From: Streptomyces catenulae
GTDB lineage: Bacteria > Actinomycetota > Actinomycetes > Streptomycetales > Streptomycetaceae
Assembly (NCBI RefSeq): GCF_000718015.1
Contig: NZ_JODY01000007.1
Coordinates: 62,001 to 126,000 of the forward strand
Reading direction: 5' to 3'
DNA length: 64,000 bases
Part shown: positions 1 through 64,000 of the stretch, piece by piece
Layout: the number at the start of each line of letters is the position of its first letter
How positions within the stretch are numbered: the first letter of the stretch is position 1
Program-made: the position numbers and the translations under genes
Notes under the pieces: generated by a model
The model's input: only the letters and a program-made list of their open reading frames with translations
Told to the model about the DNA's origin: nothing
Databases searched by the model: none

Positions 1-49
1 TCGCCAGCACCGAGTCCAGCAGGGCGATGTTGCCCGTCGTGCCCGTCAT
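1..49 (-). CDS. trpA: Tryptophan synthase alpha chain, N-terminal fragment
   Basis: Only the first 16 codons lie in the window, and the gene runs off its left edge. The peptide begins [16 protein letters not shown]. The ATG shares one base with the trpB stop (TGATG), which implies translational coupling. Identification rests mainly on its position after trpB, because trpBA is the usual order. In the family, TrpA cleaves indole-3-glycerol phosphate and channels indole to TrpB. Confidence 0.85.
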   Translation of the reverse strand, partial: MTGTTGNIALLDSVLA

Positions 50-1311
50 CACTTCTCCCCCTCGCCGCTGCCGGCGTGGTCGCCCGCGTTGTCGTACAGC
101 CCGAAGTAGCGGGCCGCGGTGTCCATGTCCTTGTCGCCCCGGCCCGAGAGGTTCACCAGCAGCAGGCCGTCGGGGCCCAGCTCACGGCCCAGCTCCAGGG
201 CACCGGCCAGCGCGTGCGCGCTCTCGATGGCCGGGATGATGCCCTCGGTGCGCGACAGCAGCCGCAGCGCCTGCATCGCCGCGTCGTCGGTGACCGCGCG
301 GTACTCGGCCCGCCCGCTGTCCTTGAGGTACGAGTGCTCCGGGCCGATGCCCGGGTAGTCGAGACCGGCGGAGATCGAGTACGGCTCGGTGATCTGCCCG
401 TCCTCGTCCTGGAGGACGTACGAGCGCGAACCGTGCAGGATGCCGGGGCTGCCCTCGGTGAGGGTCGCGGCGTGCTCGCCGGTGGCGATGCCGTGGCCGC
501 CGGGCTCGCAGCCGACCAGCCGCACACTCTCGTCGGGCAGGAAGGCGTGGAAGAGGCCGATGGCGTTGGAGCCGCCGCCGACGCAGGCGACCGCGGCGTC
601 GGGCAGCCGCCCGGCGCGCTCGACGATCTGCCGCCGCGCCTCGACGCCGATGACGCGGTGGAAGTCGCGGACGAGCGCCGGGAAGGGGTGCGGGCCCGCG
701 ACCGTGCCGAAGAGGTAGTGGGTGCGGTCGACGTTGGCGACCCAGTCGCGGAACGCCTCGTTGATGGCGTCCTTCAGGGTGCGGCTGCCGGAGGTCACGG
801 CGATGACCTCGGCGCCGAGCATCCGCATCCGGGCGACGTTCAGCGCCTGCCGCTCGGTGTCGATCTCGCCCATGTAGATGGTGCAGTCGAGGCCGAAGAG
901 GGCGCAGGCGGTGGCGGTGGCGACGCCGTGCTGACCGGCGCCGGTCTCCGCGATGACGCGGGTCTTGCCCATCCGCTTGGTGAGCAGCGCCTGCCCCAGC
1001 ACGTTGTTGATCTTGTGCGAGCCGGTGTGGTTGAGGTCCTCGCGCTTGAGGAACACCCGGGCGCCACCGGCGTGTTCGGCGAACCGCGACACCTCGGTCA
1101 GGGCGCTGGGACGGCCCGTGTAGTTGACCATCAGCTCGTCCAGCTCGGCGGCGAACGCCGGGTCGGCCTTGGCCTTCTCGTACTCGGCGGCCACCTCGTC
1201 GACCGCGGCGACCAGCGCCTCGGGGATGAACTTGCCGCCGAAGGCACCGAAGTAGCCCGAGGGGCCGGGAACCAGCCCCTCCGGGTCGGGCACGAAGAAA
1301 TCGGAGGACAT
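49..1311 (-). CDS. trpB: Tryptophan synthase beta chain
   Basis: A 420-aa PLP enzyme that condenses indole with serine as the beta subunit of the TrpAB complex. The PLP lysine motif [10 protein letters not shown], the [10 protein letters not shown] loop and the phosphate-binding GGGSNAIG motif are all present. The start is set at the ATG before [11 protein letters not shown] because GAGGAG sits about 8 bases upstream; the frame stays open further upstream but has no supporting site. The stop overlaps the trpA start by one base. An unusually long untranslated gap of about 350 bases separates it from trpM, so it may have its own promoter or leader. Confidence 0.97.
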
Positions 1312-1660
1312 CTGACGCACTCCTCTGCCGGGGCCCTCGCCCCGGACTGGGTCTGTCGGAAAGGTGAGAAAGGGATGGGAAGGGTGTGGAGAAGCAAGGG
1401 GGGCGTGCGCCGCCCGCGCGATCGGTGCGCGGGGCGCGCGGTACGCCGACGGAACCGGCCGCCGGTGACTCCCGGTCGCCGTACGGCCGTTGGACATCCG
1501 CCGGGCCGTGGGAGCGCCGCGCCCTGCCTAACGAGCAACCGGCCCGCGAGGGTACCGGTGCGACGCCGCCGACCTGATGATCGTTACGGCTGCCCGCCGG
1601 AAGGTGTCCCGGCAGCACGGAGCGGCACACCCGCCACACCGTCACCGGGGCGCGCACGCG
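1312..1660 (-). other. Intergenic gap trpM-trpB
   Basis: A 349-base stretch with no convincing gene. I looked on the minus strand for a leader peptide rich in tryptophan and found only single TGG codons, so a classical trp attenuator is not supported. No clear -35/-10 pair was found. The last part, next to the trpB ribosome site, is pyrimidine-rich and contains a GC hairpin at 1328-1345. Confidence 0.5.
1328..1345 (-). promoter_or_regulatory. Hairpin just upstream of the trpB ribosome site
   Basis: CCGGGGC pairs with GCCCCGG around a 4-base loop, giving 7 perfect base pairs. It ends about 5 bases before the GAGGAG of trpB. It could be an end-protecting stem of a processed transcript, a weak terminator, or part of a structure affecting trpB translation. 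No U tract follows. Confidence 0.4.
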
Positions 1661-1957
1661 TCAGCGCACGGGCCCCCGGCGCCATCGCATGCCGTTGGTC
1701 TGGCCGGGCTCGGAGCCGATGTGGTACCGGACCCGGCGGCCGTGGACACGGCGGGCGGGGGCCCGGCAGCCGCGGTGCCAGGGCGGCAGCGCGCAGCGGA
1801 CCGCCGCCCGGGGTCGGGCCCGGCGGGCCCGGCGGGTCAGGGCGGGGGAAGGGCCGTGGCCGGGCAGGTCGTCCGGCCCGGCGGGCGCACCGGCGGGCAC
1901 GCCGCACAGGCCCGGGAACGGGTCCCGGGCGGTGCGGTGGCTGCCGGTGGCGGTCAT
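1661..1957 (-). CDS. trpM: TrpM, tryptophan biosynthesis modulator
   Basis: A 98-aa basic protein lying between trpC and trpB. The C-terminal half carries RAPARRVHGRRVRY followed by HIGSEPGQTNGMRWRRG, which I recognise as the conserved part of the small Streptomyces TrpM (TrpX) proteins. The N-terminal half is Pro/Gly-rich and poorly defined. I placed the start at ATG 1957, 16 bases after the trpC stop, with AGGCGGA about 10 bases upstream. TrpM is known in S. coelicolor as a small modulator of tryptophan synthesis; its biochemical action is not evident from sequence, and no catalytic motif is visible. Confidence 0.8.
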   Translation of the reverse strand: MTATGSHRTARDPFPGLCGVPAGAPAGPDDLPGHGPSPALTRRARRARPRAAVRCALPPWHRGCRAPARRVHGRRVRYHIGSEPGQTNGMRWRRGPVR

Positions 1958-1973
1958 GGGGTCGGGTCCGCCT

Positions 1974-2783
1974 TCAGGCCCGGCCGTGCCGGATGGCGGG
2001 GTGCGATCCGGCGGCGACCAGATCGGCGACGGCGGTGCGCGGGTCCTTGCCGGTGACCAGCGACTCGCCGACGAGGACGGCATCCGCGCCGTCGTTGGCG
2101 TACGCGATCAGGTCGTGCGGGCCACGGACGCCGGACTCGGCGATCTTGACGATGTGGTCGGGGATCTCGGGGGCGATCCGGGCGAAGTTGCCGCGGTCGA
2201 CCTCCAGGGTCTTGAGGTTGCGCGCGTTCACCCCGATGATCTTGGCCCCGGCGTCGACCGCGCGGGCGACCTCCTCCTCGTCGTGCGCCTCGACCAGCGG
2301 CGTCAGGCCGATCGACTCGGCCCGCTCGATGAGCGAGACCAGCGCCTCCTGCTCCAGCGCGGCGACGATCAGCAGCGCGAGGTCGGCGCCGTACGCCCGG
2401 GCCTCCCACAGCTGGTAGGCGGTGACGATGAAGTCCTTGCGCAGCACCGGGATGTCGACCCGGGCACGGACCGCTTCGAGGTCGGCGAGCGAGCCGCCGA
2501 ACTTGCGCTGCTCGGTGAGGACGGAGATGACCGCGGCGCCACCGGCCTCGTAGTCGGCGGCGAGACCCGCCGGGTCGGCGATGGCGGCGAGTGCGCCCTT
2601 GGAGGGGCTGGAGCGCTTGACCTCGCAGATGACCGTCACGCTCTCGCCCTTGAGGGCGGCGACGCCGTCCTTGGCCGGGCGGGCGGCGCGGGCGCGCTCC
2701 TTCAGCTCGTCGAGGCCGACGCGCGCCTGCCGCTCGGCGAGGTCGGCGCGGACTCCGTCGATGATCTCGTCGAGCACACTCAC
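1974..2783 (-). CDS. trpC: Indole-3-glycerol phosphate synthase
   Basis: A 269-aa (beta/alpha)8 enzyme converting CdRP to indole-3-glycerol phosphate. Visible family motifs are [28 protein letters not shown] and AESGV. It is monofunctional, with no TrpF domain fused. The start ATG is preceded by a GGAGGCCGC sequence. The following trpM begins 16 bases after the stop, so both are probably on one transcript. Its CdRP substrate should come from the PriA product further along the cluster. Confidence 0.97.
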
Positions 2784-2933
2784 GCGAGCGGCCTCCTTCG
2801 GAAGCGGTGGCGGGGACGGGCGCCGGGCGGTGAGCGCCGCTCACCGTAGGCACTCCCGATGGTATCCGGCCGGGACCCGAGGTCCCGCACCCGGCCGCCG
2901 CCGGTCCCATCAGCTGGACAGCCGCCGCCCGGG

Positions 2934-3404
2934 TCAGGGGTGCAGGAAGGCGCCGAAGGGGAGGTTGCGGACGAGGGTGAAGACGGCGAGGAGGGCGGTC
3001 AGCGCCCACCGGTGGACCCGGCGCGGGCGCGGCCCGGCCGTCGGCAGCCCGCGCGCCGCGCGGACCGTCCAGACCAGCCAGAACACCGCACAGGCGGCGT
3101 ACCCGAGGACCGCCACGGCGTTGGCGCCGAGCGCGGCGGGCAGCTCGCCGTGGGCCACCGCGTGGGCGCTGCGCAGGCCGCCGCAGGCCGGGCAGAAGAT
3201 GCCGGTCAGATGCAGCAGCGGGCAGACCGGGTAGTGGCCGGGGTGGTTCGGGTCGACCGCGCCGACGTAGCCGAAGGCGGCGACCGCGGCGGCGGCCGCG
3301 CCCAGCGGGGCGGCGAGGCGGCGCAGCGGCCCCCGGCCGGGGCGGACGGGCGGTGCGGCGGGGTGCGGGGCGTCGGACCGGGGCGGGGCCGCGGGTGCGT
3401 TCAC
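2934..3404 (-). CDS. DUF2752 membrane protein
   Basis: A 156-aa protein with a Pro/Ala-rich N-terminus and about three hydrophobic segments (near residues 30-48, 90-112 and 132-148). It carries the signature HLTGIFCPACGGLRS with two cysteines, typical of the DUF2752 family. The start is GTG 3404. It lies upstream of trpC with a 150-base gap and downstream of a strong hairpin, so it may begin the trpC transcript. Its function is unknown; the conserved association with trp genes in streptomycetes is an inference from context. Confidence 0.8.
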   Translation of the reverse strand: MNAPAAPPRSDAPHPAAPPVRPGRGPLRRLAAPLGAAAAAVAAFGYVGAVDPNHPGHYPVCPLLHLTGIFCPACGGLRSAHAVAHGELPAALGANAVAVLGYAACAVFWLVWTVRAARGLPTAGPRPRRVHRWALTALLAVFTLVRNLPFGAFLHP

Positions 3405-3430
3405 CCCGCCGATTGTCCCGGGGGACGCGC

Positions 3431-3491
3431 GAAGGCGCCGCTTCCCGGCATCCGTACGGGGTACGGACGGCGACCGGGAAGCGGCGCCTTC
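3431..3491. terminator. Strong hairpin splitting the trp region
   Basis: An 18-base perfect inverted repeat begins GAAGGCGCCGCTTCCCGG at 3431-3448 and pairs with 3474-3491. Inside it a second 7-base stem, TCCGTAC/GTACGGA, closes a 3-base loop. It lies between the stop of the HGxxPAAW gene and the start of the DUF2752 gene, both on the minus strand. No long U tract follows, but many streptomycete terminators lack one. It would separate hisI-trpE-membrane genes from DUF2752-trpCMBA. Confidence 0.75.
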
Positions 3492-3529
3492 AAAGCTTCG
3501 GGTGTGGCGCCGGGAGCGGCGCCACGGGG

Positions 3530-3769
3530 TCAGCCCTCCTGGGGCTGGGCCACGGCGACCGGGGCGGCCGAGCGCTTGGGCTCCGAGCCGAGACCGGCGA
3601 GGCGCATCACACCGCCGACGACCGCACCGAGACCGATGAGGACGATGCCGGCCCAGAAACCGGGCACGTTCGCCAGCACCATGAAGGCCCCCGCGACGCA
3701 GAAGCCGATGAACGAGATGATGACGCCGGTCCAGGCGGCGGGGGTGTGTCCGTGGCCACTGCTCGACAT
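3530..3769 (-). CDS. HGxxPAAW family membrane protein
   Basis: A 79-aa protein with the family-naming motif HGHTPAAWTGV near the N-terminus, followed by two hydrophobic segments (about residues 14-33 and 38-58) and a polar tail. I set the start at ATG 3769, where GAGGAG lies about 8 bases upstream. It sits downstream of the trp-associated membrane gene, and a strong hairpin follows its stop. Members of this family recur beside actinobacterial trp genes. The function is unknown. Confidence 0.85.
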   Translation of the reverse strand: MSSSGHGHTPAAWTGVIISFIGFCVAGAFMVLANVPGFWAGIVLIGLGAVVGGVMRLAGLGSEPKRSAAPVAVAQPQEG

Positions 3770-3854
3770 GATGCTCTGCTCCTCGTAGCTCTGTCGCGCC
3801 GGGTCGGGCGCGGTGCCTCGCCGTCCATTGTCACCGATGCCGGAGGAAACTCCG

Positions 3855-4502
3855 TTACCGGGTGGGGTCCTCACCGCGGTCCAGCGACTTCCACAGCTCC
3901 TCGGGGCGGTCCGGGTCGACCGGCGCGGCGGCCCGGCGCGGGGCGCGGGCGCCACCCGGCACGCGCTCGTAACGGCCCGACATCGCGGGCCAGTGGCGGC
4001 CGAAGAGGAGCGCGAGGAGACCGGCGATCAGCAGCAGCACCCCGCCCGCGACGGAGACCCACGGCCAGACGCTGTGCGTGACGTGATGCACATCGGTGCC
4101 GCTCAGCCCGACGGCGGTGGCGGCCTGCTCCCGCAGCGCGGAGGTGTCGCCGTAACCGGCCGCCGCGGCGAGCGCGATGCCCGCGCCGCTGAGGGCGAGC
4201 AGGGCGGCGACGGCGTACCGGCCGACGCGCCGCACCGCGAAGACCGCGACCAGCGCGGCGAGGCCGACGACGGCGAGCGCGGTGGGGACGCCCGTGACGT
4301 CGGAGCCGGTCACCGTGCGCGGCAGATCGCCCTGGGCGAGGGCGGCGGTGCCCCGGGACCAGACGCGGCCGGACGCCAGCAGGGCGAGGGCGGATCCGGC
4401 GGCGCCCAGCAGCAGTGCGGCGGCGAGGCTGCGCCGGGCGCTGCGGGGCCGGGCGGACGGCGCGGGCGCGGTGGCGGCGGGGGGCTGGGTTGCGGCACTC
4501 AC
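3855..4502 (-). CDS. Trp-operon-associated membrane protein (TIGR02234 family)
   Basis: A 215-aa protein with about four transmembrane segments and a charged C-terminal tail (RPEELWKSLDRGEDPTR). It resembles the membrane proteins found beside trp genes across Actinobacteria. GTG 4502 is the most likely start; a GGGGGA lies right before it and is poorly spaced, so the start is uncertain. It follows trpE by 76 bases. A transport or anchoring role is possible but not shown by sequence. Confidence 0.8.
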   Translation of the reverse strand: MSAATQPPAATAPAPSARPRSARRSLAAALLLGAAGSALALLASGRVWSRGTAALAQGDLPRTVTGSDVTGVPTALAVVGLAALVAVFAVRRVGRYAVAALLALSGAGIALAAAAGYGDTSALREQAATAVGLSGTDVHHVTHSVWPWVSVAGGVLLLIAGLLALLFGRHWPAMSGRYERVPGGARAPRRAAAPVDPDRPEELWKSLDRGEDPTR

Positions 4503-4578
4503 TCCCCCACTATCGCGCACCGCCCGCGGTGCCGGGCCACGGGGTGGCCGGTCGCCGCGGGCGGTCGGGGCGCCGGGG

Positions 4579-6117
4579 TCAGCCGCCGAGGCGGTTGGCG
4601 GTGTGCACCGCGCGCAGCACCGCGGCGGCCTTGTTGCGGCACTCGGTGTCCTCGGCGACCGGATCGGAGTCGGCGACGACGCCCGCGCCTGCCTGGACGT
4701 ACGCGGTGCCGTCGCGCAGCAGGGCGGTGCGGATGGCGATGGCGGTGTCGGAGTCACCGGCGAAGTCCAGATAGCCGACGCAGCCGCCGTACAGCCCGCG
4801 GCGGGTCGGCTCCAGCTCCTCGATGATCTGCAGCGCGCGCGGCTTGGGCGCGCCGGAGAGGGTGCCCGCGGGGAAGCAGGCGGTGAGGACGTCGAAGGCG
4901 GTACGGCCCTCGGCGACGGTGCCGGTGACGGTGGAGACCAGGTGCATGACGTGGCTGTAGCGCTCGACCGACATGAAGTCGACGACCTCGACGCTGCCCG
5001 GCTCGCAGACCCGGCCCAGATCGTTGCGGCCCAGGTCGACGAGCATCAGGTGCTCGGCGCGCTCCTTGGGGTCGGCCAGCAGCTCGTCGGCGAGGGCCTG
5101 GTCCTCCTGGACCCCGGCGCCGCGCGGCCGGGTCCCGGCGATGGGGTGCACCATGGCCCGGCCGTCCTCGACCTTGACCAGCGCCTCGGGGCTGGAGCCG
5201 ACCACGTCGAAGCCGCTGCGCTCCCCGTCACCCGCGAAGCGGAAGAGGTACATGTACGGGCTGGGGTTGGTGGCCCGCAGCACCCGGTAGACGTCCAGGG
5301 CGCTCGCCGTGCACGCCGTCTCGAAGCGCTGCGAGGGCACCACCTGGAACGCCTCACCGGCGCGGATGCGCTCCTTGATGTCCTCGACGGCGTCCTGGTA
5401 CGCGGCGCCGCCCCACTCGGCGGTGAACGGCGGCAGCTCCGACGGCGGCAGCGCGGCGGCGCTCGCGGGCGCCGGGCGGGCGAGGTCGTCGGCCATCGCG
5501 TCGAGCCGGGCGACGGCGTCCGCGTACGCCTCGTCGACGCCGGTGTCCAGGTCGTTGTGGTTGATCGCGTTGGCGATCAGCAGGACGGTGCCGTTCCAGT
5601 GGTCGAGGACGGCGAGGTCGGAGGTGAGGAGCATGGTCAGCTCCGGCAGCCCGAGATCGTCCGCGGTCCGCTCGGTGATCTTCTCCAGGCGGCGGACGAC
5701 GTCGTAGCCGAGGTAGCCGACCATGCCGCCGGTGAACGGCGGCAGACCGGCGTCCTCCAGCAGGTCACGCGGGGTGTGCAGGGCCTCGACGGTGGCGCGG
5801 AGCGCGGCCAGCGGGTCGCCGCCGGTGGGCATCCCGACCGGCGGGGTGCCCAGCCAGTGCGCCCGCCCGTCGCGGGCCGTCAGCGTGGCGGCGCTGCGGA
5901 CGCCGACGAACGAGTACCGCGACCACGTACGGCCGTTCTCGGCGGACTCCAGGAGGAAGGTGCCGGGCCGTTCACCGGCGAGTTTGCGGTAGAGCCCGAC
6001 CGGGGTGTCGCCGTCGGCCAGCAGACGCCGGGTGACGGGGACGACCCGGCGGTCCTTGGCGAGGGTGCGGAAGGTGTCGAGGTCCGGTGTGGCGGTGCCG
6101 GTGGTTCCCGTGGTCAT
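4579..6117 (-). CDS. trpE: Anthranilate synthase component I
   Basis: A 512-aa chorismate-using enzyme that makes anthranilate with a separate glutaminase subunit, which is not encoded here. Family motifs include the feedback-site LLES ([18 protein letters not shown]), [23 protein letters not shown] and GAPKPRAL. The N-terminal domain is about residues 20-200 and the chorismate-binding domain about 230-500. The start ATG 6117 is only 11 bases after the hisI stop, so it is co-transcribed with hisI. There is no room for a leader attenuator between them. Confidence 0.97.
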
Positions 6118-6128
6118 GGCAGCGGAGC

Positions 6129-6527
6129 CTACTGGTCGCCGTCCGTGAGCAGGACGTCGGCGTCGAAGCAGGTACGGGCCCCGGTGTGGCAGGCGGCGCC
6201 GGTCTGTTCCACGGTGACCAGCACGGTGTCGGCGTCGCAGTCCAGGGCCACCGAACGGACGCGCTGGACGTGTCCCGAGGTGTCGCCCTTGACCCAGTAC
6301 TCCCGGCGGCTGCGCGACCAGTACGTGCAGCGGCCGGTGGTGAGGGTGCGGTGCAGCGCCTCGTCGTCCATCCAGCCCAGCATGAGGACCTCGCCGGTGC
6401 CGTACTGCTGGGCGATGGCCGGGACGAGGCCGTCGGCGTCCCGCTTGAGGCGGGCGGCGACGGCGGGGTCGAGGGCGGTGCTGCCGGGGGCGGCGGGGGC
6501 TGCGGTGTCGGTGGCGCGGCTGCTCAT
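6129..6527 (-). CDS. hisI: Phosphoribosyl-AMP cyclohydrolase
   Basis: A 132-aa metal-dependent enzyme of histidine synthesis that opens the purine ring of PR-AMP. Family motifs are [31 protein letters not shown] and the Cys-bearing [12 protein letters not shown]. It is the cyclohydrolase alone, without a fused HisE domain. Start ATG 6527 fits the family length. It is separated from the main his operon by a plus-strand gene and is coupled to trpE, which links histidine and tryptophan expression. Confidence 0.96.
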
Positions 6528-6637
6528 GGGGCCATTGTGCCGTGCGGGCGACGCGGGACGGGCGCCGCGGACCCGCGGCGGGCGGGCGGCGCCCCGGCGG
6601 GACGGGCCGCGGCGTGGCAGGGCGGCGGGGCCGGTCG

Positions 6638-6643
6638 TAGGCT
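6638..6643 (+). promoter_or_regulatory. Candidate -10 box (TAGGCT) of the TIGR03085 gene
   Basis: TAGGCT matches the TANNNT pattern of streptomycete house-keeping promoters and ends 6 bases before the ATG at 6650. Transcription would then start at or next to the ATG, giving a leaderless mRNA. No ribosome site is visible, which agrees. No clear -35 was found. Confidence 0.55.
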
Positions 6644-6649
6644 GGCCGT

Positions 6650-7282
6650 ATGTCGACCCATGCGAAGCGTGAACGGCTCCTCCTCGCCGACCTGTTGGAG
6701 AGCGTCGGCCCCGATGCGCCGACACTCTGCGAGGGCTGGCGCACCCGCGATCTCGCCGCCCATGTGGTGGTGCGCGAACGCCGGGCGGACGCGGCGGGCG
6801 GTCTGCTGTTCAAGCCGCTGGCGGCCCGCCTGGAGCGGGTCCAGGCGGAATTCACCGCCAAGCCCTACGAGGAGCTGCTGGGGCTGATCCGCAGCGGTCC
6901 GCCGCGGATGTCGCCGTTCTCCCTGAAGCAGATCGACGAGGCGTCGAACACCGTCGAGTTCTACGTCCACACCGAGGACGTGCGGCGGGCGCAGCCGGAC
7001 TGGTCGGCGCGGGAGCTGGACCCGGTCTTCGCGGACGCGCTCTGGTCCCGGCTGGAGAAGGCGGCGAAGCTGCTGGGCCGGAAGTCGCCGGTGGGCCTGG
7101 TGCTGCGGCGCCCGGACGGCCGCACCGCGGTGGCCCGGCGCGGCGCCCCGGTGGTGACGGTCGTCGGCGAGCCCGGTGAGCTGACCCTCTTCGCCTACGG
7201 GCGTCAGCAGCAGGCGAACGTGGAGCTGGCGGGCGACCCGGAGGCGGTGGCCGGGGCCCGGCAGGCGGCACTGGGGATCTGA
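6650..7282 (+). CDS. TIGR03085 family metal-binding protein (mycothiol-dependent isomerase-like fold)
   Basis: A 210-aa protein of the actinobacterial TIGR03085 group, related to DinB and maleylpyruvate isomerase-like four-helix proteins. The N-terminal [20 protein letters not shown] has the histidine of the metal site, and [16 protein letters not shown] gives the second and third histidine region. A C-terminal domain covers about residues 140-210. It is a single plus-strand gene between two minus-strand operons and probably has a leaderless promoter. The substrate is unknown. Confidence 0.82.
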
Positions 7283-7290
7283 GAGCGACC

Positions 7291-7322
7291 GGGGGCGGGA
7301 CCGCGCGTGCGGCCCCGCCCCC
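7291..7322. terminator. Bidirectional terminator hairpin
   Basis: GGGGGCGGG pairs with CCCGCCCCC (9 bp), and an inner CCGC/GCGG stem continues after one mismatch. It sits between the convergent stops of the TIGR03085 gene (7282) and hisF (7333). Confidence 0.65.
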
Positions 7323-7332
7323 GCGCCCGTCG

Positions 7333-8100
7333 TCAGCGGACCGGGTGCCCGGCCTCCCGCAGCGCGCCCTTGACCTCGCCGATGCGCAGGTCACCGAAGT
7401 GGAAGACGGAGGCGGCCAGCACCGCGTCGGCGCCCGCGGCGACCGCCGGGGCGAAGTCGGCGAGCCGTCCGGCGCCGCCGGAGGCGATCACCGGCACGGA
7501 GACATGCCGACGGACCGCCTCGATCATCTCCGTGTCGTAGCCGTCCTTGGTGCCGTCGGCGTCCATGGAGTTCAGCAGGATCTCCCCGGCGCCCAGCTCC
7601 GCGGCGCGGTGCGCCCACTCGACGGCGTCGACCCCGGCGGAGCGGCGCCCGCCGTGCGTGGTCACCTCGAAGGAGGTGGTGCCGTCGGCGGCGGTCACCC
7701 GGCGGGCGTCGACGGAGAGCACCAGCACCTGGCTGCCGAACCGCTCGGCGATCTCCCGGATCAGCTCGGGCCGGGCCAGCGCCGCGGTGTTCACACCGAC
7801 CTTGTCCGCACCGGCGCGCAGCAGCTTGTCGACGTCCTCGGCGCTGCGCACGCCGCCGCCGACGGTCAGCGGGATGAAGACCTGCTCGGCGGTGCGGCGG
7901 ACCACGTCGTAGGTGGTCTCGCGGTTGCCGGAGGAGGCGGTGATGTCGAGGAAGGTCAGCTCGTCGGCGCCCTCCTCGCCGTAGATCCGGGCCATCTCGA
8001 CCGGGTCCCCCGCATCGCGCAGGTTCTGGAAGTTCACGCCCTTGACGACCCGGCCGTTGTCGACGTCCAGGCAGGGGATGACACGGACCGCCAGGGTCAT
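7333..8100 (-). CDS. hisF: Imidazole glycerol phosphate synthase, cyclase subunit
   Basis: A 255-aa (beta/alpha)8 protein that with HisH makes IGP and AICAR from PRFAR. The catalytic aspartates are visible in [15 protein letters not shown] and LVLSVDARR; phosphate-binding loops are LTVGGGVRS and VIASGGAG. Start ATG 8100 is set by homology to the family start [12 protein letters not shown]. It follows ridA by 4 bases and ends the main his operon, before a terminator hairpin. Confidence 0.97.
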
Positions 8101-8104
8101 GGCG

Positions 8105-8506
8105 TCAGGCTCCTTCGGAGGGTTGCTTGAAGGCTTCGAGTTCCACTTCGACCAGTACGCGGGGGTCGACGAAACCGGAGACCACGACGAGGGTCGCGAC
8201 CGGCGGGGCGGCGCCGAAGATCTCCCGGTGGGCGCGGGCCACCGCGTCCACGTCCCGTACATGGGTCAGATACATCCGGGTGCGCAGGACGGCGGCGGCG
8301 TCCAGGCCGAACGGCTCCAGGGCCGCCAGGGCGTTCCCGAAGGCCGCCGTGGCCTGTTCGTAGGGGTCGCCCTCGCCCTGGAGCACACCGTCGTCGGTGA
8401 AGGGCAGCGTCCCGGCGACCAGCACCCGGTCACCGGCGGCCACCGCGCGGGCGAAGCCGATCGTCTCTTCCCAGGGACTGCTGGTCCGTACCCGCTCGAT
8501 GGTCAT
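8105..8506 (-). CDS. RidA/YjgF-family protein
   Basis: A 133-aa protein of the RidA superfamily, whose classical members hydrolyse reactive enamines and imines. The conserved substrate arginine region reads [13 protein letters not shown], and [10 protein letters not shown] lies in the core. ATG 8506 is preferred because AAAGGCGG is well spaced; GTG 8509 directly before it is an alternative. It lies between priA and hisF with short gaps, inside the his operon. A link to imine stress during amino-acid synthesis is inference. It could also belong to a non-deaminase RidA subgroup. Confidence 0.85.
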
Positions 8507-8529
8507 CACGCCGCCTTTCGGTCATCCGG

Positions 8530-9258
8530 TCAGGCCACTGCTGCCAGCGCCTCTTCCAGGGTGAACGCCTTCGCGTAGAGCGCCTTGCCGACGATCGCAC
8601 CTTCCACACCCTCGGGCACCAGCGACGCGAGCGTGCGCAGGTCGTCGAGGGAGGAGACGCCGCCGGAGGCGACGACGGGGCGGTCGGTGGCCGCGCAGAC
8701 GTTCTTGAGCAGCTCGACGTTGGGGCCCTGGAGCGTGCCGTCCTTGTTGATGTCGGTGACGACGTAACGGGCGCAGCCCTCGGAGTCGAGGCGGGCCAGC
8801 GTCTCGTAGAGGTCGCCGCCGTCGCGGGTCCAGCCGCGGCCGCGGAGCGTGGTGCCGCGGACGTCCAGACCCACCGCGATCTTGTCACCGTGCTCGGCGA
8901 TGACCTTGGCGACCCACTCGGGGGACTCCAGCGCGGCGGTGCCGAGGTTGACGCGGCGGCAGCCGGTGGCGAGCGCCGCGGCGAGCGAGGCGTCGTCGCG
9001 GATGCCGCCGGACAGCTCGACCTTGATGTCCATGGCGCGGGCGACCTCGGCGATCTGCGCGCGGTTGTCGCCGGTGCCGAACGCCGCGTCGAGGTCGACG
9101 AGGTGCAGCCACTCGGCGCCCGCCTGCTGCCAGGCCAGCGCCGCCTGGAGCGGGTCGCCGTAGGCGGTCTCGGAGCCGGACTCGCCGTGCACCAGCCGGA
9201 CGGCCTGGCCGTCACGGACGTCGACGGCGGGGAGGAGTTCGAGCTTCGGGTGGGCCAT
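8530..9258 (-). CDS. priA: Bifunctional phosphoribosyl isomerase A (HisA/TrpF)
   Basis: A 242-aa (beta/alpha)8 isomerase starting [18 protein letters not shown]. The aspartate of VDVRDG and the loop [18 protein letters not shown] match PriA-type enzymes, which isomerise both ProFAR (histidine) and PRA (tryptophan). No separate trpF is seen beside the trp genes, in agreement with dual use. The ATG shares one base with the hisH stop (TGATG). The dual specificity is inferred from the actinobacterial family, not proved by sequence. Confidence 0.94.
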
Positions 9259-9899
9259 CACAGGGTCTCGATCCAATTGCTCAGCAGCTGGGCTCCGGCA
9301 TCGCCGGACTTCTCGGGGTGGAACTGTGTGGCCCACAGCGGGCCGTTCTCGACCGCGGCCACGAAGGGCGCACCGTGGGTGGCCCAGCTGACCTTGGGGG
9401 CGGCGATGTGCGGGTTGCCGGTCTCCAGCTCCCAGTCGTGCGCCGCGTAGGAGTGGACGAAGTAGTAGCGGGCGTCCGCGTCCAGACCGGCGAAGAGGCG
9501 GGAGCCCTCGGCCGCCGCGACGGTGTTCCAGCCCATGTGCGGGACGACGTCGGCCTTCAGCGGGCCGACCGTGCCGGGCCACTCGTCCAGCCCCTCGGTC
9601 TCCACACCGTGCTCGATACCGCGGGCGAAGAGGATCTGCATCCCGACGCAGATGCCCATCACCGGGCGGCCGCCGGAGAGCCGACGTCCCACGATCCAGT
9701 CGCCGCGGGCCTCGCGCAGCCCCCGCATACAGGCGGCGAACGCGCCGACGCCGGGGACCAGCAGCCCGTCGGCGCGCATCGCGCGGTCGTAGTCGCCGGT
9801 GATCTCCACCTCCGCCCCGGCACGCGCCAGGGCACGCTCGGCGGAGCGGACGTTACCGAAGCCGTAGTCGAAGACCACGACCTTCTTCGCGGCCGTCAA
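9258..9899 (-). CDS. hisH: Imidazole glycerol phosphate synthase, glutaminase subunit
   Basis: A class I glutamine amidotransferase of about 213 aa that feeds ammonia to HisF. The nucleophile elbow [10 protein letters not shown] and the His/Glu of [10 protein letters not shown] are present. The start is debatable. GTG 9905 touches GGAGGT with no spacing, whereas TTG 9899 has a 6-base spacing and overlaps the previous stop as TTGA, like the NTGA overlaps elsewhere in this operon. I therefore prefer TTG 9899; using GTG would add two residues. Confidence 0.94.
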
Positions 9900-10060
9900 T
9901 TCCACACCTCCAGCCGCATCACCCCGGCGACGAGGCACATCGCCGCGCCGATGGACAGCAGCGTGATCAGGCTGCGGGGCATCTTCTGCTTCCAGAAGGA
10001 GTAGATGCCGCCGACGAGGAAGAGACCGACCAGGATGAAGGCGGTCGACAGGCCGTTCAC
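9896..10060 (-). CDS. Small two-helix membrane protein in the his operon
   Basis: A 54-aa protein with two hydrophobic segments, about residues 5-22 and 34-49, joined by a basic turn ([10 protein letters not shown]). The GTG start overlaps the hisB stop as GTGA, and its stop overlaps the preferred hisH start as TTGA, so it is coupled on both sides. The codon third positions are GC-rich like its neighbours, which supports real translation. It resembles no histidine enzyme. I do not know its function; a membrane anchor or a coupling device for hisH translation are possibilities. Confidence 0.75.
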
Positions 10061-10650
10061 AGGGCACCCTTCGTGGACGGGAGGATTCCGGCGGCGCGCG
10101 GATCGCGTTCGCTGGCGTACCGCAGCGCCCGCGCCAGCGCCTTGAACTGGCACTCCACGATGTGGTGGGCGTTGCGGCCGTACGGGACGTGGATGTGCAG
10201 GGCGATCTGCGCCTGGGCGACGAACGAGTCGAAGATGTGGCGGGTCATCGTCGTGTCGTAGCTGCCGATCATCGGCGCCATGTTCTCCGGCTCGGTGTGC
10301 ACGAGGTACGGGCGGCCGGAGAGATCGACGGTGACCTGCGCCAGGGACTCGTCGAGCGGGACGGTGCAGTTGCCGAAGCGGTAGATGCCCACCTTGTCGC
10401 CGAGCGCCTGCTTGAAGGCGGCGCCGAGCGCGAGGGCGGTGTCCTCGATGGTGTGGTGGGTGTCGATGTGCAGATCGCCGTCGGTCTTGACGGTGAGGTC
10501 GAAGAGGCCGTGGCGACCGAGCTGGTCGAGCATGTGGTCGTAGAAGCCCACGCCCGTCGACACGTCGACCTGGCCGGTGCCGTCGAGGTTGATCTCGACG
10601 AGCACCGAGGTTTCCTTGGTGGTGCGCTCGACGCGTCCGACGCGGCTCAT
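10057..10650 (-). CDS. hisB: Imidazoleglycerol-phosphate dehydratase
   Basis: A 197-aa manganese-dependent dehydratase, sixth step of histidine synthesis. Both metal-binding His clusters are present: [15 protein letters not shown] and [18 protein letters not shown]. It lacks the histidinol phosphatase domain that is fused in enterobacteria. The ATG overlaps the hisC stop by 4 bases (ATGA). Confidence 0.97.
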
Positions 10651-11792
10651 GCGCTCTGCTCCTTCATCAGTTCGCGTACCGCTTCGAGGAACGCGTCGTT
10701 CTCGTCCGGGGTGCCCGCGGAGACCCGCAGCCAGCCCGGCACGCCGTTGTCCCGGACCAGGACGCCCCGGTCGAGGAGGGCCTGCCACGCGGCGTGCGCG
10801 CCGCCCGGGCCGTCGAACCGGCCGAACTGCACGAAGTTGGCGTCGGAGTCGACGACCTCGCAGCCCGCCGCGCGCAGCTCCGTCACCAGCCGGTCGCGTT
10901 CGGCCTTGAGCTGCTCGACGTACTTCAGCAGGGTGTCGGTGTGCTCCAGGGCGGCCAGCGCCGTCGCCTGGGTCACCGCGGAGAGGTGGTACGGCAGCCG
11001 CACCAGCTGGACGGCGCCGACCACGGCCGGATCGGCGGCGAGGTAGCCCAGGCGGAGCCCGGCGGCGCCGAACGCCTTCGACATCGTCCGCGAGACGACC
11101 AGGTTGGGCCGTCCCTCGATCAGCGGCAGCAGCGAGGGGTGGTGGCTGAACTCGCCGTACGCCTCGTCGACCACCACCAGCGCCCCACCGCTCGCCGCCC
11201 GCGCGGCCTGCGCGGCGTCGTAGAGCGCGAGGACCGTCGCGGCGGCGACGGCGGTGCCGGTCGGGTTGTTCGGCGAGCAGACGAAGACCACATGCGGACG
11301 GCGCTCGGCGATCAGTGCCTGCGCCGCCGCGACGTCGACGGTGAAGTCGTCGTTCCGGGGGCCGGAGATCCACTCGGTGCCGGTGCCGCGGGAGATCAGC
11401 CCGTGCATGGAGTACGAGGGCTCGAAGCCGAGGGCCGCGCGGCCGGGGCCGCCGAAGGTCTGCAGCAGCTGCTGGAGGACCTCGTTGGAGCCGTTGGCCG
11501 CCCAGACCTGCGCCGCGGTGACCGGGTGGCCGCCGGTGCGGGTGAGGTAGCGGGCCAGCTCCGTGCGGAGCTCTACGGCGTCACGGTCCGGGTAGCGGTT
11601 GAGGTCGCGGGCGGCGTCGGCGACCCGCTCGGCGATCCGCCGGACCAGCTCCTCGGGGAGCGGGTAGGGGTTCTCGTTGGTGTTCAGCCGGACCGGTACG
11701 TCCAGCTGCGGGGCGCCGTACGGGGTCTTGCCGCGCAGTTCGTCCCGGATGGGGAGCGCGTCCCAGGGGAACGCGTCGGAGCTGTTCGTCAC
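10647..11792 (-). CDS. hisC: Histidinol-phosphate aminotransferase
   Basis: A 381-aa fold-type I PLP aminotransferase. [11 protein letters not shown] near the N-terminus, [15 protein letters not shown] and the PLP-lysine motif [17 protein letters not shown] are all present. The GTG start overlaps the hisD stop by 4 bases, and its own stop overlaps hisB, so it is fully coupled within hisDCB. Confidence 0.97.
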
Positions 11793-13111
11793 TTGCTCTG
11801 CGGGACCTTCCAGTCGAACCGGGCCTTCAGCGCGGCGCCGTGGGCCGGGAGATCCTCGGCCTCGGCGAGGGTCACCACATGGTGGGCGACCTCGGCCAGC
11901 GCGTCGCGGGAGTAGTCCACGACATGGATACCGCGCAGGAACGACTGCACGGACAGGCCCGAGGAGTGGCAGGCGCAGCCGCCCGTCGGCAGGACGTGGT
12001 TGGAACCGGCGCAGTAGTCGCCCAGGGAGACCGGGGCGTAGGGGCCGACGAAGACCGCTCCGGCGTTACGGACCCGGGCGGCGACGGCGGTGGCGTCGGC
12101 GGTCTGGATCTCCAGGTGCTCGGCGCCGTACGCGTCGACGACCGTCAGGCCCTCGTCGAGACCGTCGACCAGGACGATCGCGGACTGCTGCCCGGCGAGC
12201 GCCTCGGTGATCCGCTCCAGGTGCTTCGTGGCGGCGACCTGCGTCTTCAGCTCCGCCTCGACGGCGTCGGCCAGCTCGGCGGAGTCGGTGACGAGGACGG
12301 CGGCGGCCAGCGTGTCGTGCTCGGCCTGGCTGATCAGGTCGGCGGCGACATGGCGGGCGTCGGCGGTGGCGTCGGCGAGCACCGCGATCTCGGTGGGCCC
12401 GGCCTCGGCGTCGATCCCGATCCGGCCCTTGAGCAGGCGCTTGGCGGAGGCCACGAAGATGTTGCCGGGGCCGGTGACGAGGTTGACCGGGCGGCACTCG
12501 TCGGTGCCGTACGCGAACATCGCGACGGCCTGGGCGCCACCGGCGGCGTAGACCTCGTCGACGCCGAGCAGGGCGCAGGCGGCGAGGATCGTGGGGTGCG
12601 GCAGGCCGCCGAACTCTTTCTGCGGCGGCGAGCTGATCGCGATGCCCTCGACCCCGGCCTCCTGCGCGGGGACGACGTTCATCACGACGGACGACGGGTA
12701 GACCGCGCGGCCACCGGGGACGTACAGCCCGACCCGCTCGACCGGCACCCAGCGCTCGGTGACCGTGCCGCCGGGGACGACCTTGGTGGTGGTGTCGGTG
12801 CGGCGCTGCTCGCGGTGGACGAGGCGGGCGCGCCGGATGGACTCCTCCAGGGCGGCGCGGACCGCCGGGTCCAGCTCGGCCAGGGCGCGCTCCAGCGCCT
12901 CGGCGGGGACCCGGACCCGCTCGATCTCGACACCGTCGAACCGCCGCGCGCAGTCGATCAGCGCGGCGGTGCCGCGATGGCGTACGTCCTCGCAGATCGG
13001 CCGCACCTTCTCCAGGGCGGCTTCCACGTCGAACTCGGCACGGGGCAGCAGGTCGCGCAGGGCGCCGCCCTCGGGAAGGGCGTCACCGCGCAGATCGATT
13101 CGGGAGATCAC
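11789..13111 (-). CDS. hisD: Histidinol dehydrogenase
   Basis: A 440-aa zinc- and NAD-dependent enzyme for the last two steps of histidine synthesis. Family motifs are [35 protein letters not shown] and [16 protein letters not shown]. It starts at GTG 13111 with [10 protein letters not shown], the usual family start, although GGGAGG lies immediately before it. It is the first gene of the main his operon and lies about 40 bases downstream of a perfect 17-base inverted-repeat site. Confidence 0.97.
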
Positions 13112-13151
13112 CCTCCCAGTGTCTCAGACCCGCCCTCGGGCCCGGCCCGCC

Positions 13152-13168
13152 GTATCACCCAGTGATAC
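13152..13168. promoter_or_regulatory. Operator-like palindrome upstream of hisD
   Basis: GTATCAC-CCA-GTGATAC is a perfect 7-3-7 inverted repeat in the 271-base space between hisD and the divergent plus-strand gene. It lies about 40 bases before the hisD GTG, where an operator or -10 region is expected. No good -35/-10 pair could be assigned around it. The regulator is unknown. Confidence 0.55.
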
Positions 13169-13382
13169 ACCGCACAATGCGCTCCGGACGGGCCCGTGAA
13201 GTTGACCGGAGTTGGCCCTGACCACGCGTGTTCAACGGGTCACGGGGCGGGCAAAGGCCCGGTGACGGCTTCGGCGTGTCCCGCCGCCCGCCCCCGGATC
13301 CCGCTCCGCGGACCGGTGTGGCGCGCGAACGGCGGCCGACACGCGGACGCATCCGGACAGCGACGGAAGGGGGGACACGACA

Positions 13383-15008
13383 GTGATCGAGCCCGGGGAC
13401 GGGGACGCACCGGCGGATCTGCAGCTGACTTCGGCGGAATGGAGCATGTGGCAGGCGTTCCGCAACGGCAGCACCTGCGATCTGCACATCGGGGATCCGG
13501 CCCGGGACGATCCGCACGGGCGGTACCTGTGGGGCCCGGAGCGCCGGATACGCGCGCGGGTGCTGGCGCTGCTGCTGCTCGAAGGGCCACCGGCGCAGCC
13601 CGGACGGGTCTCGGCGCTGAAGGTCACCGGCGCCTACATCACCGACATCCTCGACGTCGCCGGGGGCTCGATCAAGCCATTCGTCGAGCTGCGGGACTGC
13701 CGGTTCGAGGGCGAGGTGGTCCTGCCCGAGGCGCACTTCACGACGGTGCGGCTGGTGAACTGCGCACTGCCGCGGCTGGAGGCGGCGCGGCTGACCACCG
13801 AGGGCGATCTCCATCTGCCGCGGTGCGTGGTGCTCTCCGGCGTCCGGCTGACCGACGCGCACATCGGCACGGACCTGCTGCTGAGCCAGGCGGTGGTGCA
13901 CAAGGACCGGCAGGGCCGCTCGATCGTGGCGGACGGGCTGACCGTCACCCAGGACCTCCAGGCGGAGATGCTGGAGTCGTACGGCGAGCTGTCGCTGCGC
14001 GGGGCGACCGTCGGCGGGTCGCTGAGCCTGCGCGGCAGCCGGTTGAGCAACCCCTTCGGCCGCCGCGCGCTGAACGCCCCGCAGCTGACCGTCGAGCGCA
14101 CCCTGCACCTGACCGCCGCGGGCCTGGCCAACTCCCCGTTCGCCTCCGGCGCCACTCCCCCGTTCGGCACCGTCCACACCCCGGCGTTCGGCACGCTCAC
14201 CACCCCGCCGCGCGGTACGCGGATGCAGCGCTTCGAGTGCGAGGGCGGGATGCGGCTGGACGACGGGCGGTTCGGCGACGCGGTCGACCTGGAGCACGCC
14301 CGGTTCGTGATGGAGTCCGACCAGGAGCTGTCACTGCGCCGGATCCAGACGCCCGAGCTGCGTTTCCTCGGGGAGCGGCCGCAGCGCGGGCGGGTGATCG
14401 TCTCGGGCGCCCGGGTCGTCAACCTCGTCGACCGCTCCGCCAGCTGGCCCGGCGCGGGCGGCCTCCAGATGGCCGGGTTCACCTACGAGACGCTGATCCC
14501 CCGGGGCCACTTCCCGCTGTCGGCGCGGCTCCAGTGGGTGGCCGCGGCGACACCGGAGTACGCGCCGGAGCCGTACGAGATGCTGGCGGCGGCGCTGCGC
14601 TCCAGCGGTGAGGACGCGGACGCGCGGGTGGTGCTGCTGGCCAAGCAGCGGCGGCGCCGCGAGACGCTCCCGGTGGCCGGGAAGGCGTGGGGCTACCTCC
14701 AGGACTGGACGGTGGCGTACGGCTACCGCCCGGGGCGGGCCACGCTGTGGATGGCGATCCTGTGGGCGCTGGGCACGGTCTTCTTCACCTCCTCGCCGCC
14801 CCCGCCGCTCAAGGCGGACGAGGCGCCGCCGTGGAATCCGTATCTGTACGTCCTGGATCTGCTGGTGCCGGTGATCGATCTGAACCAGCGCGGGGCGTGG
14901 AATCCGCGGGGCGGGGCGCAGTGGGTGGCGGCGGTGCTGGTCATCGCGGGTTGGATCCTGGCGACGACGGTGGCGACGGGCGCCTCACGGTTGCTGCGGC
15001 GGCAGTAG
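13383..15008 (+). CDS. Beta-helix-like protein with C-terminal membrane helices
   Basis: A 541-aa protein. Residues of about 70-400 are built of short recurring LxLxxxxV-type units (for example GDLHLPRCVVLSGVRL), which suggest a right-handed beta-helix. Two hydrophobic helices follow near residues 455-475 and 515-533, placing the C-terminus in the membrane. Similar streptomycete proteins are often labelled membrane-associated oxidoreductase, but I see no nucleotide- or cofactor-binding motif. A proline-rich insert near residues 258-279 repeats TPxxGT three times. It starts at GTG 13383. The function is unknown. Confidence 0.7.
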   Translation: MIEPGDGDAPADLQLTSAEWSMWQAFRNGSTCDLHIGDPARDDPHGRYLWGPERRIRARVLALLLLEGPPAQPGRVSALKVTGAYITDILDVAGGSIKPFVELRDCRFEGEVVLPEAHFTTVRLVNCALPRLEAARLTTEGDLHLPRCVVLSGVRLTDAHIGTDLLLSQAVVHKDRQGRSIVADGLTVTQDLQAEMLESYGELSLRGATVGGSLSLRGSRLSNPFGRRALNAPQLTVERTLHLTAAGLANSPFASGATPPFGTVHTPAFGTLTTPPRGTRMQRFECEGGMRLDDGRFGDAVDLEHARFVMESDQELSLRRIQTPELRFLGERPQRGRVIVSGARVVNLVDRSASWPGAGGLQMAGFTYETLIPRGHFPLSARLQWVAAATPEYAPEPYEMLAAALRSSGEDADARVVLLAKQRRRRETLPVAGKAWGYLQDWTVAYGYRPGRATLWMAILWALGTVFFTSSPPPPLKADEAPPWNPYLYVLDLLVPVIDLNQRGAWNPRGGAQWVAAVLVIAGWILATTVATGASRLLRRQ

Positions 15009-15161
15009 CGGGACGGGCGGCGGCGCGGCGCCCGGGCCGGTGGTCCGGGGTGCCTGCTCCCGCGCCGTGCCGGGCCCGGTGCCACCGGGGGATGCGCGCC
15101 CGCGTACGCGTCCGGGACTTCGCGGACGCGCCCCAGCCTCCGGGCGGCGCGGCCCAGCCTC

Positions 15162-15167
15162 TAGGCT
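15162..15167 (+). promoter_or_regulatory. Candidate -10 box (TAGGCT) of the LON-domain gene
   Basis: TAGGCT ends 8 bases before GTG 15176, which would give a leaderless transcript. No ribosome site is visible before the GTG. Confidence 0.5.
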
Positions 15168-15175
15168 TACCGGCT

Positions 15176-15922
15176 GTGACCTCCGTACGCCTGCCGCTGT
15201 TCCCGCTCAACTCGGTGCTCTTCCCCGGACTCGTTCTCCCGCTGAACGTCTTCGAGGCGCGCTACCGGGCGCTGATGCGCGACCTCGGCGAGCGGCCCGA
15301 GGACGAGCGCCGGTTCGGGGTGATCGCGATCCGCGACGGCCGTGAGGTGGCGCCGACCGCCCAGGGCATGCCGGACGCCACGCTCCCGGCCGCGGACGGG
15401 CCCGCCGCCGGGTTCGGCGACGACCCGATGGCCGCCTTCCACACCATCGGCTGTGTCGCCGACGCGACGACGATCCGGGCCAGGTCCGACGAGGCGGACT
15501 CCGGCTACGAGGTGCTGGCCACCGGCACCAGCCGCTTCCGGCTGCTGTCGGTCGACGCCTCCGGGGAGTACCTGACCGCCGAGGTCGAGGAGCTGACGGA
15601 GGAGGGCGGCGAGGGCGCCGGGGCGCTTGCGTCCGGGGTGGTCCGGGCGTTCCGCACCTATCAGAAGCGGCTGGCCTGGGCGAACGAGCGGACGCTGGCG
15701 GGCGGGCAGGATCTGCCGGGCGATCCGTCGGTGCTGTCGTACCTGGTCGCCGCGGCGGCGGTGCTGGACGTCCCGGCCAAGCAGCGGCTGCTGGCGGCGC
15801 CGGACACCGCGGACCGGCTCGGTCAGGAGCTGAAAATCCTGCGCCACGAGTCGGCGGTGCTCGGTAAGCTCCCGTCGCTGCCGGCCGTGGAGCTGACCCG
15901 TGGGCCGACCAGCCCCAACTGA
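15176..15922 (+). CDS. Stand-alone LON substrate-binding domain protein
   Basis: A 248-aa protein matching the N-terminal substrate-binding domain of Lon proteases: RLPLFPLNSVLFPGLVLPLNVFE at the start is the signature. There is no AAA+ or protease domain. The start GTG 15176 directly precedes the conserved TSVRLPLFPL. It may recognise damaged or unfolded proteins, but this is inference from the domain. The ybaK-like gene follows after 72 bases on the same strand and may be co-transcribed. Confidence 0.88.
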   Translation: MTSVRLPLFPLNSVLFPGLVLPLNVFEARYRALMRDLGERPEDERRFGVIAIRDGREVAPTAQGMPDATLPAADGPAAGFGDDPMAAFHTIGCVADATTIRARSDEADSGYEVLATGTSRFRLLSVDASGEYLTAEVEELTEEGGEGAGALASGVVRAFRTYQKRLAWANERTLAGGQDLPGDPSVLSYLVAAAAVLDVPAKQRLLAAPDTADRLGQELKILRHESAVLGKLPSLPAVELTRGPTSPN

Positions 15923-15994
15923 CACCGGGCGGCGCGGCCCCGACACCGGTCCGCCGGCCCGGCCCCCGTTCCCGAGACACAAGGCGCCGACGAG

Positions 15995-16510
15995 TTGTCC
16001 AAGAAGTCGAAGAAGGCCCAGGGCGCGCAGTCCGCGGCGGGCGGTACCCCGGCGACGGTCGCGCTGACCGCCGCGGGTGTGCCCTTCACCGTGCACGCCT
16101 ACACCCACGATCCGGCCGCCGCCTCGTACGGCGAGGAGGCCGCCGAGGCGCTCGGCGTCGCGCCGGAACAGGTGTTCAAGACGCTGCTGGCGGACGTCGA
16201 CGGTGCGCTGACCGTCGCGGTGGTGCCGGTCTCCGGCTCCCTCGACCTCAAGGCGCTGGCCGCGGCGGTGGGCGGCAAGCGGGCGGCGATGGCCGATCCG
16301 GCCGCCGCCGAGCGCAGCACCGGCTACGTCCGCGGCGGTATCTCCCCGCTGGGCCAGCGCAAGCGGCTGCGGACGGTCGTGGACGCCTCCGCCGAGGGCC
16401 GCCCCACGATCTGCGTCTCGGCCGGGCGCCGCGGCCTGGAGGTCGAACTGGCCCCGGCGGATCTCGTCGCCCTCACCGGGGCCGTGGTCGCCCCGATCGG
16501 GCGGGACTGA
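15995..16510 (+). CDS. ybaK: Cys-tRNA(Pro) deacylase, YbaK/EbsC type
   Basis: A 171-aa YbaK-family protein expected to remove cysteine wrongly attached to tRNA-Pro. Recognisable parts are the N-terminal ALTAAGVPFTVHAYTHDP, then GVAPEQVFKTLLADVDG and the loop YVRGGISPLGQRKRL. The start is TTG 15995 with AAGG about 10 bases upstream; no ATG or GTG fits the family start MSKKSKK. The polar N-terminus is Lys/Gly-rich. Confidence 0.9.
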   Translation: MSKKSKKAQGAQSAAGGTPATVALTAAGVPFTVHAYTHDPAAASYGEEAAEALGVAPEQVFKTLLADVDGALTVAVVPVSGSLDLKALAAAVGGKRAAMADPAAAERSTGYVRGGISPLGQRKRLRTVVDASAEGRPTICVSAGRRGLEVELAPADLVALTGAVVAPIGRD

Positions 16511-16567
16511 CCGGAAGCCGGGGCGAGACCCCACGAGGCCGCGCCGCCGCCGGGGCTTCGCGTCCGG

Positions 16568-16612
16568 CCGCACGGACCGGGGCACCGCGTCCGGCCGCTC
16601 CCGGTCGTGCGG
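16568..16612. terminator. Hairpin between convergent genes
   Basis: CCGCACG-(G)-ACCGGG pairs with CCCGGTCGTGCGG, 13 bp with one bulged base. It lies between the convergent stops of ybaK (16510) and the DUF2567-like gene (16676). The flanks contain two copies of CGCGTCCGGCCG. Confidence 0.55.
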
Positions 16613-16675
16613 CGCCCGGCCCGTGAAACGGCGGTTTCCGGCCGGTGGGCGCCGGTGGCCGCGGGCGGCGGACCG

Positions 16676-17362
16676 TCAGGCCGTCGGATCGTCCTTCATC
16701 AGGTCCGGCGCGCCCGGCACCGGTGTCCCCGGCAGCTGCGGTTCCTCGTCGCGCGGGCCGAAGAGGCCGGTCAGCGCCAGTTGGGTCGCCATCGCGGCGA
16801 CCGGCCAGGCCAGCAGGACGCCCATCGCCTGGAGGCGCAGCGGTCCGTCGAAGACGACGCCGGGGCCGACCTGCGTGGCGTGGGCGGCGAGGTCGTCGGT
16901 GGGGCCCAGCACCATGCCGAGCTGCCAGCCCAGGACGGAGCCGAGCAGTCCGCCGACGGCCAGCGAGACCACCAGCGGGATGCCGCCGCGGCGGCGCAGC
17001 CAGAAGAGCGCGGCCGTGGTGACGATGCCGAAACCGGCCCCGAGCAGCAGGAAGACGCCGTCGGCGCCGATCGCCTCCTCGCCCTCGGTGTCCTTGAGGT
17101 AGACGCTGTGGGTGTCGGCGACCAGCGGGATCCGCGGGGCCAGCCAGAGCCAGAGCAGGCCGAGCAGCGCGCCGACGAGCGCGAGCACGAGCACGGTCAG
17201 CGCGGCCTCGCGCAGCTCCTGGCCGAGCGGCGGTTCGTCCGGTGCCTCGTCGGTCGGCGGATGCGCGGGCGGCTCGGCCGACGAACCGGCGCCGGAGGCG
17301 GTCGGCGGGGTGTGCGGCTCTTCGGGCGGTTGGTTGTCGCGTGGCGTCAGCGGTGCGGTCAC
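16676..17362 (-). CDS. Membrane protein, probably DUF2567 family
   Basis: A 228-aa protein with a polar Pro-rich N-terminus of about 50 residues followed by four hydrophobic segments (about 58-80, 110-128, 135-155 and 190-212). The GTG at 17362 is the likely start, although a longer frame exists. I recognise it as a conserved actinobacterial membrane protein, and the DUF2567 assignment is tentative. It ends at a hairpin and follows the ABC permease gene by 69 bases. Confidence 0.6.
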   Translation of the reverse strand: MTAPLTPRDNQPPEEPHTPPTASGAGSSAEPPAHPPTDEAPDEPPLGQELREAALTVLVLALVGALLGLLWLWLAPRIPLVADTHSVYLKDTEGEEAIGADGVFLLLGAGFGIVTTAALFWLRRRGGIPLVVSLAVGGLLGSVLGWQLGMVLGPTDDLAAHATQVGPGVVFDGPLRLQAMGVLLAWPVAAMATQLALTGLFGPRDEEPQLPGTPVPGAPDLMKDDPTA

Positions 17363-17431
17363 CCCGTCATCGTGCCAGGTGGGCGGGGTGACTCCGGCGG
17401 CAGGACGGCGCACGGGTGCGCCGACGGCCGG

Positions 17432-18286
17432 TCAGCGGGTCGCCGCGCGGCGGAACGCCCAGGTCGCGGCGGTCAGCGAGAGCAACCCCACCCCGGCGCA
17501 GACCCCCAGGTCGGCGGCGACCGCGAGCCAGTCCGGGTCCGCGTCGAAGGTGCGGATCAGCGCCTCCACGCCGTACGTCGACGGCAGCAGGTCGCGGGCG
17601 AGGTCCAGGACGGCGGGCAGCCGCTCGGCCGGGAGCACGCCGAGCAGCAGCGCCGCCGACATGCCGAGCTGTCCGCAGAGCGTCGCCAGCTCCTGGCGCG
17701 GCGCGAGCAGCCCGAGGAACGCGCCGAGCCCGGCGAGCGCCGCCCCGGCCAGCGGCAGCACCGCGGCGAGCACCCACAGATGCGCCATCGGCAGCTGGAA
17801 GAGGAGACAGCCGATGACCGCGGTGACGACCGTGCCGGGGACGGTGAACGACGCGTACGCGGCGGCCGCGCCGAGCACCACGGCGGCGGGCGGCACCGGC
17901 AGCGTCGCGTAGTGGTCGAGCCCGCCACCGGCCCGTAGCTGGCCGAAGTACTGGGCGAGGAGGTTGAGGGCGACGAACGCGACGACCAGCACGCTGGACC
18001 CGGCGACCACGGCGCGCGCCTCGGCGGGCCCGTCGGCCACCCCGCGCATCAGGACCATGATCCCGACGGACTGGAAGGTGGCGACGAAGAGCAGTGGGAT
18101 GCGGGCGACCCGGGCGCGGGAGAGCTGGGCGCGGTAGACGGCGCCGAGCGCGGGCAGCAGCCGGGCGCGCGGCGCCAGCGGGGCGGGCCACACCTCCCGG
18201 TCGGGCGCGTCCGGGGCGGCGCCGGGCCGGGCCCGTCCGTCCGCCGCTGCCGCCCCGGCCACGGCCTGCGCCGAAACCCCACTCAC
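17432..18286 (-). CDS. ABC exporter permease
   Basis: A 284-aa ABC-2-type permease with six predicted membrane segments after a polar N-terminus. It lies 34 bases downstream of its ATPase gene, and the pair should form an exporter or drug-resistance type transporter. GTG 18286 was chosen since it follows the ATPase stop; an in-frame GTG nine bases later is also possible. The substrate is not indicated by the neighbours. Confidence 0.85.
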   Translation of the reverse strand: MSGVSAQAVAGAAAADGRARPGAAPDAPDREVWPAPLAPRARLLPALGAVYRAQLSRARVARIPLLFVATFQSVGIMVLMRGVADGPAEARAVVAGSSVLVVAFVALNLLAQYFGQLRAGGGLDHYATLPVPPAAVVLGAAAAYASFTVPGTVVTAVIGCLLFQLPMAHLWVLAAVLPLAGAALAGLGAFLGLLAPRQELATLCGQLGMSAALLLGVLPAERLPAVLDLARDLLPSTYGVEALIRTFDADPDWLAVAADLGVCAGVGLLSLTAATWAFRRAATR

Positions 18287-18320
18287 GCGTTCACTCTGCC
18301 TTTCGGTGCGGCGCGGCCCT

Positions 18321-19331
18321 TCACGCCTTGACCAGTCCCTCGGCACGGCCGCCGAGCGCGAGGTAGACATCCTCCAGGCTCGGGGTGGCGAGGGTGAAAT
18401 CGTCCAGTGCCGCGAAGGCGGCGCCGGAGGTGACGTCGGCGACGGCGGCGCGGGCCCGGTCGGCGGGGAGCCGCAGCGTCCAGCGGCGGCCCGCGACGTG
18501 GGCGGCGGACTCCAGCGCCGCGACCTCGGGGACGTCGAGCGGCGGCCGGTCGCGCCAGACCAGATCGAGGCGGACCTCGTCGCTGACCCGCTCCTTCAGC
18601 CCGCCGGGCGTGTCGCAGGCGATGACCTTGCCGCGGTCGATCACCGCGACGCGGTCCAGGACGGTCTCGGCCTCCAGGACGTTGTGGGTCACCAGCAGCA
18701 CGGTGGCGCCGCGTTCGGCGCGGCGGCGGTCGACGGCGGCCCAGACGGCGCGGCGGGCGACCGGGTCCATGCCGGTGGTCGGCTCGTCCAGGACGAGGAG
18801 CGGGCGGTCGCCGGTGAGGACGGTGGCGAAGCAGGCGAGGCGGCGCTGGCCGCCGGAGAGCTTCTTCAGCGGCCGGTCGGCGAGGGCGTCGAGGGCGAGT
18901 TCGGCGAGGACGGCGTCGCGCTCGGCGCGGGCCTCACCGGGGCCCAGACCGCGCAGTCGGCCGGTGGTCTCCACGGCCAGCGCGACGGTCATCTCGTCGA
19001 GCGCGGTCGACTCCTGGCCGAGGTAGCCGAGGAGGCGGGCGGCGCGCTCGGGGTGGCGGGCCACGTCGTGGCCGAGGACGTGGACGCTGCCGGAGTCGGG
19101 GCGCAGCAGCCCGGTGAGCTGGCGGACCAGGGTGGACTTCCCGGCGCCGTTGGGGCCGAGCAGCCCGAAGATCTCGCCGCGGTGGACGTCGAGGGTGATG
19201 CCGTCGTTGGCGCGTACCGCGGGGGTGCGTGCCGCGCCGCGGCGCCCGCGCGTCGCGGGGTACGTCTTGATCAGGTCCCGCACGGCGCAGACCGTTCCGC
19301 CGTGCTCCGCCTGTTTCGTGCCCGTGCTCAC
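18321..19331 (-). CDS. ABC exporter ATP-binding protein
   Basis: A 336-aa ATPase with Walker A GPNGAGKST, signature KLSGGQRR, Walker B LLVLDEPTTG and switch His LVTHN. The extra 100 residues after the ATPase core are typical of DrrA/CcmA-like drug exporters. The start is GTG 19331. The permease gene follows directly. A role in antibiotic or lipid export is only family inference. Confidence 0.92.
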   Translation of the reverse strand: MSTGTKQAEHGGTVCAVRDLIKTYPATRGRRGAARTPAVRANDGITLDVHRGEIFGLLGPNGAGKSTLVRQLTGLLRPDSGSVHVLGHDVARHPERAARLLGYLGQESTALDEMTVALAVETTGRLRGLGPGEARAERDAVLAELALDALADRPLKKLSGGQRRLACFATVLTGDRPLLVLDEPTTGMDPVARRAVWAAVDRRRAERGATVLLVTHNVLEAETVLDRVAVIDRGKVIACDTPGGLKERVSDEVRLDLVWRDRPPLDVPEVAALESAAHVAGRRWTLRLPADRARAAVADVTSGAAFAALDDFTLATPSLEDVYLALGGRAEGLVKA

Positions 19332-19392
19332 GAGCTACGAGGGTACGCGCCCGCGGGCCGCGTCCGGCCCGCGGGGCGGCGGGCGGGCGGTG

Positions 19393-20667
19393 TCAGTCGG
19401 TGGCGGCGGTGTGTCCGGCGGCGGTGCGCAGGTCCACCTCGCGCCAGAACCCGGCCCGGATCGCGTACCGGTCGTGCTCGTCGATCTGGTCGTCCTTGTG
19501 GGCGAGGAGGCCGAAGCGGGCGGCGTAGCGCAGCAGTTCGCCGTCGATGCGGTGCGGGATGCGCGGGTACTCGGTGGAGAGTTGCTGGAGGTGGACGGTG
19601 TCGGAGAGGCGGTCGGTCCAGCGGCGGGCGAAGACCTGGCCGACCTCGAACGGGTCGCCGCTGACGGCGGTGATGTCCTCCTCGCGGTCGGCCCAGCGCT
19701 GTTCGGCGCTGGTGAGCTGGGCGAGGGTGGGCAGCGAGGCGGTCTCGGAAGGCTCGCCCGCGGGGCCGCCGCGCTCGACCCAGCCGCGGTCGGAGGACCA
19801 GCGGAGGGTGGCGCTCGCGGCGGGCGGCTGCGGGGCGGCGGTGGTGCCGTGGGTGCGGCCGAGACCGGCGAGGTCCTTGGGCGTGGGGACGACCTTGGCG
19901 GTGCCCGAGCCGTTGGTGTCGGCGGGCGCGGACTCGCGGCCCGCGGGCCGGGCGGGTGCCGGAGCCGTCCGCCCGTCGGCTTCGTGCGGCCGGTCGGTGG
20001 TGTCGGAGGTGGACGCGGCGGCGGCAGCGGCGGCCACCGCGGACTCGGGCAGCGGGGCGGAGAGGATCGCGGCGATCTCCGGGCGGGGCACCGGCGGCGG
20101 GGCACAGGGGCCGCCCAGCTCCTTGGGGCGGACCGCGCGGGTGATCCAGGCACGGTCCAGGACCCGGCGCTCGTCGGCCTCGGCGACCAGGTCCTCGGAC
20201 TGGTTGTAGTCGCCGTCGGCCGCCTGCACGGCCCAGAGGTGGACGGCGACGCCGTGCTCCTTGGCGGACATCAGACCGGGCAGCAGATCACCGTCGCCGG
20301 TGACCAGCACGATGTCCGAGCAGGCGCGGTTCCGGGCGAGTTCGGTCAGCTCGGCGTGCATGGCGGCGTCCACGCCCTTCTGCGCCCAGCGGCCGTCGCT
20401 GCGGGTCAGGGCGCCCAGCCGGACGGTGACGCGGGGCATGACGCGCAGCCGCCGGTGTTCGGGCTGCGGGACGCGGTCGGGGGCGCCGTCGAACCAGTAG
20501 ATCCGCAGCAGCGGCCGTTCGGTGTCGGCCTCGGCGCGGCGGCGCAGCCCCTGGATGAGGGCCGCGTGGTCCACGGTGATCCGGGACCGGGCGGGTTCTC
20601 CGGCAAGCAGGCTGGCGGCGGCGCCGAGCAAGTAACCGGCGTCCACCAGGACGACGCAGCGATCCAC
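19393..20667 (-). CDS. NYN-domain (PIN-like) protein
   Basis: A 424-aa protein. The N-terminal domain of about 170 residues has the acidic sites of NYN nucleases: VVLVDAGYLLG, DAAMHAELTEL and DIVLVTGDGDLLPG. An Ala/Pro-rich linker (about 185-330) leads to a conserved C-terminal domain of about 95 residues. GTG 20667 was chosen because AGAGGGTGG is well placed and the conserved core starts there. NYN domains act as RNases in several systems; the RNA target is unknown here. It is divergent from a 57-aa protein gene. Confidence 0.85.
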   Translation of the reverse strand: MDRCVVLVDAGYLLGAAASLLAGEPARSRITVDHAALIQGLRRRAEADTERPLLRIYWFDGAPDRVPQPEHRRLRVMPRVTVRLGALTRSDGRWAQKGVDAAMHAELTELARNRACSDIVLVTGDGDLLPGLMSAKEHGVAVHLWAVQAADGDYNQSEDLVAEADERRVLDRAWITRAVRPKELGGPCAPPPVPRPEIAAILSAPLPESAVAAAAAAASTSDTTDRPHEADGRTAPAPARPAGRESAPADTNGSGTAKVVPTPKDLAGLGRTHGTTAAPQPPAASATLRWSSDRGWVERGGPAGEPSETASLPTLAQLTSAEQRWADREEDITAVSGDPFEVGQVFARRWTDRLSDTVHLQQLSTEYPRIPHRIDGELLRYAARFGLLAHKDDQIDEHDRYAIRAGFWREVDLRTAAGHTAATD

Positions 20668-20939
20668 GATCCACCCTCTTCCCTGGAGGTGCTGAAGTCC
20701 GATCGCCCCCCGGTGCGAGTTTCCTTCGGCTTTCCATCGAGTCTGCCCGACCGTACGGGGGTTAACTGCCGGAACTCGATCTTCGGCGTGGCGGATGGCG
20801 CGGAAGCGCGGGCCGAGGGCGCGGGCGCGGCGCGCGGATCCCCTTCTCACTCATGGTAATTGCCGGACATGCACGCTTTCGTCCCGCGTGTAAGTCTGGT
20901 CACGGCCCGATCACAGGATCCCCTTCAGGAGGCACGGTC

Positions 20940-21113
20940 ATGGCCAAGCACAAGAAGGACCGAAGTAAGCAGCAGCGGGGCGGCCCGGCCCAGCAGGGTC
21001 GCGAGGACGCGCAGAAGTCGACGATCGAGGCGATCCAGCAGCGGCCGCAGGCCGCGCAGGGCAGCCCGGCGGACGTCGCGCGCAAGCACCAGCGGCGGTT
21101 CGGGCACAACTGA
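20940..21113 (+). CDS. Small basic hydrophilic protein, 57 aa
   Basis: A 57-aa Lys/Arg/Gln-rich protein beginning MAKHKKDRSKQQRGG and ending RKHQRRFGHN, with no hydrophobic segment or cysteine. An AGGAGG ribosome site lies about 10 bases before the ATG, which makes expression likely. It looks like a nucleic-acid- or ribosome-associated protein, but no known domain is recognised. It is followed by a strong terminator shared with dnaE. Confidence 0.75.
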   Translation: MAKHKKDRSKQQRGGPAQQGREDAQKSTIEAIQQRPQAAQGSPADVARKHQRRFGHN

Positions 21114-21162
21114 CCCGGCCGTCACCGGCGGCGTCGTAACGGACGCCCGCCGCACAGAAGTT

Positions 21163-21193
21163 GAGGGGCGCGCCCGTGGCGGGCGCGCCCCTC
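21163..21193. terminator. Bidirectional terminator
   Basis: GAGGGGCGCGCCC-GTGGC-GGGCGCGCCCCTC is a perfect 13-bp stem with a 5-base loop between the convergent stops of the 57-aa gene (21113) and dnaE (21209). Confidence 0.85.
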
Positions 21194-21208
21194 GGGGGTT
21201 CGGTCGGC

Positions 21209-24200
21209 TCAGCCGGCCAGGCAGGACGGGCCGAGCAGCACCTTCAGATCGCCGAAGAGCGAGGGATCGGGCGTGACGCGGTGCCGGTCGAGGCGGAGGA
21301 CCGTGGTCTTGCGGGTGCCCTGGAGCTTGATCCGCACCTCGGTGGAGCCGCGGTGGCTGGTCAGCACCTCGCCGAGCTTCTCGACCAGCGGCGGGGTGAC
21401 CTTCAGCGTCGGGATGGTGATCGTCACCGGGGCGTTGGCGCCCGCCTCCGAGAGGTCGGGGACCATCATCTCCATGGCGACCAGCCGCGGCACGTCCTCG
21501 CGCTTGTCGAGGCGTCCCTTGACGAAGACCACCGCGTCCTCGACGAGCTGGGTGGAGACCAGTTGGTAGGTGGCGGGGAAGAACATGCAGTCCAGCGAGC
21601 CCGCGAGGTCCTCGACGGTGGCGATGGCCCAGGCGTTGCCCTGCTTGGTCATCTTCCGCTGGAGGCCGGAGATGATGCCGCCGATGGTGACGATCGAGCC
21701 GTCGGAGTAGTCGCCGCCGGTCAGCTGGGCGATGGCGGCGTCCGCCTTGTCCGACAGGACGTGCTCCAGACCGAACAGCGGGTGGTCGGAGACGTAGAGG
21801 CCCAGCATCTCCCGCTCCTGGGCGAGGAGGTACGTCTTGTCCCACTCGACGTCGGAGAACTCGACGTCGAGGCCGAAACCGGGGCCGTCGTCGGCGCTGT
21901 CGTCGCCCATGCCGCCGAAGAGGTCGAACTGCCCCTCGGCCTCCTTCCGCTTGACCTGGACGACGTTGTCGATCATCGGCTCGTACTGTGCGGTGAGGCC
22001 CTTGCGGGTGTGCCCCATCTCGTCGAACGCGCCCGCCTTGATCAGCGATTCGGTGGTGCGCTTGTTGCAGACGACCGCGTCGACCTTGTCGAGGTAGTCG
22101 GGGAAGGAGCTGTACTTCCCCTTGGCCTTGCGGCAGCGGATGATCGAATCGACGACGTTCTGGCCGACGTTACGGACCGCGGTGAGGCCGAAGAGGATCA
22201 CGTCGTCGCCCTGGGCGGCGAAGTTGGCCAGCGATTCGTTGACGTTCGGCGGGAGCACCTTGATGCCCATGCGGCGGCACTCGTTCAGATAGACCGCCGA
22301 CTTGTCCTTGTCGTCGCGGACCGAGGTGAGCAGCGCGGACATGTACTCGGCCGGGTAGTTGGCCTTGAGATAGGCGGTCCAGTAGGTGACCAGGCCGTAC
22401 GCGGAGGAGTGTGCCTTGTTGAAGGCGTAACCGGCGAACGGGACCAGGACGTCCCACAGCGCCTGGATCGCCTGGTCGCTGAAGCCGTTCTTCTTCGCGC
22501 CCGCCTGGAAGAGGACGAAGTTCTTCTCCAGCTCCTCGGGCTTCTTCTTGCCCATGACGCGGCGGAGGATGTCGGCCTCGCCGAGCGAGTACCCGGCGAC
22601 GATCTGGGCGGCCTTCTGGACCTGCTCCTGGTAGACGATGAGGCCGTAGGTGAGGCCCAGGACCTCCTTGAGCGGCTCCTCCAGCTCCGGGTGGATCGGG
22701 GTGATCTCCTGGCGGCCGTTCTTGCGCTCGGCGTAGTTGGTGTGGGAGTTCATGCCCATCGGGCCCGGGCGGTACAGGGCCGAGACGGCGGAAATGTCCT
22801 CGAAGTTGTCGGGCTGCATCTGGCGCAGCAGCGACCGCATCGGACCGCCGTCGAACTGGAAGACGCCGAGCGTGTCACCGCGGCAGAGGAGTTCGTACGT
22901 CTTGGGGTCGTCCAGCGGGATCTCCAGGAGGTCCAGCTTGATGCCCTTGTTGGCCTCCACCATCTTGACGGCGTCGTCCATGATGGTGAGGTTGCGCAGG
23001 CCCAGGAAGTCCATCTTCAGCAGGCCCAGCGACTCGCACTGGGGGTAGTCCCACTGTGTGATGGTCACGCCGTCGGTGTGCCGCGTCCACAGCGGGGCGT
23101 GGTCGACGATCGGCTCGCTGGACATGATCACGCCCGCCGCGTGCACACCCATCTGCCGGACCAGCCCCTCGACGCCCTTGGCGGTGTCGATGACCTTCTT
23201 GACGTCCGGCTCGTTCTCGTACATCCCCCGGATCTCGCCCGCCTCGCTGTAGCGGGGGTGCTGGGGGTCGGTGATGCCGGAGAGGTCGATGCCCTTGCCG
23301 AGGACGTCGGCGGGCATCGCCTTGGTGAGGCGGTCGCCCATCGCGTACGGGTAGCCGAGGACGCGGGCGGAGTCCTTGATGGCGTTCTTCGCCTTGATCT
23401 TGCCGTAGGTGCCGATCATGGCGACCTTGTCGGCGCCGTACTTCTCGGTGACGTACCGGATCACCTCGACGCGCCTGCGCTCGTCGAAGTCGATGTCGAC
23501 GTCGGGCATGGAGACACGCTCGGGGTTGAGGAACCGCTCGAAGATCAGTCCGTGCTCGATCGGGTCGAGGTCGGTGATGCCCATGGCGTACGCGACGATC
23601 GAACCGGCCGCGGAGCCTCGGCCCGGGCCCACCGCGATGCCGTTGTTCTTCGCCCACATGATGAAGTCGGCGACGACGAGGAAGTACCCCGGGAACCCCA
23701 TCTGGATGATGATGTCCATCTCGTACTCCGCCTGCTTCTGGCGGTCGTCGGGGATGCCGTTGGGGAAGCGGCGGGCCATGCCGCGCCGGACCTCCTCCTG
23801 GAACCAGGTGACCTCGGTGAAGCCCTCGGGGATGTCGAACTTCGGCATCAGGTCGCGCTTTTCGAACATGCCCTCGGTGTCGATCTGCTGCGCGACCAGG
23901 AGGGTGTTGCGGCACCCCTCCTGCCAGGCGTCCGAGGAGTCGATGGCGTACATCTCGTCGGTCGACTTGAGGTAGTAGCCGGTGCCGTCGAAGCGGAAGC
24001 GGTCGGGGTCGGAGAGGTTCTTGCCGGTCTGGATGCACAGCAGCGCGTCGTGGGCGGTGGCCTCGTGCGCGTAGGTGTAGTGCGAGTCGTTGGTGACCAG
24101 CGGCGGGATGCCGACCTCCTTGCCGATCTTGAGGAGGTCCTCGCGGACCCGGCGCTCGATGTCGATGCCGTGGTCCATCAGCTCCAGGAAGTACCGGTCC

Positions 24201-24751
24201 TTGCCGAAGATGTCCTGGTACTCACCGGCGGCCTTCCGCGCCTCGTCGTACTGGCCCAGCCGCAGGCGGGTCTGGAGCTCGCCGGAGGGGCAGCCGGTGG
24301 AGGCGATCAGGCCCTCGGACCACTGGGCGATGGTCTCCTTGTCCATCCGCGGCCACTTCTGGAGCCAGCCCTCGGCGTAGGCGTCCGAGGAGAGGCGGAA
24401 GAGGTTGTGCAGACCGGTCTTGTTCGCCGCCCAGATCGTCTTGTGGGTGTAACCACCGGAACCGGAGACGTCGTCGCGCTTCTGGTGCGGCTGACCCCAC
24501 TGGATCTTGCGCTTGTGCTTGCGGGAGGCCGGGGCGACGTACGCCTCGATGCCGATGATCGGGGTGACCCCGGCCTTCTGGGCGGAGTGGAAGAAGTCGT
24601 ACGCGCCGTGGAGGTTGCCGTGGTCGGACATGGCGATGTGCGTCATGCCCATCTCGTTGCACGCGGCGAACATGTCCTTGAGCCGCGCGGCACCGTCCAG
24701 CAGCGAGTACTGGGTGTGGACGTGCAGGTGCGTGAAGGGCGGCTTGGCCAC
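21209..24751 (-). CDS. dnaE: DNA polymerase III alpha subunit
   Basis: An 1180-aa C-family replicative polymerase (DnaE1 type), matching the length of streptomycete DnaE. The PHP domain starts FTHLHVHTQYSLLDGA; the catalytic aspartates are in MPDVDIDFDERRR; a fingers/thumb region and helix-hairpin-helix follow, with an OB-fold near residues 1000-1080 (IVTIGGIISGLQRK). The start is GTG 24751 with GGAGG upstream. It is transcribed alone and ends at a strong hairpin. Confidence 0.97.
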   Translation of the reverse strand: MAKPPFTHLHVHTQYSLLDGAARLKDMFAACNEMGMTHIAMSDHGNLHGAYDFFHSAQKAGVTPIIGIEAYVAPASRKHKRKIQWGQPHQKRDDVSGSGGYTHKTIWAANKTGLHNLFRLSSDAYAEGWLQKWPRMDKETIAQWSEGLIASTGCPSGELQTRLRLGQYDEARKAAGEYQDIFGKDRYFLELMDHGIDIERRVREDLLKIGKEVGIPPLVTNDSHYTYAHEATAHDALLCIQTGKNLSDPDRFRFDGTGYYLKSTDEMYAIDSSDAWQEGCRNTLLVAQQIDTEGMFEKRDLMPKFDIPEGFTEVTWFQEEVRRGMARRFPNGIPDDRQKQAEYEMDIIIQMGFPGYFLVVADFIMWAKNNGIAVGPGRGSAAGSIVAYAMGITDLDPIEHGLIFERFLNPERVSMPDVDIDFDERRRVEVIRYVTEKYGADKVAMIGTYGKIKAKNAIKDSARVLGYPYAMGDRLTKAMPADVLGKGIDLSGITDPQHPRYSEAGEIRGMYENEPDVKKVIDTAKGVEGLVRQMGVHAAGVIMSSEPIVDHAPLWTRHTDGVTITQWDYPQCESLGLLKMDFLGLRNLTIMDDAVKMVEANKGIKLDLLEIPLDDPKTYELLCRGDTLGVFQFDGGPMRSLLRQMQPDNFEDISAVSALYRPGPMGMNSHTNYAERKNGRQEITPIHPELEEPLKEVLGLTYGLIVYQEQVQKAAQIVAGYSLGEADILRRVMGKKKPEELEKNFVLFQAGAKKNGFSDQAIQALWDVLVPFAGYAFNKAHSSAYGLVTYWTAYLKANYPAEYMSALLTSVRDDKDKSAVYLNECRRMGIKVLPPNVNESLANFAAQGDDVILFGLTAVRNVGQNVVDSIIRCRKAKGKYSSFPDYLDKVDAVVCNKRTTESLIKAGAFDEMGHTRKGLTAQYEPMIDNVVQVKRKEAEGQFDLFGGMGDDSADDGPGFGLDVEFSDVEWDKTYLLAQEREMLGLYVSDHPLFGLEHVLSDKADAAIAQLTGGDYSDGSIVTIGGIISGLQRKMTKQGNAWAIATVEDLAGSLDCMFFPATYQLVSTQLVEDAVVFVKGRLDKREDVPRLVAMEMMVPDLSEAGANAPVTITIPTLKVTPPLVEKLGEVLTSHRGSTEVRIKLQGTRKTTVLRLDRHRVTPDPSLFGDLKVLLGPSCLAG

Positions 24752-24848
24752 GGCGGGAGACCTCCGGAGACGGGCGGCGGACGGGGGCACGACGAGGGGA
24801 CGGACGGCGCCGGGGGCGCCGCACCGCGGATCGTGTGGGCAGCTTCGA

Positions 24849-24854
24849 AGTCTA
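24849..24854 (-). promoter_or_regulatory. Candidate -10 box (TAGACT) of dnaE
   Basis: TAGACT on the minus strand, about 95 bases before the dnaE GTG, matches TANNNT. No convincing -35 hexamer lies at the correct spacing, so this is tentative. Confidence 0.35.
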
Positions 24855-24997
24855 CGGCCCGGCACCGACAACACGGCTCCGCCGCGACCCGGAACCCGGC
24901 CCTCCGCGGGCCGCGCCGCTCCCGGGCCGCCGGGGACCGGCGCCGTCCCCGCACCCTCGGGGAACACCTGCGCGGGTTCATGGCACACTCGCTGGCA

Positions 24998-25672
24998 ATG
25001 GACATCTCGGCGGCACACCTGCGGGCGGTGCGTGCGGCGCTTTTCACAGCGCTGTGCGTGGCGCTGTCCGCGGCGTCCCATGTGCTGCTGACCCGGATGC
25101 CGCTGCCGCTGACCACCGTCGCCGTCGTCTCGGCCGGGGTCTTCGCCCTGGCCTACGCGCTGGCCGGCGGGGAGCGCAGCTTCGGGCGGATCGCCGCGCT
25201 GCTGCTGCCGCTGGAGCTGGCCGCCGACGCGGTCTTCAGCTACGGCCAGCACGCCTGCTACGGCCGCTCCGGCGGCCCGGTGACCGGTCCGCTGCACACC
25301 CTGGGCATCGATCTGCTCTGCGGCGGCGGTGACGTCGGCACCCCGCTCGCCCAGTTCTCCGGCCACGGCACCGGGCCGCTGCTCGCCTTCCCCGCCGGGT
25401 CCGGCTGGCTGCTGCTCGGCGCGCATCTGCTGGTCGGGCTGGTGGCCGCCGCCTGGCTGCGCCGCGGCGAGGCGGCGCTGGCGCAGCTGCTCGGCGCGGT
25501 CGCGCACTTCGCGTTCCGCCCGCTGCTGGCCGCCGTCGCGCTGACCGTACGGGTGCCCGTGCCGGAGCGCCCGGCCGCCCGCCGTGCCGCCGACGGCCCG
25601 CCTGCGCCCCGGCCACCGCTGCTGGTGCACTCCGTCGTCCGCCGTGGACCGCCCTGCGTGCTCGCTGCCTGA
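24998..25672 (+). CDS. Integral membrane protein, unknown function
   Basis: A 224-aa protein with about five hydrophobic segments and a polar Arg/Pro-rich C-terminal tail. It has conserved-looking cysteine pairs (QHACYG and DLLCGGG) in an extracytoplasmic loop. ATG 24998 (MDISAAHLRAVR) is preferred; ATG 24980 in the same frame would add six residues. No ribosome site is visible for either. It lies just upstream of two thioredoxin-fold genes, so the loop cysteines may be linked to redox proteins, which is inference. Confidence 0.7.
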   Translation: MDISAAHLRAVRAALFTALCVALSAASHVLLTRMPLPLTTVAVVSAGVFALAYALAGGERSFGRIAALLLPLELAADAVFSYGQHACYGRSGGPVTGPLHTLGIDLLCGGGDVGTPLAQFSGHGTGPLLAFPAGSGWLLLGAHLLVGLVAAAWLRRGEAALAQLLGAVAHFAFRPLLAAVALTVRVPVPERPAARRAADGPPAPRPPLLVHSVVRRGPPCVLAA

Positions 25673-25765
25673 GCCCTACGGGGCCGCAGCACGCGTACCG
25701 CCCTCCCCGGGGCGTACGCGCCGGACGCACCGCACCCTTCCCACGGATTTCCACGGAGACACCCC

Positions 25766-26635
25766 ATGAGCAACCGGAACACCCAGGCCAACAAGCAGGC
25801 GGCGCGCGAGCGGCTGCGTGCCGAGCGTGAGCGGCAGGCGAAGAAGGACAAGATGCGGCGGCAGCTGACCGTCGGCGGCGCGATCGTCGCGGTGCTGGCG
25901 ATCGCCGGTGGCATCGGCGTCATGGTCGCCAAGTCGGGCGGCGGCGACGGCGGCTCCGGTGACACCGCCACCGTCAGCGACATGGCCGGGAACGACAAGG
26001 CGTGGGCGAAGGCGGCCAAGGCCAAGCTGGTCGAGCCCGCGCACACCTCCGGCGACAAGGGCACCACCGTCGTCATCGGCAAGGCGGACGCCAAGCACAC
26101 CCTGGACCTCTTCGAGGACCCGCGCTGCCCGGGCTGCGCGGGCTTCGAGCAGAACGTCGGCGAGACCGTCCAGAAGGACATCGCGGACGGCAAGTACAAG
26201 GCCCGGTTCCACCTGGCGACCTTCCTGGACGCCAACCTCAAGGGCACCGGCTCCAAGAACGCGCTCAGCGCCCTGGGCTCGGCGCTGAACGTCAGCCCGG
26301 AGGCGTTCTTGAAGTACAAGGAAGCCCTGTACTCCAAGGAGTTCCACCCGGACGAGATGGGTCCGGACAAGTTCGCCGACGACGCGTACCTGATCAAGGT
26401 CGCCGACACGGTGCCCGCGCTGAAGGGCAACAAGGACTTCGAGAAGGCCGTGACCTCGGGCACGTACGACCGCTGGGCGCTGGAGATGTCCGTCGAGTTC
26501 AACTCGCACAACGTCAACAACACCCCGACGATCAAGCTCGACGACAAGGTGATCGGTCTGGACAGCGGCCCGAACAAGGTCGCCCCGACCACCCCGCAGG
26601 ACTTCAACCGCCTCGTCGACGCGGGTCTGAAGTAA
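25766..26635 (+). CDS. Membrane-anchored DsbA-like thioredoxin-fold protein (first copy)
   Basis: A 289-aa protein. A charged cytoplasmic N-terminus (residues 1-33) is followed by one membrane segment (about 34-55) and an extracytoplasmic thioredoxin-like domain with CPGC at 121-124 in EDPRCPGCAGFE. The helical insertion and the cis-proline region (NNTPTI) fit the DsbA family. It should catalyse disulfide formation or isomerisation outside the membrane. ATG 25766 follows GGAGACACC. The next gene is a clear paralogue. Confidence 0.92.
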   Translation: MSNRNTQANKQAARERLRAERERQAKKDKMRRQLTVGGAIVAVLAIAGGIGVMVAKSGGGDGGSGDTATVSDMAGNDKAWAKAAKAKLVEPAHTSGDKGTTVVIGKADAKHTLDLFEDPRCPGCAGFEQNVGETVQKDIADGKYKARFHLATFLDANLKGTGSKNALSALGSALNVSPEAFLKYKEALYSKEFHPDEMGPDKFADDAYLIKVADTVPALKGNKDFEKAVTSGTYDRWALEMSVEFNSHNVNNTPTIKLDDKVIGLDSGPNKVAPTTPQDFNRLVDAGLK

Positions 26636-26685
26636 CGCGCCGGGCGGCGGGCCCGCGCCCGCCGCCCGATGCCAAATCTTGACTC

Positions 26686-26715
26686 GGGAGTCTGCCGTGC
26701 ACATGGCAGACTCCC
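26686..26715. terminator. Perfect hairpin between the two thioredoxin-fold genes
   Basis: GGGAGTCTGCC-GTGCACAT-GGCAGACTCCC is a perfect 11-bp inverted repeat with an 8-base loop, 50 bases after the first gene. It can act as a terminator or as a binding site. A TTGACT directly before it resembles a -35 hexamer, so it might also regulate the second gene. Confidence 0.55.
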
Positions 26716-26831
26716 GGCATGCCCCCCACCCTCCGTCTGATCCGCTGTCTGCCGCACCGCGGCCCACCGCCGTCCGGTGCGTACGCCGTCGACGCAACTG
26801 CCAGCCGCAGCACCGAGGGATCGGGACAGAG

Positions 26832-27821
26832 ATGAGCAACGGCACCAGCCAGAAGACCCCGTCGGCCGCCCGTGAGCGGATCCGCGCCGAGCGGGAGCGG
26901 CAGAAGAAGAAGGACCGGATACGCCGCCAGCTGACGGTCGGCGCCGTCGTGGCGGGCGTCCTGGTCGTCGCGGGCGGCGCCGGGTACGCCGTGGTGAAGG
27001 CGACCGCGCCGACCGGGTGGGAGGCAGCCAAGGAGGCGAAGTCGGTCGCCCCGGCGCACACCCAGGGCAAGAACGGCACCGAGATCCTGATCGGCGACAG
27101 GAGCGCCAAGCAGACCCTGGAGGTCTTCGAGGATCTGCGCTGCCCGATGTGCGCCTCGTTCGAGCAGTCCTCCGGCGCCTCCCTGACCAAGGACATCGAG
27201 AACGGGCGGTACAAGGTCCGCTTCACGATCCTCACCTTCCTCGACGGCGCCCAGGGCGGCGAGGGCTCCAAGAACGCGCTCAGCGCGCTCGGCGCGGCCC
27301 TGAACGTCAGCCCGGAGGCGTTCCTCAAGTACAAGTCGGCGCTCTACTCGCTGAAGAACCACCCCGAGGAGCAGGACGACGCGTTCGCCAAGGACTCCGT
27401 CCTCCTCAAGATCGCGTCCGAGGTGCCGGAGCTGGCGCACAACAAGGGCTTCGAGCAGGCGGTCAAGAAGGGCACCTACGACCGCTGGGCGATGGACATG
27501 ACCGCGCAGTTCGGCCGCAAGGGCGTCAAGGGCACCCCGACGTTCCTGCACGGCGACAAGAAGCTGGTGCTGCCGCAGGTGCCGCAGCAGCGGATGACGC
27601 GGGAGCAGTACAACCAGCTCGCGGACGCCAACTTCAAGAAGATGATCGACAAGGAGTTCGGCCCGGCGGAGGGCGGACCCGGCGTCGCCAAGGGCGAGAA
27701 GGACCCCAGCGGCAAGGACGGCGGCTCCCCCGGCATCGCGAAGGGCGAGAAGGACCCCAGCGCCGCCGAGGGCGGTGCGCCCGGTATCGCCAAGGGCGAG
27801 AAGGACCCGGGCGCGCACTGA
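26832..27821 (+). CDS. Membrane-anchored DsbA-like thioredoxin-fold protein (second copy)
   Basis: A 329-aa paralogue of the preceding gene with the same layout: charged N-terminus, membrane segment about residues 34-56, then CPMC at 104-107 in EDLRCPMCASFE. The active-site dipeptide differs (PM here, PG in the first copy), which usually alters redox potential. The cis-proline loop reads KGTPTF. The last 49 residues are three imperfect copies of a G-PG(V/I)AKGEKDP unit, absent from the first copy. I placed the start at ATG 26832, matching the paralogue start MSN. Confidence 0.9.
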   Translation: MSNGTSQKTPSAARERIRAERERQKKKDRIRRQLTVGAVVAGVLVVAGGAGYAVVKATAPTGWEAAKEAKSVAPAHTQGKNGTEILIGDRSAKQTLEVFEDLRCPMCASFEQSSGASLTKDIENGRYKVRFTILTFLDGAQGGEGSKNALSALGAALNVSPEAFLKYKSALYSLKNHPEEQDDAFAKDSVLLKIASEVPELAHNKGFEQAVKKGTYDRWAMDMTAQFGRKGVKGTPTFLHGDKKLVLPQVPQQRMTREQYNQLADANFKKMIDKEFGPAEGGPGVAKGEKDPSGKDGGSPGIAKGEKDPSAAEGGAPGIAKGEKDPGAH

Positions 27822-27868
27822 GCGGGCGCGGCGGGTGTCCGGCAGGCGGCGGGCGAAAGAATTTCCGA

Positions 27869-27884
27869 TTCCGGCGCGCCGGAA
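27869..27884. repeat. 16-base perfect palindrome before phoD
   Basis: TTCCGGCGCGCCGGAA is a complete palindrome 40 bases upstream of the phoD start and 48 bases after the preceding stop. It could be a dimer-binding site, or the remnant of a terminator. Confidence 0.45.
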
Positions 27885-27910
27885 GGCTCCCCGCCGCCCG
27901 TACCGGCCAG

Positions 27911-27916
27911 TAGGGT
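27911..27916 (+). promoter_or_regulatory. Candidate -10 box (TAGGGT) of phoD
   Basis: TAGGGT ends 8 bases before GTG 27925, which suggests a leaderless mRNA. No -35 was recognised. Confidence 0.5.
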
Positions 27917-27924
27917 GAGCGGCC

Positions 27925-29598
27925 GTGACCGATCATGACCAGCTCTCGCGCCGTACCGCCGTGGCGGCCGCGGCCGCCACCGCCGCCCTGCTGCCGCTCG
28001 CCGCGGCCGCCCCCGCCTCCGCCGCGTCCCGGGCCCCGTCCGCCGCACCCGGCGGGGGCGCGGCGGCGGATCCGCCGGAGTTCCGGCACGGTGTCGCCTC
28101 CGGTGATCCGCTGCCCGACGGCGTCCTGCTGTGGACCCGGGTCACGCCCGACCCGGACGCGGTCCCCGGCTCGGGCCGGGGCGCGGCCACCGACGTGACC
28201 TGGCAGGTGGCCACCGACCGCGGCTTCACGCGGATCGTGGCGGACGGCACGGTACGGACTGCCGCGGCCACCGACCACACCGTCAAGGCCGACGTCCGCG
28301 GGCTGCGCCCGGCCACCGCGTACTTCTACCGCTTCACCGCGGGCGGCCGGACCTCCCCGGTCGGCCGCACCCGGACCGCCCCGGCCCACGACACGGCCGC
28401 CGGTAACGTCCGCTTCGGGGTGGTCTCCTGCGCCAACTGGGAGTCCGGCTACTTCTCGGCCTACCGCCACCTCGCGGCCCGCACCGACCTGGACGCGGTG
28501 CTCCACCTCGGCGACTACCTCTACGAGTACAGGTCCGGCGAGTACCCGGAGTTCAAGGAGGTCGTCCGGCCGCACTCCCCCGCCCACGAACTCCTCACCC
28601 TCGCCGACTACCGCGTCCGGCACGGCGTCCACAAGACCGACCCGGACGCCGCGGCGATGCACGCCGCGCACCCGGTGATCGCGATGTGGGACGACCACGA
28701 GTTCGCCGACAACGCCTGGAAGGGCGGCGCGGTCAACCACCAGCCGGACTCCGAGGGCCCCTGGGCGCGGCGGATGGCGGCGGCGAAGCAGGCGTACTTC
28801 GAGTGGATGCCGGTCCGCCCGTCGACCGCCGGGACCACCTACCGCCGGCTGCGCTTCGGCACCCTCGCCGATCTCCACCTGCTGGACCTGCGGTCGTTCC
28901 GCGACGAGCAGGCGAAGCCGGGCAGCGGCGCGGTCGACGACCCGGGCCGCACGATCACCGGGCGGGCCCAGCTGGACTGGCTCAAGGCGGGTCTGGAGCG
29001 CTCGGACACCGCCTGGCGGCTGGTCGGCACCTCGGTGATGATCTCGCAGGTGGCGTTCGGCTCCGTGCCCGCGCATCTGCTGGAGCCGCTCGCCGAACTC
29101 CTCGGTCTGCCCAAGGAGGGCATCGCCGTCAACACCGACCAGTGGGACGGCTACACCGACGACCGCCGCGAACTGCTGAGCCACCTCAGCGACCGCGGCA
29201 TCGACAACACCGTCTTCCTCACCGGTGACATCCACATGGCGTGGGCCAACGATGTGCCGATGAAGGCGGCGACGTACCCGGCGACCGCGCCGGTGGCGAC
29301 GGAGTTCGTGGTCACCTCCGTCACCTCGGACAACCTCGACGACATCCTGCACGTCGCCCCGGGGACGCTCTCGCTGCCCGCGGCGGCCGCGGTCCGCGCC
29401 GCCAACCGCCATGTGAAGTGGCTGGACATGGACGCGCACGGCTACGGCGTCGTCGACATCGACGCGGCGCGGACGCAGATGGACTACTTCGCCGTCTCCG
29501 ACAAGCGGGACCCGGCGGCCACCAGCACGCTGGTCCGCTCCTACCGGACGCTTTCCGGCACCCAGCGGGTGGAGCGGAGCGACACCCCGGTGCGCTGA
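27925..29598 (+). CDS. phoD: Tat-exported alkaline phosphatase PhoD
   Basis: A 557-aa secreted phosphatase/phosphodiesterase. The N-terminus has a twin-arginine signal (SRRTAVA, an Ala-rich stretch, then APASAA). A fibronectin-like N-domain (about 45-150) precedes the metallophosphatase domain, with [19 protein letters not shown] and LTGDIHMAW as metal-binding motifs. It should release phosphate from organic phosphates outside the cell. In S. coelicolor phoD is PhoP-controlled; I could not identify a convincing PHO box here. The start is GTG 27925. Confidence 0.95.
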
Positions 29599-29609
29599 GC
29601 CCGGGGCGT

Positions 29610-29633
29610 GCGGGGCGTGCCGACGCGCCCCGC
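29610..29633. terminator. Hairpin between phoD and the convergent hydrolase gene
   Basis: GCGGGGCG pairs with CGCCCCGC around an 8-base loop, 12 bases after the phoD stop; the next gene converges from 29693. Confidence 0.5.
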
Positions 29634-29692
29634 GCGCCCGGCCGCGCGCCCGCCCGGAGCGCGGCCTTCCGGCCTCCCCGCTCGGAGCGTCC

Positions 29693-30304
29693 TCAGAGCG
29701 TCTCCAGGAAGCCGAGCGCCGTCCGCCAGGCGGTCTCCGCCGCCTCCTCGTCGTGGTCGGACAGGTCCGGGTCGGTGAAGAGGTGCCCGGCGCCCGGGTA
29801 GCGGTAGATCTCGACGTCCGCCCCGGCCCGCTGCATCTGGAGGTACCAGGCGGTCAGCCAGTCGTGCGGCTCGAACGGGTCCGGGTCCGCGACGTGCAGC
29901 TGGACCGGCAGATCGTCGGCGGTGGCGTCCTCGGCGATGTCCGAGGTGCCGTGCATCAGCAGCAGCCCGCGGGCCTTCTCGTCGGCGAGCGCCAGATTCT
30001 GCGCCACCGCGCCGCCGAAGGAGAAACCGGCGTAGACCAACCCGCGGTCGGAGTACGGCGCCGCCGCCGTGACCGCGCGCCGCAGCAGCGTCTCCTTGCC
30101 GATCTCCTCCTTGATCTCCATACCGTCACCGACCGAGTCCGCGGTCCGCCCGTCGAACAGATCCGGGACGATCACCTCATGGCCCGCGGCCCGCAGCCGG
30201 TCGGCGGCCGCATGCACCGCGGGGCGCAGTCCGCACACCGAGTGGAACAGCACAATCGTCGAGGAACCGCTGGTGGCGGGCTCGGTGGTGGGCGGCACGT
30301 ACAT
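29693..30304 (-). CDS. Dienelactone-hydrolase family protein
   Basis: A 203-aa alpha/beta-hydrolase. The nucleophile elbow is YAGFSFGGAVAQNLAL, with serine in place of the cysteine of classical dienelactone hydrolase; an Asp near VADPDPFEP and the His of PGAGHLFTD can complete a triad. ATG 30304 was chosen with GGGAAG upstream; the longer open frame lacks such a site. The substrate is unknown. It is divergent from the mscS gene. Confidence 0.85.
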   Translation of the reverse strand: MYVPPTTEPATSGSSTIVLFHSVCGLRPAVHAAADRLRAAGHEVIVPDLFDGRTADSVGDGMEIKEEIGKETLLRRAVTAAAPYSDRGLVYAGFSFGGAVAQNLALADEKARGLLLMHGTSDIAEDATADDLPVQLHVADPDPFEPHDWLTAWYLQMQRAGADVEIYRYPGAGHLFTDPDLSDHDEEAAETAWRTALGFLETL

Positions 30305-30463
30305 CACTTCCCTGTCGTCGGACGGCGGCCTCCCATCCTGCCAGGCCGCGTCGCGGCCCCCGTCACAGCCGCCCCGCGCCGGGTGCCGTACCGTGCCCTG
30401 ATGCCGTACGCCGACCACCGGGGTACGGCTGACGGGCACCCCGAGCCGAGGAGGAATCGCGAC

Positions 30464-31555
30464 GTGTCCCTGGAGGACGTCCTGCGCCCGCTGAGCGTCA
30501 TCGGCGGTTCGGTCGTCGTCACGGCCGTCCTGGGCTGGCTCGCCGACCGCGTACTGCGCCGGATCGACGCCGCCCACCCCGAGACCCCGCTGTGGGGCGC
30601 GCTACGGCGCTGCCGCATACCGCTACAGGTGGTCTTCTGCGCCGCACTGCTGCGCGGGTCGTACGACGCGACCGGTCTCGACCTGGTACGCGACCACCAC
30701 GTGGGCATCGGCCGGGGGCTGACCCTGGTGCTGATCGCGGCGTCCGCGTGGCTGACGGTGCGCGCCGCGGCGGCCATCGTCCAGTCGTCGTACTCGCGCT
30801 ACGCCGCCAATGCGCACGACGCGGCGCGGGTGCGGCGGGTGCGGACGCAGATCACGCTGATCCAGCGGGTGGTCAGCGCGATCGTGATCATCGTGGCGGC
30901 CGCGGCGATGCTGCTGACCTTCCCGGCGATGCGGGCGGTCGGCACCTCGGTGCTGGCCTCGGCCGGACTGCTGGGCATCGTCGCCGGTGTCGCCGCCCAG
31001 TCGACGCTGGGCAATCTCTTCGCCGGGCTGCAGATCGCCTTCGGCGACATGGTGCGCATCGGCGACACGGTCGTGGTCAACGGCGAGATGGGCACGGTCG
31101 AGGAGATCACCCTGACGTATCTGACCGTGCGGACCTGGGACGAGCGGCGGATCACGATGCCGGTGTCGTACTTCACCGGCACCCCGTTCGAGAACTGGTC
31201 GCGCGGTGGCGCCCAGCTGACCGGCACGGTCTTCCTCCACCTCGACCACTCGGCGCCGCTGGAGAAGATGCGCGAGCAGCTGCACCAGATCCTCCAGGAG
31301 TGCCCGGAGTGGGACGGCCGCGCCTGGAGCCTGCTGGTGACGGACACCACGCCGTCGACGCTGGTGGTCCGTGCGCTGGTCACCGCCCGCGACTCGGACG
31401 CGCTGTGGCAGGTGCGCTGCCGGGTCCGCGAACGGCTGGTCACCTGGCTGGCGGCCGAGCACCCGCACGCGCTGCCGCGGATCACCACCACGGCGGCGGC
31501 GCCCGCCGACCATCCCCTGGAGCCGGTCCGGCAGCGCACCGGCGAGGAGCACTGA
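30464..31555 (+). CDS. mscS: Small-conductance mechanosensitive channel, MscS family
   Basis: A 363-aa protein with about four membrane segments. The pore-lining helix and following beta domain are recognisable as AGLLGIVAGVAAQSTLGNLF, then GDMVRIGDTVVVNGEMGTVEEI. The start is GTG 30464 because GAGGAGG lies about 9 bases upstream; an ATG at 30401 is in frame but without such a site. It should open on osmotic downshock. It ends at a bidirectional terminator facing the Na+/H+ antiporter gene. Confidence 0.93.
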   Translation: MSLEDVLRPLSVIGGSVVVTAVLGWLADRVLRRIDAAHPETPLWGALRRCRIPLQVVFCAALLRGSYDATGLDLVRDHHVGIGRGLTLVLIAASAWLTVRAAAAIVQSSYSRYAANAHDAARVRRVRTQITLIQRVVSAIVIIVAAAAMLLTFPAMRAVGTSVLASAGLLGIVAGVAAQSTLGNLFAGLQIAFGDMVRIGDTVVVNGEMGTVEEITLTYLTVRTWDERRITMPVSYFTGTPFENWSRGGAQLTGTVFLHLDHSAPLEKMREQLHQILQECPEWDGRAWSLLVTDTTPSTLVVRALVTARDSDALWQVRCRVRERLVTWLAAEHPHALPRITTTAAAPADHPLEPVRQRTGEEH

Positions 31556-31558
31556 CCG

Positions 31559-31594
31559 CGCGGGGCCCGGCCCGTTCCCGGACCGGGCCCCGCG
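31559..31594. terminator. Bidirectional terminator
   Basis: GCCGGGGCCCGG-type stem: CGCGGGGCCCGG at 31559-31570 pairs with 31583-31594 (12 bp, 12-base loop) between the convergent mscS and antiporter genes. Confidence 0.75.
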
Positions 31595-31598
31595 GCGC

Positions 31599-33206
31599 TC
31601 AGTCGTGGACCTCCGGCGTGCTGCGCAGGCTGCGCATGTCGAGCTGGCGCAGCACCCGGTCGACGATCTCCGGGTCGGCGCCCGGCTCGTTGCGGGCGGC
31701 GAGCACCTCGTGGCGCGCGGCGGAGAGCATCTCGTTCTGGATGCGCTGCACCTTCTTCATCCGGGTGATCCGCTTCTCGAAGTGCTCGCGCCGGTCGTCG
31801 TCGACGATGTCCGGCGAGATCCGCGCCCCGATGTCGTACGCGCGGCGGGCCAGCTGCTCGTTGATCTCCTCGGGCAGCTCCTCGACCTCCAGGATCTCCT
31901 TGAGGCGGTGCTTGGACGCCTTGATGACGCGGAGCGCCAGCGCCCGCTCCTGCTCCTCCTCCGCCTCCGTGTCGGCCTTCACCCGCAGCTTGCGCACCAG
32001 CCACGGCAGCGTCAGGCCCTGCACGATGAGGGTGGTGAGCACCACCGCGAAGGCGATGAAGAGGATCTCCTCACGCGCCGGGAAGTCCCCGCCGTCGTCG
32101 ACGGTGTACGGGATGGCCAGCGCCAGCGCGACCGACGCCACCCCGCGCATCCCCGACCACCACATGATGAGCGTCTCCCGCCACGACATCGGGATGTCCT
32201 CGTCGATGTCGCGCCGTTTGTGCATCCGCTTCGCCAGCCAGGCGGCGGGCAGCAGCCACAGCAGCCGGACGACGACGACCACGGCGACGACGGCGGCACC
32301 GGCGCGCAGCAGTTCGGTCCAGTGGCCGGAGGCGGCGCCGACGACGTTGTGCAGCTCCAGGCCGATCAGCCCGAAGGCGACGCCGGTGACGAGGGTGTCG
32401 ACGATCTCCCAGAAGGTGTAACCGGCCAGGCGGCCCATCACGTCGTCGGCGTCGACCGCGTACTCGGCGAGGAAGAGCGCGCAGGTCAGCACGGCGAGGA
32501 CGCCGGATCCGTGGAACTCCTCGGCGATGACGTAGCCGACGAACGGGACCAGCAGCGTCAGGCCGATCTGGAGCGTGGGGTCGCCGAGTATGCCCATCAG
32601 CTTGTTGGCGATCCAGCCGACGACCAGGCCGACGGCGAGGGCGACGACGGCGGAGAGCACCAGGGAGCCGACGGCGCCGGGTGCGGAGAAGGTGCCGCTG
32701 ACGGCCGCCGCGAGGGCGACGTGGTAGAGGACGATCGCGGTGACGTCGTTGAAGAGGCCCTCGCCCTCCAGGATGGAGACCATGCGGCGGGGCAGCCCCA
32801 GCTTGCCGGCGACCGCGGTCGCGGCGACCGGATCGGGCGGGGCGACGAGTGCGCCGAGCACCACGGCGGCGGCCAGCGGCATCCCCGGCACGACGGCTTG
32901 GGCGACCGCGGCGACCGCCGCGGTGGTGGCGAAGACCAGCGCGACGGCGAGCAGGAAGATCGGGCGGATGTTCGCCGTGAACTGGCGCCAGGAGGTGCGC
33001 TGGACCGCCGCGTAGAGCAGCGGCGGCAGCACCAGCGGAAGGATGTACTCGGGCGGGATGTCGACGTTCGGGACGAACGGCAGGAGCGCGAGGACACCAC
33101 CGGCCAGGGTCATCAGCACCGGCGAGGGCAGGCCCAGCCGGTCACCGAGGGGGACCGTGACCACCGCCCCCAGGAGAAGCACGAACAGCAGGGCGAGCTG
33201 GTCCAC
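31599..33206 (-). CDS. Na+/H+ antiporter (CPA1/NhaP type)
   Basis: A 535-aa transporter with about 12 hydrophobic segments over residues 1-390. The ion-site motif EGEGLFNDVTAIVLY carries the family Asn-Asp pair, and MWWSGMRGVASVALAL is the other signature. A charged, partly coiled cytoplasmic tail covers about 390-535. GTG 33206 has GGAGCG 8 bases upstream and is preferred to the TTG nine codons earlier. It probably handles sodium and pH homeostasis. Confidence 0.93.
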   Translation of the reverse strand: MDQLALLFVLLLGAVVTVPLGDRLGLPSPVLMTLAGGVLALLPFVPNVDIPPEYILPLVLPPLLYAAVQRTSWRQFTANIRPIFLLAVALVFATTAAVAAVAQAVVPGMPLAAAVVLGALVAPPDPVAATAVAGKLGLPRRMVSILEGEGLFNDVTAIVLYHVALAAAVSGTFSAPGAVGSLVLSAVVALAVGLVVGWIANKLMGILGDPTLQIGLTLLVPFVGYVIAEEFHGSGVLAVLTCALFLAEYAVDADDVMGRLAGYTFWEIVDTLVTGVAFGLIGLELHNVVGAASGHWTELLRAGAAVVAVVVVVRLLWLLPAAWLAKRMHKRRDIDEDIPMSWRETLIMWWSGMRGVASVALALAIPYTVDDGGDFPAREEILFIAFAVVLTTLIVQGLTLPWLVRKLRVKADTEAEEEQERALALRVIKASKHRLKEILEVEELPEEINEQLARRAYDIGARISPDIVDDDRREHFEKRITRMKKVQRIQNEMLSAARHEVLAARNEPGADPEIVDRVLRQLDMRSLRSTPEVHD

Positions 33207-33321
33207 GGGGTTACGCTCCGGGGTCGGGATCAATCACTTTTCGCCCCAAGCCTGCCATGCCCGGACAGAAAGCGGACGATCATCTTCCGCTGCCGATCCG
33301 GGCCCGGCACCCGACGGACCG

Positions 33322-34263
33322 TCAGGAACTCTCGTCCCGCACGGTGTCCAGCGCCCGCTGGAGATCTTCGGGATAGGCGCTCTCGAACTCGACCCAGCGG
33401 CCGTCCGAAGGGTGCTCGAACCCGAGCCGCACCGCGTGCAGCCACTGCCGGGTCAGCCCCAGCCGCTTCGCCATCGTCGGGTCCGCGCCGTACGTCAGGT
33501 CGCCGACACAGGGGTGACGGTGGGCGGACATGTGCACCCGGATCTGGTGGGTGCGGCCGGTCTCCAGCTTGATGTCGAGGAGGCTGGCGGCGCGGAACGC
33601 CTCGATGAGGTCGTAGTGGGTGACCGACGGCTTGCCCTCGGCGATCACCGCCCACTTGTAGTCGTGCTGCGGATGACGGCCGATGGGGGCGTCGATGGTG
33701 CCGCTCATCGGGTCCGGGTGGCCCTGGACCAGCGCGTTGTACCGCTTCTCCGGGACGCGCTCCTTGAACTGCCGCTTCAGCGAGGTGTAGGCGCGCTCGG
33801 ACTTGGCGACGACCATCAGGCCGGAGGTGCCGACGTCCAGGCGGTGCACGATGCCCTGGCGCTCGGCGGCGCCGGAGGTGGAGATGCGGTACCCGGCGGC
33901 GGCCAGCCCGCCGATGACGGTGGTGCCGGTCCAGCCGGGGCTGGGGTGCGCGGCGACACCGACCGGCTTCATGATCACGACGATGTCGTCGTCGTCATGG
34001 ACGATCTCCATGCCCTCGACGGGCTCGGCGACGATCTCGACCGGCGCCGCCGCCCGCGGCATCTCGACCTCCAGCCAGGCACCGCCGTGCACCCGCTCGG
34101 ACTTCATCACCTCCGAGCCGTCCACCCGGACCTTGCCGGCGGCCGCCAGCTCGGCGGCCTTCGTACGGGAGAAGCCGAACATGCGGGCCAGCGCGGCGTC
34201 GACGCGCTCGCCCTCCAGGCCGTCCGGTACGGGCAGGGTGCGGATATCGGGAAGCGTGCTCAC
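33322..34263 (-). CDS. rluD: RluD-type 23S rRNA pseudouridine synthase
   Basis: A 313-aa enzyme with an N-terminal S4 domain (about 15-75: [22 protein letters not shown]) and a catalytic domain with the active aspartate in [31 protein letters not shown] and [10 protein letters not shown] are further family motifs. It is expected to modify helix 69 uridines of 23S rRNA. The start is GTG 34263. The lspA gene lies upstream with 79 bases between, the common lspA-rluD order. Confidence 0.94.
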
Positions 34264-34342
34264 CCCACGAGTATGGCAGTCCGACCGGGGTGGCCCGCCC
34301 GGCGGCCGCGGGCGGGCGCCGGGGCCCCTTTCCCGGGGCGGT

Positions 34343-34945
34343 TCAGTCCTTGTGGACCGTGCCGTCCGGGTCCAGGCCGCGGAAGGAGAGGATCACGATC
34401 AGGATGCCGCCGCAGACGATCGCGGAGTCGGCGAGGTTGAAGACCGCGAAGTGCGCCGGGGCGATGAAGTCGACCACCGCGCCCTCGAAGACGCCCGGCG
34501 AGCGGAAGAGCCGGTCGGTGAGGTTGCCGAAGGCGCCGCCGAGCAGCAGGCCCAGCGCGATGGCCCACGGCAGGCTGTAGAGCTTGCGGGCGATCCGGAA
34601 GATCACCACGATCACCACCACCGCGATGATGGTGAGGAAGATCGTCAGCGCCTCCCCCATGCTGAACGCCGCCCCGCGGTTACGGATCACCTCGAACTGC
34701 AGCAGCGTCCCGATCACCTCGACCGGCGCATGGTGCTCCAGCTCCGCGACCACCAGCAGCTTGCTGCCCAGGTCCAGCAGGTACGCGACGAGGGCGACCA
34801 GCAGCAGGGCCGGGATACGCCGCTTGCCGCGGCTCTCGGCCCGCTCCGGCTCCGCCGGACGTCCCCCCTCCGAACCCGCGTCGGACTCCGCCCCGGAACC
34901 CGATCCGGATTCCGGCGTACCGGTGATGCGTTCCGCCTCTGCCAC
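34343..34945 (-). CDS. lspA: Lipoprotein signal peptidase
   Basis: A 200-aa aspartic peptidase that cleaves the signal peptide of prolipoproteins in the membrane. Four membrane segments follow a polar, Glu/Ser-rich N-terminal extension of about 40 residues. The catalytic aspartates are D144 in GNLTDRLFR and D173 in [17 protein letters not shown] is also conserved. The start is GTG 34945. rluD follows downstream. The N-terminal extension is longer than in enterobacterial LspA but usual for actinobacteria. Confidence 0.96.
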
Positions 34946-35140
34946 TGTGTGCGTCCCTCAGCCCGTAGCGTCCCCGCCAGGCCACGCCTGGCTGAGGAAC
35001 GAGGGTACGACACACACCTGATCCGGCGCCGGGGCCGGGGGCACCCGGCGACAGCCGTACGCGGGGCGCGGCGGCCGGGCGCCGGACGGCCGCCAGGGGC
35101 AGGGGCCCGGCCACGCCCCGGCGCACGGCGGCCCCGCGCA

Positions 35141-35167
35141 CGCCCCGGGCGGGACGCCGCCGGGGCG
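35141..35167 (-). terminator. Hairpin after the DksA/TraR-like gene
   Basis: CGCCCCGGGCGG-GACG-CCGCCGGGGCG forms an 11-bp stem with one bulged G and a 4-base loop, 30 bases beyond the stop of the minus-strand zinc-finger gene and before lspA. Confidence 0.6.
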
Positions 35168-35196
35168 CCGGGGGCCGCCGCCCGCCCCGCGCCGCG

Positions 35197-36015
35197 TCAG
35201 CCCCGCCGCTCCTGTTTCTGCTTGCACTCCACACAGAGGGTGGCCCGGGGGAACGCCTGCATCCGTGCCTTGCCGATCGGGTTCCCGCAGTTCTCGCAGA
35301 GGCCGTACGTGCCCGCGTCCAGGCGGCCCAGCGCGCGTTCGGTCTGGAGCAGCATCTCGCGGGCGTTGGAGGCCAGCGCCAGCTCGTGCTCGCGGGTGAT
35401 GTTCTTGGTGCCGGTGTCCGCCTCGTCGTCCCCCGCGCCGTCCCCGGAGTCGCGCATCAGCCCGGCGATGGCGTCCTCGGAGGCCACGATCTCGGCCCGC
35501 AGCCGTACCGTCTCCCCCAGCAGCCCGGTCCGCGCCTCGTCGACCTCCTCCGGGGTCCAGGGTTCCTCGCCCGGCCGGACGGCCAGGTCGTCGGGGGCGG
35601 CGGCCACGAGCGCCGTGGGTACCGCCGGGTCCGTACCGTGCGCCGCGGCCGCGGTCTTCTTCGCCACCACCGTCTTGGCTCCCGTCTTCCTCGCCGTCGC
35701 CTTCGCGGCGGTCGCCTTCTTCGCCGGGGCCTTGGCCACGGTCGTCCTGCGCGCCGTACTCTCCGTGGCCGCCGCCTTCTCGGCAGGGGCCTTCCTCGCC
35801 GCCGCCTTCTTGGCCGGGGCCTTCTTGACCGCCGCCTTCTTGGCCGGGGCCTTCTTCGCCGCGGTCTTCCGCGCCGCGGCCTGCTTCGCCGGGGCCTGCT
35901 TCTCCGGGGTGCCCGAAGTGGGCGCACCGGCCTCCTGGGGAGCGGCCGGACGTGCCGTACCGGGCTCCTCGGCGGGTGCCGTGCTCTTCTTCGCGGCGGA
36001 CTTCTTCGCCACCAT
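35197..36015 (-). CDS. DksA/TraR zinc-finger protein with Lys/Ala-rich N-terminal tail
   Basis: A 272-aa protein. Residues of about 1-125 are a low-complexity tail of KKAPAKKAA-type units, like the tails of histone-H1-like and HupS proteins. The C-terminal part has a coiled-coil helix pair and a C4 zinc site, CENCGNPIGKARM then LCVECKQ, as in DksA/TraR. ATG 36015 has GAAGGGG about 10 bases upstream. DksA proteins bind RNA polymerase through the coiled coil; the basic tail suggests extra DNA or RNA contact. The role in this organism is unknown. Confidence 0.85.
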   Translation of the reverse strand: MVAKKSAAKKSTAPAEEPGTARPAAPQEAGAPTSGTPEKQAPAKQAAARKTAAKKAPAKKAAVKKAPAKKAAARKAPAEKAAATESTARRTTVAKAPAKKATAAKATARKTGAKTVVAKKTAAAAHGTDPAVPTALVAAAPDDLAVRPGEEPWTPEEVDEARTGLLGETVRLRAEIVASEDAIAGLMRDSGDGAGDDEADTGTKNITREHELALASNAREMLLQTERALGRLDAGTYGLCENCGNPIGKARMQAFPRATLCVECKQKQERRG

Positions 36016-36028
36016 GGCCGCGACCCCT

Positions 36029-36040
36029 TCACATATGTGA
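36029..36040. promoter_or_regulatory. AT-rich palindrome before the DksA/TraR-like gene
   Basis: TCACATATGTGA is a perfect 12-base palindrome 13 bases upstream of the ATG, inside an unusually AT-rich patch that also holds TTCGCGAA (36046-36053). It may overlap the promoter or the start of the transcript. Confidence 0.45.
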
Positions 36041-36251
36041 TTTAGTTCGCGAATCGTGACGGGAACGATAAATCGCCGCACGGGCCGCGGCAATGGGACG
36101 CACCGCCCGTACCCCCGCTCCGCCCCGCTCCCACCCCGCCGCCGCCCGGCACACCACGGCCCCGGCGGCCCGCCCGCCCCGGCCGCGTTCGGGTGGCCCC
36201 CCGCGGCCGGGGCCACCGGAAATCCGGTCGGTCACCGTCCCGGCCGCCCCG

Positions 36252-36257
36252 TACACT
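36252..36257 (+). promoter_or_regulatory. Candidate -10 box (TACACT) of ileS
   Basis: TACACT fits TANNNT and lies just before the T-box leader, so transcription would start near 36264. The -35 region (around CGGTCA at 36229) is a poor match. Confidence 0.5.
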
Positions 36258-36263
36258 GGGCGC

Positions 36264-36529
36264 AGCGACAGGCGTCGATGGGACGAGTAGCGTCGTAGGC
36301 AGCCAGCAGCGATCCGGGGACGGTGGGAGCCCGGAGGCGTGCGCGACGTGAAGATCACCCCGGAGCCGCCGGAAGAAAGCCCGCGCAGCGCCGCGGGCGA
36401 GTAGAACCGGCAGCGCGACCCCAATGAGGGGGCGGTGGCAGGGCCACCGCCAAGGAGGGTGGTACCGCGGGAGCAGCGCTCTCGTCCCTCCGGACGGAGA
36501 ACGCAGCAGGTGTCCGCCGGAGGAACCCG
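36264..36529 (+). promoter_or_regulatory. Isoleucine T-box riboswitch (translational)
   Basis: The leader carries the T-box core TGGTACCGCG at 36460-36469. The Stem I region has the loop-E-like AGTA (GACGAGTAG) and GAA opposite, followed by the specifier ATC (Ile) at 36354-36356. A 9-bp stem at 36431-36451 precedes the core. GGAGGG (36454-36459) can pair with CCCTCC (36486-36491) around the core as the antisequestrator. Alternatively CCTCCGG (36487-36493) pairs with CCGGAGG (36517-36523), which hides the ileS ribosome site. Uncharged tRNA-Ile should favour the first structure and open translation. Confidence 0.93.
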
Positions 36530-39500
36530 ATGAGTGAGCAGCCGCAGTACCGCCAGGTGCCCGCGCAGGTCGACCTACCCGCCCTTGAGCACGCCGTGCT
36601 CGATTTCTGGCAGGAACAGAAGGTCTTCGCCCGCACCCTCCAGCAGTCCGAGGGCCGGCCCGAGTGGGTCTTCTACGAGGGCCCGCCGACCGCCAACGGC
36701 ATGCCCGGCGCCCACCACATCGAGGCCCGCGTCTTCAAGGACGTCTTCCCCCGCTTCCGCACGATGCAGGGCTACCACGTCGACCGCAAGGCCGGTTGGG
36801 ACTGCCACGGCCTCCCCGTCGAGCTGGCGGTCGAGAAGGAGCTGGGCTTCAACGGCAAGAAGGACATCGAGGCGTACGGCATCGCCGAGTTCAACGCCAG
36901 GTGCCGTGAGTCGGTGACCCGGCACACCGACGCCTTCGCCGAGCTGACGACCCGCATGGGGTACTGGACCGACCTCGACGCCCCGTACCGCACCATGGAC
37001 CCCGACTACATCGAGTCGGTGTGGTGGTCGCTGAAGGAGATCTTCACCAAGGGCCTGCTGGTCGAGGACCACCGCGTCGCCCCCTGGTGCCCCCGCTGCG
37101 GCACCGGCCTCTCCGACCACGAGCTGGCGCAGGGCTACGAAACGGTCGTCGACCCGTCCGTCTACGTCCGGCTGCCGCTGACCTCCGGCCCGCTCGCCGG
37201 TGAGGCCGCCCTCCTGATCTGGACGACCACGCCCTGGACGCTGGTCTCCAACACCGCGGTCGCCGCCCACCCGGACGTCACCTACGTCGTCGCCACCGAC
37301 GGCCAGGAGAAGCTGGTCGTCGCCGAGCCGCTGCTGGAGAAGGCGCTCGGCGAGGGCTGGACCGCCACCGGCCGGTCGTTCACCGGCCGCGAGATGGAGC
37401 GCTGGGCCTACCGCCGCCCGTTCGACCTCGTCGAGCTGGCGGGCGCCAACTTCGTCGTCAACGCCGAGTACGTCACCACCGAGGACGGCACCGGTCTCGT
37501 CCACCAGGCCCCGGCCTTCGGTGAGGACGACCTCAAGGTCTGCAGGAGCTACGGCCTGCCGGTGGTCAACCCGGTCCGCCCCGACGGCACCTTCGCCGAG
37601 GAGCTGCCGCTGGTCGGCGGCGAGTTCTTCAAGAAGGCGGACGAGGCGCTCGTCGCCGACCTCGACGCCCGCGGCCTGCTCTTCCGTCACCTCGCCTACG
37701 AGCACAGCTATCCGCACTGCTGGCGCTGCCACACCGCGCTGCTCTACTACGCGCAGCCGTCCTGGTACATCCGCACCACCGCTGTCAAGGACGCCCTGCT
37801 CCGCGAGAACGAGAACACCAACTGGTTCCCGGACTCCGTCAAGCACGGCCGGTTCGGCGACTGGCTGCAGAACAACATCGACTGGGCGCTGAGCCGCAAC
37901 CGCTACTGGGGCACCCCGCTGCCCATCTGGCGCTGCGAGGAGGGCCACCTCACCTGCGTCGGCTCGCTCGCCGAGCTGACCGAGCTGACCGGCACCGACC
38001 AGTCCGGCCTCGACCCGCACCGCCCGTTCATCGACGCCGTCACCTTCGGCTGCACCCACGAGGGCTGCACGCTCACCGCCACCCGCGTCCCCGAGGTCAT
38101 CGACGCCTGGTACGACTCGGGCTCGATGCCGTTCGCGCAGTGGGGCTACCCGTACCGCAACAAGGAGCTGTTCGAGAAGCGCTACCCGGCGCAGTTCATC
38201 TCCGAGGCCATCGACCAGACCCGCGGCTGGTTCTACACGCTGATGGCCGTCGGCACCCTCGTCTTCGACAAGTCGTCGTACGAGAACGTCGTCTGCCTGG
38301 GCCACATCCTCGCCGAGGACGGCCGGAAGATGTCCAAGCACCTGGGCAACATCCTCCAGCCGATCCCGCTGATGGACCAGCACGGCGCCGACGCGGTCCG
38401 CTGGTTCATGGCGGCCGGTGGCTCGCCCTGGTCCGCCCGCCGGGTGGGCCACACCACCATCCAGGAAGTCGTCCGCAAGACCCTGCTGACGTACTGGAAC
38501 ACCGTCGCCTTCCAGGCGCTCTACGCCCGCACCTCGAACTGGGCGCCGTCCGCCGCCGACCCGGCCCCCGCCGAGCGCCCGCTGCTCGACCGCTGGCTGC
38601 TCGGCGAGCTGAACACCCTCGTCGAGGGCGTCACCGAGGCGCTGGAGGCGTACGACACCCAGCGCGCCGGAAAGCTGCTGTCGTCCTTCGTCGACGACCT
38701 CTCCAACTGGTACGTGCGCCGCTCCCGCCGCCGCTTCTGGCAGGGCGACCCGGCCGCGCTGCGCACCCTGCACGAGGTGGTCGAGACGGTGACGCGGCTG
38801 ATGGCGCCGCTGACGCCGTTCATCACCGAGCGGGTCTGGCAGGACCTCGTCGTACCGGTCACCCCGCAGGCGCCGGACTCGGTGCACCTGGCGTCGTGGC
38901 CGCTGGCCGACCCGGGGCTGATCGACCCGGAGCTGTCCACGCAGATGCAGCTGGTGCGCCGCCTGGTCGAGCTGGGCCGGGCCACCCGCGCCGAGTCCGG
39001 CGTGAAGACGCGTCAGCCGCTGTCCCGCGCGCTGGTCGCGGCGCACGGCTTCGCCGGTCTCTCCGACGACCTGCGCGCGCAGATCGCCGAGGAGCTGAAC
39101 GTCACCTCGCTCGCCGCCCTCTCCGACATGGGCGGTTCGCTGGTCGACACCTCCGCCAAGGCCAACTTCCGGGCGCTGGGCAGGCGGTTCGGCAAGGGCG
39201 TCCAGGCGGTCGCCAAGGCGGTCGCCGCCGCCGACGCCGCGGCGCTCTCGCTGGCGCTGCGCGACGGTGAGGCCACGGTCGAGGTGGACGGCGAGACCGT
39301 CACCCTCACCCCGGACGAGGTGATCATCACCGAGACCCCGCGCGAGGGCTGGTCGGTGGCGTCCGACGCCGGTGCGACCGTCGCCCTGGACCTGGAGATC
39401 ACCCCGGAGCTGCGCCGCGCCGGTCTGGCCCGTGACGCGATCCGCCTCATCCAGGAGGCGCGCAAGAACAGCGGTCTGGACGTCTCCGACCGGATCGCCC

Positions 39501-39685
39501 TGCGCTGGGAGACCGCCGACGGGGAGCTGCGCACGGCCCTGGCCGAGCACGCCGCCCTGATCTCCGACGAGGTGCTGGCGACCGCCTTCACCCCCGAGCG
39601 GGAAGCGGCCGACGACACCGCCGCCTACGGCGAGCTGTTCACGGACGAGCCCCTGGGCCTCTCCTTCCGCCTCCGCAAGGCGTGA
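36530..39685 (+). CDS. ileS: Isoleucyl-tRNA synthetase, long (type 2) form
   Basis: A 1051-aa class I synthetase with Rossmann core, an editing (CP1) domain inserted at about residues 190-400, an anticodon-binding domain (about 660-850) and a C-terminal region. KMSK is intact (GRKMSKHLGN, K600-K603). The HIGH position instead reads GAHH (residues 60-63 in GPPTANGMPGAHHIEARV). The length and sequence fit the eukaryote-like IleRS2 group, which is associated with mupirocin resistance. GGAGGA precedes the ATG and is part of the T-box switch. A strong terminator follows. Confidence 0.97.
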   Translation: MSEQPQYRQVPAQVDLPALEHAVLDFWQEQKVFARTLQQSEGRPEWVFYEGPPTANGMPGAHHIEARVFKDVFPRFRTMQGYHVDRKAGWDCHGLPVELAVEKELGFNGKKDIEAYGIAEFNARCRESVTRHTDAFAELTTRMGYWTDLDAPYRTMDPDYIESVWWSLKEIFTKGLLVEDHRVAPWCPRCGTGLSDHELAQGYETVVDPSVYVRLPLTSGPLAGEAALLIWTTTPWTLVSNTAVAAHPDVTYVVATDGQEKLVVAEPLLEKALGEGWTATGRSFTGREMERWAYRRPFDLVELAGANFVVNAEYVTTEDGTGLVHQAPAFGEDDLKVCRSYGLPVVNPVRPDGTFAEELPLVGGEFFKKADEALVADLDARGLLFRHLAYEHSYPHCWRCHTALLYYAQPSWYIRTTAVKDALLRENENTNWFPDSVKHGRFGDWLQNNIDWALSRNRYWGTPLPIWRCEEGHLTCVGSLAELTELTGTDQSGLDPHRPFIDAVTFGCTHEGCTLTATRVPEVIDAWYDSGSMPFAQWGYPYRNKELFEKRYPAQFISEAIDQTRGWFYTLMAVGTLVFDKSSYENVVCLGHILAEDGRKMSKHLGNILQPIPLMDQHGADAVRWFMAAGGSPWSARRVGHTTIQEVVRKTLLTYWNTVAFQALYARTSNWAPSAADPAPAERPLLDRWLLGELNTLVEGVTEALEAYDTQRAGKLLSSFVDDLSNWYVRRSRRRFWQGDPAALRTLHEVVETVTRLMAPLTPFITERVWQDLVVPVTPQAPDSVHLASWPLADPGLIDPELSTQMQLVRRLVELGRATRAESGVKTRQPLSRALVAAHGFAGLSDDLRAQIAEELNVTSLAALSDMGGSLVDTSAKANFRALGRRFGKGVQAVAKAVAAADAAALSLALRDGEATVEVDGETVTLTPDEVIITETPREGWSVASDAGATVALDLEITPELRRAGLARDAIRLIQEARKNSGLDVSDRIALRWETADGELRTALAEHAALISDEVLATAFTPEREAADDTAAYGELFTDEPLGLSFRLRKA

Positions 39686-39712
39686 CCCCCGGCGGCTCCG
39701 GCCGCCGTACGC

Positions 39713-39755
39713 CACCGGGCCCCCGGCACACCGCGCGTGTGCCGGGGGCCCGGTG
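39713..39755 (+). terminator. ileS terminator
   Basis: A 19-bp perfect stem with a 5-base loop (CGCGC), rich in CCGGGCCCCCGGCACAC and its complement, followed by CTTTC. It begins 28 bases after the ileS stop. Confidence 0.9.
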
Positions 39756-39840
39756 CTTTCCCCGTCCGGCGGGGCCGACCCCGCCCGGTGCGATTTCCGG
39801 CTCGGCGGGCCCGGGGCCGGTGCGATTTCCCGCCCGGCGT
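39750..39840. repeat. Three degenerate CCGGTGC... repeats
   Basis: CCGGTGC followed by a T-rich TTTCC motif recurs at 39750, 39785 and 39817, at spacings of 35 and 32 bases. The second and third copies share CCGGTGCGATTTCC exactly. The 446-base space between ileS and divIVA holds these repeats, the two terminators and no recognisable gene. Confidence 0.5.
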
Positions 39841-40050
39841 CGCCGCGCCACCCCGGGCCACCGCCCCCCGAAAGAGCGCCGCACGAACGGGGGACGCCGC
39901 ACACCCACCGGCTGACGGCACCTCGGCTGACCGCCCTTCAGCGGGCCCCCGGAGGCGTCGGGGAGAGACCGTGGCCTTCCCCTGCCCCCCCGGCGACGCC
40001 CCCGAGACCGCAGGGCTCCCGCCCGGATCCCTGCCTCCCGCACACACAAA

Positions 40051-40093
40051 AGGGCCGGGCCCCGGGGGAACATCTCCCTCGGGGCCCGGCCCT
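40051..40093 (-). terminator. divIVA terminator
   Basis: A 19-bp stem (one G-T pair) around a 5-base loop; AGGGCCGGGCCCCG at 40051-40064 pairs with 40080-40093. On the minus strand it is followed by TTTTGTGTG, a good terminator tail, 38 bases after the divIVA stop. Confidence 0.9.
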
Positions 40094-40131
40094 GATTGCC
40101 GAACGTGTGTGACGCGGTGCGCCGGTCTACG

Positions 40132-41238
40132 TCAGTTGTCGTCCTCGTCGATGAGGAAGCCGCGCATCGGCGACGGCGCCTGCCCCATCGGCTGCGGGGC
40201 CTGCGGCCGGACCGGAGCCATCGGCTGCGTCATCGCGGGCGCCATCTGCTGCTGACCGCCGTACGACGGGCCGCCACCGGAGCTGCCGTTGTGGCTGCCC
40301 ATCGACTGGGCGCCGCCCATGGTGTGGTTGCCACCGCCCATGGAACCCGCACCGGCCGACGCCATCGAGGGCGACGGCGGCAGCGACGCGGTCGCCGGGG
40401 TCCGCGGCGGGGCCAGCGAGTCGTCCGCCTGGTTCTCCAGCTGACGCAGCTGGCTCTCCAGGTACGACTTCAGGCGGGTGCGGTACTCGCGCTCGAAGCC
40501 GCGCAGGTCCTCGACCTTGCGCTCCAGCGTGGCGCGGGCGGACTCCAGGGAGCCCATCGCGACGCGGTGCTTCTCCTGCGCGTCCCGCTCCAGCGCGTCG
40601 GCCTTGGCGCGGGCGTCCCGCTCCAGACCCTCGGCGCGCGAACGGGCCTCGCCGACAATCTTGTTGGCCTCGGAACGGGCCTCCGCGATCGCCTGGTCGG
40701 CGGTCTGCTGCGCCAGCGACAGCACGCGTGCCGCGCTGTCACCACCGGGACCGCCCTGCTGCTGCCCACCCTGGGGCAGCTGCTGCGGACCGCCGGGGCC
40801 ACCCATGGGGCCGCCACCCATCGGACCGCCGGGGCCCATCGGGCCGGGGCCGTGCGGACCGGCCTGCGGGCCGTGTCCACCGGGACCTGCGGGCAGCTGA
40901 GGTGCACCACCGGGAAGCTGGGGAGGGCCACCCATCCCCGGCTGCTGCGGCTGCACCGGCTGCGGACCCGATATGGCGGCGGGCACCGGTGCCCCTCCGC
41001 GCTGCTGCTGCTCCTGCTGCTGGTCGGGTCCCTTACGGAGACCCTGCTGCTGGTTCTGGGCAGCGGCTCGCGTGGCGGCGGCCAGCTTCGCGCGCAGATC
41101 CTCGTTCTCCCGCAGCAGACGGGTCAGTTCGGCTTCCACCTCGTCGAGGAAGGCATCGACCTCGTCCTCGTCATAGCCTTCTCGGAGGCGGACGGTTGTG
41201 AACTGCTTGTTCCGCACGTCCTCGGGGGTCAACGGCAT
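40132..41238 (-). CDS. divIVA: DivIVA polar growth protein (Wag31)
   Basis: A 368-aa coiled-coil protein that marks growing hyphal tips. The membrane-binding N-domain begins [28 protein letters not shown]; a first coiled coil runs to about residue 65. A Pro/Gly/Gln-rich linker (about 65-165) leads to the second coiled coil (about 168-270, [20 protein letters not shown]), then a Met/Gly/Ser-rich tail ending [10 protein letters not shown]. It lies last in the division cluster, 49 bases after yggT. Confidence 0.97.
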
Positions 41239-41287
41239 CTCTACTTCACCTCAACGTAGTCGTCGGCAATCGGCAAGACCGTATCGT

Positions 41288-41581
41288 TCACACCAACAAC
41301 ACCGACCTCACGACGGTGATCAGGATGTATACGATGATCATCAATACGAAGAAGGACAGGTCAAGCGCCACGCCCCCGAGACGCAGCGGCGGGATGACCC
41401 GCCGCAGAAGCTTGAGTGGCGGATCGGTGATGGTGTAAGCGGCTTCGAGAATGACGACCATTGCCTTGCCGGGTTGCCAGGAACGGGCGAACTGGAACAC
41501 GTAGTCCATCACCAGCCGGAAGATCAACACGATCAGGAAGCAGTACAGCGCGATGTAGATCACCTGCCCAAAGACATTCAT
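41288..41581 (-). CDS. yggT: YggT family membrane protein
   Basis: A 97-aa protein with two YggT-type membrane segments (about residues 5-25 and 75-94) and the conserved DPPLKLLRRVIPPLRLGG. It lies between sepF and divIVA, the usual arrangement in Gram-positive bacteria. The role is unclear; family members are linked to division and osmotic behaviour. ATG 41581. Confidence 0.9.
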   Translation of the reverse strand: MNVFGQVIYIALYCFLIVLIFRLVMDYVFQFARSWQPGKAMVVILEAAYTITDPPLKLLRRVIPPLRLGGVALDLSFFVLMIIVYILITVVRSVLLV

Positions 41582-41649
41582 CTTCGCGCGTCCCTCTCCC
41601 CTGATCCCTCGTGTCGGCCTCGCGGCCTCGGTGTGCCCGGTGTTGCGTC

Positions 41650-42270
41650 TCAGCTCTGGTTGAAGAACCCACCCTCTGCGATACGGGCCTTGTCCTCCGC
41701 CGTGACATCGACGTTAGCAGGCGACAACAGGAACACCTTCTGCGTCACGCGCTCGATGCTGCCGTGCAGACCGAAGACTAGCCCGGCGGCAAAGTCGACA
41801 AGTCGCTTCGCGTCGGTGTCGTCCATCTCCGTGAGATTCATGATCACCGGAGTGCCCTCACGGAAGTGTTCCCCGATGGTACGGGCTTCGTTGTAGGTCC
41901 GGGGGTGCAGTGTGGTGATGCGGTAAGGCTCCCGCTCGGACACAACTTTGGGCATGATCACCGGTGCGTTCTTCTCCAGATTCGGACGGTCGGGTGTGAT
42001 GGATGCCACGGGGGCGATTCGGGCGGGTCGTCCGCTTTCCGCGGGCAGCGGAGTGGGCTCACGCTGCGCGGGCGGCTGAACGGATCTGACCGGCTCCTCC
42101 CGCTCCGGGCGTGTCTCCGGCTGCACTTGCTGCTGCTGCCGCCGTCCGCGGTCGGGCTCCGGATCGAGCTCGGGCTCGAACTCGTCATCGGGGTCGAACC
42201 CCCGGCCGTCGTACCCATCGTCCTCCACGAGGCCGAGGTAGACCGCCATCTTGCGCATCGCGCCGGCCAT
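41650..42270 (-). CDS. sepF: SepF, FtsZ-tethering division protein
   Basis: A 206-aa protein. The N-terminal amphipathic stretch [18 protein letters not shown] should bind the membrane; a Glu/Gln/Pro-rich linker covers about 20-110; the C-terminal SepF fold contains [40 protein letters not shown] and the closing [11 protein letters not shown]. In actinobacteria, which lack FtsA, SepF is the main membrane anchor for FtsZ. The gap to yggS (124 bases) is AT-richer and may hold a promoter. Confidence 0.96.
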
Positions 42271-42394
42271 TCTCTGCGTCCTCCGCTCTGTGGTGGATCG
42301 GCTCCGTCACCGGGCGCCCTGGATCCACTGGGCCTGTCCCATTTCTTACGGGAATGACCATATTTTGTGCTGTGGTCCGACTTGCTTGGCGACG

Positions 42395-43114
42395 TTACCC
42401 GAGGCGTGGACGGACTCCGAGTACCGCAGTGCCGACGCGCACATGTGTCGCTCCGGCCGCCACGGCGTCCTCCAAGTCCGCACTCATGCCTGCCGACACC
42501 ATGGTGGCAGCAGGATAAGCGGCGCGCAGGTCGGTTGAGATTTCCATGAGCCGCTCGAACGCGGCCCGTTGCCGCCCGGCGTACGGCCCGGCCAGCGGTG
42601 CGACCGTCATCACACCGTCCAGGCGCAGCCCTTGGGCGCCGTCGACCGCCGCGGCCAGCGCCGCGACACCGTCCGGCGCCACCCCGCCGCGGTCGCCCCG
42701 CTCCCCCGCCTCCGCGTCCAGGGCCACCTGGATCAGGCACCCCATCTCCCGCTCCGCACGCACCGCTTCCCTGGAGAGCGCGGTGACCAGACGGGCGCGG
42801 TCGACGGACTGGACGAGCCCGGCGTACCCGGCGACCGATCGGACCTTGTTGGTCTGCAATTGACCAACAAAATGCCAAGTCAGTGGCAGATCGGTACATT
42901 CGGCGGCTTTGGGCGCCGCGTCCTGATCGCGGTTCTCCGCCACCTGACGCACACCCAGCTCGGCGAGGAGCCGGACATCGCTCGCCGGGTAGGTCTTGGT
43001 GACCACGATCAGCGTGACCTCGTCCCGCCGACGCCCGGCGGCGTCGCAGGCGGCGGCGATGCGCTCCTCGACCCGCGCCAGATTGGCGGCCAGTTCCGTC
43101 TTCCGGTCCGTCAC
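42395..43114 (-). CDS. yggS: PLP homeostasis protein YggS/PLPBP
   Basis: A 239-aa single-domain PLP-binding protein with the cofactor lysine in LIVVTKTYPASDV and family motifs HFVGQLQTNK, SVD and MSAGMSADLEDAV. The GTG at 43114 overlaps the pgeF stop as GTGA and is preferred over ATG 43132. The family regulates pyridoxal phosphate balance. It is placed between pgeF and sepF as in most actinobacteria. Confidence 0.93.
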   Translation of the reverse strand: MTDRKTELAANLARVEERIAAACDAAGRRRDEVTLIVVTKTYPASDVRLLAELGVRQVAENRDQDAAPKAAECTDLPLTWHFVGQLQTNKVRSVAGYAGLVQSVDRARLVTALSREAVRAEREMGCLIQVALDAEAGERGDRGGVAPDGVAALAAAVDGAQGLRLDGVMTVAPLAGPYAGRQRAAFERLMEISTDLRAAYPAATMVSAGMSADLEDAVAAGATHVRVGTAVLGVRPRLG

Positions 43115-43848
43115 AACGCGCCGTCCAGCCATACGTAGCTCGCGAGCCGCCCGGTGGTGCGGTCGCGCCGATAGGAGAAGTGGTCCGCCGATTCCCTGGT
43201 GCAGATGTGGGAATCTTCACGGACCGGTACACCGGCGGCGGCGAGTTGGGCCGCGACTCCGGCGGTGACATCCACCGCCGGGGTGCCCCACGAGGTGGTC
43301 GCCCACGCCTCGGGGACCACGGCCGCCACCTCGTCCCGCAGCGCGGCGGGCACTTCGTAGCACCGGCCGCACACGGACGGTCCGGTGTGGGCGACGATCC
43401 GGTCGGGGCGAGCGCCCAGTCCGGTCATGGCGCGGACCGTTTCGGGCACCACACCGGCCACCATCCCGGGCCGCCCGGCATGCGCGGCGCCCACGACCCC
43501 GGCGACCGGGTCGGCGAGGAGTACGGGGGTGCAGTCGGCGGTGAGCACCGCGAGGGCCAGACCTCGCCGGGTGGTCACCACCGCGTCCACGCACGGGATG
43601 TCCCCGTCGCGCCACGCTCCGTCGACCACCGCGACGTCCTTGCCGTGCACCTGATTCATCCAGACCACGGAGTCCGGCGCGAGGCCCAGTTCGCGGGCCG
43701 CGCGGGCGCGGTTCTCGTGGACGGCCGCGGGGTCGTCGCCGACCGCGCCGCCGAGATTGAGCTGATCGTACGGAGCGGCGCTCACCCCGCCCCACCTGTC
43801 GGTGAAGGCGAAGTGCGCGCCGCTCGCGTACCGCTGTTGCCCTATCAC
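43111..43848 (-). CDS. pgeF: PgeF laccase-domain protein (peptidoglycan editing factor family)
   Basis: A 245-aa YfiH/YlmD-family protein. Metal-site residues are in NQVHGKDVAVV, VLTADCTPVLL and GAAHAGRPGMV. Members have been described as multicopper-like oxidases, purine nucleoside enzymes and peptidoglycan editing factors; sequence alone does not decide. GTG 43848 starts 13 bases after the ftsZ stop, so it is cotranscribed with ftsZ. Confidence 0.9.
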   Translation of the reverse strand: MIGQQRYASGAHFAFTDRWGGVSAAPYDQLNLGGAVGDDPAAVHENRARAARELGLAPDSVVWMNQVHGKDVAVVDGAWRDGDIPCVDAVVTTRRGLALAVLTADCTPVLLADPVAGVVGAAHAGRPGMVAGVVPETVRAMTGLGARPDRIVAHTGPSVCGRCYEVPAALRDEVAAVVPEAWATTSWGTPAVDVTAGVAAQLAAAGVPVREDSHICTRESADHFSYRRDRTTGRLASYVWLDGAL

Positions 43849-43861
43849 TGCTGTGCTTCGG

Positions 43862-45088
43862 CTACTTCAGGAAGTCCGGGACGTCCAGCTCCTCGGCCGC
43901 GGTGTCCGAGTACGGACGGGCCGGGGGCACCTGCGGGGTGGTGGGCTGGGAGGACAGGACGTCACCCAGCGAGGAGGGCTCGACCGGGGTCGGCTCCTCG
44001 TCCCGCACCGGGACCGCACCGAGGCCGCCGAAGGACGACGAACGCGGCTCCGGCGGGGTGACCGGACGGCTCGGGGCCGGGGCCGGCTCCTCGCGCTTGG
44101 TCGAGGAGGAGCCGATGACCGTGTCGCGGCGGGCCGGCGGCTGACCGCCGTCGAAGCCCGCGGCGATGACGGTGACGCGCACCTCGTCGCCGAGCGCGTC
44201 GTCGATGACCGCGCCGAAGATGATGTTCGCCTCGGGGTGGGCCGCCTCGCTGACCAGCTGCGCGGCCTCGTTGATCTCGAAGAGACCGAGGTCGGAGCCG
44301 CCGGAGATGGAGAGCAGCACACCGCGGGCGCCGTCGATGGACGCCTCCAGGAGCGGCGAGGAGATCGCCATCTCCGCGGCGGCCACCGCGCGGTCGTCGC
44401 CGCGCGCCGAGCCGATGCCCATGAGCGCCGAACCGGCCTCCGACATCACGGACTTGACGTCGGCGAAGTCGAGGTTGATCAGGCCGGGCGTGGTGATCAG
44501 GTCGGTGATGCCCTGGACACCGGAGAGCAGCACCTGGTCGGCCGACTTGAACGCGTCCAACACGCTCACCTGGCGGTCCGAGATGGACAGCAGGCGGTCG
44601 TTGGGGATGACGATGAGGGTGTCGACCTCTTCGCGGAGGCTGGCGATGCCGTCCTCGGCCTGGTTGGCCCGCCGACGGCCCTCGAAGGTGAACGGCCGGG
44701 TGACCACACCGATCGTCAGGGCGCCCAGCGAACGGGCGATGTTGGCGACGACCGGGGCGCCGCCGGTGCCGGTGCCGCCGCCCTCGCCCGCGGTCACGAA
44801 GACCATGTCGGCCCCCTTGAGGACCTCCTCGATCTCCTCGCGGTGGTCCTCGGCCGCCTTGCGGCCGACGTCCGGGTTGGCGCCGGCGCCGAGTCCGCGG
44901 GTCATTTCGCGGCCGACGTCGAGCTTGACGTCGGCGTCGCTCATCAGCAACGCCTGCGCATCGGTGTTGATCGCGATGAACTCGACGCCCTTGAGCCCGA
45001 CCTCGATCATCCGGTTGATGGCGTTCACGCCACCGCCGCCGATGCCGACGACCTTGATGACTGCGAGGTAGTTCTGCGGTGCTGCCAC
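43862..45088 (-). CDS. ftsZ: Cell division protein FtsZ
   Basis: A 408-aa tubulin-like GTPase. The GTP-binding signature [10 protein letters not shown], the N-terminal [15 protein letters not shown] and the T7 loop region [13 protein letters not shown] are present. The globular core ends near residue 315; a Pro/Ser-rich linker leads to the C-terminal peptide ELDVPDFLK, which should bind SepF. The start is GTG 45088. The upstream space of 283 bases is unusually AT-rich and holds several candidate control sites, consistent with FtsZ levels rising during sporulation. Confidence 0.98.
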
Positions 45089-45182
45089 GTCGAAGGCCTC
45101 TCGCCTCGAGTTACGTGTCGCCGCCTCACATTCCTTGTGGACGCCGACTGATGCCGATGGGACGGTCCGTTTTGCCGACCCG

Positions 45183-45207
45183 AACCCTAACGTTGAAGTT
45201 TAGGGTT
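45183..45207. promoter_or_regulatory. Perfect inverted repeat upstream of ftsZ
   Basis: AACCCTAA and TTAGGGTT (8 bp each) flank 9 bases, about 95-120 bases before the ftsZ start. It lies downstream of the candidate promoter, so it would be in the leader or at a second promoter. It could be a dimer-binding site or an mRNA stem. Confidence 0.5.
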
Positions 45208-45251
45208 ACTTGTATCCGTGTTCCTTGGAAGCAAAGTCCCTTTGGAACGAG

Positions 45252-45281
45252 ACACTAAGTCGACAAGTGGCGCACGTTCAA
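45252..45281 (-). promoter_or_regulatory. Candidate ftsZ promoter with GACAC site
   Basis: On the minus strand TTGAAC (45281-45276) and TAGTGT (45257-45252) are separated by 18 bases, a good house-keeping pattern. The -10 overlaps GACAC (45251-45255, plus strand), the core recognised by the sporulation regulator WhiA; ftsZ is a known WhiA target in streptomycetes. Confidence 0.6.
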
Positions 45282-45310
45282 CGAACACGCCGAACCTCCC
45301 GTTTTTCTTT

Positions 45311-45337
45311 TCACCCTATGTGATCACCCGCGGTGAT
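45311..45337. promoter_or_regulatory. Cluster of BldD-like half sites upstream of ftsZ
   Basis: TCACC at 45311-45315, GTGATCACC at 45320-45328 and an ATCACC-CGC-GGTGAT inverted repeat at 45323-45337 lie within 27 bases. BldD binds AGTGA-(n)-TCACC type sequences and ftsZ is a known BldD target. The site is about 230 bases upstream of the start codon, close to the ftsQ stop. Confidence 0.5.
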
Positions 45338-45371
45338 AGCCATCCAGGGTGCTGGCCTGCGACAACGGCAG

Positions 45372-46190
45372 TCAACTCCCGGACACCGCGGGTGCACTGG
45401 GAACGGATACGTCGAAGTGGTGTGCGTCACGCGCGGCTTTGAGAAGGGCGGTCAGTACCGCGGCCTTCCGGCGGCCGTGTTCGCCACTCCCCCACACCAC
45501 CGTGCGCTTCCCCGTCAGTTCGAGCGTGATCGCATCGTACGACGTCACGCGCACGGTTTTGACCTGGTTGTGAAGGCTTTTGGGAAGATCTGACGCCACC
45601 TCGACCGCGGCCCGACGGAGCCGTGCCGGGCCGAAACGGTCCAGGCTCGGGGCGTCGTCGGCCGCCAGCTGAAGTGCGGGGACGCCTTTGGGCGGCGCGG
45701 GCACGGTCGCGAAACGGACACCTTCGGCGTCGACTTCGACGTACTTGCCGCCCTCCGGCATGACCAGTTCCGGTTCCCTCTCGGTCACCTTCAGGGCGAT
45801 CGTGTGCGGCCAGGAACGGACCACGTCCACCGACTTGATCCGGGGCAGCCGGTGGCGGAGCCGGGCGGCGATGGCGTCGGTGCCGACCGACGCGAGGGGG
45901 GTGTGCAGCGGGACCTCGGCGGCGTCGACGACCTCACGGGCGGTCAGCACCCGGGTGCCGGACGCCTTGACGCCCGACACCCGCAGCCAGTCCGAGCCGT
46001 AGAAGGCCCAGATGCCGAAGCCGCCGAGGAGGAGCACCAGGATCAGAGTGATGATCAGACCGCGGCGTCCGGGACGGCGGAAAGGGAGGCGTGGCCACAA
46101 GCGCCGTCCGGCACGGGCCGGTTCGGCGGGGGCCCGGCCGGATGCCGGCGCCCCCTTGGTACCGCTACGGGCGGCGGTCGGTCCGGCCAC
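45372..46190 (-). CDS. ftsQ: Cell division protein FtsQ
   Basis: A 272-aa protein with a basic cytoplasmic N-terminus, one membrane segment (about 45-65) and an extracytoplasmic POTRA domain starting SDWLRVSGVKASGTRVLTAREVV, followed by the FtsQ beta domain. It links early and late division proteins. GTG 46190 starts 21 bases after the murG stop. murC, which often separates murG and ftsQ, is absent. Confidence 0.95.
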   Translation of the reverse strand: MAGPTAARSGTKGAPASGRAPAEPARAGRRLWPRLPFRRPGRRGLIITLILVLLLGGFGIWAFYGSDWLRVSGVKASGTRVLTAREVVDAAEVPLHTPLASVGTDAIAARLRHRLPRIKSVDVVRSWPHTIALKVTEREPELVMPEGGKYVEVDAEGVRFATVPAPPKGVPALQLAADDAPSLDRFGPARLRRAAVEVASDLPKSLHNQVKTVRVTSYDAITLELTGKRTVVWGSGEHGRRKAAVLTALLKAARDAHHFDVSVPSAPAVSGS

Positions 46191-46211
46191 GCTCCCCCTG
46201 CCTTTCGTCGT

Positions 46212-47303
46212 CTAGCTGTTCCGCTGGGCAATCGCCTCGTACACCATGCCGACGAGGAGTTCATCGGCGTCCCGGCGGCCGAACTCGGCGGCCGCGCGGG
46301 ACATCTCGAACAGCCGGTGCGGGTCGGCGAGGACCGGCAGGACCGTGGACTGCACCCACTCCGGGGTCAGCTGGGCGTCGTCGACGAGGAGTCCGCCACC
46401 GGCGTTGACCACCGGCTGGGCGTTCAGCCGCTGTTCGCCGTTGCCGATCGGCAGCGGGACATAGGCGGCGGGGAGCCCGACGGCGGAGAGTTCGGCGACG
46501 GTCATCGCACCCGCGCGGCAGAGCATCATGTCCGCCGCGGCGTAGGCGAGGTCCATCCGGTCCACGTACGGTACCGGGACATAGGGGGGCATGCCCGGCA
46601 TGTTGTCGACCTGCGGCAGTTCGTTCTTCGGGCCGACCGCGTGCAGGACCTGGATACCGGAGCGCTGGAGCGCCGGGACCGCCGCCTGGATGACCTCGTT
46701 GAGGCGGCGCGCGCCCTGGGAACCGCCGGAGACCAGCAGCGTCGGGAGGTTCGGGTCGAGCCCGAACGCCGCGCGTGCCTCGGGCCGGACGGCCGCCCGG
46801 TCGAGGGTGGCGATGGTGCGGCGCAGCGGGATGCCGACGTAGCGGGCGCCGCGCAGCTTGCTCTCCGGGGTGGAGACCGCGACATACTTGGCGTACCGGG
46901 AACCGATCTTGTTGGCCAGACCGGGGCGGGCGTTGGCCTCGTGGACGACGATCGGCACGCCCAGCCGCTTGGCGGCGAGGTAGCCGGGCAGCGCGACATA
47001 GCCGCCGAAGCCGACGACGCAGTCCGCCTTCGTCCGCTCCAGGATCTGCTCGGCCGCCTTGATGGTGCCGCGCAGCCGCCCGGGGACGGTGATGAGTTCG
47101 GGGGTGGGCTTACGGGGCAGCGGTACGGCCGGGATCAGTCCCAGTTCGTAGCCGCGCTCCGGGACGAGCCGGGTCTCCAGACCGCGTTCCGTGCCGAGTG
47201 CCGTGATCCCCACGGTCGGGTCCTGCCTCCGCAGTGCGTCCGCGAGGGCGAGCGCGGGCTCGATGTGGCCGGCGGTCCCCCCACCGGCGAGTACGACATG
47301 CAC
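46212..47303 (-). CDS. murG: UDP-GlcNAc:lipid I GlcNAc transferase
   Basis: A 363-aa GT-B glycosyltransferase that makes lipid II at the inner membrane face. Motifs are the N-terminal [41 protein letters not shown] and [21 protein letters not shown] 47303 begins only 6 bases after the ftsW stop, which fits coupling of lipid II synthesis and use. Confidence 0.97.
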
Positions 47304-47309
47304 CGAAAT

Positions 47310-48671
47310 TCACCGCTCTCCGGACGGTCGCCTCGTGACGCGCCGTCTCATCGTCTTCCATCTCACCCCGACCGACTTCCTTCCGGAACCCGGTCGCCGC
47401 GTGGCCTGCGCGGCCAGCGCCGCCCGTGCCGCGGGCTCGTCACGCGCGAAGGCGATCAGCAGCCCGACGGCGAACATCGACGGCAGCAGGGCGGAGCCTC
47501 CGTAGGAGAACAGCGGGAGCGGGACCCCGGCGATCGGCAACAGGCCGAGCACCGCACCGATGTTGACCATGGTCTGGGCCATGATCCAGGTGGTCACACC
47601 TCCCGCGGCGTACCTCACGAAGGGGTCCTCCGTGCGTCCGGCCACGCGGATACCCGCATAGCCTAGAGCCGCGAACAGGGCGAGTACCGACAGCGTCCCC
47701 GCCAGTCCCAGTTCCTCCCCGGTGATGGCGAAGATGAAGTCGGTGTGCGGTTCAGGGAGTTCACCCCATTTTTCCATACTCGCGCCGAGCCCGGAACCGA
47801 AGAGTCCGCCGGAGGCCAGCGCGTAGATGCCGTGCACCGCCTGCCAGCACTGGTCACTGGGCCCCGGATCGGTCGCACCGAGGCAGGCGAGACGGGACAT
47901 CCGGTTGGCGCTGGTCTTGATCAGCAGGGCGCCGATGACCGCCGCGACGCCCAGCACCCCGGCGAACAGCCGGGTCGGGGCGCCCGCCAGCCACAGCAGT
48001 CCGAAGAGGATCGCCGTGAGAATGATCGCGGTGCCCATGTCGCCGCCGAGCATGATCAGCCCGAGCAGCAGGAAGGCGACCGGGATCAGCGGCACCAGCA
48101 GGTGTTTCCACTGCACCAGCAGCTTCTTCTCCTGCTTCCGGGCGAGCAGATCGGCGCCCCACAGGACGAGCGCCAGCTTCCCGAACTCGCTCGGCTGCAT
48201 CTGGAAGGCGCCGCCGAGGTTGATCCAGTTCTGGTTGCCGTTGACCGCGACGCCGATCCCCGGCACCTGCACCAGACACATCGCGAACACCGAGACCGCC
48301 AGCAGCGGATAGGCGCACGCGCGGTGCAGCCGCACCGGCAGCCGGGCGGCGAGGTAGAGCAGCACCCCGCCGATGGCGGCGGCCATCAGCTGTTTACGGA
48401 AGAAGAAGCTCGGCGCGAGACCGGACTGCAGCGCCTTGATCTGCGAGGCCGAGTAGACCATCACCAGACCGAGGACGATGAGCAGCATGCTGCCGCCGAG
48501 GATCAGGTAGTACGCCGTCAGCGGACGGTCCCACGCCCGCCGCAGACGGGTGTGGAACCGCCGCGGGGCGCTACCGGTCGGGCGGCCGCCGCGCGGTGTG
48601 CGCGGGGTCCGCGGCGCACTCACGGTGCGCCGCGGACGCGGTGGCGCCGCCTTCGCCGATCGGGCCGTCAT
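47310..48671 (-). CDS. ftsW: FtsW, septal peptidoglycan glycosyltransferase (SEDS)
   Basis: A 453-aa SEDS protein with about ten membrane segments between residues 50 and 415. Signature pieces are VYSASQIKAL, GNQNWINLGGAFQMQPSEFGK in two parts, EELGLAG and GVPLPLFSYGGSALL. The N-terminus (about 45 residues) and the C-terminus are basic and cytoplasmic. It works with FtsI in the septum. Confidence 0.96.
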   Translation of the reverse strand: MTARSAKAAPPRPRRTVSAPRTPRTPRGGRPTGSAPRRFHTRLRRAWDRPLTAYYLILGGSMLLIVLGLVMVYSASQIKALQSGLAPSFFFRKQLMAAAIGGVLLYLAARLPVRLHRACAYPLLAVSVFAMCLVQVPGIGVAVNGNQNWINLGGAFQMQPSEFGKLALVLWGADLLARKQEKKLLVQWKHLLVPLIPVAFLLLGLIMLGGDMGTAIILTAILFGLLWLAGAPTRLFAGVLGVAAVIGALLIKTSANRMSRLACLGATDPGPSDQCWQAVHGIYALASGGLFGSGLGASMEKWGELPEPHTDFIFAITGEELGLAGTLSVLALFAALGYAGIRVAGRTEDPFVRYAAGGVTTWIMAQTMVNIGAVLGLLPIAGVPLPLFSYGGSALLPSMFAVGLLIAFARDEPAARAALAAQATRRPGSGRKSVGVRWKTMRRRVTRRPSGER

Positions 48672-48725
48672 CTCGTCCCCTCCACAGTGCGGGCCGCAGA
48701 TCCTCGACGGGAGCGGGACGAGCGG

Positions 48726-50171
48726 CTACCGGCCAGATGCGCTCAGGTCGCGCACCGCGTCGGCGAAGGCGTCGCCGCGCTTGTTGTAGTTCGTGAACAT
48801 GTCCATCGAGGCGCAGGCCGGGGCCAGGAGCACCGTGTCGCCGGACTCGGCGAGGGCGGCCGCCTCGCGGACCGCCGCGGACATCGCCCCAGTGTCGGTC
48901 CGGTCGAGGTCGACCACCGGGACATCGGGGGCGTGTCGCGCCAGAGCTTCGCTGATCAGCGCACGGTCGGCGCCGATCAGCACCGCTCCGCGCAGCCTCC
49001 CGGCGGCGCCGCGCACCAGCTCGTCGAAGGTGGCTCCCTTGGCGAGCCCCCCGGCGATCCAGACGATGTGTTCATACGACGCCAACGACGCCTCGGCCGC
49101 GTGGGTGTTGGTCGCCTTGGAGTCGTCGACGTACGCCACCCCGGCGACGTCCGCGATGTGCTGGATGCGGTGGGCGTCCGGGTGGAACGCCCGCAGCCCC
49201 TCGCGGACCGCCGCGGGCCGCACCCCGTACGCCCGGGCCAGCGCCGCCGCCGCGAGGGCGTTGGCGATGTTGTGCGGGGCAGGCGGCGTGACGTCGGTGA
49301 CCTCGGCGAGTTCCTGGGCCTGCTTCTGGCGGTTCTCGACGAAGGCGCGGTCGACGAGGATGCCGTCGACGACGCCGAGCTGCGAGGGGCCGGGGGTGCC
49401 GAGGGTGAAGCCGATCGCCCGGCAGCCCTCCTCGACGTCGGCCTCGCGGACCAGGTCCTCGGTCGCCTTGTCGGCCACGTTGTAGACGCAGGCGACGGTG
49501 TTGCCCTCGTAGATCCGGCCCTTGTCGGCGGCGTACGCCTCCATCGAGCCGTGCCAGTCGAGGTGGTCGGGGGCGAGGTTGAGGACCGCGCCGGAGTGGG
49601 CCCGTACGGACGGGGCCCAGTGCAGCTGGTAGCTGGAGAGCTCCACGGCGAGGACGTCGTAGCGCTCGGTGTCCTGGTCGAGGACGAGGTCGATGATCGG
49701 GGTGCCGATGTTCCCGGCGACCGTGGTGCGCAGGCCCTCGGCCTCCAGGATCGCGGCGAGCATCCGCACGGTGGTGGTCTTGCCGTTGGTGCCGGTGACC
49801 GCCAGCCAGTCGGCGGCGTCCGGCCCGCGCAGCCGCCAGGCGATCTCGACGTCGCCGACGACGTCCACCCCGGCCTCGGCGGCCGCGGTGAACAGCGGGC
49901 TGTCCGGCTTCCAGCCGGGCGAGGTGACGACGAGGCCGGTGCCCTCGGGGAGGGTGGCGCCGTCGCCGAGGCGGACGGTCACCGAACCGTCGGCGGCCTC
50001 CCGGGCCGCCCACTCCGTCAGCTCCGCGGCGGCGGCCCGCTGCCGCTCGCCGTCGCCGCCGTCCACGACCGTGACATGGGCGCCGCGACCGGCCAGGGCG
50101 CGGGCGGCGCTGCTGCCGCTCACGCCCAGACCGGCGACGGTGATGTGCGCGCCTGCGAATTCGGCGGTCAC
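48726..50171 (-). CDS. murD: UDP-MurNAc-L-alanine:D-glutamate ligase
   Basis: A 481-aa Mur ligase that adds D-glutamate. The N-domain opens with [17 protein letters not shown]; the ATP loop is [35 protein letters not shown] and [12 protein letters not shown] are family motifs. The GTG start overlaps the mraY stop as GTGA. Confidence 0.97.
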
Positions 50172-51241
50172 TTGGCGGCCTGCCAGCCGCCGTAGAAGAG
50201 GCCCAGGCCGACGATCACGCACATGCCCTGGATGATCCAGAAGCGGACCACGACAAGGACTTCGGACCACCCCTTGAGTTCGAAGTGGTGCTGGAGTGGC
50301 GCCATCCGGAAGACCCGCTTGCCGGTCAGGCGGAACGAGCCGACCTGGATGACCACGGACATCGTGATGAGGACGAAGAGGCCGCCCAGGACCGCCAGCA
50401 GCAGCTCGGTGCGGGAGCAGATCGCGAGACCGGCGAGGGCGCCGCCGAGCGCCAGCGAACCGGTGTCCCCCATGAAGATCTTGGCGGGCGAGGTGTTCCA
50501 CCACAGGAAGCCGAAGCAGGCACCCATCAGGGCGGAGGCGACGACCGCGAGGTCGAGCGGGTCACGCACCTCGTAGCAGCCGGGGCCCGCGGTGATCGCG
50601 TTGGCGCAGGACTCCTGGTGCTGCCAGATGCCGATGAAGGTGTACGCGCCGAAGACCATCACGGAGGCGCCGGTGGCCAGACCGTCGAGGCCGTCGGTGA
50701 GGTTCACGCCGTTGGACATCGCCAGGATCATGAACAGCGCCCAGATGACGAAGAGCACCGGGCCGATCTGCCAGCCGAAGTCCTGGGTGAAGGAGAGCCG
50801 GTCGGAGGCCGGGGTCGCGCCGCGCAGGTCGGCGAATTGCAGCGAGAGCACCGCGAAGGCGATACCGACGATCAGCTGACCGGCCATCTTCGCCTTGGCC
50901 CGCAGACCCAGCGACCGCTGCTTGACGATCTTGATGTAGTCGTCGAGGAAGCCGACCAGGCCCATGCCCGCGAAGAGGAAGAGGACCAGCACACCGGAGA
51001 AGGTCGGGTCGCTGGAGGTGATCACCTTCGTCAGGGCGTACGCGATGATCGTGGCCAGGATGAAGGAGATACCGCCCATGGTGGGCGTGCCCTTTTTGCT
51101 GCCGTGGGTACGGGGGCCGTCATCGCGGATGAACTGCCCGTAGCCCTTCTTGGCCAGCAGCTTGATCAGCAGCGGGGTACCGATCAGGGTCAGGAAGAGC
51201 CCGATCATTCCGGAGAAGAGGATCTGCTTCATGGAGTTCAT
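50168..51241 (-). CDS. mraY: Phospho-MurNAc-pentapeptide translocase
   Basis: A 357-aa enzyme with ten membrane helices that forms lipid I on undecaprenyl phosphate. Characteristic motifs are [37 protein letters not shown] and [15 protein letters not shown] 51241 overlaps the murF stop as ATGA; ATG 51232 is an alternative nearer to typical family starts. Confidence 0.97.
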
Positions 51242-52677
51242 CGGGTCGCGGACCCGCTCTCGGCGCCCTGTACGCCCTCGTCCAGCAATGCCGCCGCGAC
51301 CCGTTCGAGCCCCACCGACCTGGACGCCTTCACCAGCACGACGTCCCCCGGACGCAGCTCGCTGCGCAACAGGTCGACCGCCGCCCGCGTGTCGGACACG
51401 TGCACCGACTCCTCACCCCACGAACCCTCGTTGTAAGCGCCCATCTGCAGCCAGGCGGCTTCCCTGCCACCGACCGCCACGAGCTTGCTGACGTTGAGTC
51501 GGACGGCCAGGCGTCCGACCGCGTCGTGTTCGGCGAGGGCGTCCTCGCCCAGCTCGGCCATCTCTCCGAGCACCGCCCACGTGCGCCCGCCCCGCTCCTT
51601 GCCGGCTTCGCCCATCGCGACCAGCGCTCGCAGCGCCGCTCGCACGGACTCGGGGTTCGCGTTGTAGGCGTCGTTGACGACCGTCACGCCGTCCGCGCGC
51701 TCGGTGACCTCCATCCGCCAGCGGGAGAGCGTGCCGGCTTCGGAGAGCGCGGTGGCGATCTCGTCCACGGACATGCCCGACTCGTGGGCGACGGCGGCCG
51801 CGGCGAGCGCGTTCGACACGTGGTGCTCACCGTACAGCCGCATGGTCACCTCGCTGCACCCGGAGGGTGTGTGGAGCGTGAAGGCGGGCTGTCCCAGGCC
51901 GGTCAGCCGGACGTTCTCGGCACGGATGTCGGCCTCCGGCGCCTCGCCGAAGAGGACCGTACGGGCCTCGGTGCGGTGCACCATCGCGCGGACGTAGGGG
52001 TCGTCGGCGTTGAGCACCGCGACACCGCCCTCCGCCGCGGTCGGCAGCGCCTCGACCAGTTCGCCCTTTGCCAGCGCAATCTGCTCGCGACCGCCGAACT
52101 CGCCGATGTGCGCGCTGCCGACGTTGAGGACCACCCCGATCCGCGGCGGGGTGAGCGCCGCGAGATAGCGGATGTGGCCGACGCCGCGGGCGCCCATCTC
52201 CAGGACGAGGTGACGGGTGCTCTCGTCGGCGCGGAGCGCGGTGAGCGGCAGCCCGATCTCGTTGTTGAGGTTGCCCTCCGGCCAGACCGTCGGGCCGTTG
52301 CGCCGCAGCAGCTGGGCGATCAGGTCCTTGGTGCTGGTCTTCCCGGCGGAGCCGGTGAGGGCGACGGCATTGGTGCCCAGACGGCCGACGACGGCGCGGG
52401 CGAGGGCGCCGAGCGCGGCGGTGACGTCGTCGACGACGATCGCCGGGACGCCGACCGGGCGGGCGGCGAGCACCGCGGTGGCGCCGTCGGCGACCGCACC
52501 GGCGGCGAAGTCGTGGCCGTCGGCCCGTTCACCGGCGAAGGCCACGAAGAGGCTGCCGGGGCGTACCGCACGGGAGTCCTGCACGACCGGGCCGGTGACC
52601 CGCAGCTGCAGGTCCGGTATGTCGTGCGGCTGCCCGCCGGTGATGCTCGCGATCTCGGCGAGGGTCAGGGAGATCAC
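51238..52677 (-). CDS. murF: UDP-MurNAc-tripeptide:D-Ala-D-Ala ligase
   Basis: A 479-aa Mur ligase that completes the UDP-pentapeptide. The ATP loop is [35 protein letters not shown] and [16 protein letters not shown] are conserved family features. The start is GTG 52677, 62 bases after the murE stop. The stop overlaps mraY. Confidence 0.96.
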
Positions 52678-52739
52678 AGGTCACCCCCGGCGAGCGGCGG
52701 AAGATACCAGCGGAAAGGTTGTGCGCGCATGGCGGTGTG

Positions 52740-54509
52740 TCATCCCTGGTGGTTCGGCTGTTGCTCGGACTGCGAGGTCTCGATGGCCTCACGCAACACC
52801 TGACGGTCGTCGAAGGGGCGGACCACTCCGGCGATGTCCTGGCCCTGTTCGTGGCCCTTACCGGCGACGATCACGGTGTCGCCCGGTTCGGCGCGGGCGA
52901 CGGCGGCGGCGATGGCCGCGCCGCGCTCTTCCTCGACGAGGACGGTGCCGCGCTCGTGGATCGGGACCTCGGCGGCGCCCGCGAGCATGGTGGCGAGGAT
53001 CGCCAGCGGATCCTCGGAACGCGGGTTGTCGGAGGTCAGTACGGCGGTGTCGGCGAGGCGGGCCACCGCTGCGCCCATGGGGACGCGCTTGTGCGGGTCA
53101 CGGTCGCCGCCGCAGCCGAGGACGGCGTGCAGCTTGCCGTCGGTGACCTTGCGCAGCGCCCGCAGAACCGATTCGACGGCGTCGGTCTTGTGCGCGTAGT
53201 CGACGACGGCGAGATACGGCTGACCGGCGTCGATGCGCTCCAGACGGCCGGGGACGCCGGGGACGGCCGCGACGCCGTCGGCGGCGGTCTGCGGGTCGAG
53301 CCCGGCGACGACCAGCGCGGTGATCGCGGCGAGCGCGTTGGCGACGTTGAACGGACCGGCGAGCGGCGAGGCGGCCCGCAGCTTCTCGCCGTTCGGGCCG
53401 TGCACGGTGAAGGTGGAGCCGAGCGCGCCGATCTCGACGTCGGCGGCGCGCCAGTCCGCGTCCGGGTGGCCCTCGGCGGAGAAGGTGGTCACCGGGACCT
53501 CGGAGAGGCCGCGGGCCAGCCGCTTGCCGTACTCGTCGTCGAGGTTGACGACACCGGCGCGGCTGCGGGCGCGGGTGAAGAGCCGGGCCTTGGCCTGGAA
53601 GTAGTCCTCCATGCCGGAGTGGAACTCCATGTGCTCCGGGCTGAGGTTGTTGAAGACGGCGACGTCGAAGACGCAGCCGTCGACCCGGCCGAGGACCAGC
53701 GCGTGGCTGGAGACCTCCATGGCGACGGAGCGGACGCCCCGCTCACGCATGACGGCGAAGAGCGCCTGGAGGTCGGTGGCCTCGGGGGTGGTCCGCTCGG
53801 ACTTGATGCGCTCGTCGCCGATGCGGGTCTCGACGGTGCCGATCAGCCCGGTCAGCGCGCCCTTGCCGTCGGCGGCGGCCGCCGCCTTGAGCCCGCCCTC
53901 CCGTCGCCCGCCACCGCCCACACGGGACAGCGCTGCGCGCAGGCCGCCTTCCATCAGGTACGCCGTGGTGGTCTTGCCGGAGGTCCCGGTGATGCCGATC
54001 TGGAGGAGGTCCTCGCCCGGCGCGCCGTAGATGGAGACGGCCAGGGCGCCCATCCGGGCGCGCGGGTCCTCGGTGACCAGGACCGGCAGGCCCGTCCCGG
54101 CGGCGCGCTTCTCGCCCGTCGGGTCGGTCAGGATCGCCGCGGCGCCGAGGTCGGCGGCCTGGGCGACGAAGTCGGCGCCGTGCAGACGGGCCCCGGGCAG
54201 TGCCGCGTAGACGTCACCGGGGCGTACCGCCCGGGAGTCATGGGTGATGCCGGTGACCTGGACGTCTGCCGCGTCGGGAGCGGTGGTGCCCAGCTGCTCG
54301 GCGAGGACCGCCAGAGGGGTGGGACGGACCTCCTCGGGGCGGGGCGCTCCCGGGTACGTTCCGGAGGCGTCCTTCTGGGCGTTGGGGGACTGTTCAGCAT
54401 GTGACACGGCGGTGAGCGTACCGGGCGCGGCGGCTCCGAGGCGAAGCGAGGGCTCCGGGCGGGGGCGGTGCGCCGGCTCGGGTGTTCCGTGGGGAGTGAT
54501 GGTCGTCAC
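52740..54509 (-). CDS. murE: UDP-MurNAc-dipeptide:diaminopimelate ligase
   Basis: A 589-aa Mur ligase adding the third stem residue. The ATP loop is GITGTSGKTTTAYLM; the diaminopimelate signature is DNPR (TSDNPRSEDP), so the substrate is DAP and not lysine. A Pro-rich N-terminal extension of about 75 residues precedes the fold, and an insertion rich in Gly/Arg follows the ATP loop (about 185-205). GTG 54509 has GAGG about 12 bases upstream; a later start is possible within the extension. Confidence 0.95.
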   Translation of the reverse strand: MTTITPHGTPEPAHRPRPEPSLRLGAAAPGTLTAVSHAEQSPNAQKDASGTYPGAPRPEEVRPTPLAVLAEQLGTTAPDAADVQVTGITHDSRAVRPGDVYAALPGARLHGADFVAQAADLGAAAILTDPTGEKRAAGTGLPVLVTEDPRARMGALAVSIYGAPGEDLLQIGITGTSGKTTTAYLMEGGLRAALSRVGGGGRREGGLKAAAAADGKGALTGLIGTVETRIGDERIKSERTTPEATDLQALFAVMRERGVRSVAMEVSSHALVLGRVDGCVFDVAVFNNLSPEHMEFHSGMEDYFQAKARLFTRARSRAGVVNLDDEYGKRLARGLSEVPVTTFSAEGHPDADWRAADVEIGALGSTFTVHGPNGEKLRAASPLAGPFNVANALAAITALVVAGLDPQTAADGVAAVPGVPGRLERIDAGQPYLAVVDYAHKTDAVESVLRALRKVTDGKLHAVLGCGGDRDPHKRVPMGAAVARLADTAVLTSDNPRSEDPLAILATMLAGAAEVPIHERGTVLVEEERGAAIAAAVARAEPGDTVIVAGKGHEQGQDIAGVVRPFDDRQVLREAIETSQSEQQPNHQG

Positions 54510-54527
54510 GGCGATGTTGCCTCGATT

Positions 54528-56570
54528 TCAGTCGCCTGGCGTGAAGGTGACGGGCAGCCTCGGGGGCGTGCTGCCGCTGGGCGGGACCTGCAGGGTCTTG
54601 AGCGCGAACTTCATCACCTGCTGGTAGACGGGGCCGCAGACCTGGCCGCCGAAATAGCTGCCCTTGGTGGGGTTCTGGACCGCGCAGTAGACGGTGATGC
54701 GGGGGGTGTCGGCGGGGGCGAAACCGGCGAAGGAGGCGGTGTAGCCGTGGTAGCGGCCGGTCTTGGGATCCACCCGGTTGGACGTGCCGGTCTTGCCGCC
54801 CACGCGGTAGCCGTCGATCTTCGCGGCGGCGCCGGTGCCCTCGCGGTCGTCGACGACGGATTCCAGCATGGTGGCGAGCTGCCGGGCGGTCTTGGCGCTC
54901 ACCACGCGGTTCTTCTCCGGGGCGGGCGACGGGCGGTAGTGGCCGTCGGGGCCGGTGGTGCCGCGTACGAGGGTCGGGGCGATGCGCTCGCCGCCGTTGG
55001 CGATGGTGGAGTAGACGGAGGCGGCCTGGACGGCGTTGAGGGAGAGGCCCTGGCCGAACGGGATCGTGTACTGCTGCGAGGTGTTCCAGTCCTGCGGCTT
55101 GGCCAGGATGCCGTCGGTCTCGCCGGGGAAGTTGAGCCCGGTGGGGCGGCCGATGCCGAACTTGTCGAGGTACGAGTGGAGCACCCGGTTGGCCTCGGGC
55201 TGGGTCTTCCCGAGCTGGCCGGTGGCGAGGATGGTGCCGATGTTGCTGGACTTGGCGAGGACGCCGTTGAGCGTCAGGTGCCAGGTGTCGTGGTCGACGT
55301 CGTCGGCGAAGAGCCGGTCGCCGCGGTGCAGCCGGTTGGGGACGGTGACGCGGGTCGCGGGGGTGGCGGCGCCCTCCTCCAGGACGGCGGCCATCGACAT
55401 GAGCTTGCTGGTGGAGCCCGGTTCGTAGGCGTCGGTGAGGGCGGCGTTGCCGAGGGCGGCGGGGTCGGCCCGGTCGAGGTGGTTGGGGTCGAAGCCGGGG
55501 GCGTTGGCGAGGGCGAGGATCTGGCCGGTGCGGGTGTCCTGGACGACGACGTAGCCGCGGTCGGCCTTGGACTTGGTGACCTGCTCGGTGATGGCCTTCT
55601 GCGCCTCCCACTGGATGTCGCGGTCCAGGGTGAGACGGACGTCGGTGCCGGGGACGGCGGGGTGTTCCTGGGTATCGGCGGTGGGCACCCGGCGGCCGCC
55701 GGACTGGGCGTAGACGAGCTTGCCGTCCTTCCCGGCCAGCTCCTTGTTCAGCTGGGCCTCCAGCCCGCCGCCGCCCCGGCCCTCGCTGTTGACGAAGCCG
55801 AGGACCCCGGCGGCGAGGGCGTCGTTGGGGTAGACGCGCTTGCTGTGCCGGTCGGCGAAGATGCCGACGAGGACGTTGGGGGCGGGCGCCTTCTTCGGCG
55901 CGGCGGCCGCCTTCTTGTCCTGCTCCGCCCGCATGTCCTTGATCTTCTTCCAGACCTGCGGGGTCTGCTGCCGGGCGAGGACGACGTACCGGGAGGAGGG
56001 CTTGGAGAGCTTGGTGACGAGGGTGTCGCGGCTCTCGCCGAGGACCGGCGCGAGCAGCGCGGCGGCCCGCTCCGGGGCATCCGCGATCTTGGTCTTGTCG
56101 GGCGCCAGCAGGCTGGGGTCGGCGGTGATGTCGTACGCGTCGACGGTGGTGGCGAGGTCGGTGCCGGAGCGGTCGGTGATGGCGCCGCGCTCGGCGGCCA
56201 GGGTCACCGGGACGTAGCGGTTGACGTTGGCCTTGGCGGCGTACGCGGCGGCGTCGACGGCCTGCACCTGGAAGAGGCGGACCACGAAGACCAGCATCAC
56301 CAGCGTCAGCGCGAGGGCGACCAGCCGCAGCCGGGGCCGCGGGCTGCCCAGCCGGAGCGCGGGCGCGGGCCGCGGGGCCGGGCGCCGCGGCGGCGTGGCC
56401 TTGGCGGGGCGGCGGGCGGCCGGGGGGCGGCCCGCGGCGGCGCGGCCGTTCTTCGGTGCGGGTCGGCCGCCCTTCGGCGTGGGACGGCCGCTCCTGGGTG
56501 CGGGGCGGCGGGCGCCGCCGCTCTGTGCAGGGCGCGGGACGCGGCGCCGGGGGTCCTTGGGCGCGGTCAT
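54528..56570 (-). CDS. ftsI: Septal penicillin-binding protein FtsI (PBP3)
   Basis: A 680-aa class B transpeptidase. A Pro/Arg/Ala-rich cytoplasmic tail of about 80 residues precedes one membrane segment (about 82-100) and a pedestal domain. The active serine is S386 in EPGSTSKLM (SxxK), with KSSN as the second motif and GGKTGTSN as the third. GGAGGG lies well spaced before ATG 56570. It partners FtsW in septal wall synthesis and is a beta-lactam target. Confidence 0.97.
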   Translation of the reverse strand: MTAPKDPRRRVPRPAQSGGARRPAPRSGRPTPKGGRPAPKNGRAAAGRPPAARRPAKATPPRRPAPRPAPALRLGSPRPRLRLVALALTLVMLVFVVRLFQVQAVDAAAYAAKANVNRYVPVTLAAERGAITDRSGTDLATTVDAYDITADPSLLAPDKTKIADAPERAAALLAPVLGESRDTLVTKLSKPSSRYVVLARQQTPQVWKKIKDMRAEQDKKAAAAPKKAPAPNVLVGIFADRHSKRVYPNDALAAGVLGFVNSEGRGGGGLEAQLNKELAGKDGKLVYAQSGGRRVPTADTQEHPAVPGTDVRLTLDRDIQWEAQKAITEQVTKSKADRGYVVVQDTRTGQILALANAPGFDPNHLDRADPAALGNAALTDAYEPGSTSKLMSMAAVLEEGAATPATRVTVPNRLHRGDRLFADDVDHDTWHLTLNGVLAKSSNIGTILATGQLGKTQPEANRVLHSYLDKFGIGRPTGLNFPGETDGILAKPQDWNTSQQYTIPFGQGLSLNAVQAASVYSTIANGGERIAPTLVRGTTGPDGHYRPSPAPEKNRVVSAKTARQLATMLESVVDDREGTGAAAKIDGYRVGGKTGTSNRVDPKTGRYHGYTASFAGFAPADTPRITVYCAVQNPTKGSYFGGQVCGPVYQQVMKFALKTLQVPPSGSTPPRLPVTFTPGD

Positions 56571-56667
56571 GACACAGCCCTCCGGTGCGGGGCGCCGGTG
56601 CCCGTGGCCACCGGGGGCCGCGGGTCTCCTGCGCCGTACGGCTGGGGGGCCTGGTACGTCACCGGGG

Positions 56668-57267
56668 TCACCTGCCGGAGGTCGTCGGGGCGGGGGCGGT
56701 CGCGGCGGACGGCGGAGCGGTGCGGCCGTCCGGGGGCGGTGAGCCGGGCGGGGCGGTCGGCGCGGGGGCACCGGACGTACCGGGTGCGGGGGCGCCCGGG
56801 GAGGCCGTCGCGCCCGGGGGCGCGGTGGCGCCCGGGGAGGCGGCGGCGCCGAGCGCCCCGGGGAGCGACGGACCGGCCGGGGCGTGCAGCGGGTGCGGCT
56901 TCTCGGTCGCCTCGCTGGGCCTGCCGCGGACCGTGCCGTCCGGGGCGAGGAACGCCGGGTTGCCGCCCGGCACCATGCCCAGCTCCCGGGCGCGCCGTTC
57001 CAGGGCGCCCGGGGCGGAGACCGCGTCCACGGCCTGCTGGAGTTCTTGCTGGTCGTCGGTGAGTTCGTCGGTCCGCTTCTCCAGCCGGCTCAGCTCGAAC
57101 GAGCCCTGGTTGAGCGCGGAGTTGAGCAGCAGCAGGGCGAGCAGCCCGGAGCCGAGGAGGACGACGACTAGCAGAACGAAGGGCGTTCGCGCGGCGGAAC
57201 TGCTCCCGCCGGGGAACAGCGCCGCGAGACGGGAGGGCCCCTTCGGCGAACGCCCCCGGGGGGTCAC
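56668..57267 (-). CDS. ftsL: FtsL-like septum protein
   Basis: A 199-aa bitopic protein: a short basic N-terminus, one membrane segment (about 28-50), then a leucine-zipper-like coiled coil (about 55-90, [22 protein letters not shown] in the middle). The last 80 residues are a Pro/Ala/Gly/Ser tail expected outside the cell. The position between rsmH and ftsI and the layout identify FtsL despite weak sequence conservation. GTG 57267 overlaps the rsmH stop as GTGA. Confidence 0.88.
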
Positions 57268-58223
57268 GCGATGTCCTCACGGATGCGTTCGGCACCGCGC
57301 AGCCGGGCCGGGGCCGCCCGCCGGTTCTCGGCGACCTCTTCCTCCGTGGGGAGTTCGGCGCCCCGGGTGAGCAGCTTCAGCCGCGGCTGGAACTGCTCGG
57401 GGACGACGGGCAGGCCGGGCGGCGCGGTGTTGGCGGCACCGGCGGCGAAGACCTGCTTGACGATCCGGTCCTCCAGCGAGTGGTAGGCGAGGACCGCGAT
57501 CCGGCCGCCGACCGCCAGCGCCTTCACCGCTGCGGGCACCGCCCGCTCCACGCTCGCCAGCTCGCCGTTGACCTCGATGCGCAGCGCCTGGAAGGTGCGC
57601 TTGGCGGGGTTGCCGCCGTGCCGCTTGGCGGCCTGCGGCAGCGCGTCACGGATCAGCTCGACCAGCCGGGCGCTGTTGTGGAACGGCTCCTTCGCCCGCT
57701 CGCGCACCACCGCCTCGACGATCCGCTTGGCCTGCTTCTCCTCCCCGTAGGAGCGCAGGATCCGCACCAGCTCCCCGGGGGCGTAGGTGTTGAGGACGTC
57801 GGCGGCGCTGATGCCGGTCGTCTGGTCCATCCGCATGTCCAGCGGCGCGTCCTGTGCGTACGCGAAGCCGCGGTCGGCCTCGTCGAGCTGCATGGAGGAG
57901 ACGCCGAGGTCGAAGAGGACGCCCTGGACCCGGGGCACGCCGAGGCGGTCGAGGACCTCGGGGAGTTCGTCGTAGACGGCGTGCACCAAGGTGGCGCGGT
58001 CGCCGTACGGGGCGAGCCGTTCACCGGCCAGGCGGAGCGCGGACGGGTCGCGGTCGAGGGCGATGAGCCGGGCGGCGGGGAAGGTGGCGAGCAGCGCCTC
58101 GCTGTGGCCGCCGAGGCCGAGGGTGCAGTCGACGACGACGGCACCCGGCTCGGCGAGGGCGGGGGCGAGCATGTCCAGACAGCGCCGGAGCATGACGGGG
58201 ACGTGGCGGGTGTTGCCGCTCAT
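57264..58223 (-). CDS. rsmH: 16S rRNA (cytosine-1402-N4) methyltransferase RsmH
   Basis: A 319-aa SAM-dependent methyltransferase (MraW). Motifs include [44 protein letters not shown] and [11 protein letters not shown]. It starts at ATG 58223 and opens the division and cell-wall cluster. mraZ is not present before it. A candidate promoter lies about 300 bases upstream, giving a long leader. Confidence 0.96.
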
Positions 58224-58280
58224 GCGCGGACCCCGCTTCGCCGGGCGGACCCGCAGCCGGGGCGGGCGCACCTCTTTCTG

Positions 58281-58303
58281 ATTCGCTCGCTGCGCTCGCT
58301 CAT
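58281..58303 (-). repeat. GCGAGCGCAGCGAGCG-type repeat in the rsmH leader
   Basis: On the plus strand CGCTCGCT occurs twice, separated by one G, within a 23-base block. On the minus strand it reads ATGAGCGAGCG..., a sequence often found in streptomycete intergenic regions and sometimes mistaken for a start (MSERSERI). It lies in the long rsmH leader. Confidence 0.5.
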
Positions 58304-58521
58304 AAGCCTTCCGATGGGTGAGCGGCAGGTGGGTCCCCGGCCGCTGGCGGGGTGCCGCACGTACCGCTTGGTCCCCGCCCGCTCTGAAGGGGAAGTGGCT
58401 CTCCGGCGACGGGAATTGGCGTCGGAAGGCCGCTGGAGCGGGAGGAGGCCGAACCGCACGTGTGGTGGACACGCGAGGGCTTCGGGGACCGAGGAGAGCG
58501 TCACGCCTCCCACTTCGCGCC

Positions 58522-58549
58522 ACTTTAGTCCACCGCCATCCCCGGTCAA
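58522..58549 (-). promoter_or_regulatory. Candidate promoter of the rsmH-led cluster
   Basis: TTGACC (58549-58544) and TAAAGT (58527-58522) on the minus strand are 16 bases apart, a close match to house-keeping promoters. Transcription would begin near 58515, leaving about 290 bases of leader before rsmH. Confidence 0.65.
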
Positions 58550-58583
58550 TCAACCGGTTCCGCGCGTCCCGGAGCGGCTGTTC

Positions 58584-58611
58584 GGGCCCCCGCTCACCCG
58601 AACGGGGGCCC
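58584..58611. other. Hairpin in the rsmH/carbonic anhydrase intergenic region
   Basis: GGGCCCCCG pairs with CGGGGGCCC (9 bp, 10-base loop). It lies between two divergent genes and is therefore not an obvious terminator. The whole 487-base gap has no convincing gene; it holds this hairpin, the rsmH promoter, a repeat and a BldD-like palindrome. Confidence 0.5.
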
Positions 58612-58641
58612 CGTAACGCTCCATGTGGATTACGTCACAAG

Positions 58642-58655
58642 GGGTGATGTCACCC
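58642..58655. promoter_or_regulatory. BldD-like palindrome
   Basis: GGGTGA-TG-TCACCC is a perfect 6-2-6 inverted repeat that resembles GTGA-(n)-TCACC BldD boxes. It lies 56 bases before the carbonic anhydrase ATG and about 95 bases upstream of the rsmH promoter. Confidence 0.4.
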
Positions 58656-58698
58656 GCTATGACCGCTCCCAGGTGCGGCCGGATCCGGCCGCCAGGGC

Positions 58699-58704
58699 TA
58701 CGGT
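58699..58704 (+). promoter_or_regulatory. Candidate -10 box (TACGGT) of the carbonic anhydrase gene
   Basis: TACGGT ends 6 bases before ATG 58711, which suggests a leaderless mRNA. No ribosome site is seen. Confidence 0.5.
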
Positions 58705-58710
58705 GAGGCC

Positions 58711-59268
58711 ATGTCCATATCTGCCTCACAGTCGCCCTCCCCGGCCGCCGACGGCACCGCGCCCGCCGGGACCACCGTCACCGACCGCCTCGTCGCGGCG
58801 AACGCGGAGTACGCCGAAGCGTTCGGCGACCCCGGCATGGATGCCCGGCCGGTCCTGAAGGTCGCCGTCGTGGCCTGCATGGACGCCCGCCTCGACCTGC
58901 ACGCGGCGCTCGGTCTGGAGCTGGGTGACTGCCACACCATCCGTAACGCGGGCGGTGTGGTCACCGACGACATCATCCGTTCCCTGACCATCAGCCAGCG
59001 CGCGCTGGGCACCCGTTCGGTGGTGCTCATCCACCACACCGACTGCGGTCTGCTGGGTCTCACCGAGGACTTCCGTCACGATCTGGCGGCCGAGGTGGGC
59101 CAGCGTCCCACCTGGGCGGTCGAGGCGTTCAAGGACCTCGACGAGGACGTCCGCCAGTCGATGGAGCGGGTGCGCACCTCGCCGTTCCTGCTGCACAAGG
59201 ACGACGTCCGCGGCTTCGTCTTCGACGTCACCACCGGTCTGCTGCGGGAGATCTTCCCCCAGCGCTGA
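58711..59268 (+). CDS. Beta-carbonic anhydrase
   Basis: A 185-aa zinc enzyme interconverting carbon dioxide and bicarbonate. The zinc ligands and the Asp-Arg dyad are visible in VACMDARLD and HHTDCGLL, and the connecting IRNAGGVVTDD is typical. It is compact, like the small actinobacterial beta-class enzymes. It is divergent from rsmH and ends at a terminator. Confidence 0.93.
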   Translation: MSISASQSPSPAADGTAPAGTTVTDRLVAANAEYAEAFGDPGMDARPVLKVAVVACMDARLDLHAALGLELGDCHTIRNAGGVVTDDIIRSLTISQRALGTRSVVLIHHTDCGLLGLTEDFRHDLAAEVGQRPTWAVEAFKDLDEDVRQSMERVRTSPFLLHKDDVRGFVFDVTTGLLREIFPQR

Positions 59269-59280
59269 CCTCGCGCCACC

Positions 59281-59312
59281 GCCGGGTGCGGGACATCTGT
59301 CCCGTGCCCGGC
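59281..59312 (+). terminator. Terminator after the carbonic anhydrase gene
   Basis: GCCGGGTGCGGGACA pairs with TGTCCCGTGCCCGGC, about 15 bp with two G-T pairs and a very short loop, 12 bases after the stop. Confidence 0.7.
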
Positions 59313-59551
59313 TTCGTGCTGCCCGCACACGGCCGGACCCGGCGTCACCCGCCGGGGCGAAACGCCGTCAGTTGTCCACAGGCCATGACGTGGAGTGCGC
59401 GCGGCGGTGAGAATGCGGGGGTGGCGTCGCCGCGGCCCCGGCCGGGTGCGACGCCGCATCCGGGGGCGGGCCGGGCCGTACGGAAGGCGCCGGTCCGGTG
59501 ATGAGGAATCCTCTGTTCAGCGCGGGCACGGGGAAGGGCCGAGGAGGGCCG

Positions 59552-60573
<1,022 letters not shown>

Positions 60574-60574
<1 letters not shown>

Positions 60575-61977
60575 TGTCCGACGGGAGCGAGGGCGCCGGG
60601 CGGGGCGGGCTGCGGGTGACCTTCGCCGGGCTGACGACGCGCGGCCGGTCGTTCCTGGCCGCCGGGGTCGCCGCCGCGGTCTGCGCCTATCTGCTGGGCC
60701 AGGCGGATCTGCTGCGGGTGGGGCTGCTGCTGGCCGCGCTGCCGCTGGTCTGCGTCCTGGTGCTGCACCGCACCCGCCACCACGTCGCCGCGCACCGCAC
60801 CCTCGCGCCCGCCCGGGTGCCGGTGGGCGCCGAGGCCCGGGTGCGGCTCTCGGTGGAGAACCTCTCCCGGCTGCCCACGAGCGTCCTGATGCTCCAGGAC
60901 CGGGTCCCGTACGTGCTCGGGCCGCGGCCGCGGTTCGTGCTGGACCGCGTCGAGGCGGGCGGGCACCGGGAGGTGTCGTACCGCGTCCGGTCGGACCTGC
61001 GGGGGCGTTTCCCGCTCGGGCCGCTGGAGCTGCGGTGGGCGGACCCGTTCGGCATGTGCGAGCTGGCCTGCGCCTTCGGCGCCTCGGACACGCTGACGGC
61101 GGTGCCCCGTACGGAGCCGCTGCCGCCGGTGCGGATGGCCGGGGAGACGGCCGGGTTCGGCGACGGGCGGCGGCGTTCGGCGGCGCTGGCGGGCGAGGAC
61201 GACGTCATCCCGCGCGGCTACCGCCACGGCGACGATCTGCGCCGCGTCCACTGGCGGTCCACGGCGCGCCACGGCGAGCTGATGGTGCGCCGGGAGGAGC
61301 AGCCGCGGCGGACGCGGTGCACGGTCCTGCTCGACACCCGGGAGGCGGCCCACCGCGGCACCGGCCCGGAGTCGGCGTTCGAATGGGCGGTGGCGGCCGC
61401 CGCGTCCACCGCGACGCATCTGCTGGAGCGCGGTCTCCCGGTACGGCTGCTGACGGACACCGGCACCTCGGTGCCCGGCCCGGAGGGCACCGCCGCCGGT
61501 CCGGGCGGCACGGACCCCGGTGAGGCGGCTGGGCTGCTGCTGGACGTCCTCGCCGTGGTGGAGCCGTCCGGGCAGCCGGACCTCTCGGCGGCGTACGAGG
61601 CGCTGCACGGCGAGGGGCTGCTGATCGGCTTCTTCGGGGAGCTGGACGAGGCGGCGATCGAGGCGGCGGCGCGGATGCGGCAGCGCAGTGCGGCAGCGGT
61701 CGCCTTCGTCCTGGACGGCGACGCCTGGGCCCAGCACTCCTGGCAGGCGCGATCCGGCGCCCGTCCGGGGCGGCTCGACGACCGGCTGCGGATGCTCCGC
61801 GAGGTGGGCTGGACGGCGCTGCCGGTGACACCGGGCGCCTCGCTGCCCACGCTGTGGCGGGCGGCCGACGGTGCGGGCGGCATACCCTCCGAGGGCCCCT
61901 GGGCGGGCGCGGCGGCCACGCCGTACGCCCCGGCGGACCCGGACGGCGCGGCAGCGGGGGCGGGGAGCGGCACATGA
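60574..61977 (+). CDS. DUF58 membrane protein
   Basis: A 467-aa protein with two N-terminal membrane segments (about 22-60). The DUF58 signature region is DVIPRGYRHGDDLRRVHWRS in a von Willebrand A-like domain. ATG 60574 shares one base with the moxR stop (TGATG); GTG 60571 is an alternative. It should form a complex with MoxR. An Ala/Gly-rich C-terminal tail follows from about residue 420. Confidence 0.9.
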
Positions 61978-62005
61978 GGCGGGACGGGCGAGCGGGAGGG
62001 TGCGG

Positions 62006-64000
62006 ATGACCGGGCGGGGACCTGCCCTGTGGGCGGCGGTGGCGACGCTCTGCGCGTCCTGCGCGCTGGTGCCGTTGGTCGATCCGGTCAGCTGGATGGT
62101 GCAGGCGGCACTGCTGGTGGCGCTGGTGACGGCGGCGGGTGCCGGGGCGCGGCGGCTGCCGTGGCCCCGGCCGGTGGTCGTGGCGGCCCAGGTCGTGGTG
62201 GCGGTGTTGACGCTGACCGCGCTGTACGCGGGCGGGCAGGCGCTGCTCGGGGTGGTGCCGGGCCCGGACGCCGTCGCGGAGCTGGTCCGCCTCGGGCGGT
62301 CCGGGGTCGCGGATGTGAGCCGGTACGCCAGTCCGGCGCCGCTCACCCCGGGCATCCGGCTGCTGCTGGTCGGCGGCGTGACGCTGGTCGGCCTGGTCGT
62401 GGACGCGCTGGCGGTCACCTACCGCAGCGCCGCGCCCGCCGGGCTGCCGCTGCTGGCGCTCTACTCGGTGGCCGCGGGGCTGACCACGGGCGGCACGGGC
62501 TGGCTGTGGTTCCTGATCTCCGCCGCGGGCTATCTGCTGCTCCTGCTGGCCGAGGGCCGCGACCGGCTGTCGCGGTGGGGCCGGGTCTTCGGCGGCACGA
62601 CCGGCCGGGTCCCCCGCTGGTGGCCGCGGCGCGGGAAGGCGGCGTCCGGGCCCGCTCCGGCGCCGGTGCGGCACGGGCGGCGGATCGGCGCGCTGGCGCT
62701 CGGCGTCGCCGTCGCCGTCCCCGCCGCGCTGCCGTCGCTGGGCACCGGGCTGCTCGGCACGGGCGGCCGGGACGGCGGCTCCGGCGGCGGCACCATCTCG
62801 GCCGTCAACCCGCTGGTCTCCCTCCAGAACAGCCTCAACCAACCCGAGGACAAGGAGGTCCTCAACTACCGCACCACGGCGGGCGACACCCGCGATCTGT
62901 ATCTGCGGATCGTGGCGCTCGACCAGTTCGACGGCACCGCCTGGAAGCCGTCCGAGCGGACGGTGACCGACGTCCCCGAGCAGCTGCCGCGGCCCGCGGG
63001 CCTCTCCCCGGAGGTCGCCACCACCCAGGTCAACACCTCGATCTCGACCGCCGAGTGGTACGGCCAGAACTGGCTGCCGATGCCGTTCCCGGCGTCCCGG
63101 GTCGGCATCGCCGGGCGGTGGCGCTTCGAGGAGCAGGGCCGCACCCTGGTCGGCGACCGCGGCCAGAACACCCGTGGCCTGCAGTACCAGGTGGAGAGCC
63201 TGCGGGTGCGGCCCACGGCCCGGCAGCTCGCCGAGGCCCCGCCGCCGCCCGCCGCACTGCGCCGCGAGTACACCCGGGTCCCCGCCGAACTGCCGCCCGT
63301 GGTCGCGGCGACGGCCCGCAAGGTCACCCGCGGCGCGGCCACCCCGTACGCCAAGGCCGTCAAGCTCCAGGACTGGTTCGCGACCGACGGCGGCTTCCGC
63401 TACGACACCGAGGTCCGGGCGGGCAGCGGCGTGAAGGCCATCGCGCGGTTCCTGGAGCAGAAGGAGGGCTTCTGCGTCCACTTCTCGTTCTCGATGGCCG
63501 CGATGGCGCGCACCCTGGGCATCCCGGCGCGGGTCGCCGTCGGTTTCACCCCGGGCACCAAGCAGCCCGACGGTACGACCTCGGTCGGCCTGCGCGACGC
63601 CCACGCCTGGCCCGAGCTGTACTTCGAGGGGGTCGGCTGGACACGCTTCGAGCCCACGCCGAGCCGCGGCAACATCCCCGAGTACGCGCTGCCGGACACC
63701 TCCCAGGAGCACACACCGGGCTCCCCCGCGCAGGAGCCGACCCGGCCCACGACGCCGACCGGCGGCCCGCGTCCGGATCCGACCTGCGGCCCCGACCGGC
63801 GCACGGGCGCCACGGACTGCACGGCGGCGGCGCCCACGGCCCAGGACCCGGGCGCGCCGGGCGGCGGCCCGCCCGTCCTCGCCGCCGTCGGCCTCACCCT
63901 GGGCGGTCTGCTGCTGCTCTCGGGGGCCGCGCTCCCGGCGCTCTGGCGCCGTCGCCTCCGGAACCGGCGGCTCTCCGCCGAGGGCCCGGCGGCCGTCCTG
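62006..64000 (+). CDS. TgpA-type membrane transglutaminase-like protein, partial
   Basis: The first 665 residues are present; the gene runs off the right edge. Six or so membrane helices fill about residues 1-245, then an extracytoplasmic region with a transglutaminase-like domain: cysteine C490 in EGFCVHFSFSMAAMARTLGI and H533 in LRDAHAWPELYFEGVGW. A Pro/Thr-rich stretch (about 555-625) is followed by another membrane helix (about 628-650). GGAGGG precedes ATG 62006. The moxR-DUF58-tgpA order is a conserved envelope operon; the substrate is unknown. Confidence 0.92.
   Translation, partial: MTGRGPALWAAVATLCASCALVPLVDPVSWMVQAALLVALVTAAGAGARRLPWPRPVVVAAQVVVAVLTLTALYAGGQALLGVVPGPDAVAELVRLGRSGVADVSRYASPAPLTPGIRLLLVGGVTLVGLVVDALAVTYRSAAPAGLPLLALYSVAAGLTTGGTGWLWFLISAAGYLLLLLAEGRDRLSRWGRVFGGTTGRVPRWWPRRGKAASGPAPAPVRHGRRIGALALGVAVAVPAALPSLGTGLLGTGGRDGGSGGGTISAVNPLVSLQNSLNQPEDKEVLNYRTTAGDTRDLYLRIVALDQFDGTAWKPSERTVTDVPEQLPRPAGLSPEVATTQVNTSISTAEWYGQNWLPMPFPASRVGIAGRWRFEEQGRTLVGDRGQNTRGLQYQVESLRVRPTARQLAEAPPPPAALRREYTRVPAELPPVVAATARKVTRGAATPYAKAVKLQDWFATDGGFRYDTEVRAGSGVKAIARFLEQKEGFCVHFSFSMAAMARTLGIPARVAVGFTPGTKQPDGTTSVGLRDAHAWPELYFEGVGWTRFEPTPSRGNIPEYALPDTSQEHTPGSPAQEPTRPTTPTGGPRPDPTCGPDRRTGATDCTAAAPTAQDPGAPGGGPPVLAAVGLTLGGLLLLSGAALPALWRRRLRNRRLSAEGPAAVL

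What the first reader, a model, noticed from the sequence alone, without database searches (positions are those of the whole stretch)
36707..36718. IleRS with GAHH in place of the HIGH signature
Seen: in ileS the class I signature position reads GAHH (residues 60-63, GPPTANGMPGAHHIEARV), while canonical IleRS has HYGH or HIGH there; the first and third residues look swapped. KMSK is intact and the gene is the only ileS seen. Known: long IleRS2 enzymes resist mupirocin, and from memory a GXHH variant has been reported to raise this resistance strongly. Inference: this organism's IleRS is functional and highly mupirocin-resistant, perhaps because soil competitors make such inhibitors.
Basis: partly seen in the sequence, partly recalled or inferred. 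Interest (0 to 1): 0.72.

Follow-up and report, generated by a model that had tools for sequence, protein, structure and literature searches.

The report
Known mupirocin-resistant type isoleucyl-tRNA synthetase
This Streptomyces housekeeping enzyme really has a swapped active-site signature that is already published as a cause of extreme mupirocin resistance, and its sampled close relatives share it, so the finding is correct but ordinary, apart from a second change in the same active site (KMSKS to KMSKH) that we did not find discussed.

Summary
ileS (36530-39685, +, 1051 aa) encodes GAHH at residues 60-63 (DNA 36707-36718), aligned without gaps to HVGH of Thermus and Priestia IleRS2 and to the engineered GVHH of PDB 8c8w. 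It is the only match over the IleRS cut-off in the 7.05 Mb genome; three related class I synthetase loci there keep HxGH.

It is not new. Brkic et al. 2023 describe G/AXHH in many IleRS2 enzymes, name Streptomyces griseus IleRS2 as a carrier, and tie the motif to up to about 1000-fold mupirocin resistance. Cvetesic et al. 2016 measured Ki 10 mM for the S. griseus enzyme, which is active and rescues mupirocin-inhibited E. coli. A pattern for the swap hits 147 of 147 genomes of the order and a stricter one 140 of 196 of the class; the 36 class enzymes sampled form one clade. So it is old and vertically inherited, not an adaptation of this strain. A likely translational T-box precedes the gene.

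Within the class it goes with the swap (138 of 196 genomes have both, 4 one only, 54 neither); outside the class it was confirmed once. Whether it matters is untested.

The parts
36530..39685 (+). ileS, type 2 isoleucyl-tRNA synthetase, 1051 aa
   Evidence: TIGR00392 894.6 bits (cut-off 621.4); PF00133, PF08264, PF19302; best solved-structure relatives are IleRS2
36707..36718 (+). GAHH, swapped class I signature motif (canonical HxGH), residues 60-63, at the start of the first helix after strand 48-50 in the model
38327..38341 (+). KMSKH, second class I signature loop with His instead of Ser at position 5 (residues 600-604)
37529..37531 (+). Asp334, candidate post-transfer editing aspartate, same residue number as D334 of S. 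griseus IleRS
   Evidence: function of D334 from PMC4861432
36266..36492 (+). T-box leader (below the Rfam gathering score)
   Evidence: RF00230 48.6 bits, E 3.1e-8, model positions 1-219 of 219, gathering score 93
36487..36523 (+). candidate sequestor hairpin: CCUCCGG 36487-36493 pairs with CCGGAGG 36517-36523, covering the Shine-Dalgarno GGAGG 36519-36523; the CCCUCC stretch can pair instead with GGAGGG of the T-box
   Evidence: fold z -3.08 for 36478-36535, and the alternative pairing in 36450-36494 with z -2.14

Best explanation
The gene is the ordinary, sole housekeeping isoleucyl-tRNA synthetase of a Streptomyces, of type 2 (IleRS2), belonging to the already described G/AXHH ('hyper-resistant') branch. 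By the published mechanism the third-position His (here His62) takes over the catalytic role of the missing first His in isoleucine activation; [quoted passage not shown] Shown here: the sequence, type, gene uniqueness, conservation and descent. Shown by others on other enzymes: catalysis and resistance. Inferred: that this enzyme behaves the same.
For: Gapless alignment of GAHH to HVGH and to engineered GVHH; best fold match of a predicted model is 8c8w, the hyper-resistant GVHH mutant; sole IleRS over cut-off; editing Asp334 present; G/AXHH, its kinetics and structures in PMC10485003; S. griseus enzyme Ki 10 mM, kcat 20.6 per s, complements E. coli (PMC4861432); 147 of 147 genomes of the order hit the pattern and 140 of 196 of the class the stricter one; one clade for the 36 class enzymes sampled, SH-aLRT 100; T-box leader as reported for actinobacterial ileS (PMC1262725, passages).
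Against: No biochemistry on this enzyme. X is Ala here, whereas the Fig. 1 legend of PMC10485003 lists X as Ile/Val/Leu/Met/Tyr (the main text says 'hydrophobic' and calls the S. griseus motif 'the same'). The predicted model has pLDDT under 50 at 592-608 and rmsd 8-9 A to its best matches, so active-site geometry could not be checked. The IleRS2 text signature HYPFE of PMC4861432 is not matched strictly (here GYPYR).
Confidence: 0.94

Rival explanations
1. The swap is a recent, strain-specific adaptation to mupirocin-like inhibitors made by soil competitors.
For: The authors of PMC4861432 proposed such selection for S. griseus, which shares soil with pseudomonads.
Against: Present throughout the sampled order (147 of 147) and in most of the sampled class (140 of 196), one vertical clade, also in lineages named as aquatic or skin-associated genera (habitats recalled). 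Selection far back in time is not excluded.
Confidence: 0.03
2. GAHH marks a degraded or repurposed IleRS-like protein, such as the biosynthetic transferase SbzA, not a translation enzyme.
For: Loss of the first His of a motif essential in most class I synthetases; IleRS-like copies with other roles exist in Streptomyces (SbzA, PMC6331615 and PMC12945691, passages).
Against: It is the only IleRS over cut-off in the genome, next to genes with FtsZ, SepF, DivIVA and signal peptidase II domains, with a T-box; SbzA by contrast has HYGH and AMSKA.
Confidence: 0.01
3. The KMSKH loop, not only GAHH, is a functional part of the hyper-resistant or catalytic design in Actinomycetes.
For: Near-complete co-occurrence in the class at genome level (138 of 196 both, 2+2 one only, 54 neither); mupirocin's nonanoic acid lies between the HxGH motif and this loop in PmIleRS2 (PMC10485003).
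Against: Co-occurrence reflects two inferred changes only, so it is not independent evidence; 15 of 17 GxHH enzymes sampled outside the class have Ser there; S. alkaliphilus has GTHH with KMSKS and G486 GTHH with KMSKN; D. radiodurans ALHH is active and hyper-resistant (its loop sequence was not seen).
Confidence: 0.25

Closest known systems
Streptomyces griseus IleRS2 (SgIleRS; Cvetesic et al. 2016, PMC4861432)
   Same: Same genus, type 2, stated in PMC10485003 to carry the non-canonical motif; editing Asp at the same number (D334).
   Different: A different species; its sequence was not read here. A named proxy, S. fimicarius (close to S. griseus by recall), is 86% identical to the window's enzyme with GAHH and KMSKH.
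G/AXHH IleRS2 of Brkic et al. 2023 (D. radiodurans ALHH; engineered GVHH P. megaterium IleRS2, PDB 8c8w)
   Same: First and third positions swapped; type 2; best structural match of the model.
   Different: X is Ala here; loop is KMSKH here against KMSKS in PmIleRS2.
HYGH IleRS2-like enzymes of other Actinomycetota
   Same: Same phylum and in part same class; same enzyme activity by family.
   Different: Separate deep clade (SH-aLRT 100) with HxGH and Ser/Arg/Lys at loop position 5; not nested with the Streptomyces enzyme.
MupA / MupB (NCBIfam NF000257, NF000258)
   Same: Related IleRS2 sequence (767.2 and 746.8 bits).
   Different: Far below their 1900-bit cut-offs; this is a chromosomal-type housekeeping gene, not an acquired plasmid copy (plasmid origin of ileS2 in S. 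aureus from PMC10485003).
SbzA, IleRS-like protein of SB-203208 biosynthesis
   Same: IleRS homologue of Streptomyces linked to self-resistance.
   Different: Second copy in a biosynthetic cluster, HYGH and AMSKA motifs. Here no second IleRS over cut-off was found; SbzA itself was not searched for.

Membership tests
Isoleucyl-tRNA synthetase | TIGR00392 equivalog score over cut-off | tested here: met
   894.6 bits against 621.4
IleRS2 (type 2) | Closer to IleRS2 than IleRS1 along the whole length, type 2 C-terminal domain | tested here: met
   884.6 bits over residues 20-1020 to PmIleRS2 8c8w against 351.7 bits over 9-787 to PmIleRS1 8c9f; PF19302 at 851-1027; fold ranks 1-12 are IleRS2 or yeast/Candida enzymes, IleRS1 from rank 13
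IleRS2 (type 2) | HYPFE signature of the eukaryote-like group (PMC4861432) | tested here: inconclusive
   Aligned stretch reads GYPYR; only Y and P conserved
G/AXHH non-canonical IleRS2 | Gly/Ala at first and His at third and fourth motif positions | tested here: met
   GAHH at 60-63
G/AXHH non-canonical IleRS2 | X hydrophobic (main text) or one of Ile/Val/Leu/Met/Tyr (Fig. 1 legend) | tested here: inconclusive
   Ala fits the text, not the legend's list. Of 53 full-length GxHH enzymes X is T 26, V 12, A 6, L 4, I 2, S 2, F 1, so the listed range looks too narrow
G/AXHH non-canonical IleRS2 | Millimolar mupirocin Ki with retained catalysis | not testable with these tools
   Known for S. griseus and D. 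radiodurans enzymes from the literature only
Canonical KMSKS loop of class I synthetases | Ser at fifth position | tested here: not met
   KMSKH
[quoted passage not shown]
   RF00230 48.6 bits, E 3.1e-8, below gathering 93; sequestor pairing predicted; 7 of 17 relatives' loci matched at E <= 0.01
MupA/MupB acquired resistance synthetases | Score over the 1900-bit exception cut-off | tested here: not met
   767.2 and 746.8 bits

The most novel reading that the evidence does not exclude
In Actinomycetes the hyper-resistant IleRS2 carries two signature changes, GXHH and KMSKH, on the two sides of the cleft where mupirocin's tail lies. The loop change may be a later refinement that restores ATP handling or adds resistance on top of the swap, making these enzymes a doubly rewritten class I active site; and X in GXHH is not confined to the listed residues but is most often Thr, also Ala or Ser.
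Probability: 0.25. Interest if true: 0.4.

Novelty: already known. Interest (0 to 1): 0.15.

Why it matters
It confirms that a published resistance-type active site is the standard translation enzyme across the sampled order, so mupirocin insensitivity there is expected to be ancestral. If the KMSKH loop proves to matter, it would show that both class I signature motifs can be rewritten in one essential enzyme, and nature offers enzyme pairs for studying how.

Tried and rejected
Second IleRS copies in the genus: two extra pattern hits, G405 C9 (L202) and G406 C19 (L203), lie in open frames of 116 and 317 aa unlike IleRS and were rejected as chance. The permissive pattern includes chance matches (its reversed-pattern control also hits some genomes), so the class rate rests on the stricter, where the control columns are zero; no strict count for the order was made. 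Loop pattern: the G267 hit lies in a 302-aa open frame without synthetase features, and three hits (G457 C50, G561 C46, G452 C87) are not this loop; all rejected as chance. Nesting of the Streptomyces enzyme within the HYGH actinomycete enzymes: rejected by the tree (quick method, LG+G4, SH-aLRT only, both motifs masked, midpoint root, rows chosen by me to spread over families). KMSKH as a prerequisite of GxHH: rejected, since 15 of 17 GxHH enzymes sampled outside the class have KMSKS. Structure model: 12 sequences, mean pLDDT 74.8, under 50 at the KMSK loop, used only for fold rank and helix position. Rows dropped: of 75 stretches fetched L138 (contig end), L194 (no IleRS frame) and L179 (429-aa fragment) were left out, leaving 72 plus the window. 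In one search three of 80 named loci (L225, L233, L276) gave no row and L251 a wrong one; read them: L225 and L233 GAHH, L251 GTHH, each with MSKHLGN; L276 lacks the N-terminus and has MSKHVGN. S. griseus's own sequence was not obtained; the one named-genome scan returned other species.

Full report
What is there. The window lies in a 7,045,102-base genome of 90 contigs. The ORF 36530-39685 on the + strand encodes 1051 aa, and bases 36707-36718 read GGCGCCCACCAC, GAHH, residues 60-63. NCBIfam calls it ileS at 894.6 bits against a cut-off of 621.4. Aligned to solved structures the stretch PTANGMPGAHHIEARV runs without gaps against HVGH of T. thermophilus and P. megaterium IleRS2 and against the engineered GVHH of 8c8w.

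Type and uniqueness. The protein is type 2: 884.6 bits over nearly the full length to PmIleRS2 8c8w and 351.7 bits over residues 9-787 to PmIleRS1 8c9f, with the C-terminal domain PF19302. A predicted model (12-sequence alignment, mean pLDDT 74.8) matches PmIleRS2 structures at ranks 1-4, first the GVHH mutant 8c8w, and IleRS1 only from rank 13; TM-scores are about 0.72 with rmsd 8-9 A, so only the fold rank is used. The motif opens helix 61-79. It is the only match over cut-off among 10 in the genome. Other class I synthetase loci read there keep HLGH, HVGH or HMGH, and KMSKS where the loop was read, so the change is not a genome-wide habit. Neighbours carry Pfam domains of a Na/H exchanger, pseudouridine synthase, signal peptidase II, DksA/TraR zinc finger, DivIVA, SepF, PF01168, PF02578 and FtsZ.

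What is known. Brkic et al. 2023 (PMC10485003; I saw the outline, parts 1-3 of 7 of the text, the discussion and found passages) report G/AXHH in 86 IleRS2 sequences of their tree, state that S. griseus IleRS2 has the same motif, show that motif exchange changes mupirocin Ki by up to about 1000-fold, and give the structural account: the third His takes over from the first in catalysis and, in a model, clashes with mupirocin. Cvetesic et al. 2016 (PMC4861432; passages) give Ki 10 mM for S. griseus IleRS and rescue of E. coli at 100 uM mupirocin.

Distribution. A permissive pattern for the swap hits 147 of 147 genomes of the order (its listing was cut). The 15 of these outside the genus all show GTHH; the genus rows displayed show GAHH, apart from chance hits elsewhere in the same genomes. 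A stricter pattern hits 140 of 196 genomes and 61 of 81 genera of the class. In a phylum draw the permissive pattern hits 157 of 296 genomes, some by chance, and the HxGH pattern 54 of 296; all 23 class-mates outside the genus in that draw hit the HxGH pattern, which tells against calling the swap universal in the class. I fetched 75 stretches chosen from these hits to spread over families, and 73 rows (72 plus the window) went into a tree with the two motifs masked. The 53 GxHH and 20 HxGH enzymes separate at one deep branch (SH-aLRT 100), and the state changes once on the tree. The 36 GxHH enzymes of the class form one clade (100) with the window among its genus. The swap is thus inherited, not local. 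X varies: T 26, V 12, A 6, L 4, I 2, S 2, F 1 of 53, 15 changes on the tree, wider than the Ile/Val/Leu/Met/Tyr of the 2023 legend.

The second signature. The loop reads KMSKHLGN. In the 73 rows all 36 class enzymes of the GxHH type have His at the fifth position (33 KMSKH, 3 RMSKH); of 17 GxHH enzymes outside the class 15 have Ser, one Arg, one His; of 20 HxGH enzymes none has His. At genome level in the class, patterns for GXHH and for MSKHxGN both hit 138 of 196 genomes; two have GXHH only (G571, where the gene runs off the contig, and G486, which reads KMSKN), two MSKHxGN only (hits too near contig starts for the first motif to be held), 54 neither, which were not examined one by one. In the phylum draw the loop pattern hits 14 of 296: the 12 genus members, G003 whose ileS has GAHH and KMSKH, and G267, a chance hit. 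Among 80 named loci, 70 of the 77 rows a script read have GxHH with His at position 5; the other 7 are four Ser, one Asn, one Arg and one misread row, and three more His cases were read afterwards. The exceptions include S. alkaliphilus, GTHH with KMSKS. Two changes explain His on the tree, so the association is descent, not repeated coupling. A search of 5.39 million papers for KMSKH listed two, both titled on inorganic nanomaterials (listing only); figures and supplements were not searched, and the 2023 alignment figure may show it. Since mupirocin's tail lies between the HxGH motif and this loop in PmIleRS2, a role is plausible but untested.

Regulation. A T-box leader lies at 36266-36492 (48.6 bits, E 3.1e-8, below the gathering score 93), and 36478-36535 folds into a hairpin hiding the Shine-Dalgarno box (z -3.08), as reported for actinobacterial ileS (PMC1262725, passages). 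Of 17 relatives' loci 7 matched the family at E <= 0.01.

Verdict. Correct observation, known phenomenon, normal for the lineage. What remains open is whether KMSKH does anything. Prior-art searches.

Noticed in passing
38327-38341: Second signature loop KMSKH instead of KMSKS, shared by the class-level GxHH clade and not mentioned in papers found.
   Followed up: yes
L165/L166, L167/L168, L169/L170 (G281, G154, G231): Three genomes of one family outside the class hold both a GVHH and a HYGH IleRS, which fall in the two deep clades of the tree: a natural two-enzyme state.
   Followed up: partly
36266-36523: T-box leader with a candidate Shine-Dalgarno sequestor upstream of ileS.
   Followed up: partly
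35197-36216 (-): DksA/TraR zinc-finger protein with a long Lys/Ala-rich N-terminal part resembling histone-like HC2 (27.6 bits, below its cut-off of 40), divergent from ileS.
   Followed up: no
L245: S. alkaliphilus ileS reads GTHH with KMSKS, unlike the other named Streptomyces read: a natural comparator.
   Followed up: no
L225: In the public contig of S. jumonjinensis the ileS frame is interrupted about 190 codons after the motif; probably an assembly error in an essential gene.
   Followed up: no
L149 (G501) and L184 (G198): Within one family and genus of the class one genome has the GTHH enzyme and another the HYGH enzyme, suggesting replacement of one type by the other.
   Followed up: no
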